A stretch of 64,000 nucleotides of DNA from Planctomycetota bacterium (GTDB taxonomy: Bacteria > Planctomycetota > UBA8742 > UBA2392), in NCBI GenBank assembly GCA_019636215.1, contig JAHBXZ010000001.1, positions 1-64,000 on the forward strand, in the 5' to 3' direction. The position numbers and the translations under genes were made by a program. Positions within the stretch are counted from its first letter, which is position 1, and every line of letters begins with the position of its first letter. Of this stretch, positions 1-64,000 are shown one piece after another. The notes under the pieces are model-generated. The model did not search any database, was not told the DNA's origin, and saw nothing but the letters and a program-made list of their open reading frames with translations.

Positions 1-725
1 CAGGGCCAGCAGCCGCAGCAGCCAGCCAAGTAACGGCGTTGGTCCACGGATGAGCAGGCTCTGTCGAAAAGCTCTGCCATTTGCCGTTCAGGCCCGAAGG
101 GCCGATTCTATCAGCCCAGGCCGAAGGCCTGGGAACCTGAGAAAGCCCCGGCCATCCGGCCTGTAAGGCCGGTTCGCCTGGCCGGGGCCAGTATGCCGCC
201 CCCGTCGGGGGCTCAGCGAACTCATGTCTCTGAACTCCGCCCTGACGGGCGGAGCTAATCCATGGCGCCCCCTGCGGGGGCTCACACGCCATGCCAACGT
301 TTTCGTCAGAGCCTGTGAACCTGTGTTCATCGGTGAGCCAAAGCCGCTACCGTGCATCACACGCACTACGCCCCTCGCTGGCGCTTCGGGCTCCTGTTCA
401 AGCCGTCGCCGTGATCTGTGTGCATCTGTGTCCATCCGTGGACCAAAGCCGCTACCGTGCATCACACACACACTACGCCCCTCGCTGGCGCTTCGGGCTC
501 CTGTTCAAGCCCTTGCCGTGATCCGTGTGTATCTGTGTCCATCCGTGGACCAAAGCCGTTGCCGTGCATCACGGCCCTCGCTGGCGCTTCGGGCTCCTGT
601 TGCCTGCACCCATGACTGAAATGTGACAATCGGGGTGGGTTGGCGTATCCCTCGCTGGCGCTTCGGGCTCCTGTTGCCTGCACACATGACCGAAATGTGA
701 CAATCGGGGTTTGGGGCGCTTGGCC
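1..725. repeat. Gene-free intergenic repeat block
   Basis: No convincing gene is present. From 341 a unit of about 105 bp is repeated (copies start at 341, 446 and, partial, 553), each carrying the core CTCGCTGGCGCTTCGGGCTC. A second unit of 74 bp starts at 575 and again at 649. The short frames across the block only translate the repeats, giving strings such as ARSASEG and SPKRQRG on the minus strand. I recall such strings from spurious proteins annotated in planctomycete genomes, which suggests a dispersed genomic repeat, but I cannot verify this here. Confidence 0.75.
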
Positions 726-2333
726 CTAGACCTTCTTTACCACCGGCATGCGTCGCCCGGCGCCGAATGCGTGACCGGAGATGCGCAGCACAATCGGTGC
801 CTGGCGGCGCTTGTACTCGGCAAGCTCGACCATGCGGATTACCCGGCGGCAGAGCTCGCGGTCGATGCCTCGTGCGGCAATCTGTTCGGCGTCCAGGCGC
901 TCATCCAGATAAGCCGTCAGGATGCGATCCAGCAGGTCGTAGGGCGGCAGGCTGTCCTGGTCGGTCTGGTTGGGGCGAAGCTCGGCGCTGGGCGGTTTGG
1001 TATGGATGGCATCGGGTATCTCGGCAAAGCGCCGGGCCATTTCGAACACCCGGGTCTTGGGCACATCGCCGATAACCTCCAGCGCACCGCACATGTCGCC
1101 ATACAGGGTACTATAGCCCACGGCGAGTTCGCTCTGGTTGCCCGTGGCCAGCACCAGCGCGCCGCCGGCGTTGCTGCGAGTCATCAGCACCAGCCCGCGC
1201 AGCCGCGCCTGGGCGTTTTCTTCGGCCAGGCCGCCGGGAAAGCCCGCCAGCCTGCGCTGCTGTTCAAAGGCCTCGTCGATGTCCACGATTTCAAAGCCGA
1301 TGCCAAGGTTGGCCGCCAGCTCGCGGCTGTCTTCGATGCTGCCCTTGCTGGAAAAGCGCGTGGGCATGGTGATCCCGTGAACATTGGCCGGGCCCAGCGC
1401 GCGGGCTGCCAGGCAGGCCACCAGGGCGCTGTCGATGCCGCCGGAAAGCCCGATCAGCGCCCGGCTGTGGCCGGTCTTGCGGAAGTATTCGGCCAGGCCG
1501 AACTGCAGCGCGCGGGTTTCAAGTTCCAGGTCGTCGCCGGGCCAGGGCGGGGCGGCAGCCGTCTGCCGGCTTTCCACCACGGCCACGCTGCTTTCAAACA
1601 GCGGCAGGCGCGCGATGGTGGCGCCGCCGGCATCACAGGCCACGCTGCCGCCGTCGAAGATCAGGTCGTCGTTGCCGCCGGCCTGGTTCACCAGCACGGT
1701 GAACAGCCCGGTGCGGCGCGCGGCGTTGGCCACCAGTTGTTCGCGGACCCGGTGCTTGCCGCTGCCCCAGGGGCTGGCCGAAATGTTGACCAGCAGCTGC
1801 GCGCCGGCGCGCGCGCACTGGTCGGCGGGGTCAATCGCGTAGTCAAGGCGGCCGACCAGCGATTCGTCGGTCCAGATATCCTCACAGATCAGCAGCCCCA
1901 GCCTGGTGCCGCGAAACTCGGCAACACAGGGGGTGTAGTCGGGCTCGAAGTAGCGGCGTTCGTCAAAGACGTCATAGGTCGGCAGCAGCGCCTTGCGCTT
2001 GGTGGCGATCACGCGGCCGTTGTCGCACAGCAGCGCGGCATTGTGCAGGCGCTTGCCCCAGGGGCGCTCGTTGGGCACACACAGGCCGAACAGCAGGCCG
2101 CAGTGCAGCTCGGCCGAAAGCTGCACCAGGCGCGCCGCGGCGGCGGCGTTGGCGGCCTCAAACCCCTGCTGGAACACCAGGTCGTGCGGCGGATAGCCGC
2201 TGAGCGCAAGCTCGGGCGCGATGCACAGCTCTGCGCCCTGGGCCACAGCCTGGCGCACGGCAAGCGACAGGGCGGCAAGGTTGCCCTCAAAGTCGCCCAC
2301 CAGCGGATTGGTTTGCAGCAGCCCAAGCTTCAT
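726..2333 (-). CDS. nadE: Glutamine-dependent NAD+ synthase
   Basis: Makes NAD+ from deamido-NAD+, ATP and glutamine, the last step of NAD biosynthesis, in the cytoplasm. The 535-residue protein has the two-domain form: an N-terminal nitrilase-type glutaminase (residues 1 to about 255) with a likely Glu41-Lys114-Cys150 triad (APELALSGYPP, TKRKALLP, LLICEDIW), and a C-terminal synthetase with the PP-loop SGGIDSAL at 297-304. The ammonia-producing domain is therefore on the same chain as the ligase. The length fits the short bacterial glutamine-dependent form. It diverges from the small gene beginning at 2386. Confidence 0.95.
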   Translation of the reverse strand: MKLGLLQTNPLVGDFEGNLAALSLAVRQAVAQGAELCIAPELALSGYPPHDLVFQQGFEAANAAAAARLVQLSAELHCGLLFGLCVPNERPWGKRLHNAALLCDNGRVIATKRKALLPTYDVFDERRYFEPDYTPCVAEFRGTRLGLLICEDIWTDESLVGRLDYAIDPADQCARAGAQLLVNISASPWGSGKHRVREQLVANAARRTGLFTVLVNQAGGNDDLIFDGGSVACDAGGATIARLPLFESSVAVVESRQTAAAPPWPGDDLELETRALQFGLAEYFRKTGHSRALIGLSGGIDSALVACLAARALGPANVHGITMPTRFSSKGSIEDSRELAANLGIGFEIVDIDEAFEQQRRLAGFPGGLAEENAQARLRGLVLMTRSNAGGALVLATGNQSELAVGYSTLYGDMCGALEVIGDVPKTRVFEMARRFAEIPDAIHTKPPSAELRPNQTDQDSLPPYDLLDRILTAYLDERLDAEQIAARGIDRELCRRVIRMVELAEYKRRQAPIVLRISGHAFGAGRRMPVVKKV

Positions 2334-2385
2334 GTTTGCGCCGGATCAGGTATGGTGCCAGCGTTATACTATGGAGGAACCTTCC

Positions 2386-2793
2386 GTGATCGGCTACTAC
2401 CCCATCAACCCGGCTGCCGCCCAGGACAACGAAGACGCTTTCGGCCCGCGGTTTTTCCGCACCCACTTTTTCGACCACATGCGCCAGGCCTGTGCCGTGG
2501 ACGGCCACACGCCGGTTCTGGAACTGCTGCTGACTTCGGGCCAGGTGCTGGATGTCAGCCACATCCTGGAACTGAAGCCCGAGTGCATGCTGGTTTCGGT
2601 GTTCCGCGACGAACGCACCTGCGAGGACACCTTCAACACCTACATCCGTTACCAGACCATCTACCGCATCAACGTGCTGAGCAAACCCAACGACGAACGG
2701 CCGATCGGCTTTCAGATGCAGAAGCTGCCGGCGATGCTGGACACCGACCGTGCCGGAAACGGCCAGGCCAAGCCCAGGCGCAAGAAGAAGTAG
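2386..2793 (+). CDS. Small conserved-looking protein, possible Sm-like fold
   Basis: About 135 residues, not recognised as a named family. The GTG at 2386 is preferred because GGAGG lies 7 nt upstream; an in-frame ATG at 2371 would start inside that ribosome-binding site. Residues about 36-92 alternate hydrophobic strands around a TSG turn (VLELLLTSGQVLDVSHIL) and end with YIRYQTIYRINVL, a layout reminiscent of Sm/Hfq barrels. The tail is basic (KPRRKKK), as for a nucleic-acid binder. The Sm comparison is my inference only. It is transcribed away from nadE and converges on the kinase gene, whose stop lies 3 bp beyond its own. Confidence 0.7.
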   Translation: MIGYYPINPAAAQDNEDAFGPRFFRTHFFDHMRQACAVDGHTPVLELLLTSGQVLDVSHILELKPECMLVSVFRDERTCEDTFNTYIRYQTIYRINVLSKPNDERPIGFQMQKLPAMLDTDRAGNGQAKPRRKKK

Positions 2794-2795
2794 CT

Positions 2796-5700
2796 TCAGC
2801 GCGCGGGGCGCTGGGCGATTCTGGCCTCGTCAATGCGAAGGCCGATGCGCCCGGCGGGGATCTCGACCTCGAACTCGGTGTACTCCCAAAACGGGCGGCC
2901 GGTGTCGTCCAGGATGATGCCGGCGGCGTCCTGGGCCTTGCGCGGGTTGCCGGCGTCGTCGCGGGCGAGGCGGCGGATGGTCCACTTCATGGGCTGGGCG
3001 GCCTCCATGGCGGCGCGAAGTTCCTCGCGCGACGTGATATGCCGGCCGTCAATGGCCCACAGCAGGTCGCCGACCTTGAGCCCCAGTTTCTCGCCGGTGC
3101 CGTCCTTGATGACTTCGACAATCGGCAGCACATCAAGCTGGGGGATGCGGGACTGCTCGAAGAAGCCGCGGAAGTCCACGATGCCCATCGGGCGGCCAAT
3201 GTAGTTGCCCTGGGCGTCCAGTTTGCGCGGCTCGTGGTAACGGCGGCGCATGCGGCCATCTGCGCCCGGCGCTTCGCCGCAGCGCCAGGGTTCCAGGTCG
3301 GCGCGGCGCTTGGCCAGAAAGCGCGCTGAGTTCTCGGCATACGGGGCGCGGATGCGGGCAAGCTCGGCGGCGTCGTGATCGGCCGGGGGCCATTGCTGGG
3401 CGGCAAAGCTGCCGAAGCCATCAATGGTAAGGCCGGTCATCAGCAGCAGGCTGTTGCGGATCTTGGCCGGCGGCAGGGTCAGCACGTTGACCGGCCAGAT
3501 GCGGGCCGTGGCGTCCAGGCTGGCGCTGGCGACCATGGTTTCGTCGGGCGAGATCGCGATGCGTGAAATGGCCTTTTCGTGGCCCGGCAGAACCAGCAGC
3601 TGGCGCCCGGCCGCGATGTCCCACAGGCGCACGGTCTTGTCGCCGGAGCCTGTATAAAGGCGTTTGGCGTCGCGGGTAAAGCGCACGTTGTGAACACCTT
3701 CGGTGTGGCCATGCATGATCTTGAGGCATTCCCAGCTGGCGGTGTCCCAGATGCGGATGGTGCGGTCGACCGACCCGGTGGCCAGCAGCTTGCCGTCAGG
3801 CGAAAAGTCGCACGAGGGCAGGGCGTCGGTGTGCCCGCGCAGAACGCGAACCTCGACCAGTTTGGCGACATCCCAGATGCGGCAGGTCTTGTCGGCGGAA
3901 ACACTGGCCAGCAGTTTGCCGTCGGGGCTGAAGGACAGTTCGGCAATGGGGTTGTCATGGCCGCGCAGGATGGCGTGGTTTCGGCCGCTTTGCCGGTCCC
4001 ACAGGCGCACGGTGTTGTCCACCGAACTGCCGGCCAGCAGCTTGCCGTCGGGGCTGTAGCACACATGGACCATCGGCGTGCCGACCACGCCGACCAGTGT
4101 GCGCACCTCTTTGCCGTTGGACTTGTCCCAGATGCGCACGGTGCCGTCAAAGCCGCTGGTGGCGACTTCGGTGCCGTCGGGGCTGAAGGTGCAGCTCATG
4201 ATCCAGCCCATGTGCCCGCGGAATGTCTGCAATGGCGCCAGCGTCGCGCTGTCCCACAGGATGGCCGAGCCATCCCACGAACAGGTCAGCAGCCGGCTGC
4301 CGTCGGGCGAAAAGCGCACGTCGAACAGTTCCTTGGTGTGGCCCACCAGCTGCCGTGCGTTGCTGTGGCCGAGCCACCACAGGGTCACGGTGCCTTCCAC
4401 GGTGCGCACGGCCAGCGCGCTGCCGTCGGGCGTAAAGGCCACACTGTGAACCCACGCACCCTGGCCGGGGATCACGTTGACGCGCTTGCGCGACTCCACG
4501 TTCCACAGCGCCACGGTGCCGTCGGCGCTGCCGCTGGCCAGGGTCTTGCCGTCGGGCGAAAACTGGACGGACAGCACGATGCTGGAATGGCCGCGCAGGG
4601 TATCGACCAGCTCTCCCTTGGAATCCCACAGGCGCACCGTGGTGTCCCAGCTTCCGCTGGCCAGGTAGCGGCCATCGGGCGAGTAATGGCAGGAATAGGC
4701 AATGCCCTCATGGGCGCTGAGGCGCTGCACGACTTCGCCGGTCGAGGTATCCACCACCCGGATCAGGTTGTCGGAACTGGCCGCCGAGATGCGCCGCTGG
4801 TCGCGCGACCACGACACCACCTGCATCCAGGCCGCGGGGTCAACCAGCCACTGGTGAATTGGCGCCAGGCTGCGCGCGTGGCTGACACGCACCTGCCCGA
4901 ATGTGGCGCCGCTGGCCAGCATGGAGCCGTCGGGGCTGTATTCCAGCGAAAGCACACGCCTCGGGCCAAGCGTTGCCGCGGGCTCATGGGCCAGCACCTG
5001 GGCCATGACCGTGAACGTGGCCATCGACCAGATGCGGATTGTGCCGTCGGCATAGCCCACCGAAAGCGACTCACCATCGGGGTGAAACGCCACGCACATG
5101 GCCGAGCCCGTGACCGACGGCAGGGTGGCGACCTCTTTGCCGGTGATGGTGTCCCATATCCACACGGTGCCTTCACTGATGCCGGTGGCGACATGGCGGC
5201 CATCGGGGCTGACGGCCACGCCGTAGATTTCCTCAAACCGGCTCTGCTGGGTGAAGCGCGGCACCATGCGCTGCAACAGCGGGTGCGAGCTTGGCGTGGC
5301 AATCAGAATGCCGCGGGCCTCGGCCTGTTCGCCGTGCTGAAGGCTTTCGGCGGCGAAGCTCAGCGCCTCGTTGTAGCGGCCTTCATCCAGGGCGATGCGG
5401 GCGCGCATGGCATAGGCGTCGGCCAGGCGGGCCTCGGCGACTTCCAGCGCCTCCACGGCCAGCGCGCGCTGGCGGTCGGCCTGCTGGCGCTGGCTGACGG
5501 CTTCCTGGCGCTGGCGGTCGGTTTCGCGGGCCTGGCGCTCGGTTTCCTGGCGGGCGCGCTTTTCGCTGTCGGTCAGGGCCAGGGCGCGCTCACGCTGGCT
5601 CATGGCCTCGGCGCGCTGGGACTCTGCCTCGGTGCGCTGCAACTCGGCCACGGCGCGGGCGTCTTCGGCCTGCTGCTTCTGTTCGGTGATCTGCAGGAAG

Positions 5701-7070
5701 TACCACACGCCGCTGCCCAGCAGTGCGGCCACGGCCAGCAGGGTGATCAGCGTGGCAGCCCGGTGGCGGGCGACAAAGCGCCGTGCCAGTTCCATGGTGC
5801 TGTACTGGTAGACGCTGAGTGTGCGGCCCTCGCGGAACGCGCGCACCTGCTCGACCAGCTCATTGACCATGCGCAGGCGGCCCGCGCGTTCGCGATGCAT
5901 GGCGCGGTCAATCAGTGCCGCAAGTTCGGGGGGCGCGTCAGGCTGGCGCTTCAGCACATGCTGCGGCGGGCCGTGCAGCACTTTCTTGACCACGCTTTCG
6001 GGTGTGCTGCCCTCATAGGGCGGAACGCCGGTGACAATCTCGTACAGGATCGCGCCCAGCGAATACAGGTCGCTTTGCTCGTCGACTTCGCTGATGTTGC
6101 CCGCCGCCTGTTCGGGCGACATGTATGCCGGTGTGCCGATCACGGCGCCGTCCATTGTGGCCGCGCTGGCATTGGTGACGCCGGCGGTGCCGGTCACCGG
6201 CGGGGGAACACTGCTGCTGGAGATCACCGAACTGGCCTTGATCACGCCGCTGCCCGAACTTGCGGGTTCAATGCGCGGCAGCGGCGGCAGGTTGCTGGTG
6301 CTTTCGTTGGCGTTCTTGACACGCGCCAGGCCCCAGTCGAGCACCAGCGTTTCGCCAAAGTCGCCCAGCATCAGGTTCTGGGGCTTCAGGTCGCGGTGGA
6401 TGACGCCGCGCGAATGGGCAAACGCCACGGCCTCGCAGACGGTGGTGAAGGCATCCAGCAGCTTCAGGCGGCGCGCCAGTTTCTCGGGGCCGGTGGCCTG
6501 GCTGTCGCGGATCTCGCGCACGCGGTCGGCCAGTGTTCGGCCGCGCACGAATTTCATGGTGTAGAAAGGCGAACCGTCCGGGCGCTGGCCGATTTCGTAC
6601 ACCGGCACGATGCCGGGGTGTTCCAGTTGGCCGGTGACGCGGGCCTCGCGCAGGAAGCGTTCTGCCTGGGCCAGCGTGCCGGTCTTGCGCGTGACGCCGC
6701 TGGATCCCTGGCGCCCCGGCAACAGTTCTTTCAACGCCACTTCGCGGCCGACGGCCACGTCGCGGGCCAGCAGCACGCGGCCCATGCCGCCACGGGCGTG
6801 CTCGCGCATGATCTCATAACGCTGCTGGGCGGGCTGGACCGTGGCCGGCGGCAGGTCGCCCTGCGGGCCGCCCGGGCCGATGGCCAGCAGCGTGTTCAAG
6901 GCGGCATCGTTGCCTGTGGGCGCGGCCGCGATGCTGAACAACGTTGCGCCCTCGGTGTCGGCTGGCGGCGGGTTCAGGGCATCGGCAAGCCCGGCATCAA
7001 GGTCAAGCAGGCCGTCGCCGCCGTCAGGCGGGTTGCCGGGTGCAGGTGGCTTGGTGCCGTGGTCGTTCAT
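2796..7070 (-). CDS. Ser/Thr protein kinase with WD40 double propeller and PDZ-like domain
   Basis: About 1424 residues. The N-terminal kinase domain has the Gly loop ARGGMGRV, the lysine motif VALKEL, HRDLKPQN and GTPAYMSPEQ; the DFG motif reads DWG. A transmembrane helix (TLITLLAVAALLGSGVWYFL) follows, then a long Gln/Arg/Glu-rich coiled coil. Next come 14 WD40 repeats of the form SPDGxxLAsGsxDgTvrlWD, which is enough for two seven-bladed propellers, and a PDZ-like C-terminal domain (GEKLGLKVGDLLWAIDG). It is likely a membrane sensor kinase with cytoplasmic kinase and extracytoplasmic propellers. The ATG at 7070 is chosen over an upstream TTG at 7103. Substrates are unknown; a PP2C phosphatase lies 4 kb away. 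Confidence 0.92.
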   Translation of the reverse strand: MNDHGTKPPAPGNPPDGGDGLLDLDAGLADALNPPPADTEGATLFSIAAAPTGNDAALNTLLAIGPGGPQGDLPPATVQPAQQRYEIMREHARGGMGRVLLARDVAVGREVALKELLPGRQGSSGVTRKTGTLAQAERFLREARVTGQLEHPGIVPVYEIGQRPDGSPFYTMKFVRGRTLADRVREIRDSQATGPEKLARRLKLLDAFTTVCEAVAFAHSRGVIHRDLKPQNLMLGDFGETLVLDWGLARVKNANESTSNLPPLPRIEPASSGSGVIKASSVISSSSVPPPVTGTAGVTNASAATMDGAVIGTPAYMSPEQAAGNISEVDEQSDLYSLGAILYEIVTGVPPYEGSTPESVVKKVLHGPPQHVLKRQPDAPPELAALIDRAMHRERAGRLRMVNELVEQVRAFREGRTLSVYQYSTMELARRFVARHRAATLITLLAVAALLGSGVWYFLQITEQKQQAEDARAVAELQRTEAESQRAEAMSQRERALALTDSEKRARQETERQARETDRQRQEAVSQRQQADRQRALAVEALEVAEARLADAYAMRARIALDEGRYNEALSFAAESLQHGEQAEARGILIATPSSHPLLQRMVPRFTQQSRFEEIYGVAVSPDGRHVATGISEGTVWIWDTITGKEVATLPSVTGSAMCVAFHPDGESLSVGYADGTIRIWSMATFTVMAQVLAHEPAATLGPRRVLSLEYSPDGSMLASGATFGQVRVSHARSLAPIHQWLVDPAAWMQVVSWSRDQRRISAASSDNLIRVVDTSTGEVVQRLSAHEGIAYSCHYSPDGRYLASGSWDTTVRLWDSKGELVDTLRGHSSIVLSVQFSPDGKTLASGSADGTVALWNVESRKRVNVIPGQGAWVHSVAFTPDGSALAVRTVEGTVTLWWLGHSNARQLVGHTKELFDVRFSPDGSRLLTCSWDGSAILWDSATLAPLQTFRGHMGWIMSCTFSPDGTEVATSGFDGTVRIWDKSNGKEVRTLVGVVGTPMVHVCYSPDGKLLAGSSVDNTVRLWDRQSGRNHAILRGHDNPIAELSFSPDGKLLASVSADKTCRIWDVAKLVEVRVLRGHTDALPSCDFSPDGKLLATGSVDRTIRIWDTASWECLKIMHGHTEGVHNVRFTRDAKRLYTGSGDKTVRLWDIAAGRQLLVLPGHEKAISRIAISPDETMVASASLDATARIWPVNVLTLPPAKIRNSLLLMTGLTIDGFGSFAAQQWPPADHDAAELARIRAPYAENSARFLAKRRADLEPWRCGEAPGADGRMRRRYHEPRKLDAQGNYIGRPMGIVDFRGFFEQSRIPQLDVLPIVEVIKDGTGEKLGLKVGDLLWAIDGRHITSREELRAAMEAAQPMKWTIRRLARDDAGNPRKAQDAAGIILDDTGRPFWEYTEFEVEIPAGRIGLRIDEARIAQRPAR

Positions 7071-7148
7071 GGGTCGGCGAGTATAGACACGGCCCGCGCC
7101 CAAGGCACGGCAGGGATTGCACAGATTTGTCGCCGGGCCGGCGGCGCG

Positions 7149-8474
7149 TTACTCGGCCCGGGCCAGGCCCTGCTCCAGGTCGCGGATGATGTCCGCCGCG
7201 GCCTCAATGCCGATGCTCAGGCGTATACCTGCGGGCGAGATGCCGCTTTCACGGCGCTTTTCCTCGGGCACGGCGGCATGGGTCATGGCGCCCGGGTTTT
7301 CAATCAGCGTGCGCAGTTGTCCCAGGCTGACGGCCAGGGTCAGGGTGTAGGCGTGCTTGGCGATCCAGTCGACAACCTTGATGTTGTTGTGCGGGTGGTT
7401 CGGGTCTTTCTCGACGGTCTCAAAGTAGATCATGTTGCCCGGCGCGAACTTGCCCTGGGTGTCGCGCATCTGGCGCTTGGCCAGGCTGAACTGCGGGTGG
7501 TTCTCCAGGCCGGGGTACACCACGCGTGCAACTTTGGGATGGCCGTGCAGGAAGCTGGCCACCTGCATGGCGGTTTCCATCTGGTGGTTCAGGCGCAACG
7601 GCAGGGTCGGCAGGCCGTAGACCAGCATCGGCCAGGCACTCTTGGGTGCCAGCGCGGCGCCGAAGTCCTTGCGGTACAGCAGCAGCTGCCCTTCCATTTC
7701 GTGTGGCCCGATCACCGCGCCGCCCATGTCGGTGCCGAATCCGCCGATGTTCTTGGTCAGCGAATGAACCACCATGTCGGCGCCATGCTCGATCGGGCGC
7801 TGGCAGTAGGGCGTGGCAAAGGTGTTGTCGATGATCACCAGGATCTTGCGGTCGTCGGGGCGCCTGGCGTTGTGACGGTCTGCCACGGCGCGCACGGCCT
7901 CGATGTCGATGAGTTCAAGTGTCGGGTTTACCGGGGACTCAAAGTAAATCACCCGCGTGGCGTCATTGATGGCGGCATCCAGCGCCGCCATGTCGCGCAT
8001 GTCAACAAAGGCGTGGCCGATGTTCAGCTTGGGATACCAGTTGGTGACCAGGCTGTAAGTGCAGCCGTACAGGGTCTTGTGGGCGACCAGGTTGTCGCCG
8101 GATTTCAGGACCACGCCCAGGGCCGCGGCAATGGCCGACATGCCGGTGGCAAAGGCCACGCAGAAGTCGCCGCCCTCAATGCCGGCGAGCTCGTCCTCCA
8201 GCATGCCGCGGGTGGGCTCATCCAGGCGGTCATAGATGTAGATCGGGCTGGTCTTGTGGGCGTCGCCGCTGGCGTACTCCTGAAAGCCCTTGGCGCCGCG
8301 CTCGGTTTTGTCCAGCCGGTAGGTGACGCTGCTGCTCTGCGGCGGGATGATGTGGTGCCGGAAATCCCACTTTTCGGTGAAGTGCCGGCCATGGATCAGG
8401 AAGGACTCCATGCTGGTGCCCGGCGGTATGTTGCGGTAACGCTTGCTGATGTCCGTGTTGTCGCGTTTGGCCAT
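7149..8474 (-). CDS. PLP-dependent trans-sulfuration enzyme (Cys/Met metabolism family)
   Basis: 441 residues of the cystathionine gamma-synthase / methionine gamma-lyase / O-acetylhomoserine sulfhydrylase family. Visible landmarks are the aromatic PLP-stacking region (TLYGCTYSLV), the PLP-contacting aspartate in IIDNTFATPYCQRP and the Schiff-base lysine in HSLTKNIGGFG. The N-terminal extension of about 45 residues is longer than in typical CGS proteins. Sequence alone does not separate lyase from synthase activity. It is monocistronic, 79 bp from the kinase gene on the same strand. No SAM riboswitch or methionine operator was noticed upstream. Confidence 0.88.
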   Translation of the reverse strand: MAKRDNTDISKRYRNIPPGTSMESFLIHGRHFTEKWDFRHHIIPPQSSSVTYRLDKTERGAKGFQEYASGDAHKTSPIYIYDRLDEPTRGMLEDELAGIEGGDFCVAFATGMSAIAAALGVVLKSGDNLVAHKTLYGCTYSLVTNWYPKLNIGHAFVDMRDMAALDAAINDATRVIYFESPVNPTLELIDIEAVRAVADRHNARRPDDRKILVIIDNTFATPYCQRPIEHGADMVVHSLTKNIGGFGTDMGGAVIGPHEMEGQLLLYRKDFGAALAPKSAWPMLVYGLPTLPLRLNHQMETAMQVASFLHGHPKVARVVYPGLENHPQFSLAKRQMRDTQGKFAPGNMIYFETVEKDPNHPHNNIKVVDWIAKHAYTLTLAVSLGQLRTLIENPGAMTHAAVPEEKRRESGISPAGIRLSIGIEAAADIIRDLEQGLARAE

Positions 8475-8572
8475 GGCGGGCTCCGGTTTTGTGCCCTTGG
8501 CATAGCAGGCGTCAGGGTCTGCGGGAAGCGATTGCCCCGGCGATGTGTTAGATTACGGGCACTGGAGCAGCC

Positions 8573-8785
8573 ATGTTGTGAGTCCTGGAAAGCGGCGTCC
8601 GTTGGATGGTCCGCAAGCTGTCAGGCAGCAAACGCGGTGGCGATTACTGCTGGTCTGCCTTTACCTGCGAGCAGCCTTCGCCGCCTTGGTACCTGCGTGG
8701 CAGCCAGCCGGCGGAAGCCGAGCCGCCTCCGGAAGACTCCCGCGAGGTTCCGGTGCTGCCGCAAAAGCCCGAAACCAGACCCTGA
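8573..8785 (+). CDS. Possible small protein, conventional start at 8606; in-frame TGA at codon 3 of a longer frame
   Basis: This lies in the 480-bp gap between two minus-strand genes. The ATG at 8606 opens 59 codons (MVRKLSGSKRGG...) with GC-rich third positions and an acidic, proline-rich tail (EAEPPPEDSREVPVLPQKP). In the same frame an ATG at 8573, with GGAG 5 nt upstream, is followed by TTG then TGA (8579-8581) and open codons into the 59-codon frame. It could be a plain 59-residue protein, a non-gene, or, speculatively, another recoded TGA. No family is recognised. The rest of 8475-8956 shows nothing I can name. Confidence 0.35.
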
Positions 8786-8956
8786 CGGCAGGCTGGAGCT
8801 CTTTCGGCGTTTGTATGCAGAGATTCCGCGCAGCGCCGGTCGAGCAGGGCAAGGAGCGCGGACGCAGGCGTGGCTGAAGGCCACGACGAGGTAGCGCGAC
8901 GAGGCCATGCGAAGGCCGCCGCAAGCGGAAGCCTGCAGACAAACGTTGAAAGTGCT

Positions 8957-10105
8957 CTAGTAGTCGTTGATACGGAAGCGGTTGAAGGCCGTGCCCAGGC
9001 ACACCACCAGCCAGATTCCGCCCACAATCACGTGCTTCCAGGGGAAGAACCAGATGCTGAACATGCTGGCCTCGGCGCTTTCGCGCAGCCACTTGAAGCT
9101 GGGGAAGGTCAGCTTGACGAAGTTGGCCAGCTGTTCGACGCCCTTGATCTCGTTCAAGAACGGGGCTGCGGCGGGGTCGGCAAGCAGAGCCACGGCTGTA
9201 TCCACGACCAGGTAGTACACATAACCGATGACCATGGCCATGCTGGTGCTGCGCGTCCAGAGGCCGACCCACCCGACAATCGCATTCAGCAGGGCCAGGC
9301 TGAAGACCGTCATCGGCAGCGCGAAGAAAAACGGCCAGTGCCAGACGCCGGACACCACGCCCACGCCCACAAACACCAGCACGTACACCACCAGCAGGGT
9401 CGTCGAGATCAGCAGCAGGCCGCCCACATACTTGCCAAAGAACAACTGCCAGCGGCGGATCGGCTTGGACAGCACCAGGTCAATGCTGCCGGCCTCGATC
9501 ATCGACGGCACGTAGCCCGCACTGGCGGCGATGAAGCCCAGCATCGAAATGATGAACAGCATGGTCACGGCCTGCGACAGCCAGTACTCAACGCCCTTCT
9601 GCAGGCGCGAAATGCTGGAGGTGCGCAGCTCTACCTGTTCGTCGGTGCGGCGGCGTTCCTCGTTCATGTCGGCGCGCCATTCGGCGGTCGCCTGGTCGAG
9701 GTAGATCTCGGAGTTGCGGCGTTGAGCCTCGGCGGCCGCGATTACATCGGCGGGGGCCTTTTCGAACTCCAGGCGCTTCAGGCGGAAGTTGGCGGCTTCC
9801 AGCGCGTCGGTGGCGTCGCCCACCTTCTTGCGGCCTTCCCGGATTTTCTCGGTAAGGCCGATTTCCTGTTTGATCGCGTCGGCGTACAGGCCGTCCCAGC
9901 CCACGTCAAATCCGCGTGTGGCACGGCCCTCCTGCACAAAGCGCATGTCGAGGAACTCTGTGCCGTCGGGTGCCGTGCGCACCTGGATCGGCATCACCAG
10001 CAGCGGCACAGTCAGCGCCATCATGGCGATCAGCATCAGCAGCACGAGCTGGTGTTTGCTCTGGCGCCAGGTGTCGCCGATGATGGCAAAGACGGGGCCT
10101 TTCAT
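8957..10105 (-). CDS. ABC-2 type transporter permease
   Basis: 382 residues. One transmembrane helix near the N-terminus (residues about 20-38) is followed by a charged, helical extramembrane segment of about 130 residues. About five further helices follow, including LFIISMLGFIAASAGYVPSM, and the conserved-looking stretch GSIDLVLSKPIRRWQLFFGKY typical of NatB/ABC-2 permeases. It overlaps the ATPase gene by 4 nt (ATGA), so the two are surely translated together as an export or membrane-modification ABC system. The substrate cannot be inferred. Confidence 0.88.
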   Translation of the reverse strand: MKGPVFAIIGDTWRQSKHQLVLLMLIAMMALTVPLLVMPIQVRTAPDGTEFLDMRFVQEGRATRGFDVGWDGLYADAIKQEIGLTEKIREGRKKVGDATDALEAANFRLKRLEFEKAPADVIAAAEAQRRNSEIYLDQATAEWRADMNEERRRTDEQVELRTSSISRLQKGVEYWLSQAVTMLFIISMLGFIAASAGYVPSMIEAGSIDLVLSKPIRRWQLFFGKYVGGLLLISTTLLVVYVLVFVGVGVVSGVWHWPFFFALPMTVFSLALLNAIVGWVGLWTRSTSMAMVIGYVYYLVVDTAVALLADPAAAPFLNEIKGVEQLANFVKLTFPSFKWLRESAEASMFSIWFFPWKHVIVGGIWLVVCLGTAFNRFRINDY

Positions 10106-11049
10106 TGGCGGCCTCCGACACCGTGGTGATTGCCATCGTCCATCAGCCGCAAGAAGGCCTCTTCCAGGCTGGCGTGGTGCTGTTCGACGCCGTAGATGGC
10201 CACGCCGGAGTCGCGCAGGGCGTCGACCAACCGGGGGATCTCTTCGCGGTCCGCCACGGCAATGGAAAAGCCGTGATCGTCGCGCGTCGCACCGGCCAGG
10301 ACAGGCGGCAGATTCTGCGGCATCGGCCCGGTGCGGAACACCAGCTGGTACTTGCCGTCGCGCATGGACATTTCGTCAAGGATCTCGCGTACCTTGCCGC
10401 GCTTGAGCAAACGGCCCTGGTACATGATGCCGATCTCCTGGCAGACGGATTCCACTTCACTCAGCATGTGGCTGTTGAGAAACAGCGTCACGCCTTCTTT
10501 GCCCAGCTTGATGATCAGGTCGCGGATGTGGTGCCGGCCCTCGGGGTCCACGCCGTCGGTGGGCTCGTCCAGGATGATCAGCCGCGGGTCGCCCAGCATG
10601 GCCTGGGCCAGCCCGATGCGCTGGCGCATGCCCTTGGAATACTTGCTGACCTTCTTGTCGGCCCAGTCCGCCATGCCCACAAGTTTCAGCTTCAAGGCCA
10701 CCTGTTCGCGCAGGCGCGCTCCGGTCAGCCCGGCCAGTTGCCCGAAATACTCCAGTACGTTGCGGCCGCTGAGATAGCGCGCAAAGTGCGTACCCTCAGG
10801 CAGATAGCCGACTTTTTGACGGGCTTCGGGGTTGCGGCTGTCCACACCGAAGATGTGCGCGTAGCCGGTGGTGGCCCGGCATATGCCCAGGATGGTTTTG
10901 ACCAGCGTGGACTTGCCGGCGCCGTTGGCACCCAGCAACCCGAACACCGTGCCGGATTCAACCGCCAGGTCAAGCGGCTCCAGGGCGCGCACCTTGCGCA
11001 GCCCGCGGTAAGTCTTGGAAAGTCCCTTGGTCTCGAGCGCGATCTCCAT
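10102..11049 (-). CDS. ABC transporter ATP-binding protein
   Basis: 315 residues from the ATG at 11049; an in-frame ATG at 11061 lacks any ribosome-binding sequence. It has Walker A GLLGANGAGKSTL, signature YSKGMRQRIGLA, Walker B RLIILDEPTDGVDP and the switch histidine in LNSHMLSEVE. The C-terminal extension of about 90 residues is common in CcmA/NatA-type ATPases that pair with ABC-2 permeases. It is upstream of and overlapping its permease at 8957-10105. Confidence 0.93.
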   Translation of the reverse strand: MEIALETKGLSKTYRGLRKVRALEPLDLAVESGTVFGLLGANGAGKSTLVKTILGICRATTGYAHIFGVDSRNPEARQKVGYLPEGTHFARYLSGRNVLEYFGQLAGLTGARLREQVALKLKLVGMADWADKKVSKYSKGMRQRIGLAQAMLGDPRLIILDEPTDGVDPEGRHHIRDLIIKLGKEGVTLFLNSHMLSEVESVCQEIGIMYQGRLLKRGKVREILDEMSMRDGKYQLVFRTGPMPQNLPPVLAGATRDDHGFSIAVADREEIPRLVDALRDSGVAIYGVEQHHASLEEAFLRLMDDGNHHGVGGRQ

Positions 11050-11083
11050 GGCGGGTCCCATTAGATCGACAGGCGCGCCACGT

Positions 11084-11896
11084 TCAAGCCGGCCCCACCT
11101 GTGCCACGATTACCGTGATGTTGTCCGTGCCGCCCTTTTCGCGGGCCTCGGCAACCAGCTGTTCGGCCTTACCCCTGGCCTCTGTTTTGCCCTTCAACAC
11201 CTGTGCCAGCCTTTTTTCATCCAGATGTTTTGTCAGGCCGTCAGTGCACAGCATCAGTACATCCCCGGGCCTCAATTCGTGACGGGAAACCTCGGGAGAA
11301 AGCTCACTCTGCGTCGAACTGCTGATACTGTTCCACAGTACGTTGGCAAAAGGCGAGGCCGCGGCCTGGGCTTCGTTCAGTGCCCCTTCGGCCTTCAGGC
11401 GCTGGGCAATCGTGTGGTCGATGGTCAGGCGCTGCAGCTTGCCCCTGCGCAACAGATAGCACCGGCTGTCCCCGACATGCAGCAGGTCCAGCACCAGACC
11501 CGACACATGCGCGGCCGTCAGCGTGGTGCCCATCGGTTTCTGCACGCCTTGTGCTGCCGCAAACTCGGCCAGCTTGCGCCGGGCGGACTGTGCCGCGAAA
11601 CGCATGGTGCGCGCCATGGCCTTGTCGTTGCCATTGAATCTAACGGCCTTGCGCAGCAGAGTCTCCAGGGCCATGCGGCTGGCCTCGGCACCGTCGGCCA
11701 TGCCGCCCATGCCGTCAGCGACGGCAAGCAGCATGGCAAGCTCGCGCCGCGGGCGCGGTGTTCTGGCCAGGCTGGACTGCTTCAAGCGAACGACCTGGCG
11801 CAGTTCGGCCACCAGGAAGTGATCCTGGTTGGTCGAGCGTTTCAGCCCCAGGTCGGTAAGCCCGTGGCACTGCATCCGGTTGCGATTCTTGGGCAT
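11084..11896 (-). CDS. PP2C-type Ser/Thr protein phosphatase
   Basis: 270 residues. It carries the PP2C motifs: an N-terminal TDLGLKRSTNQDHFLV (Asp of RxxNQD), VADGMGGMADG, a central VLDLLHVGDSRCYLL, LMLCTDGLTKHL and a C-terminal GGTDNITVIVAQV. It should dephosphorylate phospho-Ser/Thr proteins using two or more metal ions, with all canonical aspartates present. It resembles stand-alone Stp/PrpC phosphatases that counter Hanks-type kinases such as the one at 2796-7070. It is soluble, with no transmembrane segment. The ABC pair lies 35 bp downstream on the same strand. Confidence 0.93.
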   Translation of the reverse strand: MPKNRNRMQCHGLTDLGLKRSTNQDHFLVAELRQVVRLKQSSLARTPRPRRELAMLLAVADGMGGMADGAEASRMALETLLRKAVRFNGNDKAMARTMRFAAQSARRKLAEFAAAQGVQKPMGTTLTAAHVSGLVLDLLHVGDSRCYLLRRGKLQRLTIDHTIAQRLKAEGALNEAQAAASPFANVLWNSISSSTQSELSPEVSRHELRPGDVLMLCTDGLTKHLDEKRLAQVLKGKTEARGKAEQLVAEAREKGGTDNITVIVAQVGPA

Positions 11897-12290
11897 GGCA
11901 GGGCGCCATCATAGGGAGTAACGCCGTCAGATTGCAGGAGTGATCGGCTCGGGCAATTGACCAACTCGTTAGAAGTGGAATGGTATCAGGCTGTGCAATC
12001 AACGCAGGGCATTTGCTGCGTGGTGTGCGTTTGACCATGAAAGTGATGCAGGATGACGAAATTCGGCTCTGAAATTCGACGCAATCCAACCCATTCGCCC
12101 AGATCGAATACTTTGCACAAGACTATGTACACAAACAACTTAGGAACACTATCCGGATGAAATTCCAGCGCTTTTGCCGCACCTGGGCGGTTACTTTTTC
12201 CGATGAACTGACACTAAGGAATGGTACCATCTTCACTTACACGGGAACTGCATCTGGGTGGTGCCCCGAGCTGCATCGGGAGCTGGCAAC
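11897..12290. promoter_or_regulatory. 394-bp intergenic region, lower GC, divergent promoters expected
   Basis: Noncoding gap between the divergent PP2C gene and the HTH/pseudo-receiver gene. It is visibly richer in A/T than its surroundings (for example around 11940-12230), which fits promoter DNA for both genes. I could not pick a -35/-10 pair with confidence, and saw no small gene or RNA fold I would defend. Confidence 0.4.
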
Positions 12291-13016
12291 GTGACAAAGT
12301 ATTACACAACCAGCGAAGTCGCCAAGCTGTGCAACGTACACCGGAACACGATAATCGGGGCGATCCGTAAGGGGTTGCTCAAGATTCATCGGACTCCGGG
12401 CGGGCACGCGCGCATTTCGCAAGATGACCTCGATGATTTCTGTCATCGGAGAAGTCTGCCGACAACTTCGTTGATTTCGCGAAACAACCGCGTCCTGCTG
12501 GTCGAAGAAGCCGGTCAGGGCATGGGTGTTCTTGCCCAGGGACTTCGCGACAACGGGTACCTGGTGGAGACCACCAACGACCCGTTCTCTACGGGATTCC
12601 TGGTCGCCAAGTTTTCGCCCAACATCCTGCTGGTCAACGCCGGCAAAGCCGGCGACCTGGGCGAGCAGGTCTGCCGCAATGTTCGCAGCCTGCCGCGTTA
12701 TCGCGACCTGGCGATTGTGGGCCTTGCAAACCCTCGCGACAGCGAGGCCGCACGGCTGATCATGGCCGCTGGTGCCGACGACGTGCTGTTGCGCCCCGTA
12801 GAACTTGACCTGCTCGTGGCGCGGATTGAACGGCTGATCGGGCCGGTTGTTCACGGCACGGCCGGCCGGGCCAGCACGGAATCAACCCGCCGCATCCAGC
12901 GGTCTGACGTAGACGATGAACGGGCCACCCGCAAAGCCCCGCCCCGCGGCGACCGGCAGCACAGCACATCCGTAGACGGCGTGCTCAGTGCAGAGGTTGA
13001 CGACGAAGCCAGCTAG
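12291..13016 (+). CDS. HTH (excisionase/MerR-type) protein with receiver-like domain lacking the phospho-Asp
   Basis: 241 residues from the GTG at 12291, with GGGAG about 8 nt upstream. Residues 1-50 form a helix-turn-helix of the BldC/excisionase type (YYTTSEVAKLCNVHRNTI, GGHARISQDDL). A domain with receiver topology follows (RVLLVEEAGQGM, then NILLVNAG, then LRPVELDLL). Where receivers have the phosphoacceptor Asp this one has Asn (LLVN), and the conserved Lys-Pro is Arg-Pro. It is therefore probably a phosphorylation-independent pseudo-receiver regulator. The C-terminal 60 residues are charged and disordered-looking. Target genes are unknown. Confidence 0.8.
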   Translation: MTKYYTTSEVAKLCNVHRNTIIGAIRKGLLKIHRTPGGHARISQDDLDDFCHRRSLPTTSLISRNNRVLLVEEAGQGMGVLAQGLRDNGYLVETTNDPFSTGFLVAKFSPNILLVNAGKAGDLGEQVCRNVRSLPRYRDLAIVGLANPRDSEAARLIMAAGADDVLLRPVELDLLVARIERLIGPVVHGTAGRASTESTRRIQRSDVDDERATRKAPPRGDRQHSTSVDGVLSAEVDDEAS

Positions 13017-13040
13017 GTGACACGCCTTGCGCAACATGAA

Positions 13041-13066
13041 AACCGGCCCCGTGTGCGGGGCCGGTT
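13041..13066. terminator. Bidirectional terminator hairpin
   Basis: A perfect 10-bp inverted repeat (AACCGGCCCC, 6-nt loop, GGGGCCGGTT) sits between the convergent HTH gene and dapB. A weak T-rich stretch follows on the plus strand. Confidence 0.8.
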
Positions 13067-13085
13067 CGTTGTGTGTGCGCGGCAG

Positions 13086-13874
13086 TCAGTCCGACATTCC
13101 CAGAACCTGCGCCATGCTGTAACGGCCGGCTGGCTTGCCTGCCAGCCATTCGGCGGCTCGAAGTGCCCCGCCGGCAAAGGTGTCGCGTGAGCTGGCCTTG
13201 TGGGTCAGTTCAATACGTTCGCCTTCGGCGGCAAAGATAACGGTGTGGTCACCGACGACGTCGCCACCGCGCAGGGCGTGCATGCCGACTTCGGGCCGCG
13301 TGCGTTCGCCGGTGTGTCCACTTCGGCCGTGGCGCACCACCTCACCGGGGTTGCGACGGTTGCCCTCACAGATGGCGTGCAGCAGCGCCAGGGCGGTGCC
13401 GCTGGGCGCGTCGATCTTCTTGCGGTGGTGCATTTCCACAATCTCGATGTCGAAGCTTTCGGGCAGGGCCGCCGCACAGCGCCGTGCCAGCGCCAGCAAC
13501 AGGTTGACGCCCGTGCTCATGTTGGCTGCCCAAAGCACCGGGATCTGCCGTGCGGCAGAATCCAGCAGCTCAAAGTGCGCCGGCAGCAGCCCGGTTGTGC
13601 CGCTGACAAACGCCGTCTTGTGCTTCAGGCACTCGCGCAGCCGCGGCTCAAAGGCGGCGGGCAGGCTGAAGTCAATCAGTACCTCGGCGCCGCCGGTGTA
13701 GGCGGTTACAACGCTGGCCTTGTGCCGCGGGTCGGCCAGCAGTGCGCCATAGTTTTCGCCGGCGCTCTTCTGGTCGATGGGCGCAGCCACGGTGTGGCCT
13801 GCATTGGCGGCAAGCTCGGCGATGCGCCGGCCCATGCGTCCCATTGCCCCGCTGATTGCAATCACTCGTGACAT
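13086..13874 (-). CDS. dapB: 4-hydroxy-tetrahydrodipicolinate reductase
   Basis: Reduces 4-hydroxy-tetrahydrodipicolinate to tetrahydrodipicolinate with NAD(P)H in the lysine/diaminopimelate pathway. The 262-residue protein has the Rossmann motif ISGAMGRMGRRI at its N-terminus, SGTTGL, and the catalytic and substrate-binding EMHHRKKIDAPSGTAL. The ATG at 13874 is preferred because AGGGGG lies just upstream; an in-frame start 21 nt earlier lacks this. The length is normal for DapB. Its presence implies DAP synthesis in this organism. Confidence 0.95.
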   Translation of the reverse strand: MSRVIAISGAMGRMGRRIAELAANAGHTVAAPIDQKSAGENYGALLADPRHKASVVTAYTGGAEVLIDFSLPAAFEPRLRECLKHKTAFVSGTTGLLPAHFELLDSAARQIPVLWAANMSTGVNLLLALARRCAAALPESFDIEIVEMHHRKKIDAPSGTALALLHAICEGNRRNPGEVVRHGRSGHTGERTRPEVGMHALRGGDVVGDHTVIFAAEGERIELTHKASSRDTFAGGALRAAEWLAGKPAGRYSMAQVLGMSD

Positions 13875-13937
13875 GTTATCCCCCTGGCCGATCATGGAAT
13901 ATTGCGCGTCGGGGGCAACGGGCAGGCCAAGGCCTGT

Positions 13938-16900
13938 TCAGGCCGGGCGCGGCACCAGCAGCCGCGTCTTGCACTTGGGGCAGCTGGTGGCCTTGCCGGC
14001 GCGGTTGGTCTTGACGGTGTATTCAGCGCCGCAGCGGCAGGCAAAGCGCAAGGAATGTTCGCGGGCGTGCAGCAGCTTGCCGGTGACGGCGCCGTCGGGC
14101 CCGGGCTCGGGGGCGCTTGCGCGGCCCTGCACTTCTTCAAGCAGTTCCAGGCCCATCTGTGTCAGCAGGTGCGGGTCGTAGGGGCCCAGGTTGAAAGCGT
14201 CGACTTCCGCACGGGCTGCCGCCACTGCCGTGTCTCGTGCCGGTTTGTCGCCGGCGAGTTCTGCGCGTCTGGCCACCACAGCCTGGGCCAGCAGCCGCAG
14301 GGGGGCTTCTTCTTTGCCGGTCGTGTACTTGGCCATTTCGGCCAACAGGGGCCCTGGGTCGGTCGGCTTGCCGGATTCGGCCTGGGCCCAGAGTTCCACC
14401 AGTGGCAGGTCGACGCCCGAGCGCGAGCCCACAGAAATCGGGCACTCGCGGCGCAGGCCGTCCATTTCGGACTGCACGGCGGCAAAGTTGCGCTCCAGCG
14501 CAGCCAGCAGCACGCGCAGGTAGTACACGCTGGTGATTGCGGTGGCGCTTTGCACCTTGCGTGCAACGTCCAGCCCGACGGCCAGCAGCGAATGGGCCAG
14601 TTCGGTTTCACCCAGCAGCATGTGCAGCCGCGCGCGGGCAGTGCTGATCCATGCCAGGCCCTCCTGCCGGCCGACCATGCGGATGACTTCCTCGGCGCTG
14701 TCCAGTGATTCCAGCGCTTCCTCAAAGCGCCCCAGGTTCATCAGCACCAGTGAGTGGTTGTGCCGGGCAATGGCTTCGGTGTCGCTGCCTTCTTCGTGGG
14801 CCATCTCGGCCAGCAGGCGGTTCAGCACAGCAAGGGCTTCTTCGTTGCGTTCGATGTTCAGCAGCGCCGTTGCCGCCATGCTTTCTGCGTGGTGGGCGTC
14901 GCGCGTCAGGCCTGCCCGGCGCAGGCGTTCGGCCGCCGGCAGCAGGATGGAAATCGCGTCGGTGACGCGTCCCTGGGCCAGCATCAAACGACCGCGTGCG
15001 GTCTCCAGCTGGTCCATGCGCGTGGCATCGCCGCCGCGCTGGAACATGAATGTGGCGTAATCCAGGCGCTCGGCAGCGGGCTCAATCCTCTTGGCCACCA
15101 TCAGGTGCTCGGCTTCGACTACGGCGACCGTCCCGCGGAACAACCGGTCCTTGCTGCGCGCCGCAGCACGCCCGGCACGGGTCAGTGATTCACCGGCGCT
15201 GCCGTGGTCGGCAATCCAGCCCTGTACGCGGGCCAGGGCCATGCAGATCACGGCCTCGGCCTCGGGCGAGATGCGTTTGTCGGGCAGGTTGGTCAGATAG
15301 TCGGCAAACAGCCGCTGGGCTTCCTCGCCACGGCCCGACCGCAGCAGGCCTGGCGCCAGCGCCACCATCAGCATGGCGCTCGCATCGCGGTCGTTGGACT
15401 TCTGGGCCAGCTTGAAGGCATGGGCCATCGACGCCCGTTCCAGACCCGCGCGCTCGCGCCATTGGGCGGCGTGCCGGCCGGTGGTGTCCATGGCGATGGT
15501 GTACGAAAGGCTGGTGAAGTACCGGATGAACCGACGTACCGGGTTTTCCGGGTCTCCGCTTCCAAACCCCCAGTCGGTGCGCGAACGCAGCGTGTCCATC
15601 ACCGGTGCGTACACGCGCCAGCGGTTGCCCAGGCTGACCGGCCGGCAATCGATCAGTCCGCGTTCCGCCAACGTGCCGAGTATGGCCGAAAGCGGCGGCG
15701 AGCCGGGGTGAAGCTCCAGTGACACCACCTCCTGCGCGGCCTCCAGAAAGAAGCCGTCGGGGAAGATGCACAGCTGGTTCAGGGCCGCCAGTTCAAAGTC
15801 CGACAGCGCCTGCAGCGACCAGTCAATCGAATCGCGCAGGCTGGAAAGCACCGCAGAAGATTCCTTGCCCCCGGGCTCCTGCAGTGCCGCAAGTTTGCGG
15901 CTGGTGGTCTTCAACTGGCCCACCAGTGCCTCCAGGCTCAGGCTGGACAGCCGTGCCGCGGCAAGCTGCAGTGAAATCGGGTGACCTTCCAGGGCTTCGC
16001 AGATGGCCGCCACCTGGCGCAGCTCCGCTTCGCCGGGGTCGAAATCAGGCACATGTTCCAGTGCTGCGTGCACAAAGAACTGCACGGCCTCAAAGTGCTG
16101 CAGGTCTTCCACGGGCCCGGTGCGGCGCGCGGCGCGGCCGGGATACGACAACGGTGCCAGCGCAAGTTCCTGCGCGCCGATGAACCTTGCGCGCCTGCGC
16201 GTGGTCATCAGGAAGCGAATCTCGGGCTGGGCCTTGACCCATTGCGGGATGGCGTCGGCCAGCAGCCCCAGCGGGTCGCGCAGGCCGTCCAGGATCAGCA
16301 GCATCGGCCCGCGCATAGCCAGCGCGTCGGCCACCGAGCGCACCAGGGGCTCTGCCCCGCGCGGCGCCGCGCCCAGCACGGAAAGTATCTCGCGCATGGC
16401 GTCGCGCGGGTCACTGCATTGCGTAAGGTCGACAAACCATGCGCCGAACGCCAGGTTCGACACAGCCTGGCGGCCGAACTCCTGGGCCAGCGCGGTCTTG
16501 CCGGCACCGGCTGTGCCAGACACCACCATCAGGTTGCCTTGCTCGGTAAGCCATTTGTTCAGGCTTGCCAGCGCTTCCTCGCGGCCGACAAATGGCATGT
16601 CTGCGGGCGGAATGTTCGACAGCTTGCGTGGGCCGCGCGAGCTGGCCACCGGCGCGGGCGTCAGCATCATTTCGCGCAGGCGCACCGCCAGCAGCGTGGC
16701 GTCGTCGGCCATGCCGCGTTCGCCCACGTGGCTTCGCACATCGGTCCAGATCGATTCCAGCACGCGGCGGCATTCATCCTGCGCACCGGCCACAGCGCGC
16801 TGCTTCAGGCGGTCAATGCCGTAGTCTTCGTCGTCGGCACCGGCGGCCTCTACAATACCGTCGGTGTACAGCAGCAGAGTGTCGCCGCGCGAAAACGGCA

Positions 16901-17399
16901 CGGTGAACTCCTGCAACGTACGTCCCAGGTGATCCAGCAGCGTGCGCGAAATGACCGTGCCGCGGCCGGGCAGCTCTTCGGCTCCGCCGCGCCGCACCAT
17001 CAGGGGCGGGTTGTGCCCGGCGCTGGCGTAGGTAAGGGTGCCCTCGCGCATGTCCAGGATGCCGAAAAACACGCTGATGAAGGCCTTGTCGGGGATGTCA
17101 CCGGCAAGCTCGGCACCCAGGGCAATCAGCACCTCACGCGGCGAGGTGGCGTTGCGCGCAATCAACTGCAGCGACTTCTTGGCCGTGGCCATGATGATCG
17201 CGGCGTCGACACCGTGGCCGGAAACATCGGCAATCACGATGCCCAGGCGGTTGGGCGGAAAAGACAGAAAGTCGTAGAAGTCGCCGCCGACCATGTCGAC
17301 GGGTTCATAATGTGTCGCAATCTGCACACCGGGCAGCACGGGCGCCTTGGGCAGCAGCCCAAGCTGAACCTGGCGGGATCGGTCGCTGTTGGCAGTCAT
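13938..17399 (-). CDS. SpoIIE-type phosphatase fused to STAND-like NTPase, TPR and zinc ribbon
   Basis: 1153 residues. Residues 1 to about 245 are a PP2C/SpoIIE phosphatase with all motifs intact: GGDFYDF, VSGHG, AGHNPP, LYTDGI and DDAT. Residues about 265-560 form an AP-ATPase of the AfsR/MalT kind: a FVGREEAL linker, Walker A SGTAGAGKTAL, Walker B MLLILDG and a GHPISLQLAAARL segment. Helical TPR-like repeats fill about 600-1100. The last 35 residues look like a zinc ribbon (CRCG, then CPKCK). It is plausibly a phosphatase switched by nucleotide-driven oligomerisation. I know of no named protein with this order of domains. It is followed by dapB on the same strand. Confidence 0.9.
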   Translation of the reverse strand: MTANSDRSRQVQLGLLPKAPVLPGVQIATHYEPVDMVGGDFYDFLSFPPNRLGIVIADVSGHGVDAAIIMATAKKSLQLIARNATSPREVLIALGAELAGDIPDKAFISVFFGILDMREGTLTYASAGHNPPLMVRRGGAEELPGRGTVISRTLLDHLGRTLQEFTVPFSRGDTLLLYTDGIVEAAGADDEDYGIDRLKQRAVAGAQDECRRVLESIWTDVRSHVGERGMADDATLLAVRLREMMLTPAPVASSRGPRKLSNIPPADMPFVGREEALASLNKWLTEQGNLMVVSGTAGAGKTALAQEFGRQAVSNLAFGAWFVDLTQCSDPRDAMREILSVLGAAPRGAEPLVRSVADALAMRGPMLLILDGLRDPLGLLADAIPQWVKAQPEIRFLMTTRRRARFIGAQELALAPLSYPGRAARRTGPVEDLQHFEAVQFFVHAALEHVPDFDPGEAELRQVAAICEALEGHPISLQLAAARLSSLSLEALVGQLKTTSRKLAALQEPGGKESSAVLSSLRDSIDWSLQALSDFELAALNQLCIFPDGFFLEAAQEVVSLELHPGSPPLSAILGTLAERGLIDCRPVSLGNRWRVYAPVMDTLRSRTDWGFGSGDPENPVRRFIRYFTSLSYTIAMDTTGRHAAQWRERAGLERASMAHAFKLAQKSNDRDASAMLMVALAPGLLRSGRGEEAQRLFADYLTNLPDKRISPEAEAVICMALARVQGWIADHGSAGESLTRAGRAAARSKDRLFRGTVAVVEAEHLMVAKRIEPAAERLDYATFMFQRGGDATRMDQLETARGRLMLAQGRVTDAISILLPAAERLRRAGLTRDAHHAESMAATALLNIERNEEALAVLNRLLAEMAHEEGSDTEAIARHNHSLVLMNLGRFEEALESLDSAEEVIRMVGRQEGLAWISTARARLHMLLGETELAHSLLAVGLDVARKVQSATAITSVYYLRVLLAALERNFAAVQSEMDGLRRECPISVGSRSGVDLPLVELWAQAESGKPTDPGPLLAEMAKYTTGKEEAPLRLLAQAVVARRAELAGDKPARDTAVAAARAEVDAFNLGPYDPHLLTQMGLELLEEVQGRASAPEPGPDGAVTGKLLHAREHSLRFACRCGAEYTVKTNRAGKATSCPKCKTRLLVPRPA

Positions 17400-17441
17400 C
17401 GGCAGCCCACAGTGTAGCGGTAGTCACTGCGGGTGCGAGGG

Positions 17442-17529
17442 CGCGCTGCCGGGCGTAAGCGAAGCGAGGGTCGCGGCCGTGAGTTGGAAATCTATCGCAA
17501 TGGTTGGCTGGCCCGCCTGGACTCGAACC
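17442..17529. repeat. Duplicated 3' end of tRNA-Gln plus flank
   Basis: These 88 bases are nearly identical to 17593-17680, 151 bp away. They include the T-arm/acceptor 3' part of the tRNA-Gln gene, with its CCA, and about 60 bp of flank beyond it. Between the copies, at about 17529-17553, is a perfect 12-bp inverted repeat (arm CGAAACAGTCCA). The copy lacks the anticodon half, so it is not a functional tRNA. Confidence 0.85.
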
Positions 17530-17655
17530 TCGAAACAGTCCAGTGGACTGTTTCGAAAGCGAAGCAGCCCGGCCAAAGCCCGCCTAAAGGCGGGCGCTGC
17601 CGGGCGTAAGCGAAGCGAGGGTCGCGGCCGCGAGTTGGAAATCTATCGCAATGGT

Positions 17656-17730
17656 TGGCTGGCCCGCCTGGACTCGAACCAGGAAACGCAGAACCAAAAT
17701 CTGCTGTGTTACCAATTACACTACGGGCCA
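17656..17730 (-). tRNA. tRNA-Gln (anticodon TTG)
   Basis: The minus strand folds as a full cloverleaf: acceptor stem TGGCCCG/CGGGCCA with discriminator G and encoded CCA, D-arm with TTGGTA, anticodon stem GCAGA/TCTGC with loop TTTTGGT giving TTG, and T-arm CCTGG-TTCGAGT-CCAGG. It decodes CAA and, by wobble, CAG. Confidence 0.95.
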
Positions 17731-17863
17731 GTGCGCGAGAGGGTAGCACTGCAATTCATCGCCGCAAGCCGCCGCTGGCTTCATTTAGAGCCTTTGCGGC
17801 CCGCATGCCTTGACCACCCCGCCGCAGGCGATAGCCTTGACCTTGCCAGCCACGGATACCTCC

Positions 17864-18763
17864 ATGAAAGCCGTAACGATCAGGTTCGACCAGTCAGGCC
17901 TTGAGGGCCTGCTGCGTCGCGTCAAGGCCGGGCAGAAGGGCGGGTTTGATCGATTTGACCTGTGCATCCTGAACCACAACCTGCCGCTGGGACGCATCGC
18001 TAACGAACTGCGCGAGCACAAGGTTTCACTGGCAGCCCTGCGGTTGATTGAACCGCGCCACGAAGCACTGGTGCTGAGGCGCCCGGGCTACTCCAAGGCC
18101 GGGGCCAAAGACGGCGCAATCGCGCTGCGCAGCGCCGAGATGGTTGCGGAGACCGCGCTTGCCCTGGCAGAACTGCGACCGCAGTTTCTGGTGCTGGACG
18201 GCGGCTACGCGCATGTCAGCAACCTGCAGGACCGGCAACTTCAACTGGACGAGCTGCTGGATTGCGAAGAAAGCGAATCCAAACGCAAGGACGCCACGGA
18301 CAAGATTATCCGGCTGGATCAATCACTGGTGGAACAGCAGCTGCTGCACCTCTGCCGCGGCCTGCACAAGGTGTCCAAGGATCTCGCGCCGCTGCGCGTC
18401 TGCCTGCTTACGCCGGGCAGCCCCTTTGGCCTGCTGCAGCCCGATGCCATGCAGCACGTGCTGAGCGACCTCAAGACTGTCGACTACTGGCACAGCACCA
18501 GCAACGCCGCCCTATTACGCAAACTGGGTGGCCCGCCGGAACAGGAATGGCTCGAGCGATTCTCGCCGCGGCTGCGGGGAGTCTACCTGGCCGACATGCT
18601 GGGCGGTCACGGCGAGCAACCGCCGGGTCTTGGCGAAATCGATTTCAGCAAGCTGGCGCCGGAACTTGCCAGCAGTGTTGTGCGCGTGCTGGTCATTGAC
18701 GACGACAAAGGTACCAAGCTTCGCTTTGGCACCGACTACCTGACCCGCGTGGGGATTTTCTAG
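17864..18763 (+). CDS. Xylose isomerase-like TIM-barrel protein
   Basis: 299 residues from the ATG at 17864. The C-terminal part VYLADMLGGHGEQPPGLGEIDFSKL matches the pattern of AP-endonuclease-2/xylose isomerase-like barrels, where an Asp, a His and a Gly-rich PGxGxIDF segment bind metal and substrate. The N-terminal half has alternating strands and helices, with the barrel-like FLVLDGGYAHVSN. The substrate is unknown: such proteins include sugar isomerases, epimerases and dehydratases. It stands alone between the tRNA and the MerR gene. A TTG at 17810 would lengthen it but has no ribosome-binding site. Confidence 0.6.
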   Translation: MKAVTIRFDQSGLEGLLRRVKAGQKGGFDRFDLCILNHNLPLGRIANELREHKVSLAALRLIEPRHEALVLRRPGYSKAGAKDGAIALRSAEMVAETALALAELRPQFLVLDGGYAHVSNLQDRQLQLDELLDCEESESKRKDATDKIIRLDQSLVEQQLLHLCRGLHKVSKDLAPLRVCLLTPGSPFGLLQPDAMQHVLSDLKTVDYWHSTSNAALLRKLGGPPEQEWLERFSPRLRGVYLADMLGGHGEQPPGLGEIDFSKLAPELASSVVRVLVIDDDKGTKLRFGTDYLTRVGIF

Positions 18764-18829
18764 GCGGCGTCGGCGGGAATAACGCGACATGGCAGCGGTT
18801 AAATCCGTAGAACACTACGGGAGGACGCG

Positions 18830-19246
18830 ATGTCGATGACCGTCAGCAAGCTCGCCAAAGCCGCGGGCGTGAACCTGGAAACTGTGCGCTTCTATGAACG
18901 CAAGCGCCTGCTGCCCAAGCCCGATCGCACCAGTGGCGGCCATCGCCTGTATTCGCCCGACGACATAGAGCGCCTGCGTTTCATCCAGCGGGCCAAGTTT
19001 GTCGGATTCACATTGAGGGAGATTGCGGTACTGGCGCGCCTTCGCGACGAGAGCCCGAGCGCAAGCTGCGAAGACGCGATGGATCTCGCCCGCCGCAAGG
19101 TGGCCGAGATCGATGCCAAGCTGCGCGACCTGCGCGAAATGCGAAGTGCCCTCACTTCGTTCATTGATGCCTGCCCCGAAAAAGACCTTGGCCACTGCGA
19201 GGTCATGGGCGGGCTGGCCGGCCGAAAGCGCGGCAATTCGGCTTGA
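18830..19246 (+). CDS. MerR-family metal-responsive regulator
   Basis: 138 residues, with GGGAGG upstream of the ATG. The N-terminal winged helix is classical MerR (VSKLAKAAGVNLETVRFYER, then GGHRLYSPDDIERL). The dimer helix and C-terminal loop carry Cys80, Cys115 and Cys123. The 35-residue spacing of the first two equals that of Cys82-Cys117 in Tn501 MerR; the last is 8 residues on, against 9 there. This fits sensing of a thiophilic metal such as Hg(II), though Zn, Cd or Cu cannot be excluded. Its stop codon lies inside the -35 of the operator it probably controls, so it is transcribed toward its target genes. Confidence 0.88.
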   Translation: MSMTVSKLAKAAGVNLETVRFYERKRLLPKPDRTSGGHRLYSPDDIERLRFIQRAKFVGFTLREIAVLARLRDESPSASCEDAMDLARRKVAEIDAKLRDLREMRSALTSFIDACPEKDLGHCEVMGGLAGRKRGNSA

Positions 19247-19273
19247 ATCTGTACCGCAGTACCGACCTACTGT
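19243..19273 (+). promoter_or_regulatory. mer-type promoter/operator with 19-bp spacer
   Basis: The -35 TTGAAT (19243-19248) and -10 TACTGT (19268-19273) are separated by 19 bp, the overlong spacing that MerR proteins untwist. The spacer contains GTAC-CGCA-GTAC (19251-19262), in register with the GTAC-N4-GTAC dyad of the classical mer operator. The -35 overlaps the TGA of the merR-like gene. The first downstream start is at 19307. Confidence 0.8.
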
Positions 19274-19306
19274 GCTTGGCTGGATCTGATCAACACCAGG
19301 ATTGAG

Positions 19307-20206
19307 ATGCGACTGCTGCGACTTTGACTTCTGCTCCTGCCGGCAGTTCTGCTGGCGCAATCCCTTGCCGCGCACAACACACTGTACGGCTATGCGCCCC
19401 GTTCTATCTGGAACAAAGGCCTGGAGATTGAAGGCGAGAGCCACTGGGAAAGCTTCAACACATTTCGCCGGCACGACAGCACTGTTTCCAACCCGCGCGA
19501 TGTGCGCGTGGACATCTACACCCTGCAGTTTGCGGTTACGTATGGGTTGATGCGCGACTTTGCCGTGCGTGGAGTCGTGCCCGTCAGCTATGCGTCGCGC
19601 GCCAGCAAAGACGGTTCGGAAAGCTATGTCGGGCTGCGTGACATGCGCATTGGCTTCAAGTGGCGCATGTACAACCAGCCTTTTCCGGGCGGCAGCTTCC
19701 AGGGCGGGGCCTTCTGGGACATCAGCCTGCCCACCGCCCAGATGCGTGACGAACAATTCCTGACCGGCAAGCACATCAGCCTGGGCATGGAAAGTGTCGG
19801 CCTTACCACGGGCTTGACCTGGGGCTACAGCACCGAGCGCCACTACTTCTGGTGGGATGTCGCCACGCAGTTCTACACCGAGGGCCAGGGCCGGATTCAC
19901 GGGCCGGTGATCCTGCTGCACCCTGCCTATGCGGCGCGCATTTTCGCGCTGACCGACTACCGTGACTTTGACCTGATCCTGCTGATTGAAGCGGATCTTG
20001 AAATGTCCGACCGGCGCTGGTTAGGCCGGCGCAAACCCGGCGAGCGCGACTCATACAAGGTACATGCCAGTTTCGGCGTGCAGATGAACATCACAAACTA
20101 CGTCGAGATAAAGTTCGGATACGAGTATCCTGTGTACCAGTTCTATTTTTACCGCACCTTCAGCCATGACGGCGAGGCCAAGTTCAGCTTCAACTACCTG
20201 TTCTGA
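19307..20206 (+). CDS. Outer-membrane barrel-like protein with in-frame TGA in its signal peptide
   Basis: First gene after the mer-type promoter. The ATG at 19307 has AGGA 5 nt upstream. The frame reads MRLLRL, TGA at 19325-19327, then LLLLPAVLLAQSLAAH, so the stop splits an otherwise perfect signal peptide. Without it the protein has 299 codons. The mature part is rich in aromatic, alternating strands and ends in Phe (FSFNYLF), as outer-membrane barrels do. It resembles uncharacterised barrel proteins near metal-resistance genes, but no family is assigned. Options: TGA recoding (a hairpin begins 11 nt after it), a nonsense mutation, or a sequence error. The next in-frame ATG (19553) would remove the signal peptide. 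Confidence 0.7.
19339..19356 (+). other. Hairpin after in-frame TGA, bacterial SECIS-like
   Basis: A 7-bp stem (GCCGGCA pairing with TGCTGGC, one G-U pair) with a four-base loop GTTC starts 11 nt after the TGA at 19325. That is the spacing seen in E. coli fdhF, and a G opens the loop. GC-rich DNA makes chance hairpins common. Confidence 0.4.
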
Positions 20207-20655
20207 TGAAACGACTGGTTCCGATCCTTGTGCTCCTGCTTCTGGCTGCCGCCGGCTGCCAGAGTTCGCAATGGACCTGGAGCAAGCAGTGGGGGGGCGG
20301 CCAGCCCGCCCAGGTGCTGCCCGAGCATGGCCCGCAGCCGAAGCCAGAGCCGGAACCAAAGCCAGAAGAGCAGCCGCAAACGCCCAAGGACGTCATTTTC
20401 GTGCTTGGCATCAACGGCATGGACTGAGGCCAGTGAGCCACGGGCGTAATGGACGCCCTTTCATCCCAGGTTGGGATCATCGAAGGCAGAACCGACATCA
20501 CCAAGGCCGAGGTATACCTGCGCGGCAAGCCGGGTACCTTCCTGGTGGAGGCCACCATTCGCCAGCTTGTTGAAGGCGATTTCGGCTATACGCTGCGGTC
20601 GTTCACACGCCTGGAAACGGATTGGGCGGAGTATTTCAAGCCTGCCGGGCGTTGA
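20206..20655 (+). CDS. Putative selenoprotein: lipoprotein with HMA domain, UxxU motif (two in-frame TGA)
   Basis: The ATG overlaps the upstream stop (TGATG). Residues 1-18 form a lipoprotein signal ending LAAAGC, followed by a Pro/Glu/Lys-rich linker. Translation appears to end at codon 74 (TGA, 20425-20427), but the same frame stays open through a second TGA (20434-20436) to 20655, giving 149 residues. Reading TGA as Sec gives INGMD-U-GQ-U-ATGVMDAL, a heavy-metal-associated domain whose GMxCxxC cysteines are both replaced. It aligns without gaps to the Cys-containing HMA domain of the next gene (IEGMHCDGCVATVKGIL) over about 50 residues. This strongly favours recoding over two separate genes. 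It would be an outer- or inner-membrane-anchored periplasmic metal binder. Confidence 0.75.
20442..20477 (+). other. Two hairpins after the UxxU codons, candidate SECIS elements
   Basis: Hairpin 1 (20442-20458) pairs GGGCGT with ACGCCC around AATGG, starting 14 nt after the first TGA. Hairpin 2 (20463-20477) pairs ATCCCA with TGGGAT around GGT; its loop G is 33 nt past the second TGA, inside the usual 16-37 nt window for bacterial SECIS loops. Confidence 0.45.
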
Positions 20656-20674
20656 GCACGAAACTGGAGCCCAC

Positions 20675-21082
20675 ATGCGTTATCTTGCGCTGTTCCTGGT
20701 TGCCCTGCTTGCGGCGGCATGCGGCCAGAATACTGCCGGCAATGCCTCCAACACCGTCATGCCGGACCTTCGCAAGGATAAGCCGTCGCCCACGGACGTG
20801 GAGCTTGTGCCGGGCAAGAATGTGGAGTCACCATTGCAGGCAACCGGGGTACAGCTGGTGACCCTGGAGATTGAAGGCATGCACTGCGACGGCTGCGTGG
20901 CCACCGTCAAGGGCATACTCGAAAAGCTGCCCGGCGTGGACAAGTGCGACGTAACGCTGGCGACTCATTCCGCGGTTGTGCGCATGAAGTCAGGCGCAAA
21001 GTTTCCCGAGGCCGATGCGAAGGACCAGCTTTCAGTGGACAACTTCACGCTCAAGAAGGCAGTGCCCACACCGACCAACTGA
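20675..21082 (+). CDS. HMA-domain lipoprotein (MerP/CopZ-like)
   Basis: 135 residues, with GGAG upstream of the ATG. A lipoprotein signal ends LLAAAC at Cys18, followed by a short linker and an HMA domain from about residue 66 with the metal-binding motif GMHCDGC. The ferredoxin-like fold of this family binds Hg(II), Cu(I) or similar soft metals through the two Cys. It is anchored facing the periplasm, where MerP also acts, but as a lipoprotein rather than free. It is the last gene of the MerR-controlled cluster, followed by a strong terminator. No merT, merA or copper ATPase is adjacent. Confidence 0.9.
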   Translation: MRYLALFLVALLAAACGQNTAGNASNTVMPDLRKDKPSPTDVELVPGKNVESPLQATGVQLVTLEIEGMHCDGCVATVKGILEKLPGVDKCDVTLATHSAVVRMKSGAKFPEADAKDQLSVDNFTLKKAVPTPTN

Positions 21083-21102
21083 TCCGCCCGTTACAGAACA
21101 AG

Positions 21103-21126
21103 CGGCCCCCATGCGGGGGCCGTTTT
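21103..21126 (+). terminator. Rho-independent terminator of the metal operon
   Basis: An 8-bp GC stem (CGGCCCCC / GGGGGCCG) with loop ATGC is followed by TTTT, 20 bp after the HMA lipoprotein stop. Confidence 0.88.
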
Positions 21127-22274
21127 CACTTGCCGCGCACGATTTTGAGTATGCGTTCGCCATAGCGTTGGGCCCTGGAACGCCCGACCCGATCCATCTG
21201 CGCCAGCGCATCGACGTCGGCGGGCGGCGTCAGCACCAGGTCGTGCAGCACAGCCGTGGGCAGAATTGCCTGCAGGCCCAGACCTCGGGCTTCGGCCTCT
21301 TTCTCACGCCATTGCTTCAGGCGGCCAAGCCGGTCGCGCTGGCGCGGGTCCATGCGCGGCCCAAGCTCGGCCGTCGGCCTGCGCCGCGGGTTACGTGCCG
21401 ATGCGGGGTTTGCCAGCCCGTTGCTGATGGCTTGGAGCATTTGCTCGCCGGCCTGGTGCAGCAGCCATTCGCCCACTCCGCGCAGCCGGGAGAGCTCGGT
21501 CAGGTTGGCGGGCCGGGTGCGGGCGATCTCCAGCAGGGCCTGGTCAGATGCCACGCGAAAGGCGGCACGGTCAAGCTCGCGCGCGACGCCGTTGCGCCAC
21601 TGGTACAGGCTGCGAAGGATGCCGCGCCCGGTGTCGTCCAGTTCAAGTGCACCCTTGATCTTGCGAAAACGTTCGGGGTCGAACTCGCGTTCAACCGGCA
21701 CACTGGATGCCACGGCACGGCACTCGATTTCGTACTCATCGACCAGCCCGTGCTGTTCAATCTGCTGCGTGATCAGGTCATGCACCCTGAACAGGTGCTT
21801 GGTGTCGTTGATCAGGTAGCTCACGTGCTCGGGCAGTATCGGCCGACGCGCCCAGTCGTGCCGCTGAAGTTCTTTCTCCAGCTTGAAGCCCAGGAAAGTC
21901 TCGCACAGTGCGGAAAGGCCCGTGTGCGTGAAGCCCAGCAGGGTGCTGGCCACGCTGGTGTCCTGCACAAATCCGAAGTCAAACTCGTACTCTCGCTTGA
22001 GTGCCAGCACGTCGTTGTGGCCTGAGTGCATCAGGCACGGGCCGTCCTTGCGCTCGACCAGCCGGCCCAGCCGCTGGGTGTCTTCGCCCAGGGCCAGCGT
22101 GTCGATGACCACATCGCGTTCTTCTGTGGAAAGGGTGACGATGCAGACGCGGCCCGCGTAGCTGTGAAAGCCATCGCTCTCAACGTCCAGTGAATAGCGC
22201 CGCGAAGCCAGCATCTCGTCGATGACGGCCTCCAGCCTGTCCACGCGTGTGATCAGTTCGATGTCTTGCGCCAC
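21126..22274 (-). CDS. rnd: RNase D-like 3'-5' exonuclease with HRDC domain
   Basis: About 382 residues. The DEDDy exonuclease domain shows SLDVESDG (Asp, Glu), a mid-domain HSGHNDVLAL and the final YLINDTKHL (Tyr-x3-Asp). An HRDC-type helical domain follows (LYQWRNGVARELDRAAFRV, LRGVGEWLL). It likely trims the 3' ends of stable RNA precursors. The start is uncertain: the GTG at 22274 leads directly into AQDIELITRVDRL, whereas the ATG at 22319 lies inside a 21-bp palindrome that looks like an intergenic insertion. No ribosome-binding site decides it. moaC lies upstream on the same strand. Confidence 0.85.
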   Translation of the reverse strand: MAQDIELITRVDRLEAVIDEMLASRRYSLDVESDGFHSYAGRVCIVTLSTEERDVVIDTLALGEDTQRLGRLVERKDGPCLMHSGHNDVLALKREYEFDFGFVQDTSVASTLLGFTHTGLSALCETFLGFKLEKELQRHDWARRPILPEHVSYLINDTKHLFRVHDLITQQIEQHGLVDEYEIECRAVASSVPVEREFDPERFRKIKGALELDDTGRGILRSLYQWRNGVARELDRAAFRVASDQALLEIARTRPANLTELSRLRGVGEWLLHQAGEQMLQAISNGLANPASARNPRRRPTAELGPRMDPRQRDRLGRLKQWREKEAEARGLGLQAILPTAVLHDLVLTPPADVDALAQMDRVGRSRAQRYGERILKIVRGK

Positions 22275-22294
22275 AATCAATCGATTGCGGGTTG

Positions 22295-22341
22295 GGATTG
22301 CGGATTTCGGGCTGAACATGTCAGCCCGAAATCCGCAATCC
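22295..22341. repeat. Perfect 21-bp inverted repeat
   Basis: The arms GGATTGCGGATTTCGGGCTGA and its exact complement flank a 5-nt loop, between moaC and the rnd-like gene. It could be a transcription terminator or a mobile palindromic repeat. A short GATTGCGG direct repeat precedes it. Confidence 0.85.
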
Positions 22342-22352
22342 GAATCCGTCAA

Positions 22353-22847
22353 TCACCTTTTCCAGTCGCCCGATTTGCCACCGGTCTTTGTCACCAGCCG
22401 CAATGCCTCAATCTCCATACCCTTTTCCAGCGCCTTCAGCATGTCGTAAATCGTCAGCGCCGCGATGCCCGCCCCGTGCAGCGCCTCCATCTCTACGCCG
22501 GTCCTGCCTGTGCATTTCACTGTCACGCGCGCCAGAATGCCACAACGACCTTTGGAGTCCCTGGCGATTGCCGTGTCAAAGGCCACATCCACGCCCGAGA
22601 TTGCCAGCGGGTGGCACATCGGAATCGCCTCCGGCGTGCGTTTGGCGGCCATGATCGCGGCAATGCGCGCCGTGGCCAGAACCTCGCCCTTGGGCCCGGT
22701 GCCCTGCACGGCGGCCTTGTGCGTGGCCGGGCTCATTCGCACGACGGCCTCGGCGGTTGCCGTGCGTGTGGTAACCTCTTTGCCCGACACATCCACCATG
22801 CGGGCTTGCCCGGCGTCGTTGAGGTGCGTGAGTTTGGCCTTTGCCAT
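22353..22847 (-). CDS. moaC: Cyclic pyranopterin monophosphate synthase
   Basis: Converts 3',8-cyclo-7,8-dihydro-GTP to cyclic pyranopterin monophosphate in molybdenum cofactor synthesis. 164 residues from the ATG at 22847. Conserved MoaC signatures are present: MVDVSGK, the catalytic-region PMCHPL, GVEMEAL and a C-terminal KTGGKSGDW. The length is normal. moaA is not in the window; a P-loop protein at 26742 has a MobB-like flavour. It lies directly upstream of the rnd-like gene. Confidence 0.95.
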
Positions 22848-22865
22848 GGAGTGATTAAACGCCAA

Positions 22866-22889
22866 GCGCCCCCGTTTGCACAGGGGCGC
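22866..22889 (-). terminator. Hairpin between the secreted protein gene and moaC
   Basis: A 7-bp stem (GCGCCCC / GGGGCGC) with a 10-nt loop lies just after the stop of the minus-strand gene at 22904-23446. There is no clear T-tract, so termination is only likely. Confidence 0.5.
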
Positions 22890-22903
22890 CCTGGAATCGC
22901 CGT

Positions 22904-23446
22904 TTACTGCACGAGATTCAGGCTTAGAACTGCAGCCTTTAGTTTCTCACTGACCTGGTCAAACCCCTTTTCGGCGGCCGTGCCAGTCGCGAGAATTACT
23001 CGGTCGTCCAGGCAAACCGCGACGCAGTACCAATGCATCTCGCGACTGGCCATCTTACCGGTGTACTCCACCCATATTGCTGGTTTTCCAGCGTGTGTGA
23101 TCTCCGTGCCTTCGACCAGCGCTAATTTTGCGCCAACCAGTTCGAGCTTGGTCTTGTCAAGGTAGGCGGCCGGCGTGGTCTTCTGCATTTGCACAATCAC
23201 GTTGACGCTGGGCGCGAATCCACCCACCGGCTCGGGGGCAGAAGCCTGCAACGCGATCACTTGTTTCATGCCCACCGTCTCGCCGAAGTCAGTGATGTCC
23301 AGCGTGAAGTCGAACTCCTTACTTGTGAACACCTTTCGCTCGGCAACTTTGGGTTCACCCTCCTCCCCGAAGCTGGTAATGACTCCGACCAAAGCGACCA
23401 GCGCAAGCGCAACTACGCCGCGCAATAACGGCTGCATCAGGAACAT
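22904..23446 (-). CDS. Secreted protein of unknown function, 180 aa
   Basis: An N-terminal signal peptide ([22 protein letters not shown]) is followed by an extracytoplasmic domain. It contains the strand-rich stretches [16 protein letters not shown] and [40 protein letters not shown], the second recalling PsbP/DcrB-like folds that contain a 'display' sheet after an exposed signal. That similarity is weak. The protein is not recognised further. It is monocistronic, with a hairpin after its stop. Confidence 0.75.
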
Positions 23447-23578
23447 GGGTATCTCCGGTGGGTAGAAACGAGCCGCGTTACGCGCTTGCTATCTAACACA
23501 CGCAGCCATCATCTGAGATGCAAGCATATCCATCAGTTGCGAAGGGTCGCCACTTTTCATGGTGGGACCCTCGGTACC

Positions 23579-24238
23579 CTAACCAATCATTGCCACGGTT
23601 TCGCGCACGGCACGTTCAATGCCTTCGGCCACGTGGGCGATGCTGGGCCCCAGCATCCAGGCCGGCGTGGTGACGATGCGATTCTTCTTGTCGACCACGA
23701 ACTCGCGCACACCACAGGTTTCATGGCTTGCGCCGCAGGCCTCCAGTGCGGCGGCGGTGTCCTGGTCGTTGCCGATGGTCAGCCTGGGCTTGTTCTTGCC
23801 AAGCACGGCGGCAAGCACGCCCGGCGCGATGCAGATCGCGCAGATCGGCTTGCCCTGCTTGTGAACGTCGCGCACCAATCGGGCGACTTCGGCGTTCACC
23901 TTGGCCTTGGGGCCCTTGGACGCGAAGTCGCTCAGGTTCAGTGCGGCGCCGTAACCACCGGGCAGAATCAGGGCATCCAGTGCCGCGGCCTTGACCTTGG
24001 CGATATCAGTAATGTCGCCTCGGCAGATGCGCGCGCTTTCTTCCAGCACGTTGCGTTTCTGTTTCACTTCTTTGCCGGTCAGGTGGTTGACCACCTTGGC
24101 CTGTTCCATGTCGGGTGCCATGCACAGCACCTTCATTCCCATGCGATCCAGCGCCAGCAAGGTCAGCACGGCCTCGTGAATCTCCGCGCCGTCTCGAAAC
24201 CCGCAACCGGAAAGGATGACACCGACAGTTCTGGGCAT
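23579..24238 (-). CDS. elbB: ElbB-type glyoxalase, DJ-1/PfpI superfamily
   Basis: 219 residues. It begins VGVILSGCGFRDGAEIHEAV, matching ElbB (SCRP-27A), and has ILPGGYGAALNLSDFA and the nucleophile-elbow Cys in GKPICAICIAPG. The family is linked to isoprenoid biosynthesis and weak glyoxalase activity in E. coli. The ATG at 24238 is favoured because GGAG precedes it; an ATG at 24250 lies just upstream. The gene stands alone, with a repeat-like ATGAACAATGAACAAT stretch upstream. Confidence 0.92.
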   Translation of the reverse strand: MPRTVGVILSGCGFRDGAEIHEAVLTLLALDRMGMKVLCMAPDMEQAKVVNHLTGKEVKQKRNVLEESARICRGDITDIAKVKAAALDALILPGGYGAALNLSDFASKGPKAKVNAEVARLVRDVHKQGKPICAICIAPGVLAAVLGKNKPRLTIGNDQDTAAALEACGASHETCGVREFVVDKKNRIVTTPAWMLGPSIAHVAEGIERAVRETVAMIG

Positions 24239-24351
24239 GAGTGGCTCCATGGATCAATGAGGAATGAACAATGAACAATCGCGCCGGAAAAGAACAATGC
24301 GCCGCATTCGCGACGCACTGTCGTTGCTTACGGCCACATGTTCCCTGCCGG

Positions 24352-26049
<1,698 letters not shown>

Positions 26050-26149
26050 GAAGCTCCCTAACGAGCCGAGGAACTGCCAGACTCAGGCTGCACAGACCTG
26101 GGGGATCTGCGTTGCGTGGCGCATCAATCTACCGCACAGGGGCTTCAAG

Positions 26150-26674
26150 TCAACGCCTGCGCAATGCAACTGTGGCGTCGATGGCACAGGTGGTTGCCGC
26201 CACCACCGCCCAGCCGACACCGACAACAATCAACCCGGCTCCGGTCGTGCCCGGGATCACGAAAGCCCCCGATGCCAGGCCGGCCCCCGCCAGCGCCGAA
26301 GCATTGGACGCACCCAGCGCCAGTGTCCGCGCCGTATGACCACCCATGGTGTGGCCGTTGCCCCGGGTCATCAGAACGCTTTCAACCCCACCGGACAGTA
26401 TCGCGTTGATCACCACGGCCGCCGCCACCAACATTGCCAGTGGCATGATGGCCGCCACCCCCAGCGACGGCAAAGCCTGCCCGGTTGCCTGCATCAGACG
26501 CAGCCCGGGGGTGCTTGCGGGCAGCTTTGCCAGGGTCAGGCCAAGGGCTTCTGCACAGGCGGAAGTAACCAGGCCCGCCAACGACAACCAGTGCAGATCA
26601 AGCAGAACCCCGCAGGCCAGCACGGTGGCACCGCCCAGGGCAAACACAAAGCGGATGGCGGTAATGCGCGGCAT
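26150..26674 (-). CDS. Small membrane protein of unknown function
   Basis: 174 residues from the ATG at 26674, the start that separates it from the divergent gene at 26742. It has about four hydrophobic segments: FVFALGGATVLACGVLLDLHWL, a second at about 60-90, AIMPLAMLVAAAVVINAILSG, and a Gly/Ala-rich C-terminal pair ending GAGLIVVGVGWAVVAATTCAI. It is inner-membrane, with no recognised family. The longer open frame upstream is antisense to the P-loop gene and is not part of it. Confidence 0.65.
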   Translation of the reverse strand: MPRITAIRFVFALGGATVLACGVLLDLHWLSLAGLVTSACAEALGLTLAKLPASTPGLRLMQATGQALPSLGVAAIMPLAMLVAAAVVINAILSGGVESVLMTRGNGHTMGGHTARTLALGASNASALAGAGLASGAFVIPGTTGAGLIVVGVGWAVVAATTCAIDATVALRRR

Positions 26675-26741
26675 GAAGGGCGAAGCATGGCGTGGCAAGC
26701 ACCGCAGGTCAACGGACTCGGGAGCGTGATATGATGTGCCG

Positions 26742-27455
26742 ATGCCGCGTATGCTCCCGATTGTGATTGCTGCCCCAAGTGCCAACTGCGGCAAAACGCA
26801 TCTGGCTTGTGCGCTGGTTCGTGGCATTCCGAAGGCACAGGCGTTGAAGATCACGCGATTCCATCGTGAACAGCACTGCCCCGTCCACGGCGTTGACAGC
26901 CGCGGGCAGGATAACTGCGATGGCTGCGCCCCCGCCCCGGCAGGCTTTGAGTTGATCGATGACCCGGGTGTGCTGGCCACACCGGGCAAGGACACCCAGC
27001 GCCTGGCAGAAGCCGGTGCCACAAAGCTGCGCTGGCTGCGCGCCGCGCCACACAGCTTTGAGTATGCCCTGCGCCGGGCGATGTCTGACTTTGACCCTGC
27101 CCTGCCCCTGGTGATTGAAGGCAACTCGGCGGCGACCTTGCCGGGATTTGAAGCAAAGATTGTTCTGCTTTGGCCTCAGCACACTCGTGGGGTCAAGGCC
27201 AGCGTTCTGCCCGCACTCAAGAGGTGTGACGCAATGGTTTTGGTTGAGGCTGAGTCCGGTTCACCCAGGGTCTGGCCTCACACCTTGAGGTCAGCCTGCG
27301 CCAGAAGCGGAATCGAAGAGCACAAATTGCCTGCCCCGCTGTGGCTGCCTGCGGGGTGGTGGAACGATGCAGAAAAGGGCAACCTTCCAACCTTGCACGA
27401 GTTGCACAAGCTGCTGTATTTGGGCAACTTACACGAAAATGTTGGATTGGGTTGA
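26742..27455 (+). CDS. P-loop NTPase with Cys/His cluster, MobB-like
   Basis: 237 residues. The N-terminal P-loop IAAPSANCGKTHLACALV and the following KITRFHRE resemble MobB and related G3E-like GTP-binding proteins. A CPVHG...CDGC cluster at about residues 45-65 could bind a metal, followed by DPGVLATPGKDT and a mid-protein LVIEGNSAA (possible Walker B region). It may serve molybdopterin dinucleotide synthesis or metal-cofactor insertion, but I would not assign either. An in-frame GTG lies 6 nt upstream. It is divergent from the membrane protein at 26150. Confidence 0.65.
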   Translation: MPRMLPIVIAAPSANCGKTHLACALVRGIPKAQALKITRFHREQHCPVHGVDSRGQDNCDGCAPAPAGFELIDDPGVLATPGKDTQRLAEAGATKLRWLRAAPHSFEYALRRAMSDFDPALPLVIEGNSAATLPGFEAKIVLLWPQHTRGVKASVLPALKRCDAMVLVEAESGSPRVWPHTLRSACARSGIEEHKLPAPLWLPAGWWNDAEKGNLPTLHELHKLLYLGNLHENVGLG

Positions 27456-27646
27456 GGTGGCGGGCTGTTCTTTGATTGCAGTTTTGGCCGTCGGTCGTAC
27501 CATGTGCAGTTTGGGCGTGTTGGTGGTTCAGGTGTCACGATTTCGTGAATCTCTCTTTTTGACTTGCAGATGAAAGAAAAGATCGCACCCTATGCCCCAT
27601 CAACCAGCCGGATGTGAGAAGAATCAACCCGGCTGAGGAACGCAGA

Positions 27647-28096
27647 ATGATCCAAACGACACGCCGCGAACTCGATGTACCCCTCGACACAAGGTCGCTT
27701 GCCCCGTTGCGGGATTTCGTCCGCGAGGTTCTGGGCGAGGGCCAGCTTGCGCCGAAAGTCGCACGCCTGGTGGTGATTGCCATCGACGAAGCCTGCAGCA
27801 GCATCATCCTGAATGCCAAGGAACAGGGTGCCTCGGGCAGCCTGCGCCTGCTGATCGACATTGACCCGACGCGGGTCAAGATTCGCATTTCGGACACCGG
27901 CAACGATTACGATGTCGGCGACGTCACAAAGGAAGAGTTGCTGAAAGAGTTCACCCGCAGCAAGAAGACCGAGCTTGGCACCTTCCTGATCCGGCGCGTG
28001 ATGGACGAGTTCAGCTATGTGTTCAAGAAGGGCTTCCAGTCCGAGATTGAGATGCTCAAGTTCCTGTATGAAAGTGAGCAGCCCCAGTCGAACTAG
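27647..28096 (+). CDS. RsbW-like anti-sigma/HATPase protein
   Basis: 149 residues with GAGG 8 nt before the ATG. It is a GHKL ATPase of the serine-kinase anti-sigma type: N-box region VVIAIDEACSSIILNA, G1-like RISDTGNDYD and G2-like ELGTFLIRRVMDEFSYVF. The N-box Asn that coordinates Mg-ATP is Ser here (EACSS), and the G1 glycines are reduced. It may therefore bind ATP poorly or act purely as a binding partner. It would pair with a STAS antagonist and a SpoIIE-type phosphatase; the 13938-17399 protein is a possible partner, but no STAS gene is near. Confidence 0.85.
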   Translation: MIQTTRRELDVPLDTRSLAPLRDFVREVLGEGQLAPKVARLVVIAIDEACSSIILNAKEQGASGSLRLLIDIDPTRVKIRISDTGNDYDVGDVTKEELLKEFTRSKKTELGTFLIRRVMDEFSYVFKKGFQSEIEMLKFLYESEQPQSN

Positions 28097-28120
28097 GCCG
28101 CACCCATTGCAATACTGTTC

Positions 28121-28145
28121 AGGCCGCCTGCGGGCGGCCTTTTGT
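28121..28145 (+). terminator. Rho-independent terminator
   Basis: AGGCCGCC-TGC-GGGCGGCCT is a perfect 8-9 bp stem followed by TTTGTTTT, 24 bp after the RsbW-like gene. Confidence 0.9.
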
Positions 28146-28188
28146 TTTGCCCGTTGACCGTCAACCCTGAACCGTTGACTATCCGTTT

Positions 28189-28983
28189 GTGATCAAGTCT
28201 GTGTTCATCAAGCTGGCCACACTTGCCGCGGCCGCGGCAGCGCTGGTGCTTGTGCCGCCGCCACTTTCCTGGGTGCTTGCCGCGGCAGCATTGGCCCTGG
28301 GTCTTGGCGTGATTGCCTGGGGGGTGTTCAACGTCAACAGCAGCTTCTGGGCACAGACACTGTGGCGCGGGGCGGGCGATGAAAAACGCGTGGCCCTGAC
28401 CTTTGATGACGGCCCGGACGCGAAGTTCACGCCTGGCGTACTGCGTGTGCTTCAGGAAAAGGGGGTGCCGGCGGCCTTCTTTTGTGTGGGCAAGCGCGTG
28501 GAGCAGAACCCCGAACTTGCCAGGCAGATCCATGACCAGGGCCATTTGATCGGCAACCACAGTTTTCACCATGGCATGTGGATCAACTTCGGGCTGCACA
28601 CCACCCTGCGCCAGGAAATCGATGCGTGCAACGCAGCCATCGAAAAGGCCGCGGGCGTGAAACCCAACCTTTACCGCCCGCCCCACGGCTTCAAGAACCC
28701 TGCCCTTGGCGATGTACTAAGCGACCGCCAGATGCTTGTGATTGGCTGGCAGGTGCGTGGCTTTGACGCCGTGAGCAACGATGCCGCGCGCATCACCACC
28801 CGCATTGTGGACGGCGCAAGACCCGGCGGGGTCATCACGCTTCACGACGGTGCCGGCCTGCAGGGCACGGACGACCGCAGCGCAACCGTTGACGCGCTGG
28901 CGGTGATCATCGACGGATTGCGGGCCCGGGGTTTCAAGTTTGTGCGCCTGGACGATCTGCTGGCAATCAAGGCCTATTCCTGA
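28189..28983 (+). CDS. Polysaccharide deacetylase (NodB domain), membrane-anchored
   Basis: 264 residues starting at GTG. Two hydrophobic stretches at the N-terminus are followed by a NodB homology domain: TFDDGPDAKFTP (catalytic Asp and metal Asp), HSFHH (metal His pair), RPPHGF and ITLHDG. It removes N-acetyl groups from cell-surface polysaccharide or peptidoglycan in a metal-dependent way. The catalytic domain should face the periplasm. The LolA-like gene follows 78 bp later in the same direction. Confidence 0.92.
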   Translation: MIKSVFIKLATLAAAAAALVLVPPPLSWVLAAAALALGLGVIAWGVFNVNSSFWAQTLWRGAGDEKRVALTFDDGPDAKFTPGVLRVLQEKGVPAAFFCVGKRVEQNPELARQIHDQGHLIGNHSFHHGMWINFGLHTTLRQEIDACNAAIEKAAGVKPNLYRPPHGFKNPALGDVLSDRQMLVIGWQVRGFDAVSNDAARITTRIVDGARPGGVITLHDGAGLQGTDDRSATVDALAVIIDGLRARGFKFVRLDDLLAIKAYS

Positions 28984-29061
28984 CCGGCCGGGCCTGTGCC
29001 TGATTTTTGGCGTCGCGCAGTCTGCCGCCAGTCGCGTACACTCAAGGATGACGGAGGCCCC

Positions 29062-29757
29062 ATGCGCGCATTGTTTGCCCTGCTGGCGATCACACTTCTG
29101 GCTACGCTCTGTGTGGCCCAGGAGGCGGCACCCGGCGAGCCGCCGAAAGAGGAACCCAAGCCGGCTGAAAAGGAAGAGACGCTTGGCGACCTTCTCAAGC
29201 GCATCGAATCGGCTCACAAGGAGCACAAGGATTTTGCGGGGATCTTTGAACAGGAAAAATACCTGCCACTGTTTGACGACAAGATCACCAGCAGCGGGCG
29301 ATTCGCCTTCAAGAAGCCCGACCACGTGCGCTGGGAATACACCAAGCCCCATGAGTCGATCCTGGTGGTCACCGGCGAAACCGGCAAAAAGTGGTCCAAG
29401 GCCACCTCACGCGTGGAAGACGTAAAACTCAGCGACGACCGCGGACTTGATGCCGTGGTGAAGCAGTTGTTCACCTGGTTCAAGGGTGAGTTCACCAAAC
29501 TGACGGATGACTACGATGTCGAGATCCTGGCGCGCAAACCCAGCAAGCTGAAGATGACCCCGAAGAAAGACGCCGTGAAAAAGTTTATCGCGGCCATTGA
29601 GGTCCAGTTCGCCGCCAATGACGACCAGATCGCCAGCGTGAAGATCCTGGAGCCAATGCAGCCCGGTGACGACGCCCAGGGTTACACCCTGTATACGTTC
29701 AAGGACACCAGGCTCGACAAAGGTGTTGCCGACAGCGAGTTCCAGATCGCGAAGTAG
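29062..29757 (+). CDS. lolA: LolA-like outer-membrane lipoprotein carrier
   Basis: 231 residues; GGAGG precedes the ATG at 29062. A cleavable signal peptide (LFALLAITLLATLCVAQ) is followed by a Pro/Glu/Lys linker and a LolA-like domain. This has the hallmarks LKRIESAHKEHKDFAGIFEQEKYL, GRFAFKKPDHVRWEY and a C-terminal strand-rich region. It would carry lipoproteins across the periplasm to the outer membrane, in keeping with the many lipoproteins here. The acidic/basic linker is longer than in E. coli LolA. Confidence 0.82.
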   Translation: MRALFALLAITLLATLCVAQEAAPGEPPKEEPKPAEKEETLGDLLKRIESAHKEHKDFAGIFEQEKYLPLFDDKITSSGRFAFKKPDHVRWEYTKPHESILVVTGETGKKWSKATSRVEDVKLSDDRGLDAVVKQLFTWFKGEFTKLTDDYDVEILARKPSKLKMTPKKDAVKKFIAAIEVQFAANDDQIASVKILEPMQPGDDAQGYTLYTFKDTRLDKGVADSEFQIAK

Positions 29758-29834
29758 CTCCAGGCCTTGGCCAAACCGCAAGGTTTGCCGGAAACAACCC
29801 TGCCCCGCAAACACGTTCGCCATAGACTGTGTGC

Positions 29835-32800
29835 ATGCGTAAGTCGTGGCCGATGCTGGTTGTAGTGTTGCTTGCGGGTGCGGCAGCCGGGCTGTGGCTG
29901 GCCCTGCGACCCGCACCCTCGCCCGGCCTAACGCCCGGCGACCAGGGCCCGACTGCAGCAGCCCGGGCCTCTTCGAACGTGCCGGCATCAAGGGATTCCG
30001 GAAATTCCGCAAGGCCTGAGGGGCAGCCCGAAGTCCGGCCGCGGGCTGCGCCTCCCCCGCAGGTCGAACCCGAGATACCAGAAGCCGATCCCAATTGGCA
30101 CGTTCGGGGGCGTGTGGCTGCGGTGCAGTTTCAGGGCCTCAACCTGCTGGACGTGTTGTCCCAGCGCAAGCTGGAGGTGTTTCTCAGTGTCGTGTGGGAA
30201 GAGGGCGACAAGTACGAGATAGCGGAAGAGTCTGTTGAAACAGACGTGCACAGGCGGTTTGAGCTGCCAGACTTCCTGTCCCGTGAAGAGCACCCCGACC
30301 TGCGGAAGTTGATGTGGCAGTTCCACGTTCGGGAACATGGCGAAGGCACGCTGGTGCGGTTCATGTATGCCTGCGACTGGTGCGTCCCCGCCCCGGGCGA
30401 GCAGCCAGATCCAGCGACAATTACTGGCCTGCATCGGCCGACATGGAAGGACGGTTGGGTCGACTTTGGCGACATCCACATAAGTCTGGATGGCTTGGAG
30501 TCACCCCCCATGTTGTTGACCGGCCGCGTCCTGGTGCCGGGCGGCAAGCCGCTGGTGTCGCGCCAGGCGCTAACGCTGACGGCAGGAGAGCCGGAGCACG
30601 AAGAGGAACAGAGCTTTGAAACCAGCGCCAACGGCCAGGGCCGGTTTGCGGTGCTTGTGCCGAGCTGGCCGGATGACCCCGTAGATGCCGAAGCCATGGC
30701 GGCGCTGCCCTGGCGCCTGCAGGTCGGGCAGGGAGACGGCCACTGGGATTTTGAGTACAGCATGCGCCGCGGCTATCTGGAGGGATTGGAAGAAATCCCG
30801 CTGCCGGCGCCGCAACGAAACGGCAACGTGCTGGATTTCGGAGATGTTCTCACCAAAGGCGCGGTGCTGGAGATTCTGGCGCAGATCGACGGACATCCGA
30901 TCAAACCGGCCGCCGCCGATTGGTTGCTTCAAGACTTCGAAGGGGAAGGGCCCACGACGACCACGGCCTTGCTGTACCTCACTGCCGGTGATGATGACTT
31001 CAGTGTAGAGATTGCGATCGGCCTGCCTTTGAGGTTGCTGGTGCCCGAGGCCCGCTACAACTGGGTTGCGGAGCTGGACATGCCCGATTGCCCCTGCCGA
31101 CCACACAAGGGCAGCATCGGCGCGCGTATTGGGACGACATCAGGCCTGGAAATCAACTTTTCACCCGCGCCGTTGATTCCGGTGCGCGTGATTGCACCAC
31201 AAGATGTGCCGCTGGATGACCTGGAGGTTAACTGGTCCATTGAACTGCATGAAGAAGACTGGTGGAGCGGACCGTTCACGAAAGACCACAAGGTGCCGCT
31301 GCTGACGGGTTTCGTAACTGAAGTGGAAGCAGAGCTGCCCGGCTATGCGCCGGTAACTGCAACGGCCAAGTCAGGCAGCACAGAAGTCGTGCTGGAGTTC
31401 AGCCAGGTTGCAGCCCCGACGACAACCCTGATCGTCAAGCTGCCGCTTCTGCCGGCGGTGCTGGGCGAGCGCATGATCGCAAGTCTTCGATACAGCATAG
31501 AGCAGGTGTCTTCGAACACACGCAACTGCACACTGCAATCCGGCGGACAGGCGCTGGAGACCTGCACCGGGGTTGAACCCGGCATGTACCAACTGCGGCT
31601 GTCCTGCGCAGATGCGTTCGGTTACCCCGGCGGAGTTCTTTCATCGCTGGACGGCGTTGTCCTCGAGGAAGGGCAAACGGTGACCGTTGAGATGCCCGCT
31701 ATCGAAGCTCCGCCCTGGTCCAGGCCTGCCGTCAAAGTGACGGCCAGCGTCAAAGTCAGCGGCAAGCCAGCCTCACTGAGCGGAAAGTGGGACTTCGGAC
31801 CGGGGCAGTACTCGCGAACCATCAGCGACAAGGAGCAACTGACCTGGGCCAGCGACGTACAGCAGGGCAAGGGCACCGGCAGCGGATCAGTTCCCGCGGC
31901 CTTCGTTCACGGCGAGCTGCGACAGCCAGTCCGGACCAACCCCCCTGCCGAGGCCTGGGGTGAGACCACGGCGGTCATTGACCTGCCAGTGCGGCTGCGG
32001 CTGCGCGCCACAAGGGGCGGGTTGCCGGTTCATGAGTTTTCGGCCGGCCTTTCGTTGTACGACGGAGTTTTCAGCACTACGTGCCGTGCTGCTGCCATGG
32101 AAGGAGTTGTGTTTCTGTGGTGTCCGCCTGGCGACTGCGACCTGGTGCTCCACTGTGAAGATCAACGGGTCCATTCGCAAAAGGTGGCGATCCCGGCTTC
32201 GGGCGAAGTGGAACTGGTGGTGACTCTGGATCGAGTACGGGTGACGGTTCGAGCAGAAGGCGAAAGTGGCCGCGTGGAGTGGTACATAGGGCTGGCGCAA
32301 CATGACAAGTCCTACATGCACCGCATCTGGGGCGAAACGACGCTGTTTCTGGCGCCGGGCATCTATCGGTTTGTACCTGGCGAGCCCGCAGACCCGGCCG
32401 CTGCTGTCACGGTGGACTTGACCGACGGCAAGGATCGCGAAGTGGTTCTGCCCCAGCTGGACCTGCCCGAATCCGTCGGCGTCATGTTGACCATGACCGA
32501 GTCTGACTGGCGCGGCTTTGAGACAAGCAGCTTCGCATACAGCATTGTTTTCAATCCCGATGCCGGAAAGTCGGGTGACTTTGCCGGCAGTGCGACAGCA
32601 ACGGGCGTCCGCCCAATGCCGGATGGTTTGATGGTTCGCGACCTGCCGCAGGGCAGGCGTGTGCTGCTGCGCGGGTGGTACAGCCGTCGCGTCGATGGCA
32701 AGCTTCAGTACCGCGTCATGAAGCCTGCCGACATTGTGGTCACCAGTGATATGAAGCTTGATCCAAAGTGGACGGAGGGAAGCTCACTCGACTGGGAGTG

Positions 32801-33050
32801 GGACGAACCGGACCTGCGCTGTGTTTCTGATTTTGCAGGGTTTCACGTGTACTTTGGAGTCGAGCAGATTGTGGCGGCAGGCCGGCACGAACTCGTGTTC
32901 AAGAATCATGCGGGCGAGGAAGTCCTGCGGGTGTGGGTAGAGATCCCGGCCGGGGTTCAAGAGTTTCTGATTCCGCCTGACCTGCGCAAACGGCTGGAGG
33001 ACGCCGAAGTGATTGAAGCGCGTCCACCCGACGATATGGAAGAAGAGTAG
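29835..33050 (+). CDS. Very large signal-anchored extracytoplasmic protein, unknown function
   Basis: 1071 residues. An N-terminal hydrophobic anchor (PMLVVVLLAGAAAGLWLALR) is followed by a disordered Pro/Ala/Arg linker. The rest is strand-rich with several stretches resembling carboxypeptidase-regulatory or Ig-like folds (for example LLTGRVLVPGGKPLVSRQALTL and LRATRGGLPVHEFSAGLSLYDG). No catalytic motif was found. It is probably a structural or adhesion-type surface protein. Its stop is 1 bp from the convergent vWA gene's stop. Confidence 0.75.
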   Translation: MRKSWPMLVVVLLAGAAAGLWLALRPAPSPGLTPGDQGPTAAARASSNVPASRDSGNSARPEGQPEVRPRAAPPPQVEPEIPEADPNWHVRGRVAAVQFQGLNLLDVLSQRKLEVFLSVVWEEGDKYEIAEESVETDVHRRFELPDFLSREEHPDLRKLMWQFHVREHGEGTLVRFMYACDWCVPAPGEQPDPATITGLHRPTWKDGWVDFGDIHISLDGLESPPMLLTGRVLVPGGKPLVSRQALTLTAGEPEHEEEQSFETSANGQGRFAVLVPSWPDDPVDAEAMAALPWRLQVGQGDGHWDFEYSMRRGYLEGLEEIPLPAPQRNGNVLDFGDVLTKGAVLEILAQIDGHPIKPAAADWLLQDFEGEGPTTTTALLYLTAGDDDFSVEIAIGLPLRLLVPEARYNWVAELDMPDCPCRPHKGSIGARIGTTSGLEINFSPAPLIPVRVIAPQDVPLDDLEVNWSIELHEEDWWSGPFTKDHKVPLLTGFVTEVEAELPGYAPVTATAKSGSTEVVLEFSQVAAPTTTLIVKLPLLPAVLGERMIASLRYSIEQVSSNTRNCTLQSGGQALETCTGVEPGMYQLRLSCADAFGYPGGVLSSLDGVVLEEGQTVTVEMPAIEAPPWSRPAVKVTASVKVSGKPASLSGKWDFGPGQYSRTISDKEQLTWASDVQQGKGTGSGSVPAAFVHGELRQPVRTNPPAEAWGETTAVIDLPVRLRLRATRGGLPVHEFSAGLSLYDGVFSTTCRAAAMEGVVFLWCPPGDCDLVLHCEDQRVHSQKVAIPASGEVELVVTLDRVRVTVRAEGESGRVEWYIGLAQHDKSYMHRIWGETTLFLAPGIYRFVPGEPADPAAAVTVDLTDGKDREVVLPQLDLPESVGVMLTMTESDWRGFETSSFAYSIVFNPDAGKSGDFAGSATATGVRPMPDGLMVRDLPQGRRVLLRGWYSRRVDGKLQYRVMKPADIVVTSDMKLDPKWTEGSSLDWEWDEPDLRCVSDFAGFHVYFGVEQIVAAGRHELVFKNHAGEEVLRVWVEIPAGVQEFLIPPDLRKRLEDAEVIEARPPDDMEEE

Positions 33051-33051
33051 T

Positions 33052-34530
33052 TCAGCCGCGGTTCACGTACTGGCCGTGGTTCTGTTCGGCCAGCTTTTTC
33101 ATCAGCTCGTGGTCTGCATCTTTACCGACGGCGATCCCGTGGATCACCACCTTGCGGAATGTGTTCACGCGCGAGATGTCGGCCAGGATCGCGTCGCCTT
33201 CACAGAACTTGCCGTTGCCGATCGCACCCCACTTGGGGTCAACCTTGGCGAACTCGGTGCTGTCGTCGCTCCAGCTTGGCGACCCGTCGGTCAGAAAGAA
33301 GATTGTGTCCACGCCGTCGGCCATCAGCTTCTTGTCCAGGGCCACATCGCCTTCCACGGGCTTTTTCTTGGTCATGCGCAGGCCGCGCATCAGTGACCCG
33401 TGAATGTTGGTGCCGCCGTTGGGCTTCAGCGCACGCACCAGGTTGGCAAAGCGCGTCTTGTTTTCAGCCTTTGCCGGCACCAGGCCTTCGGTCTTTTCAT
33501 CAATCAGCCGGTGCGTGGTTTCGTAGACAATGATGTTGAAGTGAATCGATTCCGGCAGGTTGGTCAGTGACCAGATCAGTTCAACCTTGGCCAGGTCCAG
33601 CTTGGTTTTCACATGGTTGTAATCAGGGCCCTTCTCGGCGCCTTTGCCGGTTACCGGGTTCTTGCGAAAGGCCATGTCTGCCGGCCACTCCATGCTGCCC
33701 GAGATGTCCACAATGAAAAGCACACGGGTGCCGACGGCTACGGCATTGAAGAAGGTGGGCCTGGCCACAGTCTTGCTTTCGTCGGCCGGTGCCTCGCCGT
33801 TCAGCAGGTAGTTCTTCCACCAGCCGGCGTCCAGATAAGGTTGTTTGCCGGTCAGCTTGGCCAGCGCATTGGCTGTGAAGTAATCCACGCGTTCGTCCTG
33901 CGCGACGTCCAGCACCTTGACCAGTGCCTCTATCAGCGGGCGGCGCTTGTCCTCGGGCAACTGGCTGCCCAACTTTCGCGCGGCGGCAAGCAGGCTGAGT
34001 GTTTCGAACGTGTTGGCCTTGTCGATGGAGGCGTCTACGCCAGTGAGCATGGGCAGCAGCCAGTCCACAAGCTCGATGCGGCCGGAGTCGCCGATGGCCT
34101 CCAGTGCGCAGGTGCGCAGGCTGACTTCCGAGGCGTGGGATTTCTTGAGTGCGCCTTGCAGGATTCCATCGCCGGTGGCAGTGCCCCCGGCTGCAATCCC
34201 GGAAAGTGCCCACACCGCGGCAAAGTAGTCGCCCGGCTTCTTGGGGTTGAACAGCAGCTTTTCCGCTGCCATCAGGGCTTCCGGGGCCGTCACTGCCTGC
34301 AACGCCAGGCCCATGTTGCGGCCTGCGTGTCCGTCTTCTTCAGCCTGCAAGGCTTTGACCACAAGCTCTGTGCCGCGCTTGTCGTTCTGGCCGGCAAGGC
34401 GTTTGGCGGCCTCGATGCGGAACCGCGACTCCGGCGACTTCAGCAATGCTTCGTTGTCCTGCGCCAGACTTTGCGCCGGGCTTAAGACAAACAGAAGCAG
34501 GCAAGCACTGATTGCAGGCCAATGTCGCAT
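33052..34530 (-). CDS. Secreted von Willebrand A-domain protein with HEAT-like N-terminus
   Basis: 492 residues from the ATG at 34530, which has AGGGGG upstream. The signal peptide (ISACLLLFVLSPAQSLAQ) is followed by helical HEAT-like repeats, a TGKQPYLDAGWWKNYLL segment, then a vWA domain with MIDAS motif DISGSM, a downstream conserved Thr region (GGTNIHGSL) and FFLTDGSPSW. It likely mediates metal-dependent protein binding at the cell surface or in the periplasm. Similar HEAT-vWA proteins are frequent in planctomycetes as far as I recall. Upstream, 34531-34796 is noncoding. Confidence 0.85.
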   Translation of the reverse strand: MRHWPAISACLLLFVLSPAQSLAQDNEALLKSPESRFRIEAAKRLAGQNDKRGTELVVKALQAEEDGHAGRNMGLALQAVTAPEALMAAEKLLFNPKKPGDYFAAVWALSGIAAGGTATGDGILQGALKKSHASEVSLRTCALEAIGDSGRIELVDWLLPMLTGVDASIDKANTFETLSLLAAARKLGSQLPEDKRRPLIEALVKVLDVAQDERVDYFTANALAKLTGKQPYLDAGWWKNYLLNGEAPADESKTVARPTFFNAVAVGTRVLFIVDISGSMEWPADMAFRKNPVTGKGAEKGPDYNHVKTKLDLAKVELIWSLTNLPESIHFNIIVYETTHRLIDEKTEGLVPAKAENKTRFANLVRALKPNGGTNIHGSLMRGLRMTKKKPVEGDVALDKKLMADGVDTIFFLTDGSPSWSDDSTEFAKVDPKWGAIGNGKFCEGDAILADISRVNTFRKVVIHGIAVGKDADHELMKKLAEQNHGQYVNRG

Positions 34531-34796
34531 GGCAACCCCCTGCCGATGAGTGACGAAAGGTGCAGGCTGCTCACGCGAAAATCTGTCATGGATTCGTCTG
34601 GGCGAGTGCGACTTAGCCTGGCGGCCCACTGCCAAACAACGGCCACGAAAAAAAGTTGAATAAAGCGTGGTCGGCGCAAGTGCAAGCGTAGCCGAGACAA
34701 ATGTCGCGCAGGGGTTCGCTGCGGTAGCTGTCTGACATAATTCCAATGGAATCGTGATCTCCGGCTTATACCCTCTTGCCCCATTCAGGACGGTGC
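34531..34796. promoter_or_regulatory. Divergent intergenic region
   Basis: 266 bp between the vWA gene (minus) and the receiver-like gene (plus). It holds short A/T-rich stretches suited to promoters but no element I can define. Confidence 0.4.
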
Positions 34797-35219
34797 ATGC
34801 GCGGAACCTACGTACACTTCAGGCTTGGCGTCGCCATCGCGGAAGACGACAAGGCAGCCTTGATCAGCGAATGGCTGACCGAGGTCAAGCAGTTGCGCCT
34901 GGAGTCTTTTCCTTATGTTCAGGATGCGCTGGACTACATTGCCGGCCACCGGCCTCACCTGGTGATTGCCGATTTTGAACGATTCGGGGCCGCGGGCGTG
35001 CATGGACTGGCCGGCCTGATTTCCCAGTGCGGGTGCCCGGTGATACTGATCTGCCGCGACATCAGCGACTGGGAGCGCGAGCAGTTTGCCATTTTGGGCG
35101 TTCACGCCTGGTTTGAGGGTTCCTTCAAGCTGACGGACCTCAGCCGCGCCGTGGATTCGGCGTTGAAGCGCCCGCGCCGCATCGGCAGCAGCGACCGTCT
35201 GCCCGTGGTAGCCCACTAG
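34797..35219 (+). CDS. Stand-alone receiver-like protein
   Basis: 140 residues with AGGA before the ATG. It has receiver topology: the acidic pair in VAIAEDDKAA, the candidate phosphoacceptor Asp in LVIADFERFG, and a Lys in FEGSFKLTDL near the C-terminus. No output domain is present, so it would act like CheY/Spo0F through protein contacts. The Asp is followed by Phe-Glu rather than the usual hydrophobic pattern, so phosphorylation is uncertain. No histidine kinase is nearby. TTATCCACA directly follows the stop. Confidence 0.7.
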   Translation: MRGTYVHFRLGVAIAEDDKAALISEWLTEVKQLRLESFPYVQDALDYIAGHRPHLVIADFERFGAAGVHGLAGLISQCGCPVILICRDISDWEREQFAILGVHAWFEGSFKLTDLSRAVDSALKRPRRIGSSDRLPVVAH

Positions 35220-35421
35220 CTTATCCACAAGCTTGAGCCTTGCTTGCTTCGGGCCAACCTGCCCCGGTACTTGCATGCATCCTTAGTCAACACAAAGCCT
35301 TGCGCGGGTTCGTGGTCGCTATTAGCCTAGGCCGTCCCAGTTCTTTGGTGCAACTTATCCGTCCGCCGCAGGTCGCGGCGGAAGCATGGTGTGCCGCCAC
35401 GTTGCGGCGTCAGGGTAGATC

Positions 35422-37353
35422 ATGAACAGGACTTCAGCGGTTCTCGCGTTCTTGCTGATGAGCGCGCTTTCTGGTTCGTTGGCTGCCCAGGCAACCAAAC
35501 TTGTCATTGTCACGCAGCCGACGACGGTTCGTGCCAATCAGACATTTACCATCGTGGTGGAAGGACAGGACAACAGCGACGTGCTGGATACCGGCTATAC
35601 AAGCCAGGTGACCTTGAGCATCGCCTCGGGCCCCGGAACTCTGGGCGGAACGTTTCAGGTCAACGCCGTGGCCGGTGTCGCGACGTTCAGTAACCTGACA
35701 CTCAACACCATCGGCGACGTAACAATTGATGCCGACGACGGCGCACTTACTCCAGACACCAGCACAGCCATTGCCGTTACTGCCGACCGGCTGGTTATTA
35801 CCACCCAGCCCACGACCACCACCGCCGGTGCAGCCATTGCCAGCATCGTGGTTGCGGCCCGCGACGGCCTTGGCAACACCGACACCAACTTCACGGGCAG
35901 CATCACGGTAACCAAGACCAACGGCACTGGCACACTTAGCGGAACGACCTCGGTCGGGGCAACCGCAGGCGTAGCTACGTTCAGCAACCTGTCGATCAAC
36001 CTGATCGGCTCTGACAAAGAACTTACCTTTGCCAGCGCGCCGCTGACCTCAGCCGTTTCCAACCAGTTCACGATCAACCCTGCCGCCGACGATGAAGTCC
36101 GTTTTGTGCAAGAGCCGTCCAATGCGCAGGCCGGCGTGGCGATCTCGCCTGCCATCACCGTGGAGATCATCGACCAGTTCGGCAACCGCACTACCAGCAC
36201 GGCGCAAATCGGCCTGGCGATCGGCGTCAACCCGGGAGGCAGCATCCTCACGGGCGGCGGCTTGACTGCCGCTGTTGCCGGCCTTGCCACCTTTGCGGGT
36301 GTCAGCCTGAACAACGCGGGCACTGGTTACACACTGATTGCTAGCTCGACCGGGTTGACCAGCGATACTTCGGCGACGTTCAACATCACCGCGACGCCAA
36401 CGCCCACCATCAGCATTGTCGGTTCGCTGACCGCCTTTTCGACCACCGGGGTCGGCGTGCCCAGCACAGAACAGTCGTACAACGTTTCGGGTACGAACCT
36501 GACGGGCAATATCTCGATTGTCCCGCCGACCAACTTCCAGATCAGCCTCAGCGGTGGCGGTGGCTTCACTCCGACTAACCCGATCACCCTGACCCAGGCG
36601 GGCGGCACCGTGGCCTCTACGCAGATTTTCGTGCGCTATAACCCGACCACGGGGGGCTCGCACAACGGCAACATTGCCCACAGCAGTTCCGGCGCGACCA
36701 CCCAGAATCAGGCGGTCTCGGGCAGCATCGCTGCGCCTGCGGCCGGCAGCCTCTCTGCAAGCCCCAGCAACCCGGGCTCGCAGTCGGCCAGCCCCGGCAG
36801 TTCGCGTACCGGCCTGGTGTTCCGCGTCACGGAAACCGGCGGCAGCAGCCCGTTCACGGTGACTGGCGTGTCTGTAACGATCGCGACAACCAACAATGCC
36901 GGCGGCGCTGCCATCAACCGCATTTCGTCGGTATCGCTGCGGCGCGGTGGCACAACCCTTGGCACCGTTACGAACCCCAGCGCAGGATTCGTTGTGGTGG
37001 GTAACAACGTTACGGTGAACTACACGGGCCTCAGTTCGGCGGTGTCTGCGGGCCTTTCGGCGGATTTCTCGATCATCATCACCTTCACGGGCGCATCGGT
37101 GCCCGCGCCGGCGCCGATCTACCAGGCGTCGATTCAGACCAGCGGCGTCAATGGCGGCGTTTCGGTGACAGGCACGGCCGCCACTGGCGGGCTTATCACG
37201 CTGTCCGAGAACGCGCCGGGCGACCCGTTTGCGGAAGAAGACGACGACAGCTCATGTGACCTTTCCACCGGCGGCGGGCCTGCCTGGCCGCTGGTGCTGG
37301 CGATTTCAATGCTGGCCGTGGCCGCTTTGCGCCGCCGCCGGCAGGCAAGTTGA
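35422..37353 (+). CDS. Secreted Ig-like repeat protein with C-terminal sorting-type tail
   Basis: 643 residues. A signal peptide (SAVLAFLLMSALSGSLAAQ) precedes tandem Ser/Thr/Gly-rich Ig-like (Big/invasin-type) repeats of about 90-100 residues, each with a TQPT...AG..IA..VV start and GVATFSNLSINLIG end. The C-terminus has a Cys (SSCDLSTGGG), a hydrophobic helix (PAWPLVLAISMLAVAAL) and an Arg cluster (RRRRQ), the pattern of MYXO-CTERM/GlyGly-CTERM sorting tags. It is therefore a likely surface-anchored protein. The adjacent receiver gene is transcribed in the same direction, 202 bp away. Confidence 0.85.
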   Translation: MNRTSAVLAFLLMSALSGSLAAQATKLVIVTQPTTVRANQTFTIVVEGQDNSDVLDTGYTSQVTLSIASGPGTLGGTFQVNAVAGVATFSNLTLNTIGDVTIDADDGALTPDTSTAIAVTADRLVITTQPTTTTAGAAIASIVVAARDGLGNTDTNFTGSITVTKTNGTGTLSGTTSVGATAGVATFSNLSINLIGSDKELTFASAPLTSAVSNQFTINPAADDEVRFVQEPSNAQAGVAISPAITVEIIDQFGNRTTSTAQIGLAIGVNPGGSILTGGGLTAAVAGLATFAGVSLNNAGTGYTLIASSTGLTSDTSATFNITATPTPTISIVGSLTAFSTTGVGVPSTEQSYNVSGTNLTGNISIVPPTNFQISLSGGGGFTPTNPITLTQAGGTVASTQIFVRYNPTTGGSHNGNIAHSSSGATTQNQAVSGSIAAPAAGSLSASPSNPGSQSASPGSSRTGLVFRVTETGGSSPFTVTGVSVTIATTNNAGGAAINRISSVSLRRGGTTLGTVTNPSAGFVVVGNNVTVNYTGLSSAVSAGLSADFSIIITFTGASVPAPAPIYQASIQTSGVNGGVSVTGTAATGGLITLSENAPGDPFAEEDDDSSCDLSTGGGPAWPLVLAISMLAVAALRRRRQAS

Positions 37354-37453
37354 GAATCGCGGCCAAGCGTGGTGCTTGACCGCCGGAAGATGGCGAGAAT
37401 ATGCTTGGAACTTCGCCAAGCGTGGTGTTTGGGCAAATATCGGGGGGTTGGCA

Positions 37454-38191
37454 GTGGCTAATCACAAGAAGTTCGGCCTGGCGGTTGCTCTGGCCGTTTG
37501 CGGGTTGATCGGTACGGCCTGCAGCAGCACCAGGACGGTCAAGCAGGGCAACGAGGAGTTCACCATCCTCGAGGCCAAGTATCTTGAGGCCCTGTCGCTG
37601 GCCGACGACGGCAAGCACTTTGAAGCCATCCAGGCCTGGAAAGAAGTCCTGGCCGACGAGCCGCGCTGGGCCATGGGGCACTTCAACCTCGGCCAGATTT
37701 ACGACAAGTTGAACCTCATGCCCGAGGCCATGGAGCAATACGAACAAGCTGCCAAGCTTGACGGTGAACAGGGCATTTACCACCTGAACCTGGGCACGGT
37801 GTACCTGCGTTCCGGCCTGAGCAAGCAGGCCCTGGACGCCCTGAAAAAGGCCGCCGAGAAAGACCCGTACAATCACCTGGTGCATTACAACCTTGCCGGC
37901 ACCTACCTGGTTCTGGCCGACCACGACAACTGCCTGATCCATGCCGACATCGCCGTGGACCTGTACTCGCGCCCGGAAAGCAAGAACGAAAGCGGCCTCG
38001 CCGAGGGCGTAGACCGCGACATGCTGGCAAAGCTGCTGGCCCGACAGGCAGAGTGCCACGTTGCGCGCGGCGAAGCCGAAAAGGCCCGCCAGTGCGCCGA
38101 CCGCATTACGCGCCAGTGCCGGGTCGAACTGCCCCGTCGCCTGGCAGACATGCTTGACAGCCTGCCACCGGCAGAGAAGACAGAAGAGTAA
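37454..38191 (+). CDS. TPR lipoprotein, possible pilus assembly factor
   Basis: 245 residues from the GTG at 37454, with a G-run (GGGGGG) about 6 nt upstream. The lipoprotein signal ends LIGTAC. About four TPR units follow (AIQAWKEVLADEPRWAMGHFNLGQIYDKL, then similar), plus a C-terminal helical segment. The closest functional analogue is PilF/PilW, the outer-membrane lipoprotein that helps secretin assembly; this fits the PilB/PilT genes immediately downstream, but the link is inferred from context. A 17-bp direct repeat (GCCAAGCGTGGTGxTTG at 37362 and 37415) precedes it. Confidence 0.8.
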   Translation: MANHKKFGLAVALAVCGLIGTACSSTRTVKQGNEEFTILEAKYLEALSLADDGKHFEAIQAWKEVLADEPRWAMGHFNLGQIYDKLNLMPEAMEQYEQAAKLDGEQGIYHLNLGTVYLRSGLSKQALDALKKAAEKDPYNHLVHYNLAGTYLVLADHDNCLIHADIAVDLYSRPESKNESGLAEGVDRDMLAKLLARQAECHVARGEAEKARQCADRITRQCRVELPRRLADMLDSLPPAEKTEE

Positions 38192-38239
38192 GCGGTACTT
38201 CAGGGGCGGGCAGCACAGCAGGACCAGGAGACACGCGGC

Positions 38240-40231
38240 ATGGCCGGAGGATCCAATCCCCAGGGCGCGGGCAAGCCCAGCACCGGCGTGCGGTTCGTGC
38301 GCAGTGTTCCTGTTGCCGGCGGGCAAGAGGCCAATGGCGAAGCAGGCGGGCCCGCAACCCCGATCAGCGGCATGAACCGGCGGCCCCCGGCCCCGGCGGC
38401 TGCCCCGGCCGGCAAACCTACGAATCGGCCGATGGCAGTTGATCCACGCCAGGCACCCAAGCCGGTGTCAGGCGCGCAACGTCCTGCCATGCGCCCGGCG
38501 GCGCCCGGTCAACCAGCGCGCAAGCGGCTGGGCGAACTGCTGCTGGAAGCCAACGTAATTGATGAAGACCAGCTGGAACACGCGCTGAAGATTCACCGCC
38601 AGACCGGCAAGCAGCTGGGCCGCGTGCTGGTGGATACCAACCTGGTTGAAGAATCTGAGCTGATCAAGTACCTCGCCATCAACCTTGGCGTCGATTACGT
38701 CGACCTGGTGGCCGAAAACATGCAGTGGCAGTCTGATGCCGTACTGCTGATCCCCGAACGCCAGGCCAGGCGCTTCAACCTGATTGCCTTCAAGCTTGAG
38801 GACGACAAAGAAACCCTGCACGTTGCCTGCGCCAACCCGGCCGACGTGATCGCGCTGGACACCATCAAGTCGATCACCGGCAAGAACGTGAAGGTATACA
38901 TTGCCACGCGTGTCGGCATTGCCGACTCGATCGACAAGCATTACCAGCAGCAGTATTCGCTGGACCAGATGGGCGAAGACCTCAAGAGTGTCGACGCCGA
39001 ACTGGTGGCAGAAGAAGATGACGATGTCGGCGTCAGCAAAGACGACATTGACGCCGCATCCAACGCGCCGGTAGTGAAGTACGTAAACGCCACCTTGATG
39101 GAAGCCGTCAAGGTCAAGGCCAGCGACATTCACTTCGAGCCGTTTGAACGCGAAGTGACGGTACGCTTCCGAATTGACGGCGCCCTGCGCGAGGTTACTG
39201 CCCCGCCCAAGCGGCTTGTGAACGCGGTGGTGTCGCGCATCAAGATCATTTCCAGCCTAGACATCGCCGAGCGCCGGTTGCCCCAGGACGGCCGATGCAA
39301 GCTGAAGGTCGGCGACCGCATGATCGACATGCGCGTCAGCACCCTGCCGGTAGTGCACGGCGAGAAGGTCGTGCTGCGAATCCTGGACAAGTCCGCGACC
39401 AGCATGGACATCGACAGCCTTGGCTTTGACCCGATGACGGCCAAGGAAATGAAGCGCATTCTGCAAAGCCCGCACGGCGTGATCGTGCTGACCGGCCCGA
39501 CCGGTTCCGGCAAGACAACCACGCTCTATTCGTTCCTCAAGTACATCTACTCGCCGGAAATCAACATCGTCACGGTCGAAGACCCCGTCGAATACCAGTT
39601 GCCGGGCGTCAACCAGGTGCAGGTGCGCGCCAACATCGGCATGACGTTTGCCGCGGCCCTGCGCAGTATCTTGCGGCAGGACCCTGACGTCGTGATGGTG
39701 GGCGAAATGCGCGACCAGGAAACCCTGGAAATCGCCGTCCGCGCCGCTTTGACGGGTCACCTGGTGTTCAGCACCATCCACACCAACACCGCTGTGGCCA
39801 CTGTGACCCGTATGAATGACATGGGGCTGGAACGCTACATGATCACCAGTTCACTGGTGGGTGCGATCAGCCAGCGGCTGATCCGTATGATCTGCCCCAA
39901 GTGCAAGGAGCCCTACACGCCCAGCGCCGCGTTGCGCCAGCAGCTGGCCCAGAGCTTCAAGCAGCCCGAAGTCGACATCGACCTGTTCCGCGGCAAAGGC
40001 TGCACGTTCTGCAACGGCAGCGGCTACAAGGGCCGACTGGCGGTGCACGAGTACATGACCATGACGCCCAGGCTGCGCGAAATGATCCTGGACGAACGCC
40101 CTGAAGGCGAACTTGAGGAAGAGTGCTCTCGCATGGGCATGCGTAACCTGCGCCAGAGCTGCTTCTTCAAGCTGCTGGACGGCCTGACCACTGTAGAGGA
40201 AGCCGTCAGCCTGTTCTACGAAGACCACTAG
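38240..40231 (+). CDS. pilB: PilB/GspE-type ATPase (copy 2)
   Basis: 663 residues with AGGAG upstream. A disordered Pro/Ala-rich N-terminus of about 90 residues precedes an MshEN domain (KRLGELLLEANVIDEDQLEHAL) and the ATPase: TGPTGSGKTTTLYS, VEDPVEYQLPG, VVMVGEMRDQETLEIA, STIHTNTA and a zinc site (CPKC, CTFCNG). It is the pilus extension motor or a secretion ATPase. It is followed at 46 bp by pilT, so extension and retraction motors are co-transcribed. Copy 1 (24352-26049) differs in its N-terminus and lacks such neighbours. Confidence 0.94.
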   Translation: MAGGSNPQGAGKPSTGVRFVRSVPVAGGQEANGEAGGPATPISGMNRRPPAPAAAPAGKPTNRPMAVDPRQAPKPVSGAQRPAMRPAAPGQPARKRLGELLLEANVIDEDQLEHALKIHRQTGKQLGRVLVDTNLVEESELIKYLAINLGVDYVDLVAENMQWQSDAVLLIPERQARRFNLIAFKLEDDKETLHVACANPADVIALDTIKSITGKNVKVYIATRVGIADSIDKHYQQQYSLDQMGEDLKSVDAELVAEEDDDVGVSKDDIDAASNAPVVKYVNATLMEAVKVKASDIHFEPFEREVTVRFRIDGALREVTAPPKRLVNAVVSRIKIISSLDIAERRLPQDGRCKLKVGDRMIDMRVSTLPVVHGEKVVLRILDKSATSMDIDSLGFDPMTAKEMKRILQSPHGVIVLTGPTGSGKTTTLYSFLKYIYSPEINIVTVEDPVEYQLPGVNQVQVRANIGMTFAAALRSILRQDPDVVMVGEMRDQETLEIAVRAALTGHLVFSTIHTNTAVATVTRMNDMGLERYMITSSLVGAISQRLIRMICPKCKEPYTPSAALRQQLAQSFKQPEVDIDLFRGKGCTFCNGSGYKGRLAVHEYMTMTPRLREMILDERPEGELEEECSRMGMRNLRQSCFFKLLDGLTTVEEAVSLFYEDH

Positions 40232-40276
40232 GATCTGCACGATCGCTCGATACACCGCCAACGCAGGGAGACAGCC

Positions 40277-41431
40277 ATAGATACCGCCTCGACATCCCCA
40301 AGCCCGCAAAGCTCCGTCCGACTGGACGACCTGCTGGTGTTCACCCGCCGGGCAGAAGTTTCCGACCTGCACTTGACGGTGGGTGTCCCGCCCGTGCTGC
40401 GCATCGACGGCCAGTTGCGCGCGATTGAAGGCTTCAAGCCTCTGATGCCGGCCGATACACGGTCGCTGGCCATGGAGCTGCTGGACGAAAAGCAGATGCA
40501 CGAGCTGGAGACCGAGCGCGAAATCGACCTCAGCTTCGGCCGCCGCGGCGCGGGCCGCTACCGTCTGAACGTGTACTGGCAGCGCGGCAGCATCGGCCTG
40601 GCAATCCGCGTGATCCGGTCAACGATCCCGACCATCGACGAACTCGGCCTGCCGCAGGTGACCAAGCAGTTCGCCATGACCGACAAAGGCCTGCTGCTGG
40701 TGACCGGCCCGACCGGCAGCGGCAAGTCCACAACGCTGGCGGCGATGATTCAGTACATCAACCAGAACGACAGCTGCCACATCGTCACGGTGGAAGACCC
40801 CATTGAGTACCTGTACCGGCACGAGCGCAGCATCATCAACCAGCGCCAGGTCGGTGACGACACGCTGACCTTTCACCAGGCCCTGCGCCACATTCTGCGC
40901 CAGGACCCGGACGTGATCCTGGTTGGCGAAATGCGCGACCTGGAAACCATTGAAGCCGCGATGACCATGGCCGAAACCGGCCACCTGGTGTTCGCGACGC
41001 TGCACACCACCGACGCGGTGCAGACGATCAACCGTATTGTCGACGTGTTTCCGCCCAACCAGCAGCAGCAGTCGCGGGTGCAGCTTTCGTTCGTGCTGCT
41101 GGGCGTGATTGCGCAGCAGCTGCTACCCCGCACCAAGGGCGGCCGTGTGCTGGCCATGGAAATCCTGAAGGTGAACGCCGCGGCGCGCAACCTGATCCGC
41201 GAAAGCGAAGTACACCAGTTGTACACGATTCTCGAAACCGGTTCGCGCGAAGGCATGATCACGATGAACCAGTGGCTGTACAACCTGTTTGTGCACGGCG
41301 AAGTCACGCGCGAAGTCGCACTGTCGCGCAGCACCAACCCTGACCAGATGAAGCGCATGCTGCAGCAGGGTGGCCGCGGCACAGCCGGCGCCAAAGCCGG
41401 CGGCCCGTTACCGGGCCAGGCCCCGGCCTAG
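40277..41431 (+). CDS. pilT: Twitching-motility ATPase PilT, possible AUA start
   Basis: Pilus retraction ATPase: TGPTGSGKSTTLAA, VEDPIEYLY, ILVGEMRDLETIEAA, FATLHTTDAVQTINRIVDVFP and AIRVIRS, all typical PilT. The family starts with a short segment followed by LDDLL and the conserved SDLHL. An in-frame GTG at 40337 would begin inside that motif. Upstream the frame is open to ATA at 40277, which lies 6 nt after a strong GGAG. No ATG, GTG or TTG fits in between, so the start is probably AUA (or ATG altered by error). Length from 40277 is about 384 residues. Confidence 0.9.
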   Translation: MDTASTSPSPQSSVRLDDLLVFTRRAEVSDLHLTVGVPPVLRIDGQLRAIEGFKPLMPADTRSLAMELLDEKQMHELETEREIDLSFGRRGAGRYRLNVYWQRGSIGLAIRVIRSTIPTIDELGLPQVTKQFAMTDKGLLLVTGPTGSGKSTTLAAMIQYINQNDSCHIVTVEDPIEYLYRHERSIINQRQVGDDTLTFHQALRHILRQDPDVILVGEMRDLETIEAAMTMAETGHLVFATLHTTDAVQTINRIVDVFPPNQQQQSRVQLSFVLLGVIAQQLLPRTKGGRVLAMEILKVNAAARNLIRESEVHQLYTILETGSREGMITMNQWLYNLFVHGEVTREVALSRSTNPDQMKRMLQQGGRGTAGAKAGGPLPGQAPA

Positions 41432-41454
41432 CGGCCCCAATGCCAGAGCAGAGG

Positions 41455-41474
41455 CCCGCCTCCTGGCGGGTTTT
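41455..41474 (+). terminator. Rho-independent terminator after pilT
   Basis: CCCGCC-TCCT-GGCGGG is followed by TTTT, 23 bp beyond the pilT stop. Confidence 0.85.
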
Positions 41475-41585
41475 GCGTGTTTGTGGCAGGCAGCGGAAGG
41501 CGGCCGCGGCCGCGTGATTGCCATTCTCATGCCCAACCGGCGGCACTCATGTCGCGCCCACTGGCTATGATGAAGTGTCCTGACC

Positions 41586-42284
41586 ATGGCCACCAACCAC
41601 AAGCAGCCACAGATCAAGGAACTGCTGCCGCCCGAGCTCGCGCGCACGTTTGGTGGCGTCCATGCATCGCAGCCGGTTATGCCGCTTGGCATTGGCCGGA
41701 TCGACGCCCTGCTGGGCGGCGGCATCCCGCGCGCCTCCGTCATTGAGATTGCGGGTACAGATGCTGCCTGGTGGCTGGGCATGAAGGTGCTGGCGGCTGC
41801 AGACGGCCTGTGCGCGATGATCGATCACGATGACAGCTTCTTTCCGCCCGGGGCTGCTGCACTGGGTGTGGACCTGGCCCGGCTTGTTGTCGTGCGCGAA
41901 TCCCGCACCAGGCAGGCACAGTGGGCCCTTGGGCGCCTGGCCCGCGAAAAGGGCATTGCTGTCACCATCGCGTGGATGAAGGGGTTGTCGGACACCCTGA
42001 TGCGCCGCTTGCAGCTGGCCGCCGAGGAATCCGGCCAGGCAATCATTCTGCTGGCCGAGTCGTCGTCCAAGTCCGCGCACTGGTGTTCGCTTCGGCTCGC
42101 CGTAAGGCCCGAACCGACGACCGGCCATGCGCGTCGGCTTTGCATCGAAGTAGTTAAGGCGCGCGGGGCTGCTATGCCCAGGCCCGTGCACATAGAGGTC
42201 TGTGATGAAACGGGTGCTGTGTCTCTACCTTCCGTGGCTGCCGGCCCAGAGGCTGGCGCGGGCGTTGTCGCCAGCCCGGCGTAA
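41586..42284 (+). CDS. imuA: ImuA-like RecA-fold mutasome protein
   Basis: 232 residues, RecA-like: IGRIDALLGGGIPRASVIEIAG matches the ImuA/SulA-like N-terminus, but the Walker A lysine is absent (IAGTDAAWWLG), as often in ImuA. A C-terminal basic segment (KARGAAMPRP) follows. It overlaps the next gene by 80 nt and immediately precedes ImuB-DnaE2, so it is the first gene of a translesion mutagenesis cassette. The ribosome-binding site is weak. I saw no recognisable SOS box in the 154 bp upstream. Confidence 0.85.
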   Translation: MATNHKQPQIKELLPPELARTFGGVHASQPVMPLGIGRIDALLGGGIPRASVIEIAGTDAAWWLGMKVLAAADGLCAMIDHDDSFFPPGAAALGVDLARLVVVRESRTRQAQWALGRLAREKGIAVTIAWMKGLSDTLMRRLQLAAEESGQAIILLAESSSKSAHWCSLRLAVRPEPTTGHARRLCIEVVKARGAAMPRPVHIEVCDETGAVSLPSVAAGPEAGAGVVASPA

Positions 42285-45200
42285 AGCCGCGCTGCTGGCG
42301 ATAACGCAGCGGCACAGCAACACCCTGTCCGTGACGGCGGTGTCAGAGGCCGCGTGGCAGGCCGGGGTGCGCCCCGGCATGACGCTTGCCTCCGCCCGCG
42401 CGATTGTGCCGGACCTCGAGGCTGCGCCGCAGAACGAAGCCGAGGAACTTGCGGCACTGCACTCTGTCGCCCAGGTGGCCTACGGCTTTTCACCGCGCAT
42501 TGGTGTGTTGCGCCCTGATGCCCTGCTGGTGGACGCAACGGGCTGCGACCGCCTTCACGGAGGCGAGCAGGCCCTGGCGAGCAAGCTTGCGGCGGCCGTG
42601 GAAGGCATCGGCTACACGGCGTCCATTGCCATGGCGGACCACAGTGGTGTTGCACTGGCCATGGCGCGAAGCAAGCGGGACCCGGTGCAAGTTCAGCCGC
42701 CCGGCAGCGGCACGGCGGGTCTGGAGGACTTGCCCCTGGGCATCCTGGGCCTGGAAGACGAAGCCCTGGCGGCGCAACTTCGCACCCTGGGCATTGCCAG
42801 TGCGGGCCAGTTGCTGAACTTGCCGCGCGGAGCTCTGCCCGCGCGCTTTGGCGAGGAGTTGACCCGCGTGGTGCGCTGCCTGCGCGGTGAAGAACAGGTG
42901 CAAACCGATCGCTGGGCGCCGCCGGTGACGATTGGCGACCGCCTGGACTTTGCCGGGCCAACCGACCGCAACGATGCGCTTGTGGAGGCCATCCGGCAGC
43001 TGTGCGCGTTCATCACCCTCAGGCTCGAGGCCGCGGCCTGCGCAGCAACACGGCTGCAGGTGACGCTGTTTGCCGCCGAGGGCCCGCCTGTGGAGTTTGA
43101 AGTGTCCCTGGCCGCGCCTCGTGCGGACGCCAGGAGCCTGCGCACCGTGCTGCTGGCTCGCTTTGAAGGCATCGATACCGGGGAACGCTGGTACGAAGGC
43201 GTCGCGTTGACCGTCACCAGCACAGAGACGACCGGTGCTGTGCAGCAGCACCTGTTCGAGAGGGTCGCGGATAACTGGTCGGCCGGGGTTAACTCGACGC
43301 TGGACGAAGTGGTCGGCAAGCTGGGCGCCGAAGCCGTGATGCGGGCAGAACTCACGACGCACCCGGAGCCGTTGCGCGCGTTTCGCTGGGTGCGCTGGGG
43401 GCGCAAGGCCGCCAAGGCCGCACCGTCAACTTGCGCACCGGGCGCGTTGCCCGCGCGGCTGAACCCGGCTGCTTACCACACTGTGCCCGCAGCCCGGCCG
43501 CTTCCGGCCTGGTGGGACTTCCAGAGCTGCGCAGGCAGATTGCGTGTCATCGGCGGCAACCTGCGCTTTGAGTTCGATGCGCGGCGCGACTACCTGCTGC
43601 TGGAAGACGCCACGGCGGCCCGTCATCTGGTCTGGCGGGATGCGGCGGGCTGGCATGTGCCCAAGTGTCTGGCCACGCGCGCATCAGAGCTTGATGCGTT
43701 GGACGCCTGCGGTCGGGACGCAGCCCCGCAAAGTGCCATGTATGCGGAACTTGCTTGCGCCACGCACTTCAGCTTCCTGCGCGGGGCCAGCGGCCCGGCC
43801 GAGATGGTGGAAAGGGCCTTTGAACTTGGTCTAAACGCCCTTGCCATCACGGATGTTCATTCGTTGGCGGGCATCGTGCGTGCCCACGCGCGCGCCAAGG
43901 AACTTGGCATGAAGATCCTGGTCGGTACCCGGCTGTCGCTTCGTGATGGGCCGGACCTTTGTCTTTACGCCATGAATCGCGCCGGCTACGTGAACCTGTG
44001 CCGCCTGCTGACCCAGGGAAAACTTCGCACCGGCAAGGGGGATTGCGAACTGTACATGGCCGACCTGCCCACCCGCGCCGCAGGCCTGCAGGCGGTGTTG
44101 ATGAACGGGCACGCGCTGACGCCCGGGTTGCTGTCAGAGTTAAGCAGCATTTTCGACCCGTGTCTTTCTCTGGCAATCGCCCGCCACTTTGAGCCCGGCG
44201 ATACGGCCCGAAATCGCGCCGTGGCAGGCCTTGCCGCGAAGGCCGGCATTGCCCTGGTTGCGGTGAATGACGCCTGTGCCGCGACGGGGCAGGATCGCCT
44301 TTTGCAGGCAGTAGTCACGTGCATCCGCCACGGCACAACACTGGAGGAAGGTGCTGGCCACGTTGCCGTCAACGGCGAGCGGCACTTGAAGGCACCTGGC
44401 CAGATGGCCGAACTGCTGCACGAGTACCCCGCCGCCATAGCGCGCAGCGTCGAGATCGCGGACTCGTGCTCGTTCAGCATGGACGAACTGGCCTACGAGT
44501 ACCCCGACGAAGTTGTGCCGCCTGGCATGGATATGCAGGAGTACCTGGAACAGCAGACATGGCAGGGCGCGGCCCGGCGCTATCCTGCCGGAATCCCCGC
44601 GAAGGTGCGGGCGCAGCTTGAACGCGAGCTGGAGTTGATCGGCGAGCTGCGCTATGCGGCTTACTTCCTGACCATCCACGACATAGTGCAGGAGGCCCAA
44701 CGCCGCGAGATCCTGTGCCAGGGTCGTGGCAGCGCGGCCAACAGTGCGGTCTGTTACTGCCTTGGCATCACGGCTGTGCCGCCGGGACAGGGGGCGCTGC
44801 TGTTCGAACGTTTCATCAGCCGAGAACGCAACGAGCCGCCCGACATTGATGTGGACTTCGAGCACGAGCGCCGCGAAGAGATCATCCAGTACATCTACGG
44901 CAAGTACGGCCGCCATCGTGCGGGAATCTGCTCTACCGTGATCACGTACCGGTTCCGCAGCGCGATGCGCGACGTCGGCAAGGTGCTGGGGTTCTCGCTG
45001 GATCAGCTTGGCCGAATGTCCAGGTCCAGTGCCTGGTGGGACAACACCGACCGGGTTGCCCGCACCCTGAAAGAAAGCGGCGTGCATGCCGGTGACGCGC
45101 GAGGCCGGATGCTGGTTGACCTTGTGGCACGCCTGCAGGGCGCGCCACGGCACCTCTCCCAGCATGTGGGCGGATTTGTCATTACGCGCTCGCGGTTGGA

Positions 45201-46908
45201 CGAGCTGGTGCCGATTGAGAACGCGGCCATGAAAGACCGCACCTTCATCGAATGGAACAAGGACGACATCGACGCGCTGCGCATTCTCAAGGTCGATTGC
45301 CTGGCACTGGGCATGCTGACGGCCATCAAGAAGGCCTTTCTTCTGATAGCGGGGGCGGGCGGGACTCGCCTGACGCGCCATACGGTCATGGCCTGTGACC
45401 CGGCGCTGGACGGCAAGACGCCCCATGCGCGGGCCATCTACGGCATGCTGCAGAAGGCCGATGCCGTGGGCACCTTCCAGGTGGAGTCGCGCGCGCAGAT
45501 GTCGATGTTGCCTCGGCTGAAGCCGGCCTGCTTCTACGACCTGGTCATCGAAGTCGCGATTGTCCGGCCGGGTCCGATCCAGGGCGGAATGGTCCACCCC
45601 TATCTGCGGCGCCGTGAGGGCACCGAGGCCGTGGACTATATCTACCCCAAACTGGAGGACGTGCTGCGGCAGACGCTGGGTGTGCCACTGTTCCAGGAAC
45701 AGGCCATGCAGATTGCCATGGTCGCCGCAGGCTATTCCGCAGGCGAGGCGGACCAGTTGCGGCGCGCGATGGGAAGCTGGCGCAACGACGGAAGAATTGC
45801 CGAGCACCGCCGCCGCCTGCTGGAAGGCATGTGCGCGCGCGGGATCTCCATGCAGGACGCCGACCGCGTGTTCAAGCAGATCCAGGGCTTTGCGTCGTAT
45901 GGCTTTCCAGAAGCCCACGCTGCCAGCTTCGCGCTGATCACGTTTGTCAGTGCATACCTGAAGCGATTCTACCCGGCGGCGTTCACAGCCGCGCTGCTGA
46001 ACAGCCAGCCGATGGGCTTCTACAGCGCATCGAGCCTTGTGCGGGATGCGCGCGAACATGGCGTTACTGTGCTTCCGCCCTGCATCAATGCCAGCAGCTT
46101 TGACTGCTCGCTTGAGGGTGGCAGCGGCTGCGCGCCCGCACCCTTGCAGGCGCATCCGGCGGTGTGGGGCACCACGGGCCCATCCCTTCGCCTTGGGCTG
46201 CGGCAGGTGCGCGGACTTGGCGAAGACGCGGCCAACGCGATTGCCAATGAGCGCGCACAGCGCGGCCGGTTTGAGGACCTGCGCGACTTCATTGCGCGCG
46301 TGGGCGAACGCGGGCTGCCCAACCACCAGCGCTATCGCGCGCTTGTGCAATTGGCATCGGCCGATGCATTTGCCGGCCTGGGCATGTCCCGGCGCGATGT
46401 GCTGTGGGAAGTCGCGGCACTTCGCCACCGCGCGCCCCGGTTGTTTGCGGAGTCCTTGGAACCCACTCCTGCCGCCTTGCCGCCGATGTCGGCCTTTGAG
46501 CACATGCTGGCAGACTATGAGATGCTGGAGCTTTCCCTGCGCGCGCACCCGATGGAGTTCATCCGCCAGGGCGAGCGCGCACGGGGCACAGTCACCTGTG
46601 CAGAAATGCGCCTGCTGCCGCACGGCCGCAAAGTGGAAGTGGCCGGGCGCATCATCAACCGCCAGCACCCATCAACTGCCAAGGGCATAACCTTCATGAC
46701 ACTCGAGGACGAAACCGATGTCGCCAACGTGATTGTGAAGCCCGACGTGTTTGAGCGCTTCCGCAAAATCGCGCTGGGGACCGACATGGCGGCGATCAAA
46801 GGCAAGGTGGAAAGAACCGGCGACGTCGTGCACGTTGTGGCAGAGTCGTTTCGATCCCTGGCCTCGGCCTTTCGTGGACTGAATGTCTCGTCACGCAACT
46901 TTCACTGA
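42205..46908 (+). CDS. imuB-dnaE2: ImuB-DnaE2 fusion: error-prone polymerase with built-in Y-family scaffold
   Basis: 1567 residues in one open frame, ATG at 42205 with AGAGG 6 nt upstream. Residues 1 to about 511 are ImuB: an N-terminal LCLYLPWLPAQRL lacking the Y-family catalytic Asp, LVDATGCDRLHGGE, a helix-hairpin-helix region and the C-terminal RDYLLLED. From Met512 the DnaE2 alpha subunit begins (YAELACATHFSFLRGAS, then LAITDVHSLAGIVRAH). The catalytic palm has PDIDVDF at about 878-884, and a C-terminal OB fold follows (VEVAGRII...MTLEDE). In other bacteria these are separate genes in one cassette. Met512 could serve as an internal start, but no ribosome-binding site precedes it. Confidence 0.93.
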   Translation: MKRVLCLYLPWLPAQRLARALSPARRKAALLAITQRHSNTLSVTAVSEAAWQAGVRPGMTLASARAIVPDLEAAPQNEAEELAALHSVAQVAYGFSPRIGVLRPDALLVDATGCDRLHGGEQALASKLAAAVEGIGYTASIAMADHSGVALAMARSKRDPVQVQPPGSGTAGLEDLPLGILGLEDEALAAQLRTLGIASAGQLLNLPRGALPARFGEELTRVVRCLRGEEQVQTDRWAPPVTIGDRLDFAGPTDRNDALVEAIRQLCAFITLRLEAAACAATRLQVTLFAAEGPPVEFEVSLAAPRADARSLRTVLLARFEGIDTGERWYEGVALTVTSTETTGAVQQHLFERVADNWSAGVNSTLDEVVGKLGAEAVMRAELTTHPEPLRAFRWVRWGRKAAKAAPSTCAPGALPARLNPAAYHTVPAARPLPAWWDFQSCAGRLRVIGGNLRFEFDARRDYLLLEDATAARHLVWRDAAGWHVPKCLATRASELDALDACGRDAAPQSAMYAELACATHFSFLRGASGPAEMVERAFELGLNALAITDVHSLAGIVRAHARAKELGMKILVGTRLSLRDGPDLCLYAMNRAGYVNLCRLLTQGKLRTGKGDCELYMADLPTRAAGLQAVLMNGHALTPGLLSELSSIFDPCLSLAIARHFEPGDTARNRAVAGLAAKAGIALVAVNDACAATGQDRLLQAVVTCIRHGTTLEEGAGHVAVNGERHLKAPGQMAELLHEYPAAIARSVEIADSCSFSMDELAYEYPDEVVPPGMDMQEYLEQQTWQGAARRYPAGIPAKVRAQLERELELIGELRYAAYFLTIHDIVQEAQRREILCQGRGSAANSAVCYCLGITAVPPGQGALLFERFISRERNEPPDIDVDFEHERREEIIQYIYGKYGRHRAGICSTVITYRFRSAMRDVGKVLGFSLDQLGRMSRSSAWWDNTDRVARTLKESGVHAGDARGRMLVDLVARLQGAPRHLSQHVGGFVITRSRLDELVPIENAAMKDRTFIEWNKDDIDALRILKVDCLALGMLTAIKKAFLLIAGAGGTRLTRHTVMACDPALDGKTPHARAIYGMLQKADAVGTFQVESRAQMSMLPRLKPACFYDLVIEVAIVRPGPIQGGMVHPYLRRREGTEAVDYIYPKLEDVLRQTLGVPLFQEQAMQIAMVAAGYSAGEADQLRRAMGSWRNDGRIAEHRRRLLEGMCARGISMQDADRVFKQIQGFASYGFPEAHAASFALITFVSAYLKRFYPAAFTAALLNSQPMGFYSASSLVRDAREHGVTVLPPCINASSFDCSLEGGSGCAPAPLQAHPAVWGTTGPSLRLGLRQVRGLGEDAANAIANERAQRGRFEDLRDFIARVGERGLPNHQRYRALVQLASADAFAGLGMSRRDVLWEVAALRHRAPRLFAESLEPTPAALPPMSAFEHMLADYEMLELSLRAHPMEFIRQGERARGTVTCAEMRLLPHGRKVEVAGRIINRQHPSTAKGITFMTLEDETDVANVIVKPDVFERFRKIALGTDMAAIKGKVERTGDVVHVVAESFRSLASAFRGLNVSSRNFH

Positions 46909-46924
46909 ACTTGCAACCTGTGCC

Positions 46925-47899
46925 TTATGAGGCGCGTGCCCACGAAAGCAGCAGGTCGCAGCCGCCCGAAGGAAAAAACTCGAACCCTGTGAAGTCCGCC
47001 GGGACCAGCACTGTGTCGGGGGCCTCCAGCACGGCGGCCTCGAGGCGGTTTCCGCCCCGGACGGTGACTTCGCAGCGGCCTTTCAGGCAGGTCACCAGTG
47101 TGAAGCCGGCCCAGGTGCGCGAAAACTCGCGGGCCTCGGTCAGTCTCAGAAAGCGTGCGCCAAAAGGCCCTTCGTCCACCAGCACATGATCGGCCTGCAC
47201 CGGCAGAACCGGCTGGTCGGGCAGGTCAAACTGCGCGGCCATCAGACCTTCCCGCAGGTGCAGGTCGCGGCGAAGTCCATCGGTGCGCGGGAAATCCCAC
47301 AGCCGCCAGGTGGTGGCACAGTTCTGCTGCAGTTCCAGCAGCGTCAGGCCGCCACCCACCGCATGCACCATGCCCGCCGGGTTATACAGCCACTCGCCCG
47401 GGCGCACGGTCTTCTGCTGCAAGGCCTCGGCCGCGCGGTTGTTGCGCAGGGCGTCCTCAAAGTCGGCCTTGGCCAGGCCGGGTTTCAGGCCCTGGTAGAT
47501 CACGGCCCCGGGCCGGGCGTCCAGCACCAGCCAGGCCTCGCACTTGCCGCGAACGACGCGGCGGCCTTTGCGGAACTCATCGGAAGGATGGTCCTGTACG
47601 GATAGTGGCTCGCGCGTGTCCAGGAACTTCAGGCAAAGTGGAAAGTCGGCAAGGTCGTCCGCGCCGGCCAGTTGACCCAGCAGCGACAGTCGCTGTTCGG
47701 ACATCAATTCGCCCAGGTTGCGGCCCTGCCAGGGGCCGTTGGCAACCACGCTGCTTTGGCCGGGCAGGTCGCCGGCCTCCAGGCTTTCTCCGGTGCCGGC
47801 GGGCCATTCCTCGGCTGCGGCGGGGTACAGGCTTGCCAGGCGATCCCCGGCCCAGGGCTTGGCGATGGCAATGCGGTGCAGTCGCATGGGGTACGTCAT
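46925..47899 (-). CDS. manA: Mannose-6-phosphate isomerase, class I
   Basis: 324 residues from the ATG at 47899. It has the metal-site hallmarks of the cupin PMI family: FLDTREPLSVQDHPSD (Gln and His ligands), GKCEAWLVLDARPG (Glu), and WLYNPAGMVHAVGGGLTLLE (His). It interconverts mannose-6-phosphate and fructose-6-phosphate, feeding GDP-mannose and glycan synthesis. It converges on imuB-dnaE2 with a 16-bp gap. No ribosome-binding site was clear; an in-frame ATG at 47887 is an alternative start. Confidence 0.92.
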   Translation of the reverse strand: MTYPMRLHRIAIAKPWAGDRLASLYPAAAEEWPAGTGESLEAGDLPGQSSVVANGPWQGRNLGELMSEQRLSLLGQLAGADDLADFPLCLKFLDTREPLSVQDHPSDEFRKGRRVVRGKCEAWLVLDARPGAVIYQGLKPGLAKADFEDALRNNRAAEALQQKTVRPGEWLYNPAGMVHAVGGGLTLLELQQNCATTWRLWDFPRTDGLRRDLHLREGLMAAQFDLPDQPVLPVQADHVLVDEGPFGARFLRLTEAREFSRTWAGFTLVTCLKGRCEVTVRGGNRLEAAVLEAPDTVLVPADFTGFEFFPSGGCDLLLSWARAS

Positions 47900-47961
47900 G
47901 CTGCCATTGTAGCCGCAAGCCGGCCCATGGCGCAGCGTTCTTGCCGGGTTAACCTTGTTGT

Positions 47962-48561
47962 ATGGCCACGCCGGAAGCACAACCTGCACAACCCGCGCCG
48001 GTGCCGGAAAAGCCCTCGAACCAGGTGTGGGTGAATCTGGTGATTCTGTCGTTGCTGGTGGGGGTGGCGATAGGCCTGTGGTTTGTGTGGTGGTACCCAA
48101 GTGGTGACTCCGCTTATCCGCCGGGCGGCCCCGTAGATGCGCATGACCAGGGGCCTGACTACCCGGTTGGCAAAGTGGCCGCGTCCCGGCAGCGCATGCT
48201 GGTGGTTGCCGATGCCATGCTGAAGTATCGTGACGACTACGGGGACACCGTCCGCTGGCCCATGGCACTGGAAGACCTGCGGCACGTCGGGCTTATCAGC
48301 CCCGAGGCTGACCTGATCGGCGCGCTTTCGGATCAACCACTGGTCTATGCCCCCGACATGCCTGCCGGCATGGACCCCGCCCGCTGGGCGGTGTGCAGCG
48401 ATGTGCTGGTCACGCGCCGTCGCAACCGTGCGGGGTACGGCTACATCATGTCACCGGAAACAGCCGTGGTGATGCTGGCCGACGGCACCGTGCGAGTGCT
48501 GCAGGGCGACGAAATCGAAAAAGTCGGCGGCCTGGCCTACAACCTGAACGCGCCGCGATAG
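47962..48561 (+). CDS. Membrane-anchored protein of unknown function
   Basis: 199 residues: Pro/Ala-rich N-terminus, one transmembrane helix (VWVNLVILSLLVGVAIGLWFVWWY) and an extracytoplasmic domain with SRQRMLVVADAMLKYRDDYG and a C-terminal MLADGTVRVLQ. The helix after the membrane followed by a variable domain recalls type II pseudopilin-like proteins (DUF1559 family and relatives) common in planctomycetes, though the classical prepilin cleavage site is missing. It lies 2 bp upstream of thiS in the same direction. Confidence 0.7.
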   Translation: MATPEAQPAQPAPVPEKPSNQVWVNLVILSLLVGVAIGLWFVWWYPSGDSAYPPGGPVDAHDQGPDYPVGKVAASRQRMLVVADAMLKYRDDYGDTVRWPMALEDLRHVGLISPEADLIGALSDQPLVYAPDMPAGMDPARWAVCSDVLVTRRRNRAGYGYIMSPETAVVMLADGTVRVLQGDEIEKVGGLAYNLNAPR

Positions 48562-48563
48562 CC

Positions 48564-48764
48564 ATGAAGATCACCGTCAACGGCAAAGAGCACGAAGTGG
48601 CAGCCGGAATCACGGTGGCGCAGTTGATTGAGCACCTGCAGCTGAAGAACGACCGCATAGCCACCGAACGCAACCTGCAACTTGTGCCAAAGGCGCAGTA
48701 TCCTCACACCGTGCTGGCGGACGGCGACAAGCTGGAGATTGTCACCTTCGTGGGCGGAGGTTGA
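48564..48764 (+). CDS. thiS: Sulfur carrier protein ThiS
   Basis: 66 residues of ubiquitin-like fold: [21 protein letters not shown], then [26 protein letters not shown], ending in the Gly-Gly needed for thiocarboxylate formation. It delivers sulfur for the thiazole ring of thiamine. It is followed 11 nt later by thiG, and no TPP riboswitch was recognised upstream. Confidence 0.95.
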
Positions 48765-48775
48765 ACCTTACCGAT

Positions 48776-49609
48776 ATGACTAACGCAGGCCCAAAACCGG
48801 ATACACCACTGAAGGTCGGCAAACACACGTTTGAAAGCCGGTTGATGGTCGGCACCGGCAAGTACTCCAGCTTTGATCTTATGCGCCAGTGCCTTGATGC
48901 CAGCGGCACACAGTGCGTGACCGTGGCGGTGCGCCGGGTGAAACTGGACGGGCCACGCCAAGAAAACCTGCTGAGCCATATCGACGAGAAACGCTATCGC
49001 ATCCTGCCCAATACCGCAGGGTGTTTCACGGCCGAGGACGCCATTCGCACCGCGCACCTTTCGCGCGAGGCACTGGGCACGGATCTGGTCAAGCTGGAGG
49101 TTCTTTCGGATCCCAAGACTCTGCTGCCCGAGCCCGTAGGAACCCTCAAGGCCTGCGAGCAACTGGTCAAGGAAGGCTTCACAGTTCTGGTTTACACCAG
49201 CGACGACCCGGTCATGGCGCGCCACCTGGCAGGCCTGGGCGTTGCCAGTGTGATGCCCGCCGGCAGCCCGATTGGCAGCGGCCAGGGGGTGCTGAACCCG
49301 AACAACCTGAGAATCATCCTCGAGATGGTGCGCGGCGAGTTTGGCATACCCATTATTGTTGATGCAGGCGTGGGCACCGCCAGCGACGTAACCATCGCGA
49401 TGGAGCTGGGCGCCGACGGCGTGCTGCTGAACACCGGTATTGCCCATGCGCAGGATCCCTTGCGCATGGCTTTGGCCATGAAGGCCGGCGTGGAGGCAGG
49501 AAGGCTGGCGTACTTTGCTGGCCGCATTCCGCGCAAGCTGTACGCCAACGCGTCCAGCCCCATGGAAGGCCGCATTGCGAGTATCAAAGATTCGATTCCT
49601 GGTGAGTGA
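48776..49609 (+). CDS. thiG: Thiazole synthase
   Basis: 277 residues from the ATG at 48776. It forms the thiazole phosphate moiety of thiamine from DXP, dehydroglycine and ThiS thiocarboxylate. ThiG signatures: [25 protein letters not shown] (catalytic Lys nearby), [30 protein letters not shown] IGSGQG and [13 protein letters not shown]. An in-frame TTG overlaps the thiS stop, but its spacing from GGAGG is unworkable. thiH/thiO and thiF are not adjacent. Confidence 0.95.
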
Positions 49610-49633
49610 CCGGGCAACCAACAGGGGGCAAAC

Positions 49634-50125
49634 GTGAAGACACTCGGGCTGGTGGTCGCTGTTGCTGCGATAATGCTGCTGACAGGTTGCGGGCCGGGTG
49701 TGCCACCCGAAGCAGCGACCGGCCTTTCCAAGGCCGCACAGGCGCTGGAATCCAAGGACAAGGCGGCGATTACGGCTGTTGTTCTGCCCGGACAGCGCAC
49801 GGGCGCGCTGGGGTTGCCTGCCGGCATCGGCATCACCGGCGCGGACAAGAAGGTAGCGGACTTGACGCTGGACGACCTGCTGAACGTCGACTTTTTTGCG
49901 CAGGTGAAGACAGTTCGCGCGAACGAAGATCTTCAGTATGTGGATGACGACAAGACGGTGCGGCTTGGCGTCACGTTTGATTTTGGCGACACCGTAACGG
50001 CCGTGCGCACACTGGTGCTGAAGAAAGAGGGCGATGCCTGGCTGTGGGATGTCAAAGCTACGATGCAGGGCTGGACCGACACCAACGGCGGCCACGCCCT
50101 GACAGCCATAGGCCTTAAGAAGTAG
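49634..50125 (+). CDS. Lipoprotein of unknown function
   Basis: 163 residues from the GTG at 49634, with GGGGG upstream. A lipoprotein signal (VVAVAAIMLLTGC) is followed by a small alpha/beta domain with VRLGVTFDFGDTVTAVRTLVLKKEGDAWLWDVKA. That final pattern recalls DUF4878/NTF2-like proteins, in which an accumulated 'KxxGxWkI' strand is typical. This is a weak comparison. It lies 25 bp after thiG and could be co-transcribed. Confidence 0.7.
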   Translation: MKTLGLVVAVAAIMLLTGCGPGVPPEAATGLSKAAQALESKDKAAITAVVLPGQRTGALGLPAGIGITGADKKVADLTLDDLLNVDFFAQVKTVRANEDLQYVDDDKTVRLGVTFDFGDTVTAVRTLVLKKEGDAWLWDVKATMQGWTDTNGGHALTAIGLKK

Positions 50126-50140
50126 GACCGCAGACCGGCC

Positions 50141-51016
50141 TCAGGCGGCTTTGATGACGGGGATGCCTGCGGCGTTGCGCACTTCGGCCAGTTGCATGAC
50201 TTCGTGCAGGTATTCGTCGCGCATGTAGGTGTCGGTCAGGCGATCTTTGCGGAACCAGCGCCAGAAGGCGAACTTGCGGGCGAACTTGCGCGTCAGCGCA
50301 CCGGCGATGTGGCGGAACGTTTCAAAGCGCCCGAACTCGGCCAGCGGCTTTTGCGTCATGCCCATGCGCTGCAGGCGCAGATCTGTGGTCTGCACGATGC
50401 GGCCCAGATAATCCGGGATCATGCGCATCACCGGGTGGTCCTGGTCCACGCGCTTGCGGATCCACTTCTCGAAACGTTTGACCACCCACAGGCTCAAAAG
50501 GTGCAGGCCCAGCAGGCGCTTGCGCAGCCTTGGGTTGCGGGCCAGAGCCTTCATGGTCTGTTGTTCGCCGAAGTCCACGTGGCCTTCTTCCTGGCGGCAG
50601 GCCGCATCCAGGCGCTTGGAGAGCTTTTCGTCGTCAATGCAGGCGATGATCGCGTAGAAGATCATCAGCACAAAGCCCTCACCCTGGGCCATTTCCAGGG
50701 CGCAGTGTTCTTCCCAGTCGCTGCTTTCGCTGCTGAGCAGTTTCACGACCGGATGCACTTTGACTGGCCGCGCACCGAGCCACTTGAAGAACTCGACGAA
50801 CACGTCCACGTGCTGCAACTCTTCAATGCACTGGCGGGCCAGGAACTTGGCTGATTCTACGTCAGGCGCGTGAAGGATCCATTTGCCCACCTGGATACCC
50901 GTGACTTCGCCATACAGGAACTGGCTGGCAATCCAGGCAAGCAAATCACGGTCTTTGACGCGATCAAACTTCGCGCCCTTGAAGTCAAAGCCCATTTCTT
51001 CGCGTGTCAGCAGCAT
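50141..51016 (-). CDS. Ferritin-like (di-iron type) protein of unknown function
   Basis: 291 residues from the ATG at 51016. The helical core shows ligand-like motifs in order: YGEVTG, CIEELQHVD (Glu-x2-His), MAQGEGFV and QEEGHVDFGEQ (Glu-x2-His). These are the four-helix-bundle di-iron pattern. Basic C-terminal helices (RKFARKFAFWRWFRKDR) may contact membrane or nucleic acid. It could be an oxygenase, hydroxylase or reductase; the substrate is unknown. It is convergent with the lipoprotein gene. Confidence 0.65.
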   Translation of the reverse strand: MLLTREEMGFDFKGAKFDRVKDRDLLAWIASQFLYGEVTGIQVGKWILHAPDVESAKFLARQCIEELQHVDVFVEFFKWLGARPVKVHPVVKLLSSESSDWEEHCALEMAQGEGFVLMIFYAIIACIDDEKLSKRLDAACRQEEGHVDFGEQQTMKALARNPRLRKRLLGLHLLSLWVVKRFEKWIRKRVDQDHPVMRMIPDYLGRIVQTTDLRLQRMGMTQKPLAEFGRFETFRHIAGALTRKFARKFAFWRWFRKDRLTDTYMRDEYLHEVMQLAEVRNAAGIPVIKAA

Positions 51017-51045
51017 GGGTACAGTGTGACATGGGATCACGGCTT

Positions 51046-51135
51046 AGTCAGCAGCCAGCAGCGAGCGGCCGGCGGCGGACAGCCAGCAGCGAGCGGCTGG
51101 CCATGGGTCGCTGGCAGCAGGCTGCAAGCTGCCGG
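51046..51135. repeat. Short direct repeat between two minus-strand genes
   Basis: CAGCCAGCAGCGAGCGGC occurs at 51052-51069 and again at 51080-51097, within low-complexity sequence rich in CAGC/CCGGC. It is noncoding. Confidence 0.8.
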
Positions 51136-52029
51136 CTAAAGTTGTCCCGTCGTCTTGAAGTGCACCTTGGCAACCTGCGGCAATTGGTCGGCCCCGAAGG
51201 TGCGCTTGAACTCGCGGCCGGCCTGCACCACAGGGCTGCCCGCGCCGGGCGGGAAAGTCATGCCGAATTCGTGGCCAAGTTCTTTCAAGCCGGCCACAAA
51301 TGCCACGCGGGCCAGCACACTGGCCGCAGCCACGGCCAGGTCGGCCTCGGCGCCTGTGCGTGTGACAAGCTTCGTGCCTGCGGGCAGATTCATGGCATCG
51401 CGCATTTCGTCGGTGTTGCGGGCGAACTGGTCAATCAGCACGGCGCGCGGGGCCTTGTGCTTGCGGATCAGCGCGCTCATGCACTGGCCGTGCAGGCGCG
51501 AAAGCAGCACGTTGAGGTTGCCGGTGCGGGCGTACAGGCCGTTGTACTCGCGCGGCATCACGGTGATGACGTGGCCGCGATCCAGCTTGTCGAGCTGTCC
51601 GGCCAGCTTTTCCATGTTCGCGTCCGTCATCTTCTTGCTGTCGGTGATGCCCAGCTCGCGCAGCTTCGCGACATGGCGTTCTTCCAGCAGCCACGCGCCC
51701 ACCACTATCGGCCCGAAGTAGTCGCCCTTGCCGGACTCGTCGCCGCCGGCGTGGGGCAACCCGAGCTTGAAGGGGTCGGCCTCGGCGGCTTCCACATACT
51801 TGGGCGCGGGGGCGGCACCCAGGTCGGCGCTGAGCTCCGCGGCGGCCTTGCCGCCGGCGACAAACGAGAGCCCCTTCTTTCCCTGGTAACAGTTCAGCAT
51901 GGCGATTGCGGCGCCCTTGGCGACCTCGTACTGGCGGCCATAGGGAATGGTGCGCTGGGCGCGAAGTTCCCACCCGGCGGCTTTGGCGCGGGCAAGCAGG
52001 CCTTCGCAATAGGTATCGAACTGGGCCAT
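51136..52029 (-). CDS. rnhC: Ribonuclease HIII
   Basis: 297 residues. An N-terminal TBP-like domain (WELRAQRTIPYGRQYEV) is followed by the RNase H fold with the HIII motif GGDESGKGDYFGPIVVGA, then ITDSKKMTDANM, VLIDQFARN and ADLAVAAASVLARVAF. It removes RNA from RNA-DNA hybrids. The conserved Asp/Glu residues are all visible. A separate, divergent RNase H homologue occurs at 60882-61868. Upstream (52030-52165) is noncoding with a TCAACCCTGAACGG-type repeat. Confidence 0.93.
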   Translation of the reverse strand: MAQFDTYCEGLLARAKAAGWELRAQRTIPYGRQYEVAKGAAIAMLNCYQGKKGLSFVAGGKAAAELSADLGAAPAPKYVEAAEADPFKLGLPHAGGDESGKGDYFGPIVVGAWLLEERHVAKLRELGITDSKKMTDANMEKLAGQLDKLDRGHVITVMPREYNGLYARTGNLNVLLSRLHGQCMSALIRKHKAPRAVLIDQFARNTDEMRDAMNLPAGTKLVTRTGAEADLAVAAASVLARVAFVAGLKELGHEFGMTFPPGAGSPVVQAGREFKRTFGADQLPQVAKVHFKTTGQL

Positions 52030-52165
52030 GGCGCAAACAATGAACGATGAGCAAAGGGTGCTGAAGTTGTCGCGCACTTGCCTTTGACCGTCAACAGTCA
52101 ACCCTGAACGGCCCCGGGAACAACCCGCAACCCCGACGGCGTTAACCTTGCACGAAAGGCCTGCC

Positions 52166-52384
52166 ATGCAACTGCCCATGCGACATGTTCGAAGCCATGA
52201 CCTTCGCGGGTCCATCGAGCTTTGTGTGCGCCGGGGCACGCTGTGGGTCAGCGTGGAAGGCGAGCCCAAGGACCAGTTCCTGAACCAGGGCGACTGCCTG
52301 CGCCGCATAGTGCGCGGGCGCATGGTCGTGCAGGCCATGGCCGACGCCGATTACGAACTCTGCGACCGGCCGCGGGCCGCATAG
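52166..52384 (+). CDS. Small cupin-like protein (DUF2917-like)
   Basis: 72 residues from the ATG at 52166, with GAAAGG upstream. LRGSIELCVRRGTLWVSVEGEPKDQFLNQGDCLRR follows the DUF2917 pattern, a small cupin-like fold of unknown role. It sits alone upstream of the TrmB-type regulator; the region 52385-52534 between them holds no gene. Confidence 0.65.
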   Translation: MQLPMRHVRSHDLRGSIELCVRRGTLWVSVEGEPKDQFLNQGDCLRRIVRGRMVVQAMADADYELCDRPRAA

Positions 52385-52534
52385 CACATCGCGCCTCTGT
52401 GTATCTGTCTTGACCCTGGTTCCTGCCTGCGGCACTGGTGCCGTGATTGTTGCGGTCCCGATGGACTTTCCCCTTGCATCCGGCGGCCAAAGAGTTACCC
52501 TTAGTAGGAGTAAGACGCCTTAGGGGGTATGCCG

Positions 52535-53344
52535 ATGCGGGAGTTGACCCTGAACCCTGATTTCGTGGCCCAGTTGCGCTCGATGGGACTTTCCCAGTAC
52601 GAAGCCCAGGTCTACCTGAGCTTGCTGGGTGAGCAGGCCGCTGATGTCGCCACGATCATCCGCAAGTCGGGTGTGCCGCAGAACAAGACGTACGAGGCCT
52701 TGGAGACACTGGTCGGCAAGGGGTTTGCCGAACAGGTACTGGCGGAAAAGAAGCGCTTTCGTGCCGCCGACCCGGCTGCCGCGTTTGCGCGACACCAGGC
52801 CCGAGTCAAAGCCGAGCTGGCCATGCAGGAACATGCCATGGCAGCGATTGCCGCCGCGGCGCCCAGCGGCCCGGCCCCCGAGCCCAGCGCCGCAGGCATC
52901 CGCCTGATTCCGGCCGCGCAGGTGCCCGCCATCTTTGAAGAGCTGATGAACGCGGCCAACACTGAACTGCTGGTCAGCCTCCGCGCACCGCTGAAGCGTG
53001 TCGGAGGCGTCGAAGCCGCCAAACGGGCCCGCGCCCAGGGCGTGAAGGCCAGGTGGCTGGTCGAAAGCAACGCCTTTGACGACCCGCAGACCGGCCAGGA
53101 ACTGCGCCAGTGGGCCGACGCCATCGGCCACGTGCGCGCTCATCAAGCCGTGCCGATGACCTTTGCCGTGTACGACGGCGCGCAAGTGCTGCTGGATATG
53201 CGCGAGGAAGACGGCTCGCGCTTTGCCCTGCTGGTGCCAAACCGCGCGCTGGCCCAGGATCTGCGCGCGCTGTTTCTGCGTCTCTACGCCGAGGCCGCGC
53301 CCAAGGCAGATGCTAAAGCTGCGAAGTCGCGCCGCGACAGATAG
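52535..53344 (+). CDS. TrmB-family transcriptional regulator
   Basis: 269 residues. The second ATG (52535) is favoured, since AGGGGG lies 7 nt before it but only 1 nt before the ATG at 52529. The N-terminal winged helix MGLSQYEAQVYLSLLGEQAADVATIIRKSGVPQNKTYEAL is typical TrmB, a family best known in archaea. The C-terminal part (LLVSLRAPLKR, LVESNAF) resembles the PLD-like sugar-sensing domain of TrmB proteins. The effector and targets are unknown. A secreted protein gene lies immediately downstream. Confidence 0.88.
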   Translation: MRELTLNPDFVAQLRSMGLSQYEAQVYLSLLGEQAADVATIIRKSGVPQNKTYEALETLVGKGFAEQVLAEKKRFRAADPAAAFARHQARVKAELAMQEHAMAAIAAAAPSGPAPEPSAAGIRLIPAAQVPAIFEELMNAANTELLVSLRAPLKRVGGVEAAKRARAQGVKARWLVESNAFDDPQTGQELRQWADAIGHVRAHQAVPMTFAVYDGAQVLLDMREEDGSRFALLVPNRALAQDLRALFLRLYAEAAPKADAKAAKSRRDR

Positions 53345-53390
53345 ACCTGTTCTCTGCGCGGTTGGGGGCCGACAGAGCCAAGGAGGAGCC

Positions 53391-54500
53391 ATGTTTCGAT
53401 GCATGCTTGCCATGCTGCTGCTGGCGCCGGTGCTTGCGGCGCAGTCCTACACGGTTTCGTCCGGCGATATGGTCGGAAGTTTCTCGAACCTGGCGTCGCC
53501 CAACGTGCTGCCGCTGGCGGACAACGAACTTTCGGCGCCCGTTTCGCCTGCGGGTTTCAGCTTTGTGTACTTCGGGCAGACCTATACAAGTTTCAAAGTC
53601 TGCACCAACGGCTATGTGCGCCTGGACGGCAGTGGTGCATCGATGATTCCGTTCCCGACTGGCGCGCCGGGCCTGACCATCGCCCCGTTTTGGGAAGAAC
53701 TGAAACTGTCACTCAGCCCGTCGCCCAGCGGCATCGGCTGGGACTTCAGCAGCGGTGTGCTGACCATTGAGTGGAAGAATCTCGTCGCGTGGGTTGCGCA
53801 ATCCATGCCCTGCATCAACGTGCAGCTGAAGATTGACACGGCTACGGGCAGTATCGAGTTCCGTTACGGCAACCCGACCGCCGGGCAGGTCAGCAGCGCG
53901 CGCACCCTCAACTGGTATGCGGTACACATCGCCGGACCGACGGCCACTTCGCCCCAAGAGGTCATTTACGGCCAGGACACCGGCTACATCACAGCCAATG
54001 GCGAGATGACGGACTACCCACAGAACCGGTTCGTCCGCTTCACGCCGGTGGCCCAGCCCGCACCAGTAACGATCATGACTGCACCGACTTTGCCCGCAGG
54101 CGTGCAGGACACGGCCTACAGTGTCCAGCTGGCGGCCACCGGCGGGGTGGCTCCGTACACCTGGCTGGATTCCTCACAAACAATGACCGGGCTGGCATTG
54201 CCGGCAGGCTGGGACCTGAGCCCCAGCGGGCTGTTGAGCGCGGCGGCGGCCGACGTTGTCGCCGGCTCGTTTGCGTTTGACATCACGGTGCAGGACCAGT
54301 CGGTGGGCGGATCCGACACTCGGCAGTTCTTGGTTACGATCGCGCCAGCAGGCGGTGGCGGCGGTGGGGGACCAGGGCCCGGTGGCTCAATGGGCGGTCT
54401 TGGTGGCGGGTCCGGCGGCGGTTGCGCTGCCGGTGCGGGTGGCCTGGGCGTGCTGTGGTTGCTAGCGCTGGTTGCCATGCGACGGCGCAGCATCACATGA
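53391..54500 (+). CDS. Secreted Ig-like protein with C-terminal sorting-type tail
   Basis: 369 residues with AAGGAGG before the ATG. A signal peptide (MLAMLLLAPVLAAQ) precedes a nidogen-like or PEGA-like beta domain (FVYFGQTYTSFKVCTNGYVRL, APFWEELKL) and an Ig-like domain (APTLPAGVQDTAYSVQLAATGGVAPYTW, a putative He_PIG domain). The Gly-rich tail has Cys, then LGVLWLLALVAMRRR. That ending (Gly/Cys, hydrophobic helix, Arg cluster) matches the tail of the 35422 protein. It is likely cell-surface anchored. Confidence 0.82.
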   Translation: MFRCMLAMLLLAPVLAAQSYTVSSGDMVGSFSNLASPNVLPLADNELSAPVSPAGFSFVYFGQTYTSFKVCTNGYVRLDGSGASMIPFPTGAPGLTIAPFWEELKLSLSPSPSGIGWDFSSGVLTIEWKNLVAWVAQSMPCINVQLKIDTATGSIEFRYGNPTAGQVSSARTLNWYAVHIAGPTATSPQEVIYGQDTGYITANGEMTDYPQNRFVRFTPVAQPAPVTIMTAPTLPAGVQDTAYSVQLAATGGVAPYTWLDSSQTMTGLALPAGWDLSPSGLLSAAAADVVAGSFAFDITVQDQSVGGSDTRQFLVTIAPAGGGGGGGPGPGGSMGGLGGGSGGGCAAGAGGLGVLWLLALVAMRRRSIT

Positions 54501-54601
54501 GCAGCCCGGCACAGGCAGAAGCGCCTGTGCCACCAGGCGTTGAGGCCACCTCAGCACTGGACGTGACAGGCCCCCGCGCATGCTTACCCGGGCGTGTCGG
54601 T

Positions 54602-56341
54602 TCAGAACGCGTTGAGCGTGGCCTTCTTGAACAGGTCATCCCAGCCCGCCAGGCTGCCCTGAACTTCGACGGACACGCCATTCTGCATGCGGTCCAGCCG
54701 CGCGTTGTCGCTGGCCGGATAGCGGGCTGCCACTTTCATTTCCTTGCCCTTGATGTGCCCTTCCACGGTGCGGCCATCGCGGAGTTTGTCGGGCAGGTCA
54801 AAGCCGAAGGTGCGTTCGATTCGTTCCACTTCGATCTGCAGGATGAACACGCGGTCTTTGTACTGGGCAAGGATCTTCTCGCGGTCACTGCTGAACAGGC
54901 CGCTTTGCGAAAGTTTCTTGATCAATTCGTCAAAGGTGACTGCCTCGGCTGCCGTCGGCGCGGCGTCGGCCTGCACTTCAAAGCTGCCGAAGTTGCTGGC
55001 GCCGAACGTATTGGCTGCGGGCGCCTTGGCAGGCTCAAACTTCGGTGATTCGAACTTTGGGGGTTCATACTTCGGCGCGCTGAAGGCCGGTGTGCTGGAT
55101 GCCGCAAAGGCGTCCGAAGCCGAAACCTTGAAGGCATCGCCGGCCGGTGGCACGGCAAATGCATCGGCCGCGGAAGTCACGGCGAACGGGCTGGCCTTGC
55201 CGGAAGGAAACGATTCTGTGTCGGAGGCAACGTCCTGCGCCCGGTAGGCCCCTGCGTCAGCCATCTTGGATTCCAGCTTGTGGAACGCATCGGCCACCTT
55301 GGAAAGCGCGGCGGATTCAACCTCGCGCCGCCGCTGGCTGTCGGTCGGCAGCGGGCGACTGCCGTGCTGGCGTACCGAGGCCTCGGCCGCGGCCTGTTCG
55401 GCCTGTTCCAGCAGCTTTCTCTCGCGCTGCATCCGCGCGGCGTTCATCTTCTGGTCGTGCTGGGCTTCACGCTTGATCCTTGCCAGCTCGGCCTGCGCAG
55501 CGCTGACGGCGTTATCGTTGTCGCGTTCAATCGCAGTCTGGGATTGCACTTCCATCTGACGCATGGCCGCCTGGGCTTCGGCATTCTGGCGTTGTGTCAG
55601 CGCCGAAGTAACGATTGCGGCGGCACCGCCCAGGATCTCGGCTGATGCTGCCGGGCGCATGGCCGGTGCGCTGCGAGCCTTGGTGGCTGCGGGCGGGCGC
55701 TGGTTCGGTTTGGCCGGGGCCTGCCCGCTTGCGGTCAGCAGCTGGTTGTAGCCGGCTTCCAGCGTCTGGCACAGGTAAGCAAGGTCATCAACAGCGATCT
55801 TCATTTTGGCCATGTCGCTGCACAGGCCATGGTCTTCGAACATCAGGTGGCGCTCGTTCAACTGCATGCCGGGGTGCCGCGCCAGGAACGTGAGCAGGGC
55901 CTGCTTGACCTGCGGGATGCGCATCAGGTTGAACGCGCCCATGACGTCGTGGGCTTTGATGATGAATGCATCATCCAATTGCCTGTCGCCCAGTTGCACG
56001 TCCTGGCCGCCGAAGAACTTGCCCACTTTGCTGAACATGCCTTCACGGGTCAGGTTCAGGCCCTGGGGCATGGGCACGTTGACGTGCGAGTGGAACTGCG
56101 TGTAGGTGCTGCGGTTCTTGCCGCTGCCGCGGGTGATCGTGTTGATGGTGACGTGGGTGCGACCGTACCAGCCCGAGATATGCGGGGTAGCCGTGGCCGA
56201 GATGCCTCCGCTGTAGGTCAACCCGTTCTGCTGGGCAAACAGGGCCCAGCGCTCACGGATCTTCTTGGAGTGCTGGATACCCCAGACAATCAGCGCGACA
56301 AAGCCGCCAGCGATGAACAGAAAGACAATGAATCCTTCCAC
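54602..56341 (-). CDS. Membrane protein with coiled coil, unknown function
   Basis: 579 residues from the GTG at 56341 (GGGAGGG 7 nt upstream); the longer frame to 56362 is not needed. One N-terminal transmembrane helix (GFIVFLFIAGGFVALIVWGI) precedes a globular domain with SYSGGI-like strands, then a Gln/Glu/Arg-rich coiled coil (residues about 255-340), and a Ala/Phe/Lys-Pro repeat region (KYEPPKFESPKFEPAK). The C-terminal domain has VILQIEVERIERTFGFDLPDKL. No family was recognised. It could organise a complex at the inner membrane. Confidence 0.75.
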   Translation of the reverse strand: MEGFIVFLFIAGGFVALIVWGIQHSKKIRERWALFAQQNGLTYSGGISATATPHISGWYGRTHVTINTITRGSGKNRSTYTQFHSHVNVPMPQGLNLTREGMFSKVGKFFGGQDVQLGDRQLDDAFIIKAHDVMGAFNLMRIPQVKQALLTFLARHPGMQLNERHLMFEDHGLCSDMAKMKIAVDDLAYLCQTLEAGYNQLLTASGQAPAKPNQRPPAATKARSAPAMRPAASAEILGGAAAIVTSALTQRQNAEAQAAMRQMEVQSQTAIERDNDNAVSAAQAELARIKREAQHDQKMNAARMQRERKLLEQAEQAAAEASVRQHGSRPLPTDSQRRREVESAALSKVADAFHKLESKMADAGAYRAQDVASDTESFPSGKASPFAVTSAADAFAVPPAGDAFKVSASDAFAASSTPAFSAPKYEPPKFESPKFEPAKAPAANTFGASNFGSFEVQADAAPTAAEAVTFDELIKKLSQSGLFSSDREKILAQYKDRVFILQIEVERIERTFGFDLPDKLRDGRTVEGHIKGKEMKVAARYPASDNARLDRMQNGVSVEVQGSLAGWDDLFKKATLNAF

Positions 56342-56394
56342 GGGCCAGCCCTCCCGCCTCACAGTCTAGCGTCGGAAACCGCCCGCGCACGATT

Positions 56395-58170
56395 CTAAGG
56401 CAAGTCGTGTTTTGTAGCGGCCACCACAACCGGGCGGGTGTCGGTCTTCTCCATGTAATCGGCAAAGGTGATGACTTCGGGCGTGCGGAAGCGGTAAAGC
56501 TCCTGCGCATACCGGTGGCTGAGTGTCTGGTACAGCACCTCGACCTCAAGCTTCAGCGCGCCGGTGGCGGGTACGGCAATGTCCACGCGCAGGGTGTCCT
56601 TGCCGCCCACAAAGTCGGCGTCCGTGCCGATGCCGGCGGGCTCTGTGTCGTGTGCGTCGGGGCCGTCGGGCTTCCAGCCGCGCGGCAGCAGGCGGTTGTC
56701 CTTGATATAGTCCGAACCGCGCAGAAGCTGGAATGTCGCGTGGCCCTTCGGGTTCTGCATCACGGATTCCCAGATCTGCACCTGCGACTGGTCGCGGATG
56801 ACGGTGTGATGGGGCTCCACCGGGCCGCCGCTGCCCTCAAGTGCCAGCACTTTGCCTTGCGCGTCGATCAGGCGGCCGCGGTCGTCATAGTCGCCGCTTA
56901 CGAACAGCACTTTGCCATCGGCGTCGCTGACCTTGATGCGCAGCCACGCGCGCCGGGACGGGTACGCCGTGGGGAACTTGTGGCCCGCCAGATTCTCGAT
57001 GGTCGCCTCAAACTGAAGCCGGCCGTCGGTGCGTTGCAATTCAGTTACGGAGAGTTTTGCCGTGCGCTCCCGGAGCTGCTTTGTGGCCAGTTCAATCACG
57101 CGGTCAAAGGCCTCCGGCGGCGCCAGGGTTCCCATTTCTGGGCCGAAGTCGCGCAGCATCTTTGGGATCAGCGTGTTGCCGCCGACAAAAATGTGCCGAG
57201 AAAGGTGGTCGCGCACCGGGGTACGGAAGTCGCGCCCGTCGGGGGTGCGCGCCAGCCGCGTACGGATGGCCACACCGGCATCGCTGGTGCGGGGCATGTG
57301 GCAGCTTTGGCAGCTTGCGGCCTCGCGCCCTCGCGGTGTGGTCTCTGTGGTAAAGACCGAGTTGCGCCACTCCAGGTACGGGGTTTGTTCGGGCAGGTGG
57401 TGCCCCGTCGGCTTGCCCGATTCGTCCAGAGCCTCGGTGTACAGCGTGTGGCAGGTCGCGCAGTGTTTGCTTTCGGAGATGTGCGAGCTGAACGTCGGGA
57501 TGAAGCCCGTAAAGCCGATCATCGGCCCGCCCTGCGGGTTACGGTGTGGCCCGTAAATGCGCTTGTTTGTGCCGATCTTGAACCCGCCAGAATAGCTGGT
57601 CACCGTGCCAAGGCCCTCGGGCGTGATCTGGTGGCAGGCCGTGCAGCTTACGCCGTCCAGCGCAAGGTCCGTCAGCAGCCCCTCGCCGTAAAGCACGGCC
57701 ATGCCCGGCGCTGGTTCCTTGCGCATGTGGGCCTGGCTGACGGCCATGGGTGAGTGGCACTTCAGGCAATCGGCTTCAATCGCGGCCTTGCGCCCCGGGT
57801 TGGCGGCGACTTCGGCACTGACCACGGCGCGATAAAACGGGTCGCGGGCGGCGTTGGCCATCATGGTGGCCTGCCACAGGTCGAACGGCGCCACGCCGTT
57901 GCCTTTGTCGTCGCGCAGGTTGTTGGCACCCTCAATATTGCTGTGGCAGTTCGCGCAGACCAGGCTGGTGGCGAAGTTGTCTTCAAAGGTCTGCTGAGGC
58001 CCGGGCATGCTGCGGTTGACCCAGGTGCTGCGCGCGTTACGCGGCGCGGCCCAGGCATCGGCCGCGGCAAGCACCATGAACAGAATCGCCAGCGACCCGC
58101 ACAGGGCGGACGCAGCGATTTTGGCGGACAGGGCGCTCCGCCTGACCGGTTGTCCAGACGAGTTCAGCAT
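56395..58170 (-). CDS. Multihaem cytochrome c, five CxxCH
   Basis: 591 residues. A Sec signal peptide (LCGSLAILFMVLAAADAWA) is followed by five CxxCH haem sites: CANCH, CLKCH, CTACH, CATCH and CQSCH, then a C-terminal beta domain (LSVTELQRTDGRLQFEATIENL). It would be periplasmic electron transfer, similar in layout to cytochrome c554/hydroxylamine-oxidoreductase relatives and perhaps planctomycete-type cytochromes. The redox partner is unknown. The His of other ligands cannot be assigned. It lies directly downstream of aat on the same strand. Confidence 0.92.
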   Translation of the reverse strand: MLNSSGQPVRRSALSAKIAASALCGSLAILFMVLAAADAWAAPRNARSTWVNRSMPGPQQTFEDNFATSLVCANCHSNIEGANNLRDDKGNGVAPFDLWQATMMANAARDPFYRAVVSAEVAANPGRKAAIEADCLKCHSPMAVSQAHMRKEPAPGMAVLYGEGLLTDLALDGVSCTACHQITPEGLGTVTSYSGGFKIGTNKRIYGPHRNPQGGPMIGFTGFIPTFSSHISESKHCATCHTLYTEALDESGKPTGHHLPEQTPYLEWRNSVFTTETTPRGREAASCQSCHMPRTSDAGVAIRTRLARTPDGRDFRTPVRDHLSRHIFVGGNTLIPKMLRDFGPEMGTLAPPEAFDRVIELATKQLRERTAKLSVTELQRTDGRLQFEATIENLAGHKFPTAYPSRRAWLRIKVSDADGKVLFVSGDYDDRGRLIDAQGKVLALEGSGGPVEPHHTVIRDQSQVQIWESVMQNPKGHATFQLLRGSDYIKDNRLLPRGWKPDGPDAHDTEPAGIGTDADFVGGKDTLRVDIAVPATGALKLEVEVLYQTLSHRYAQELYRFRTPEVITFADYMEKTDTRPVVVAATKHDLP

Positions 58171-58186
58171 TGGTTGAGCACAATAA

Positions 58187-58897
58187 CTAAGTGGAACAGA
58201 CCTGCTCGGGGGTTACTTCCAACTTCCAGCGGCCCTGAAGTGACCGTTGCCGCACTGCCCTGGAAAGCTGATCCAGGAAGTCTCGTCGCGGGATCAGCCG
58301 GGCACCAAACCGTGCCAGATGATCGGTGTAGGTCTGGCAATCGACCAGGTCCACACCCCATGCGCGAAGCTGCGCCACCAGCGTGGCAAAGGCAACCTTG
58401 CTGGCATCAGGTTCGGCCGCGAACATGGATTCGCCAAAAAACGCCCCGCCCAAGCAAACCCCGTACAGGCCCCCAACCAGCTTGCCGTTTAGCCAGCTTT
58501 CAGCGCTGTGGGCGATGCCAAGGTCGTGCAACGTGCAGTACGCCTTGATCATCGGCTTGCTGATCCAGGTGCCGCGCTGGCCCTTGCGCCTGGCCTTGGC
58601 ACAGCCGGTCATGACGTCCGCAAATGCAGTATCAAGCCGCACCTCAAACTTGGCGCGGCGGATCACCTGCCGCAGGCTGCGGGCCAGCTTGATCTGGCTG
58701 GCTTCCAGCACCATGCGCGGATCCGGGCTGAACCACAGCAGCGGCATGCCGCGGTGAGGCCACGGAAAGATGCCCATGGAGTACGCCGTAACCAGGCGCT
58801 CAGGCGACAGGTCCCCGCCGACGGCCAGAAGACCTTCTTCTTCAGCCTCTTCGGGCGAAGGAAAAATCGGCTCAGGTGGAAGCTGGTAGATCGGCAC
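58187..58897 (-). CDS. aat: Leucyl/phenylalanyl-tRNA-protein transferase
   Basis: 236 residues of the Aat family: FPSPEEAEEEGLLAVGGDLSPERLVTAYSMGIFPW, LLWFSPDPRMVL, GIAHSAESWLNGKLVGGLYGV and GAFFGESMF. It adds Leu or Phe to N-termini carrying Arg/Lys for N-end-rule degradation by ClpAP. The length is normal. No clpS/clpA is nearby. It is upstream of the cytochrome gene. Confidence 0.95.
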   Translation of the reverse strand: MPIYQLPPEPIFPSPEEAEEEGLLAVGGDLSPERLVTAYSMGIFPWPHRGMPLLWFSPDPRMVLEASQIKLARSLRQVIRRAKFEVRLDTAFADVMTGCAKARRKGQRGTWISKPMIKAYCTLHDLGIAHSAESWLNGKLVGGLYGVCLGGAFFGESMFAAEPDASKVAFATLVAQLRAWGVDLVDCQTYTDHLARFGARLIPRRDFLDQLSRAVRQRSLQGRWKLEVTPEQVCST

Positions 58898-58949
58898 AGT
58901 GGTAGAGCAAAACTGATTCTGGCGAAAGCAACAGGCACCGGCCGACGAA

Positions 58950-59993
58950 TCAAGCGGCCGTCTTCGGTGCGGGCTTTGGCATCTCGGCCTTCTTTGCCCT
59001 CGGGCTGATCACGACGCTGAGCAGGCACAGCACCGAACCCGCAGCCAGCGCATAAGGCCCGATGCTGAAGAAACCGCGGCCGGACTCCAGCGTGGCCTGC
59101 AGGAAGGCCTGAAAGCCGGCGGCCTCGCGCATTCCCTGGGGGATGGCCTCGTCACCGGCAATGCCGGCTGCCTGCGCGCTGAAGAACAGCGCGGCAATGG
59201 CCAGGGCACAGGCCGGCGCCACCAGCGCCACCAGCAGGCGCAAGTACCATCGATTGCGGCCGGCGGCCTTCGATAGGAACTCATCCAGAAGGGCAATCAG
59301 CGCCACAAGCGGAACCAGGTAGATCATGAACAGGGCATTGAACGCCCATACCAAGGGTGCCGACGGCTGCCAGGCAAACTCGTGCACGCTGGTAGTCAGG
59401 CGCAAGGGCAGGTCGTACCCGAACAGCAGCAGGGCATCACCGGAAGCGCTGCCGCTTTCAAACGACAGAAACGGCCCGCCAATGCCGCCCAGCAGGCAAA
59501 GGCATCCCAGCACAAACAACCAGTTGATGCCGCGCGATTTTTTCTCGGGCGTCCCTATGGCAGTGGCCCGGCCACTGGCGCCCGCCCGTGCGGGGAACTT
59601 CGGCAGCGGCCCCTTGGTGGGCAATTTTGGCGCGGGCTGTGAAGGCGACTCTGGTTGCGGCGAATGCTTGGGCTCAGGCGATGCCTTTCTGGGTGCGGTG
59701 ACGGATGAATCAGGCTTGCGAGGCCGGGCATCGGGCAGCTTCTGCGTGGCCGCGCGAGCCTCGGCGGCGGTCAGCTTTGCGGGCGATGCCGCGGCGGCCG
59801 GACCATAGGCCGACTTCTGCAGGATCACGGTGGCGTCGGACACCAGGTCCTCAATGGTCATTTCTCCGCCGGACGCGGCATCCTGAATCCTTGTGCCGTC
59901 GGGGATACCGCCCTGGCGGTACTTGGAAATCAGGGAGGCTTCAGGAAAGGGCCCCTTCCAGCCGTTCTTTGTCATGACGCGAAAACTGGCCAT
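58950..59993 (-). CDS. Membrane protein with N-terminal GYF-like domain
   Basis: 347 residues. The N-terminal ~60 residues (FRVMTKNGWKGPFPEASLI...YRQGGIPDGTRIQD) match the GYF_2 domain that is common in planctomycete membrane proteins. A Pro/Ala/Lys-rich linker follows, then four to five transmembrane helices (NWLFVLGCLCLLGGIGGPFL, LVWAFNALFMIYLVPLVALIALL, LVALVAPACALAIAALFF, YALAAGSVLCLLSVV). The function is unknown. It stands alone, with no gene in the 52 bp to aat. Confidence 0.78.
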   Translation of the reverse strand: MASFRVMTKNGWKGPFPEASLISKYRQGGIPDGTRIQDAASGGEMTIEDLVSDATVILQKSAYGPAAAASPAKLTAAEARAATQKLPDARPRKPDSSVTAPRKASPEPKHSPQPESPSQPAPKLPTKGPLPKFPARAGASGRATAIGTPEKKSRGINWLFVLGCLCLLGGIGGPFLSFESGSASGDALLLFGYDLPLRLTTSVHEFAWQPSAPLVWAFNALFMIYLVPLVALIALLDEFLSKAAGRNRWYLRLLVALVAPACALAIAALFFSAQAAGIAGDEAIPQGMREAAGFQAFLQATLESGRGFFSIGPYALAAGSVLCLLSVVISPRAKKAEMPKPAPKTAA

Positions 59994-60111
59994 GGATTAA
60001 GTGTCCGCAGGCACGCAAATCTGTCAACCGGCACGACCCACAGGGCTTGCTCGCAACCCCATGACAGCCCATAAGGCCTTGCTATGATTCGCGCCGCAAC
60101 AGGAGACTTCC

Positions 60112-60813
60112 GTGGCTGCCACCCATAACCACGCCCATGACGACCCGCGCACGATGATGGCGGGCCACGGCCATGATCACGCCCCGGAAAGCCCGCGCGA
60201 CCGCGAACGCAAGCTGACGTTCTGGGAACGCACGTACCTGCCCGAGGTCTTCAAGGGCCTGGTGAACACGCTGAAGATGATGTTCCGGCCCAGCTCTACG
60301 ATCGATTACGTGGGCCGCGACAGCCGACCCGAGCAGCGCCACATTTCCGCCGTGGGGTACCGCGGCGAACACTACCTGAAGGTTGACGACCAGAACAACA
60401 TCAAGTGTGTGGCCTGCTACATGTGCAGCACGGCCTGCCCCGCCGAATGTATCACCATTGTCGGCGACGAGGCCCCGGTGGACGAGTTCGGTGCCCAGCG
60501 CTTCAAGAAGCCCCAGGTGTTTGAAATCGACATGCTGAAGTGCATCTATTGCGGCATGTGCGTCGAGGCCTGCCCCAAAGACGCGATTGCCATGTCCACG
60601 ACCTACAACCAGGTGCAGACCAAGCGCAGCGACGCCATCTACGACATGCAGCGCCTGCTGAAGAACAATGACGAGTTCATGCAGAGCCTGAACCTTTCAC
60701 CCAGCGGCAAGGATGCAACCGGCAAGTACCCGTTGAGCCCCGATGGTTGCGGCCCTGACGTAACCCATGGCCTGCAGCCGTTCCGCGTGGGAACCCGCGA
60801 AGGCGGGGCCTAG
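60112..60813 (+). CDS. nuoI: NADH-quinone oxidoreductase subunit I (NuoI), His-rich N-terminus
   Basis: 233 residues from GTG with AGGAG upstream. Two 4Fe-4S sites: CVACYMCSTACPAECI and CIYCGMCVEACPKDAI, plus the NuoI signature HISAVGYRGEHYL. The N-terminal 30 residues are unusually His-rich (HNHAHDD, HGHDHAPE), which is not part of the NuoI core and could bind metal. Other nuo genes are absent from the window, so the gene is either dispersed or serves another complex. It is alone between the GYF protein and a divergent RNase H gene. Confidence 0.88.
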   Translation: MAATHNHAHDDPRTMMAGHGHDHAPESPRDRERKLTFWERTYLPEVFKGLVNTLKMMFRPSSTIDYVGRDSRPEQRHISAVGYRGEHYLKVDDQNNIKCVACYMCSTACPAECITIVGDEAPVDEFGAQRFKKPQVFEIDMLKCIYCGMCVEACPKDAIAMSTTYNQVQTKRSDAIYDMQRLLKNNDEFMQSLNLSPSGKDATGKYPLSPDGCGPDVTHGLQPFRVGTREGGA

Positions 60814-60881
60814 CACGACTGCTGTTTTCGCCTTTTTCCTGACAACGTTGCCTTGTCCCGCTTCCGCGCCATAGTCGCGCT

Positions 60882-61868
60882 GTGGCCCACTACCAGCACA
60901 TTCTTGGCATCGACGAAGCCGGCCTGGGGCCGATCCTGGGCCCCCTCACCATAGGCTACAGCGCGTTTTCGCTGCCCGCGCCTCTGACCGGCGATGCCGT
61001 GCTGAAGCTTGACCTGTGGCAGGCGCTGGGCCTGGGGCGCGAACCCAAGGATCGCGCCAAGGGCCCCGTGGTATGCGACAGCAAGACGCTTTACTCGCCT
61101 GCCCGTGGTGTGAAGCCACTGGAGGAAGAAGTGCTTTGCTGGCTGGCGTTGCGCGGGTTGGAGGCCGGTGACTTTGCCGCGTTCTGGAACGCACTGTGCC
61201 CGCTGGCCCGCGAAAAGCGCGGCCTGTACGACTGGTACTTCGACCCGCCAGAGAGGTTCCCGCTGGAGGCAGACTGGGCGCGGATGCGACTTCGCGCGCA
61301 ACCCCTGGCGCGGGCGCTGGACCAGGCCGGAGTGGGTCTTGCGGCGCTTGGAGTGCTGCCGGTATTTGAGGGAGAGTTGAACACCGCCCTGCGACGGCTG
61401 GGCAACAAGAGCCGCGCCGAGTTCGAGTGCATCACGCGGGTGATCGGGCATGTCTGGCGTGACCACAGCAACCTGGCCGTGCTGTGCGACCGCCAGGGCG
61501 GACGCGAGCGTTACGGCCGGGCGCTGGCCAACGAGTTCCCGGAGGCCACCGTGCGCGTGCTGCATGAGTCGCCCAAGCTCAGCACCTATGAGCTCACCGT
61601 GGAGGGTGTCAGTGGGCAGCCGCGCCTGTTTGTGGCGTTCAAGGAGAAGGGCGAAGGCGACCACCTGCCGATTGCGCTGGCCAGCATGATGGCCAAGTAT
61701 CTGCGCGAACTTTCGATGCACCAGTTCAACGCCTGGTTCCACAAACACGACCCCGCGCTGAAGCCGACAGCCGGATACTACACCGATGGCAAACGCTGGC
61801 TGGATGACACCGCAGGCCTGCGTCGCGCCATCGGCATCGAAGACGGCAGGATCGTGCGGCAAAAGTAG
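60882..61868 (+). CDS. Divergent RNase HII/HIII-like protein
   Basis: 328 residues from GTG. HILGIDEAGLGPILGPLTIG keeps the Asp-Glu-Ala-Gly core of type 2 RNase H, with CDSKTLYSPARG as the equivalent of DSKKL and KGEGDHLPIALASMMAKYLREL near the third site. It lacks the Arg of DEAGRG and the TBP-like domain. Activity is likely but unproven; the protein could also be a structural or regulatory relative. A conventional RNase HIII lies at 51136-52029. Confidence 0.75.
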   Translation: MAHYQHILGIDEAGLGPILGPLTIGYSAFSLPAPLTGDAVLKLDLWQALGLGREPKDRAKGPVVCDSKTLYSPARGVKPLEEEVLCWLALRGLEAGDFAAFWNALCPLAREKRGLYDWYFDPPERFPLEADWARMRLRAQPLARALDQAGVGLAALGVLPVFEGELNTALRRLGNKSRAEFECITRVIGHVWRDHSNLAVLCDRQGGRERYGRALANEFPEATVRVLHESPKLSTYELTVEGVSGQPRLFVAFKEKGEGDHLPIALASMMAKYLRELSMHQFNAWFHKHDPALKPTAGYYTDGKRWLDDTAGLRRAIGIEDGRIVRQK

Positions 61869-61925
61869 CCGCCGCCGCGCCGCACCCATTGACCGCAATC
61901 CGGCGATCATTGACCATTGGCAGCC

Positions 61926-62696
61926 ATGGCTGTTCTGCGCGGCGAACGATTGACCAAGCGTTTTGGCAACCGCACTGTGGTGCGCGGCGTCAACGTGGAA
62001 GTCGGTCAGGGCGAGATCGTCGGGTTGCTGGGCCGCAACGGCGCGGGCAAATCCACCACATTCAAGATGCTGATGGGCGTGCATCGCCCAGATGGCGGCG
62101 CGGTCACTCTGGCCGGCAAGGACGTGACAAAGCTGCCGATGTACCAGCGGGTACGCCACGGCCTGGGATACCTGCCGCAGGACCACACCCTGTTCGCGCG
62201 CCTGACAGTGGAGGAAAACCTGCTGACAATCCTGGAGACCACCGGTGCCGGGCGCGCCGAGCGCGAAAAGCGGCTTGAAGAACTGATGGCAGAGTTCGGC
62301 CTTCAGAAGGTACGCACCACACCGGCCGGCGGGTGCAGCGGCGGCGAGCGCCGCAGGCTGGAAATCGCACGCACTCTGATTTCGTCACCCAAGGTGATCC
62401 TGCTGGACGAGCCTTTTGCCGGCGTGGACCCGATTGCCGTGCAGGACCTGCGCGAGCTTGTGCTGCAGCTTTCCGCCAAGGGTATTGCCGTGCTGCTGAC
62501 TGACCACAACGTGCGCGAAGTGCTGCCGATGACCGACCGCAGCTACATCATTGTGGACGGGCAGGTGATCAAGGAAGGGCCGCCGCGCGAGATCGCTGAC
62601 GATGCGATTGTGCGGAAGGAATACCTGGGTGAACGCTTCCGGCTGGACACCGACATCATCCGCCGCCGTGAGGGCATGGGCGGGTCGTCAGCCTAG
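61926..62696 (+). CDS. lptB: ABC transporter ATP-binding protein LptB
   Basis: 256 residues from the ATG at 61926. Walker A LLGRNGAGKSTTFKML, signature GGCSGGERRRLEIA, Walker B VILLDEPFAGVDP, then ITDHNVREVL and an LptB-type C-terminus (GPPREIADDAIVRKEYLGERF). It powers lipopolysaccharide transport from the inner membrane in LptBFGC. lptF/G/C are not adjacent here. Its last 9 bp overlap the end of the convergent HAD gene. Confidence 0.93.
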   Translation: MAVLRGERLTKRFGNRTVVRGVNVEVGQGEIVGLLGRNGAGKSTTFKMLMGVHRPDGGAVTLAGKDVTKLPMYQRVRHGLGYLPQDHTLFARLTVEENLLTILETTGAGRAEREKRLEELMAEFGLQKVRTTPAGGCSGGERRRLEIARTLISSPKVILLDEPFAGVDPIAVQDLRELVLQLSAKGIAVLLTDHNVREVLPMTDRSYIIVDGQVIKEGPPREIADDAIVRKEYLGERFRLDTDIIRRREGMGGSSA

Positions 62697-63341
62697 GTCG
62701 CGGGCCAGCGCGCGCAGGTCAAGGTCATTCAGTGTCGCGATTTCCACGTCGGCGTGGCTGATCTTGTACTTGCCCTTGTTGCCTTCGTGCACACCCACCA
62801 CCTTCATACCCGCGGCCTTGGCAGCGCGCACACCGCTGGGGCTGTCCTCAATGGCCAGGCATTTTGCCGGGTCAACATCAAGGTTCTCGGCGGCCATCAG
62901 AAACGGCAGCGGATCGGGTTTGCCGCGCTCGTACATGTCGCAGGCCACGATGTCGCGAAACAGGTGCGCGATCTCCAGCGCGTTAATCACCGCGCTGGCT
63001 TGTGCACTAGTGCTGCCTGTAACCAGGGCAATCGGGGCCAGTGTCGCCGTCTCGTGCACTTTCTCGACCGCGCCAGGCAGCGGCGGCACGGTGGCCAGCT
63101 TGGGGATGTACTCAAGGTCGAAGGTGTGCTTGATGCGTTCGACATCGTCGGCGGTCAGCGAGTACATGGCCACCATGTTGCGGTAGAAGTCCAGCTCGCT
63201 TTGCCCAAGCAGCTTTTCGAACAGGTCGGCCGGGAGCTCAATGTTGGCGGCCTTGCGAAAGGCCTTGAGCATGACTTCCCACACGACACGTTCGGTGTCG
63301 ACTATGGTGCCGTCCATGTCCCAGAAAATGGCGTCAAACAT
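62688..63341 (-). CDS. HAD-family phosphatase (beta-phosphoglucomutase-like)
   Basis: 217 residues from the ATG at 63341. HAD motifs: FWDMDGTIVDTE (nucleophile Asp), LVTGSTSAQ (motif II Ser/Thr), RGKPDPLPFL (Lys) and CLAIEDSPSGVRAAKAAGM (motif IV). The cap domain is the C1 type of beta-phosphoglucomutases and phosphoglycolate phosphatases. The substrate cannot be told from sequence. Upstream, 63342-63491 holds noncoding repeats with ATGAACAATG-type strings. Confidence 0.92.
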   Translation of the reverse strand: MFDAIFWDMDGTIVDTERVVWEVMLKAFRKAANIELPADLFEKLLGQSELDFYRNMVAMYSLTADDVERIKHTFDLEYIPKLATVPPLPGAVEKVHETATLAPIALVTGSTSAQASAVINALEIAHLFRDIVACDMYERGKPDPLPFLMAAENLDVDPAKCLAIEDSPSGVRAAKAAGMKVVGVHEGNKGKYKISHADVEIATLNDLDLRALARDLG

Positions 63342-63491
63342 GGGTAAGCAACAGACAGTGAACAATGAAGAAGGAGCAATGAGCCCGGAACAACGGGCCA
63401 GGCGCGCGCCGCGAAGGACTCAATGAAAGAACAACGGCGCAGGTTGCCCCGCGCCATTGTTCATTGCTCATCGGGCATGGTTCATTCCGCA
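63342..63491. repeat. Intergenic repeat-like region
   Basis: 150 bp with repeated GAACAATG/CAATGA strings and their complements (AACAATGAAGAAGGAGCAATGAG, then CATTGTTCATTGCTCAT on the other side). It resembles the stretch at 24255-24300. Confidence 0.6.
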
Positions 63492-64000
63492 TCACACCCG
63501 CGCCTTGGCTTCTTCCATCAGGGCTTCGATGTCTTCGATGGTCTTGACCGCATCCTTGGTCAGTACGTCGGCCTCGCTGCCGGTTACAAGCACGTCGTCT
63601 TCAATACGCACGCCAATGCCACGGTACTTGCGCGGAACGTCGTCGCGATCGGCCGCGATGTACAGGCCGGGTTCGACTGTCAGCACGCAGCCCGCGCGCA
63701 GCGGCAGCCAAGTGTCGCCCTGCTTGTAATCGCCCACGTCGTGCACATCCATGCCCAGCCAGTGGCTGGTGTTGTGCATGTAGAATTCGCGGTAGGTCTT
63801 GGGGGCCTTGTCTTTGGCCGGGTCCTTCTTCTTGTTCTTGACGTCTTCGTCCCACTGGTTCTGGGTGGCGATGATCTCCTTGGGGTCGCCCTTGAGCAGA
63901 CCCATGGCCACAATGCCCTCGGTCAGCACTTCCACGGCGCGGTTGTGCACGTCGCGATAGCTTACGCCGGGCTTGCACAGCTTGATCGCCTCAATCTGCG
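63492..64000 (-). CDS. pepP: Xaa-Pro aminopeptidase (aminopeptidase P), 5' part outside the window
   Basis: The C-terminal 169 codons of an M24 peptidase, running off the window end. Visible: AIKLCKPGVSYRDVH, HNTSHWLGMDVHDVG (metal and proton-relay His), LTVEPGLYI (metal Glu) and GVRIEDDVLVT (second metal Glu). It removes N-terminal residues preceding Pro. The coding frame is intact to 64000. The ATG at 63950 lies inside the conserved domain and is not the real start. Confidence 0.9.
   Translation of the reverse strand, partial: QIEAIKLCKPGVSYRDVHNRAVEVLTEGIVAMGLLKGDPKEIIATQNQWDEDVKNKKKDPAKDKAPKTYREFYMHNTSHWLGMDVHDVGDYKQGDTWLPLRAGCVLTVEPGLYIAADRDDVPRKYRGIGVRIEDDVLVTGSEADVLTKDAVKTIEDIEALMEEAKARV

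Follow-up and report, generated by a model that had tools for sequence, protein, structure and literature searches.

A predicted double-selenocysteine HMA-fold lipoprotein encoded beside a MerR-type regulator in a Planctomycetota bacterium

Results

Genes at the locus

The window, i.e., the whole stretch of DNA analysed here, comprises the first 64,000 nucleotides of contig JAHBXZ010000001.1 from a Planctomycetota bacterium (assembly GCA_019636215.1), and all genes and features of the locus lie on its forward strand (+). The locus begins with the gene of a MerR-family regulator (18830–19246), whose product contains three Cys and for which TIGR02051 (MerR) was the highest-scoring model with 128.8 bits, below the cut-off of 150.85. 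Its closest solved chains were 4ua1 (‘Regulatory protein’) and 5crl (mercuric resistance operon regulatory protein), and each of the three Cys has a Cys counterpart in 4ua1, which we take to be the MerR of Bacillus and in which these three residues presumably bind Hg. A predicted MerR-type promoter/operator (19243–19273) follows, composed of TTGAAT, a 19-bp spacer with a GTAC-N4-GTAC dyad, and TACTGT. Across the 15 orthologous loci, both strands included, the pattern TTGAA[CT]-N19-TAnnnT had 14 occurrences, of which ten, in 10 of the 15 genomes, lay at the expected place. No sigma-70 promoter with a spacing of 16–18 nt was detected by scan. The sole Rfam match of the window at gathering score was an ordinary tRNA gene on the reverse strand (17659–17730, −).

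The next gene (19307–20206) encodes a predicted channel-like beta-barrel of the outer membrane, modelled by AlphaFold2 with a mean pLDDT of 86.3 and matched by Foldseek to FapF (5o67) and to the COG4313 channel 4rl8 with TMq of 0.65–0.70; Pfam and NCBIfam models gave no match to this protein, the Pfam search having been given the last 234 residues. In the window its stop codon (20204–20206) overlaps the start codon of the following gene, termed SelHMA here. Elsewhere the spacing differs, with one codon between the two genes in genome G001 and several in G014 and others.

SelHMA (20206–20655) runs from ATG at 20206 to a terminal TGA at 20653–20655 and is interrupted only by two in-frame TGA codons, at 20425–20427 (residue U74) and 20434–20436 (residue U77). 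If TGA is written as U, the translation reads MKRLVPILVLLLLAAAGC...KDVIFVLGINGMD-U-GQ-U-ATGVMDAL...KPAGR, with a lipoprotein-type signal, MKRLVPILVLLLLAAAGC, at the N-terminus and a proline-rich linker. Translation thus confirmed the claim of the sequence-only reading that one frame extends from a lipoprotein signal through both TGAs to 20655.

Downstream lies the gene of a second HMA lipoprotein, HMA2 (20675–21082), which in the window shows a lipoprotein-type signal, a Pfam HMA match and the motif GMHCDGC.

Fold and family assignment of SelHMA

The AlphaFold2 model of SelHMA displays a beta-alpha-beta-beta-alpha-beta arrangement with pLDDT of about 81–95 over residues 61–149, and HMA domains stood at the top of its structure matches in Foldseek as well as in VIA-align, the latter being a second look at the Foldseek matches, so that families missing from its list are not thereby excluded. 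As expected for the HMA (PF00403) fold, the ligand pair is located at the start of helix 1 in the model. The Pfam HMA profile places the two TGAs in its two Cys columns, just as had been proposed from the sequence. A further proposal, an ungapped alignment of some 50 residues with the product of the next gene, held in part: over about 42 residues, both proteins match the profile without gaps (SelHMA residues 69–111 to profile positions 4–46, next gene 63–104 to 1–42), but direct BLASTP returned no HMA alignment between them.

Scores against the known families were low. SelHMA of the window reached 18.0 bits with PF00403, under the gathering score of 24.8, and 15.6 bits with NF041115, for which the cut-off is 95. 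In an alignment of 14 orthologues (the 15 described below minus G009), 12 matched PF00403 at E≤0.1 (best 7.5e-8) and 12 matched NF041115 at the same threshold (best 1.5e-4), and other UxxU proteins of the clade scored 43.8 and 34.5 bits with NF041115. The MerP model TIGR02052 (cut-off 92.55 bits) gave no match to SelHMA at E≤1.

Selenocysteine machinery

The window's genome (3.99 Mb in 34 contigs, 91% complete) was searched for the genes of selenocysteine (Sec) synthesis and insertion, a check that had been suggested with the first interpretation, and all four were found above their cut-offs: selA (539 bits), selB (323), selC (73) and selD (391). ARAGORN identified selC as tRNA-SeC with the anticodon tca (UCA). 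SelD is often a selenoprotein itself, and selD of this genome carries its own in-frame TGA, read GAG-U-GCK, and is therefore another probable Sec gene. Whereas selB, selC and selD were searched for in the window's genome alone, selA was also followed through the relatives, where its score was above the cut-off in every one of the 16 same-family genomes (G000–G015), in G016, and in 108 of 149 relatives overall; hence the presence of selA alone does not predict that of SelHMA. Directly after a tRNA-Sec, ARAGORN also reported an odd tRNA-like gene whose anticodon has four bases (ctgc; L008:1643–1740), which may be spurious.

Orthologues and selection

Matches to SelHMA at E≤0.01 were obtained in 29 of 149 related genomes, and the 15 with a UxxU frame, the window's own included, were kept as orthologues; the remaining 14 were rejected as weak matches (best 4.1e-5). 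Fourteen of the orthologues come from the family of the window's genome, for which 16 genomes were searched, and the fifteenth from a genome of the same order; identity with SelHMA of the window is 38–76% for the 14 outside the window. G005 and G010 are the same-family genomes in which SelHMA was not matched; both possess selA but are 84% complete, so that SelHMA may simply lie outside what was assembled.

Both TGAs are found at the same place in 15/15 orthologues, within the motif G[MIV]D-U-G-x-U-[AT]-T-G. This excludes a chance origin of the two codons, and since the same TGAs recur across many separate metagenome-assembled genomes, a sequencing error, one of the objections that had been anticipated, is very unlikely as their source. 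Homologues with unrelated codons or frame breaks at these positions, a second anticipated objection, did not appear among the orthologues. Over the 52 codons behind the second TGA, dN/dS was 0–0.345 in 8/8 pairs, and this part is therefore translated. As terminal stops, the orthologues (L018–L032) use TAG in 11/15, TGA in 4/15 and TAA in 0/15; possibly, genes that use TGA for Sec tend not to end with it.

In the protein database, 14 of 15 matches to SelHMA are halves of 68–91 amino acids, which end in GMD/GID or begin with MDAL, and the fifteenth is named Zn2+/Cd2+-exporting ATPase. That gene callers split the gene in this way would suit an explanation in which both TGAs are true stops, the N-terminal half being the product and the rest either decayed or a separate downstream frame. 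We consider this extremely improbable in view of the purifying selection on the downstream half, the frame that is intact with both TGAs in 15 genomes, and the single predicted HMA fold into which the two halves join.

Among the 8000 protein candidates that share most words with SelHMA and were scored, no full-length Cys orthologue was present, and Cys counterparts were limited to the wider HMA family. Back-translated peptide patterns, whose motif part assumed Cys codons, returned no named relatives, and a TGA-aware DNA pattern retrieved 16 stretches, 14 of which came from genomes already found. The other two, in a Bacteroidetes (L051) and in Sporosarcina (L058), as well as the only match in a viral contig (L064), were rejected as chance frames.

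Cysteine/selenocysteine exchange in the downstream HMA genes

HMA2 was present downstream in 14 genomes; in G016 it was not found downstream of SelHMA. Its motif is CxxC in nine of these, UxxC in four (G001, G008, G011, G014) and UxxU in one (G003), which means that the first motif Cys is replaced by TGA in 5/14 genomes, in one of them together with the second. The appearance of TGA where other copies of a gene encode a ligand Cys by TGC/TGT is what ordinarily marks a Sec codon. The search for homologues with TGC or TGT in place of the TGAs, which had been recommended at the outset, had a divided outcome: the exchange exists in HMA2 of sister genomes, but the 8000 scored candidates contained no full-length Cys orthologue of SelHMA. 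HMA2 scored 38.4 bits with the MerP model TIGR02052 (cut-off 92.55) and 25.4 bits with NF045683 (cut-off 375). G006, G012 and G009 contain a third HMA gene downstream (L028:2646–3062, L029 and L030, respectively) with the UxxU motif GAT-U-xx-U, for whose G006 copy NF041115 was the best NCBIfam match (34.5 bits, cut-off 95); it probably encodes a further double-Sec protein.

A frame that is read through says nothing by itself about the residue inserted, and UGA could in principle be read as an ordinary amino acid, by a change of the code or by programmed read-through. TGA, however, terminates the neighbouring genes of the regulator (19244–19246), the channel (20204–20206) and HMA2 (21080–21082), Trp is encoded by TGG within SelHMA, the genome holds dedicated Sec machinery, and Cys is the residue exchanged in HMA2, all of which leaves a decoding other than Sec highly improbable.

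SECIS-like hairpins

Two hairpins were predicted behind the TGAs of SelHMA. H1 (20442–20458) has its apical loop 21 nt after the first Sec codon (UGA1) and shows one mismatch in the window copy, while H2 (20463–20477; AUCCCA-GGU-UGGGAU) has its apical loop, with the bacterial SECIS (bSECIS) loop signature, 32 nt after the second (UGA2). From these spacings of 21 nt and 32 nt we infer that H1 serves UGA1 and H2 serves UGA2. The alignment of the 15 sequences is ungapped after the first TGA, and over these sequences paired cells amounted to 99.0% for H1, 87.8% for H2 and 93.8% for both together, compared with 31–56% for structures slid along the alignment. Two pairs of H1 were changed on both sides, and four if H1 and H2 are taken together (e.g., GC, AU and CG at columns 22/30).

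According to the section on SECIS elements in a recent review (PMC13188914, section 5), a bacterial SECIS has a loop of 3–9 nt starting with [N]G[G/U] on a stem of at least 4 bp at a distance of 16–37 nt from the UGA. Of this rule, which also sets a limit on energy, the loop, stem and spacing terms were used here. Hairpins of this kind followed UGA1 in 12/15 sequences, UGA2 in 15/15, the TGA of the channel gene described below in 11/12, and the TGAs of HMA2 and the third gene in 7/8, as opposed to 35/105 controls. Fisher's test against the controls gave p-values of 8e-4, 5e-7, 1e-4 and 4e-3, respectively, which are not true probabilities, as the sequences are related. The search for SECIS hairpins proposed by the sequence-only reading was thereby answered in the affirmative, with covarying pairs in addition. 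The best hairpin of UGA2 was H2 in 13/15, with an overlapping alternative in G006 and G009.

When scored by the bSECIS rule against synonymous shuffles, p<0.05 was reached by 5/15 sequences for UGA1, 9/15 for UGA2, 2/12 for the channel and 1/8 for HMA2 and the third gene. By folding energy, synonymous shuffles were surpassed at p<0.05 in 11/15 for H1 (the window copy not among them) and in 5/15 each for H2 and for the whole region; control regions yielded 0/15 and 2/15 in SelHMA and 2/15 in each of two in the channel gene.

A TGA in the signal peptide of the channel gene

The channel gene itself begins, from 19307, with ATG CGA CTG CTG CGA CTT TGA CTT CTG and thus holds an in-frame TGA at codon 7 (19325–19327), a feature that the sequence-only reading did not contain. 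If it is read as a residue, a good signal peptide, MRLLRL-U-LLLLPAVLLAQSLA, precedes AHN. In 12/15 genomes, a TGA lies behind the apparent start codon and ahead of AH[NE]T, at codon 7 in nine, codon 13 in two and codon 6 in G016; its position shifts between genera (compare L053, L060 and L062), yet it remains in the signal peptide. A SECIS-like hairpin with the loop GUUC (19338–19357) lies 18 nt after the TGA in the window. The dipeptide A-H at the predicted mature start of the channel (19370–19375) was invariant in 22 aligned sequences, and the His at or beside the N-terminus left by cleavage might coordinate a metal.

These data suggest that the TGA is probably a third Sec codon of the locus. 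It might instead end a short leader peptide, of six codons in most genomes, with re-initiation further on, or be a product of chance, which we regard as rather unlikely. In line with a leader or chance, three of the 15 genomes are without the TGA, namely G011 (Gly GGT at codon 7), G003 and G012, the last left out of the tests as its upstream TGA precedes the start codon; in G016, which was kept in the tests and counted as ambiguous, the open frame starts directly behind the TGA; gene callers place the protein start after the TGA; and the stability of the hairpin did not exceed that of synonymous shuffles in 11/12, an excess of energy being seen in 1/12 only. On the other hand, a positively charged start precedes the TGA, the codon behind it (CTT, CTG, CTC, GTT, GTC or ATC) is no conserved start, the hairpins agree with the bSECIS rule at 11/12 TGAs, and two of the 21 database relatives examined out of 28 (P0030 and P0041) carry a Cys at the corresponding position, 14 residues ahead of AH. 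P0026 and P0043 possess a full signal peptide with neither Cys nor TGA, and the protein records of the remaining 17 start inside or behind the hydrophobic stretch.

Discussion

Probable selenocysteine in SelHMA

Sec at both positions of SelHMA is very likely, judged from sequence, because the decoding machinery, the invariant TGAs, purifying selection behind them, the Cys/Sec exchange in HMA2 and conserved, covarying hairpins all favour it, and the original interpretation as a UxxU selenoprotein is upheld by the machinery, the TGAs in 15/15 orthologues, the exchange in HMA2 and the SECIS-like hairpins. In a wider sense, that both TGAs are decoded as Sec in a predicted membrane-anchored, periplasmic HMA-fold protein whose selenols likely bind a soft metal, is an interpretation we hold with good, if somewhat lower, confidence. 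As SelHMA genes appear in the database as split halves, other families of this kind have probably been missed likewise.

Metal binding or redox function

SelHMA is likely a binder of soft metals rather than a redox protein. A selenoprotein with a UxxU redox (diselenide or selenol) centre on an HMA-like scaffold, acting as periplasmic reductase or peroxide scavenger, has to be weighed against this, given that, according to the review (PMC13188914), selenoproteins yet to be characterised are for the most part presumed to act in redox reactions, and that a Prx-like family contains UxxU; furthermore, D before the first U and TG after the second are invariant among the orthologues, unlike in GMxCxxC. 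The HMA fold, the CxxC HMA partner gene and the MerR-type regulator with its promoter point to a metal instead and make the redox function unlikely.

With metal binding as the preferred function, a MerR-family sensor would respond to a soft metal by turning on the three genes as one operon; the pair of HMA lipoproteins would trap the metal at the membrane and, together with the outer-membrane channel, would sequester it or move it outward. The metal is most likely Hg(II), and Cd, Pb, Cu or Ag are possible. MerA was rejected as proof of a role in mercury handling, its best match scoring 313 bits where the cut-off demands 454.45.

If this is true, the operon is a conserved one in which selenium serves as a metal ligand and not for redox catalysis, and HMA2 represents a natural experiment of Cys versus Sec, in which the benefit of Sec over Cys is directly measurable.

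A possible selenium checkpoint

The signal peptide of the channel is presumably removed, so that Sec would be absent from the mature protein. Its main effect would then be to tie production of the channel, and of SelHMA close behind it, to the supply of Sec-tRNA: the channel would be completed, and the double-Sec lipoprotein then translated, only with charged Sec-tRNA on hand. As a tentative and still somewhat doubtful suggestion, the signal-peptide Sec may act as a translational switch, a selenium checkpoint for the whole metal-handling operon. It is favoured by the fact that the TGA is kept within the signal peptide even where its codon number differs, and weakened by the fact that the overlap of stop and start in the window is not general. 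If true, it would be a case of Sec decoding as a regulatory gate for a mature protein without Sec.

Comparison with known systems

Bacterial selenoproteins with UxxU, which the sequence-only reading mentioned, are indeed on record: Table 1 of the 2026 review (PMC13188914) lists NF041115 (UxxU_metal_bind), a metal-binding (seleno)protein with UxxU and two Sec, and the same review includes a MerT-type protein, a cation ATPase and other selenoproteins among its entries. NF041115, known here from its table row and its HMM, resembles SelHMA in that both motif residues are Sec in a metal-binding protein. SelHMA differs in being a lipoprotein with a proline-rich linker, in its motif G[MIV]DUGxU[AT]TG, in the operon with MerR and channel genes and in its score of 15.6 bits, far under the cut-off of 95. 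It would thus work like the known UxxU metal-binding kind, yet is no member of NF041115. A described counterpart of SelHMA was not found in the open-licence literature searched, a scope outside which key papers of the Haft group lie.

Sec in mercury or heavy-metal transport is likewise met in the selenoprotein MerP and the ‘putative mercuric transport protein’ from the GOS survey (PMC2398784), in whose table no MerP motif is given, and in the MerT/CopZ fusion NF045683, which matches HMA2 under the cut-off and is not among the matches of SelHMA. With the HMA metallochaperones MerP, CopZ and Atx1, SelHMA has the predicted fold and the position of the two ligands in common; it differs from them by Sec in place of both Cys, by its lipid anchor and by scores below the family cut-offs.

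Concerning the channel, TsoA (NF045695), judged by its motif name LULAXC, indicates that Sec may adjoin the lipobox in a signal peptide and is a possible precedent; its model had no match in the window's genome at E up to 10. The COG4313 channel 4rl8 and FapF (5o67) share the predicted barrel fold with the channel protein at only 8–13% identity.
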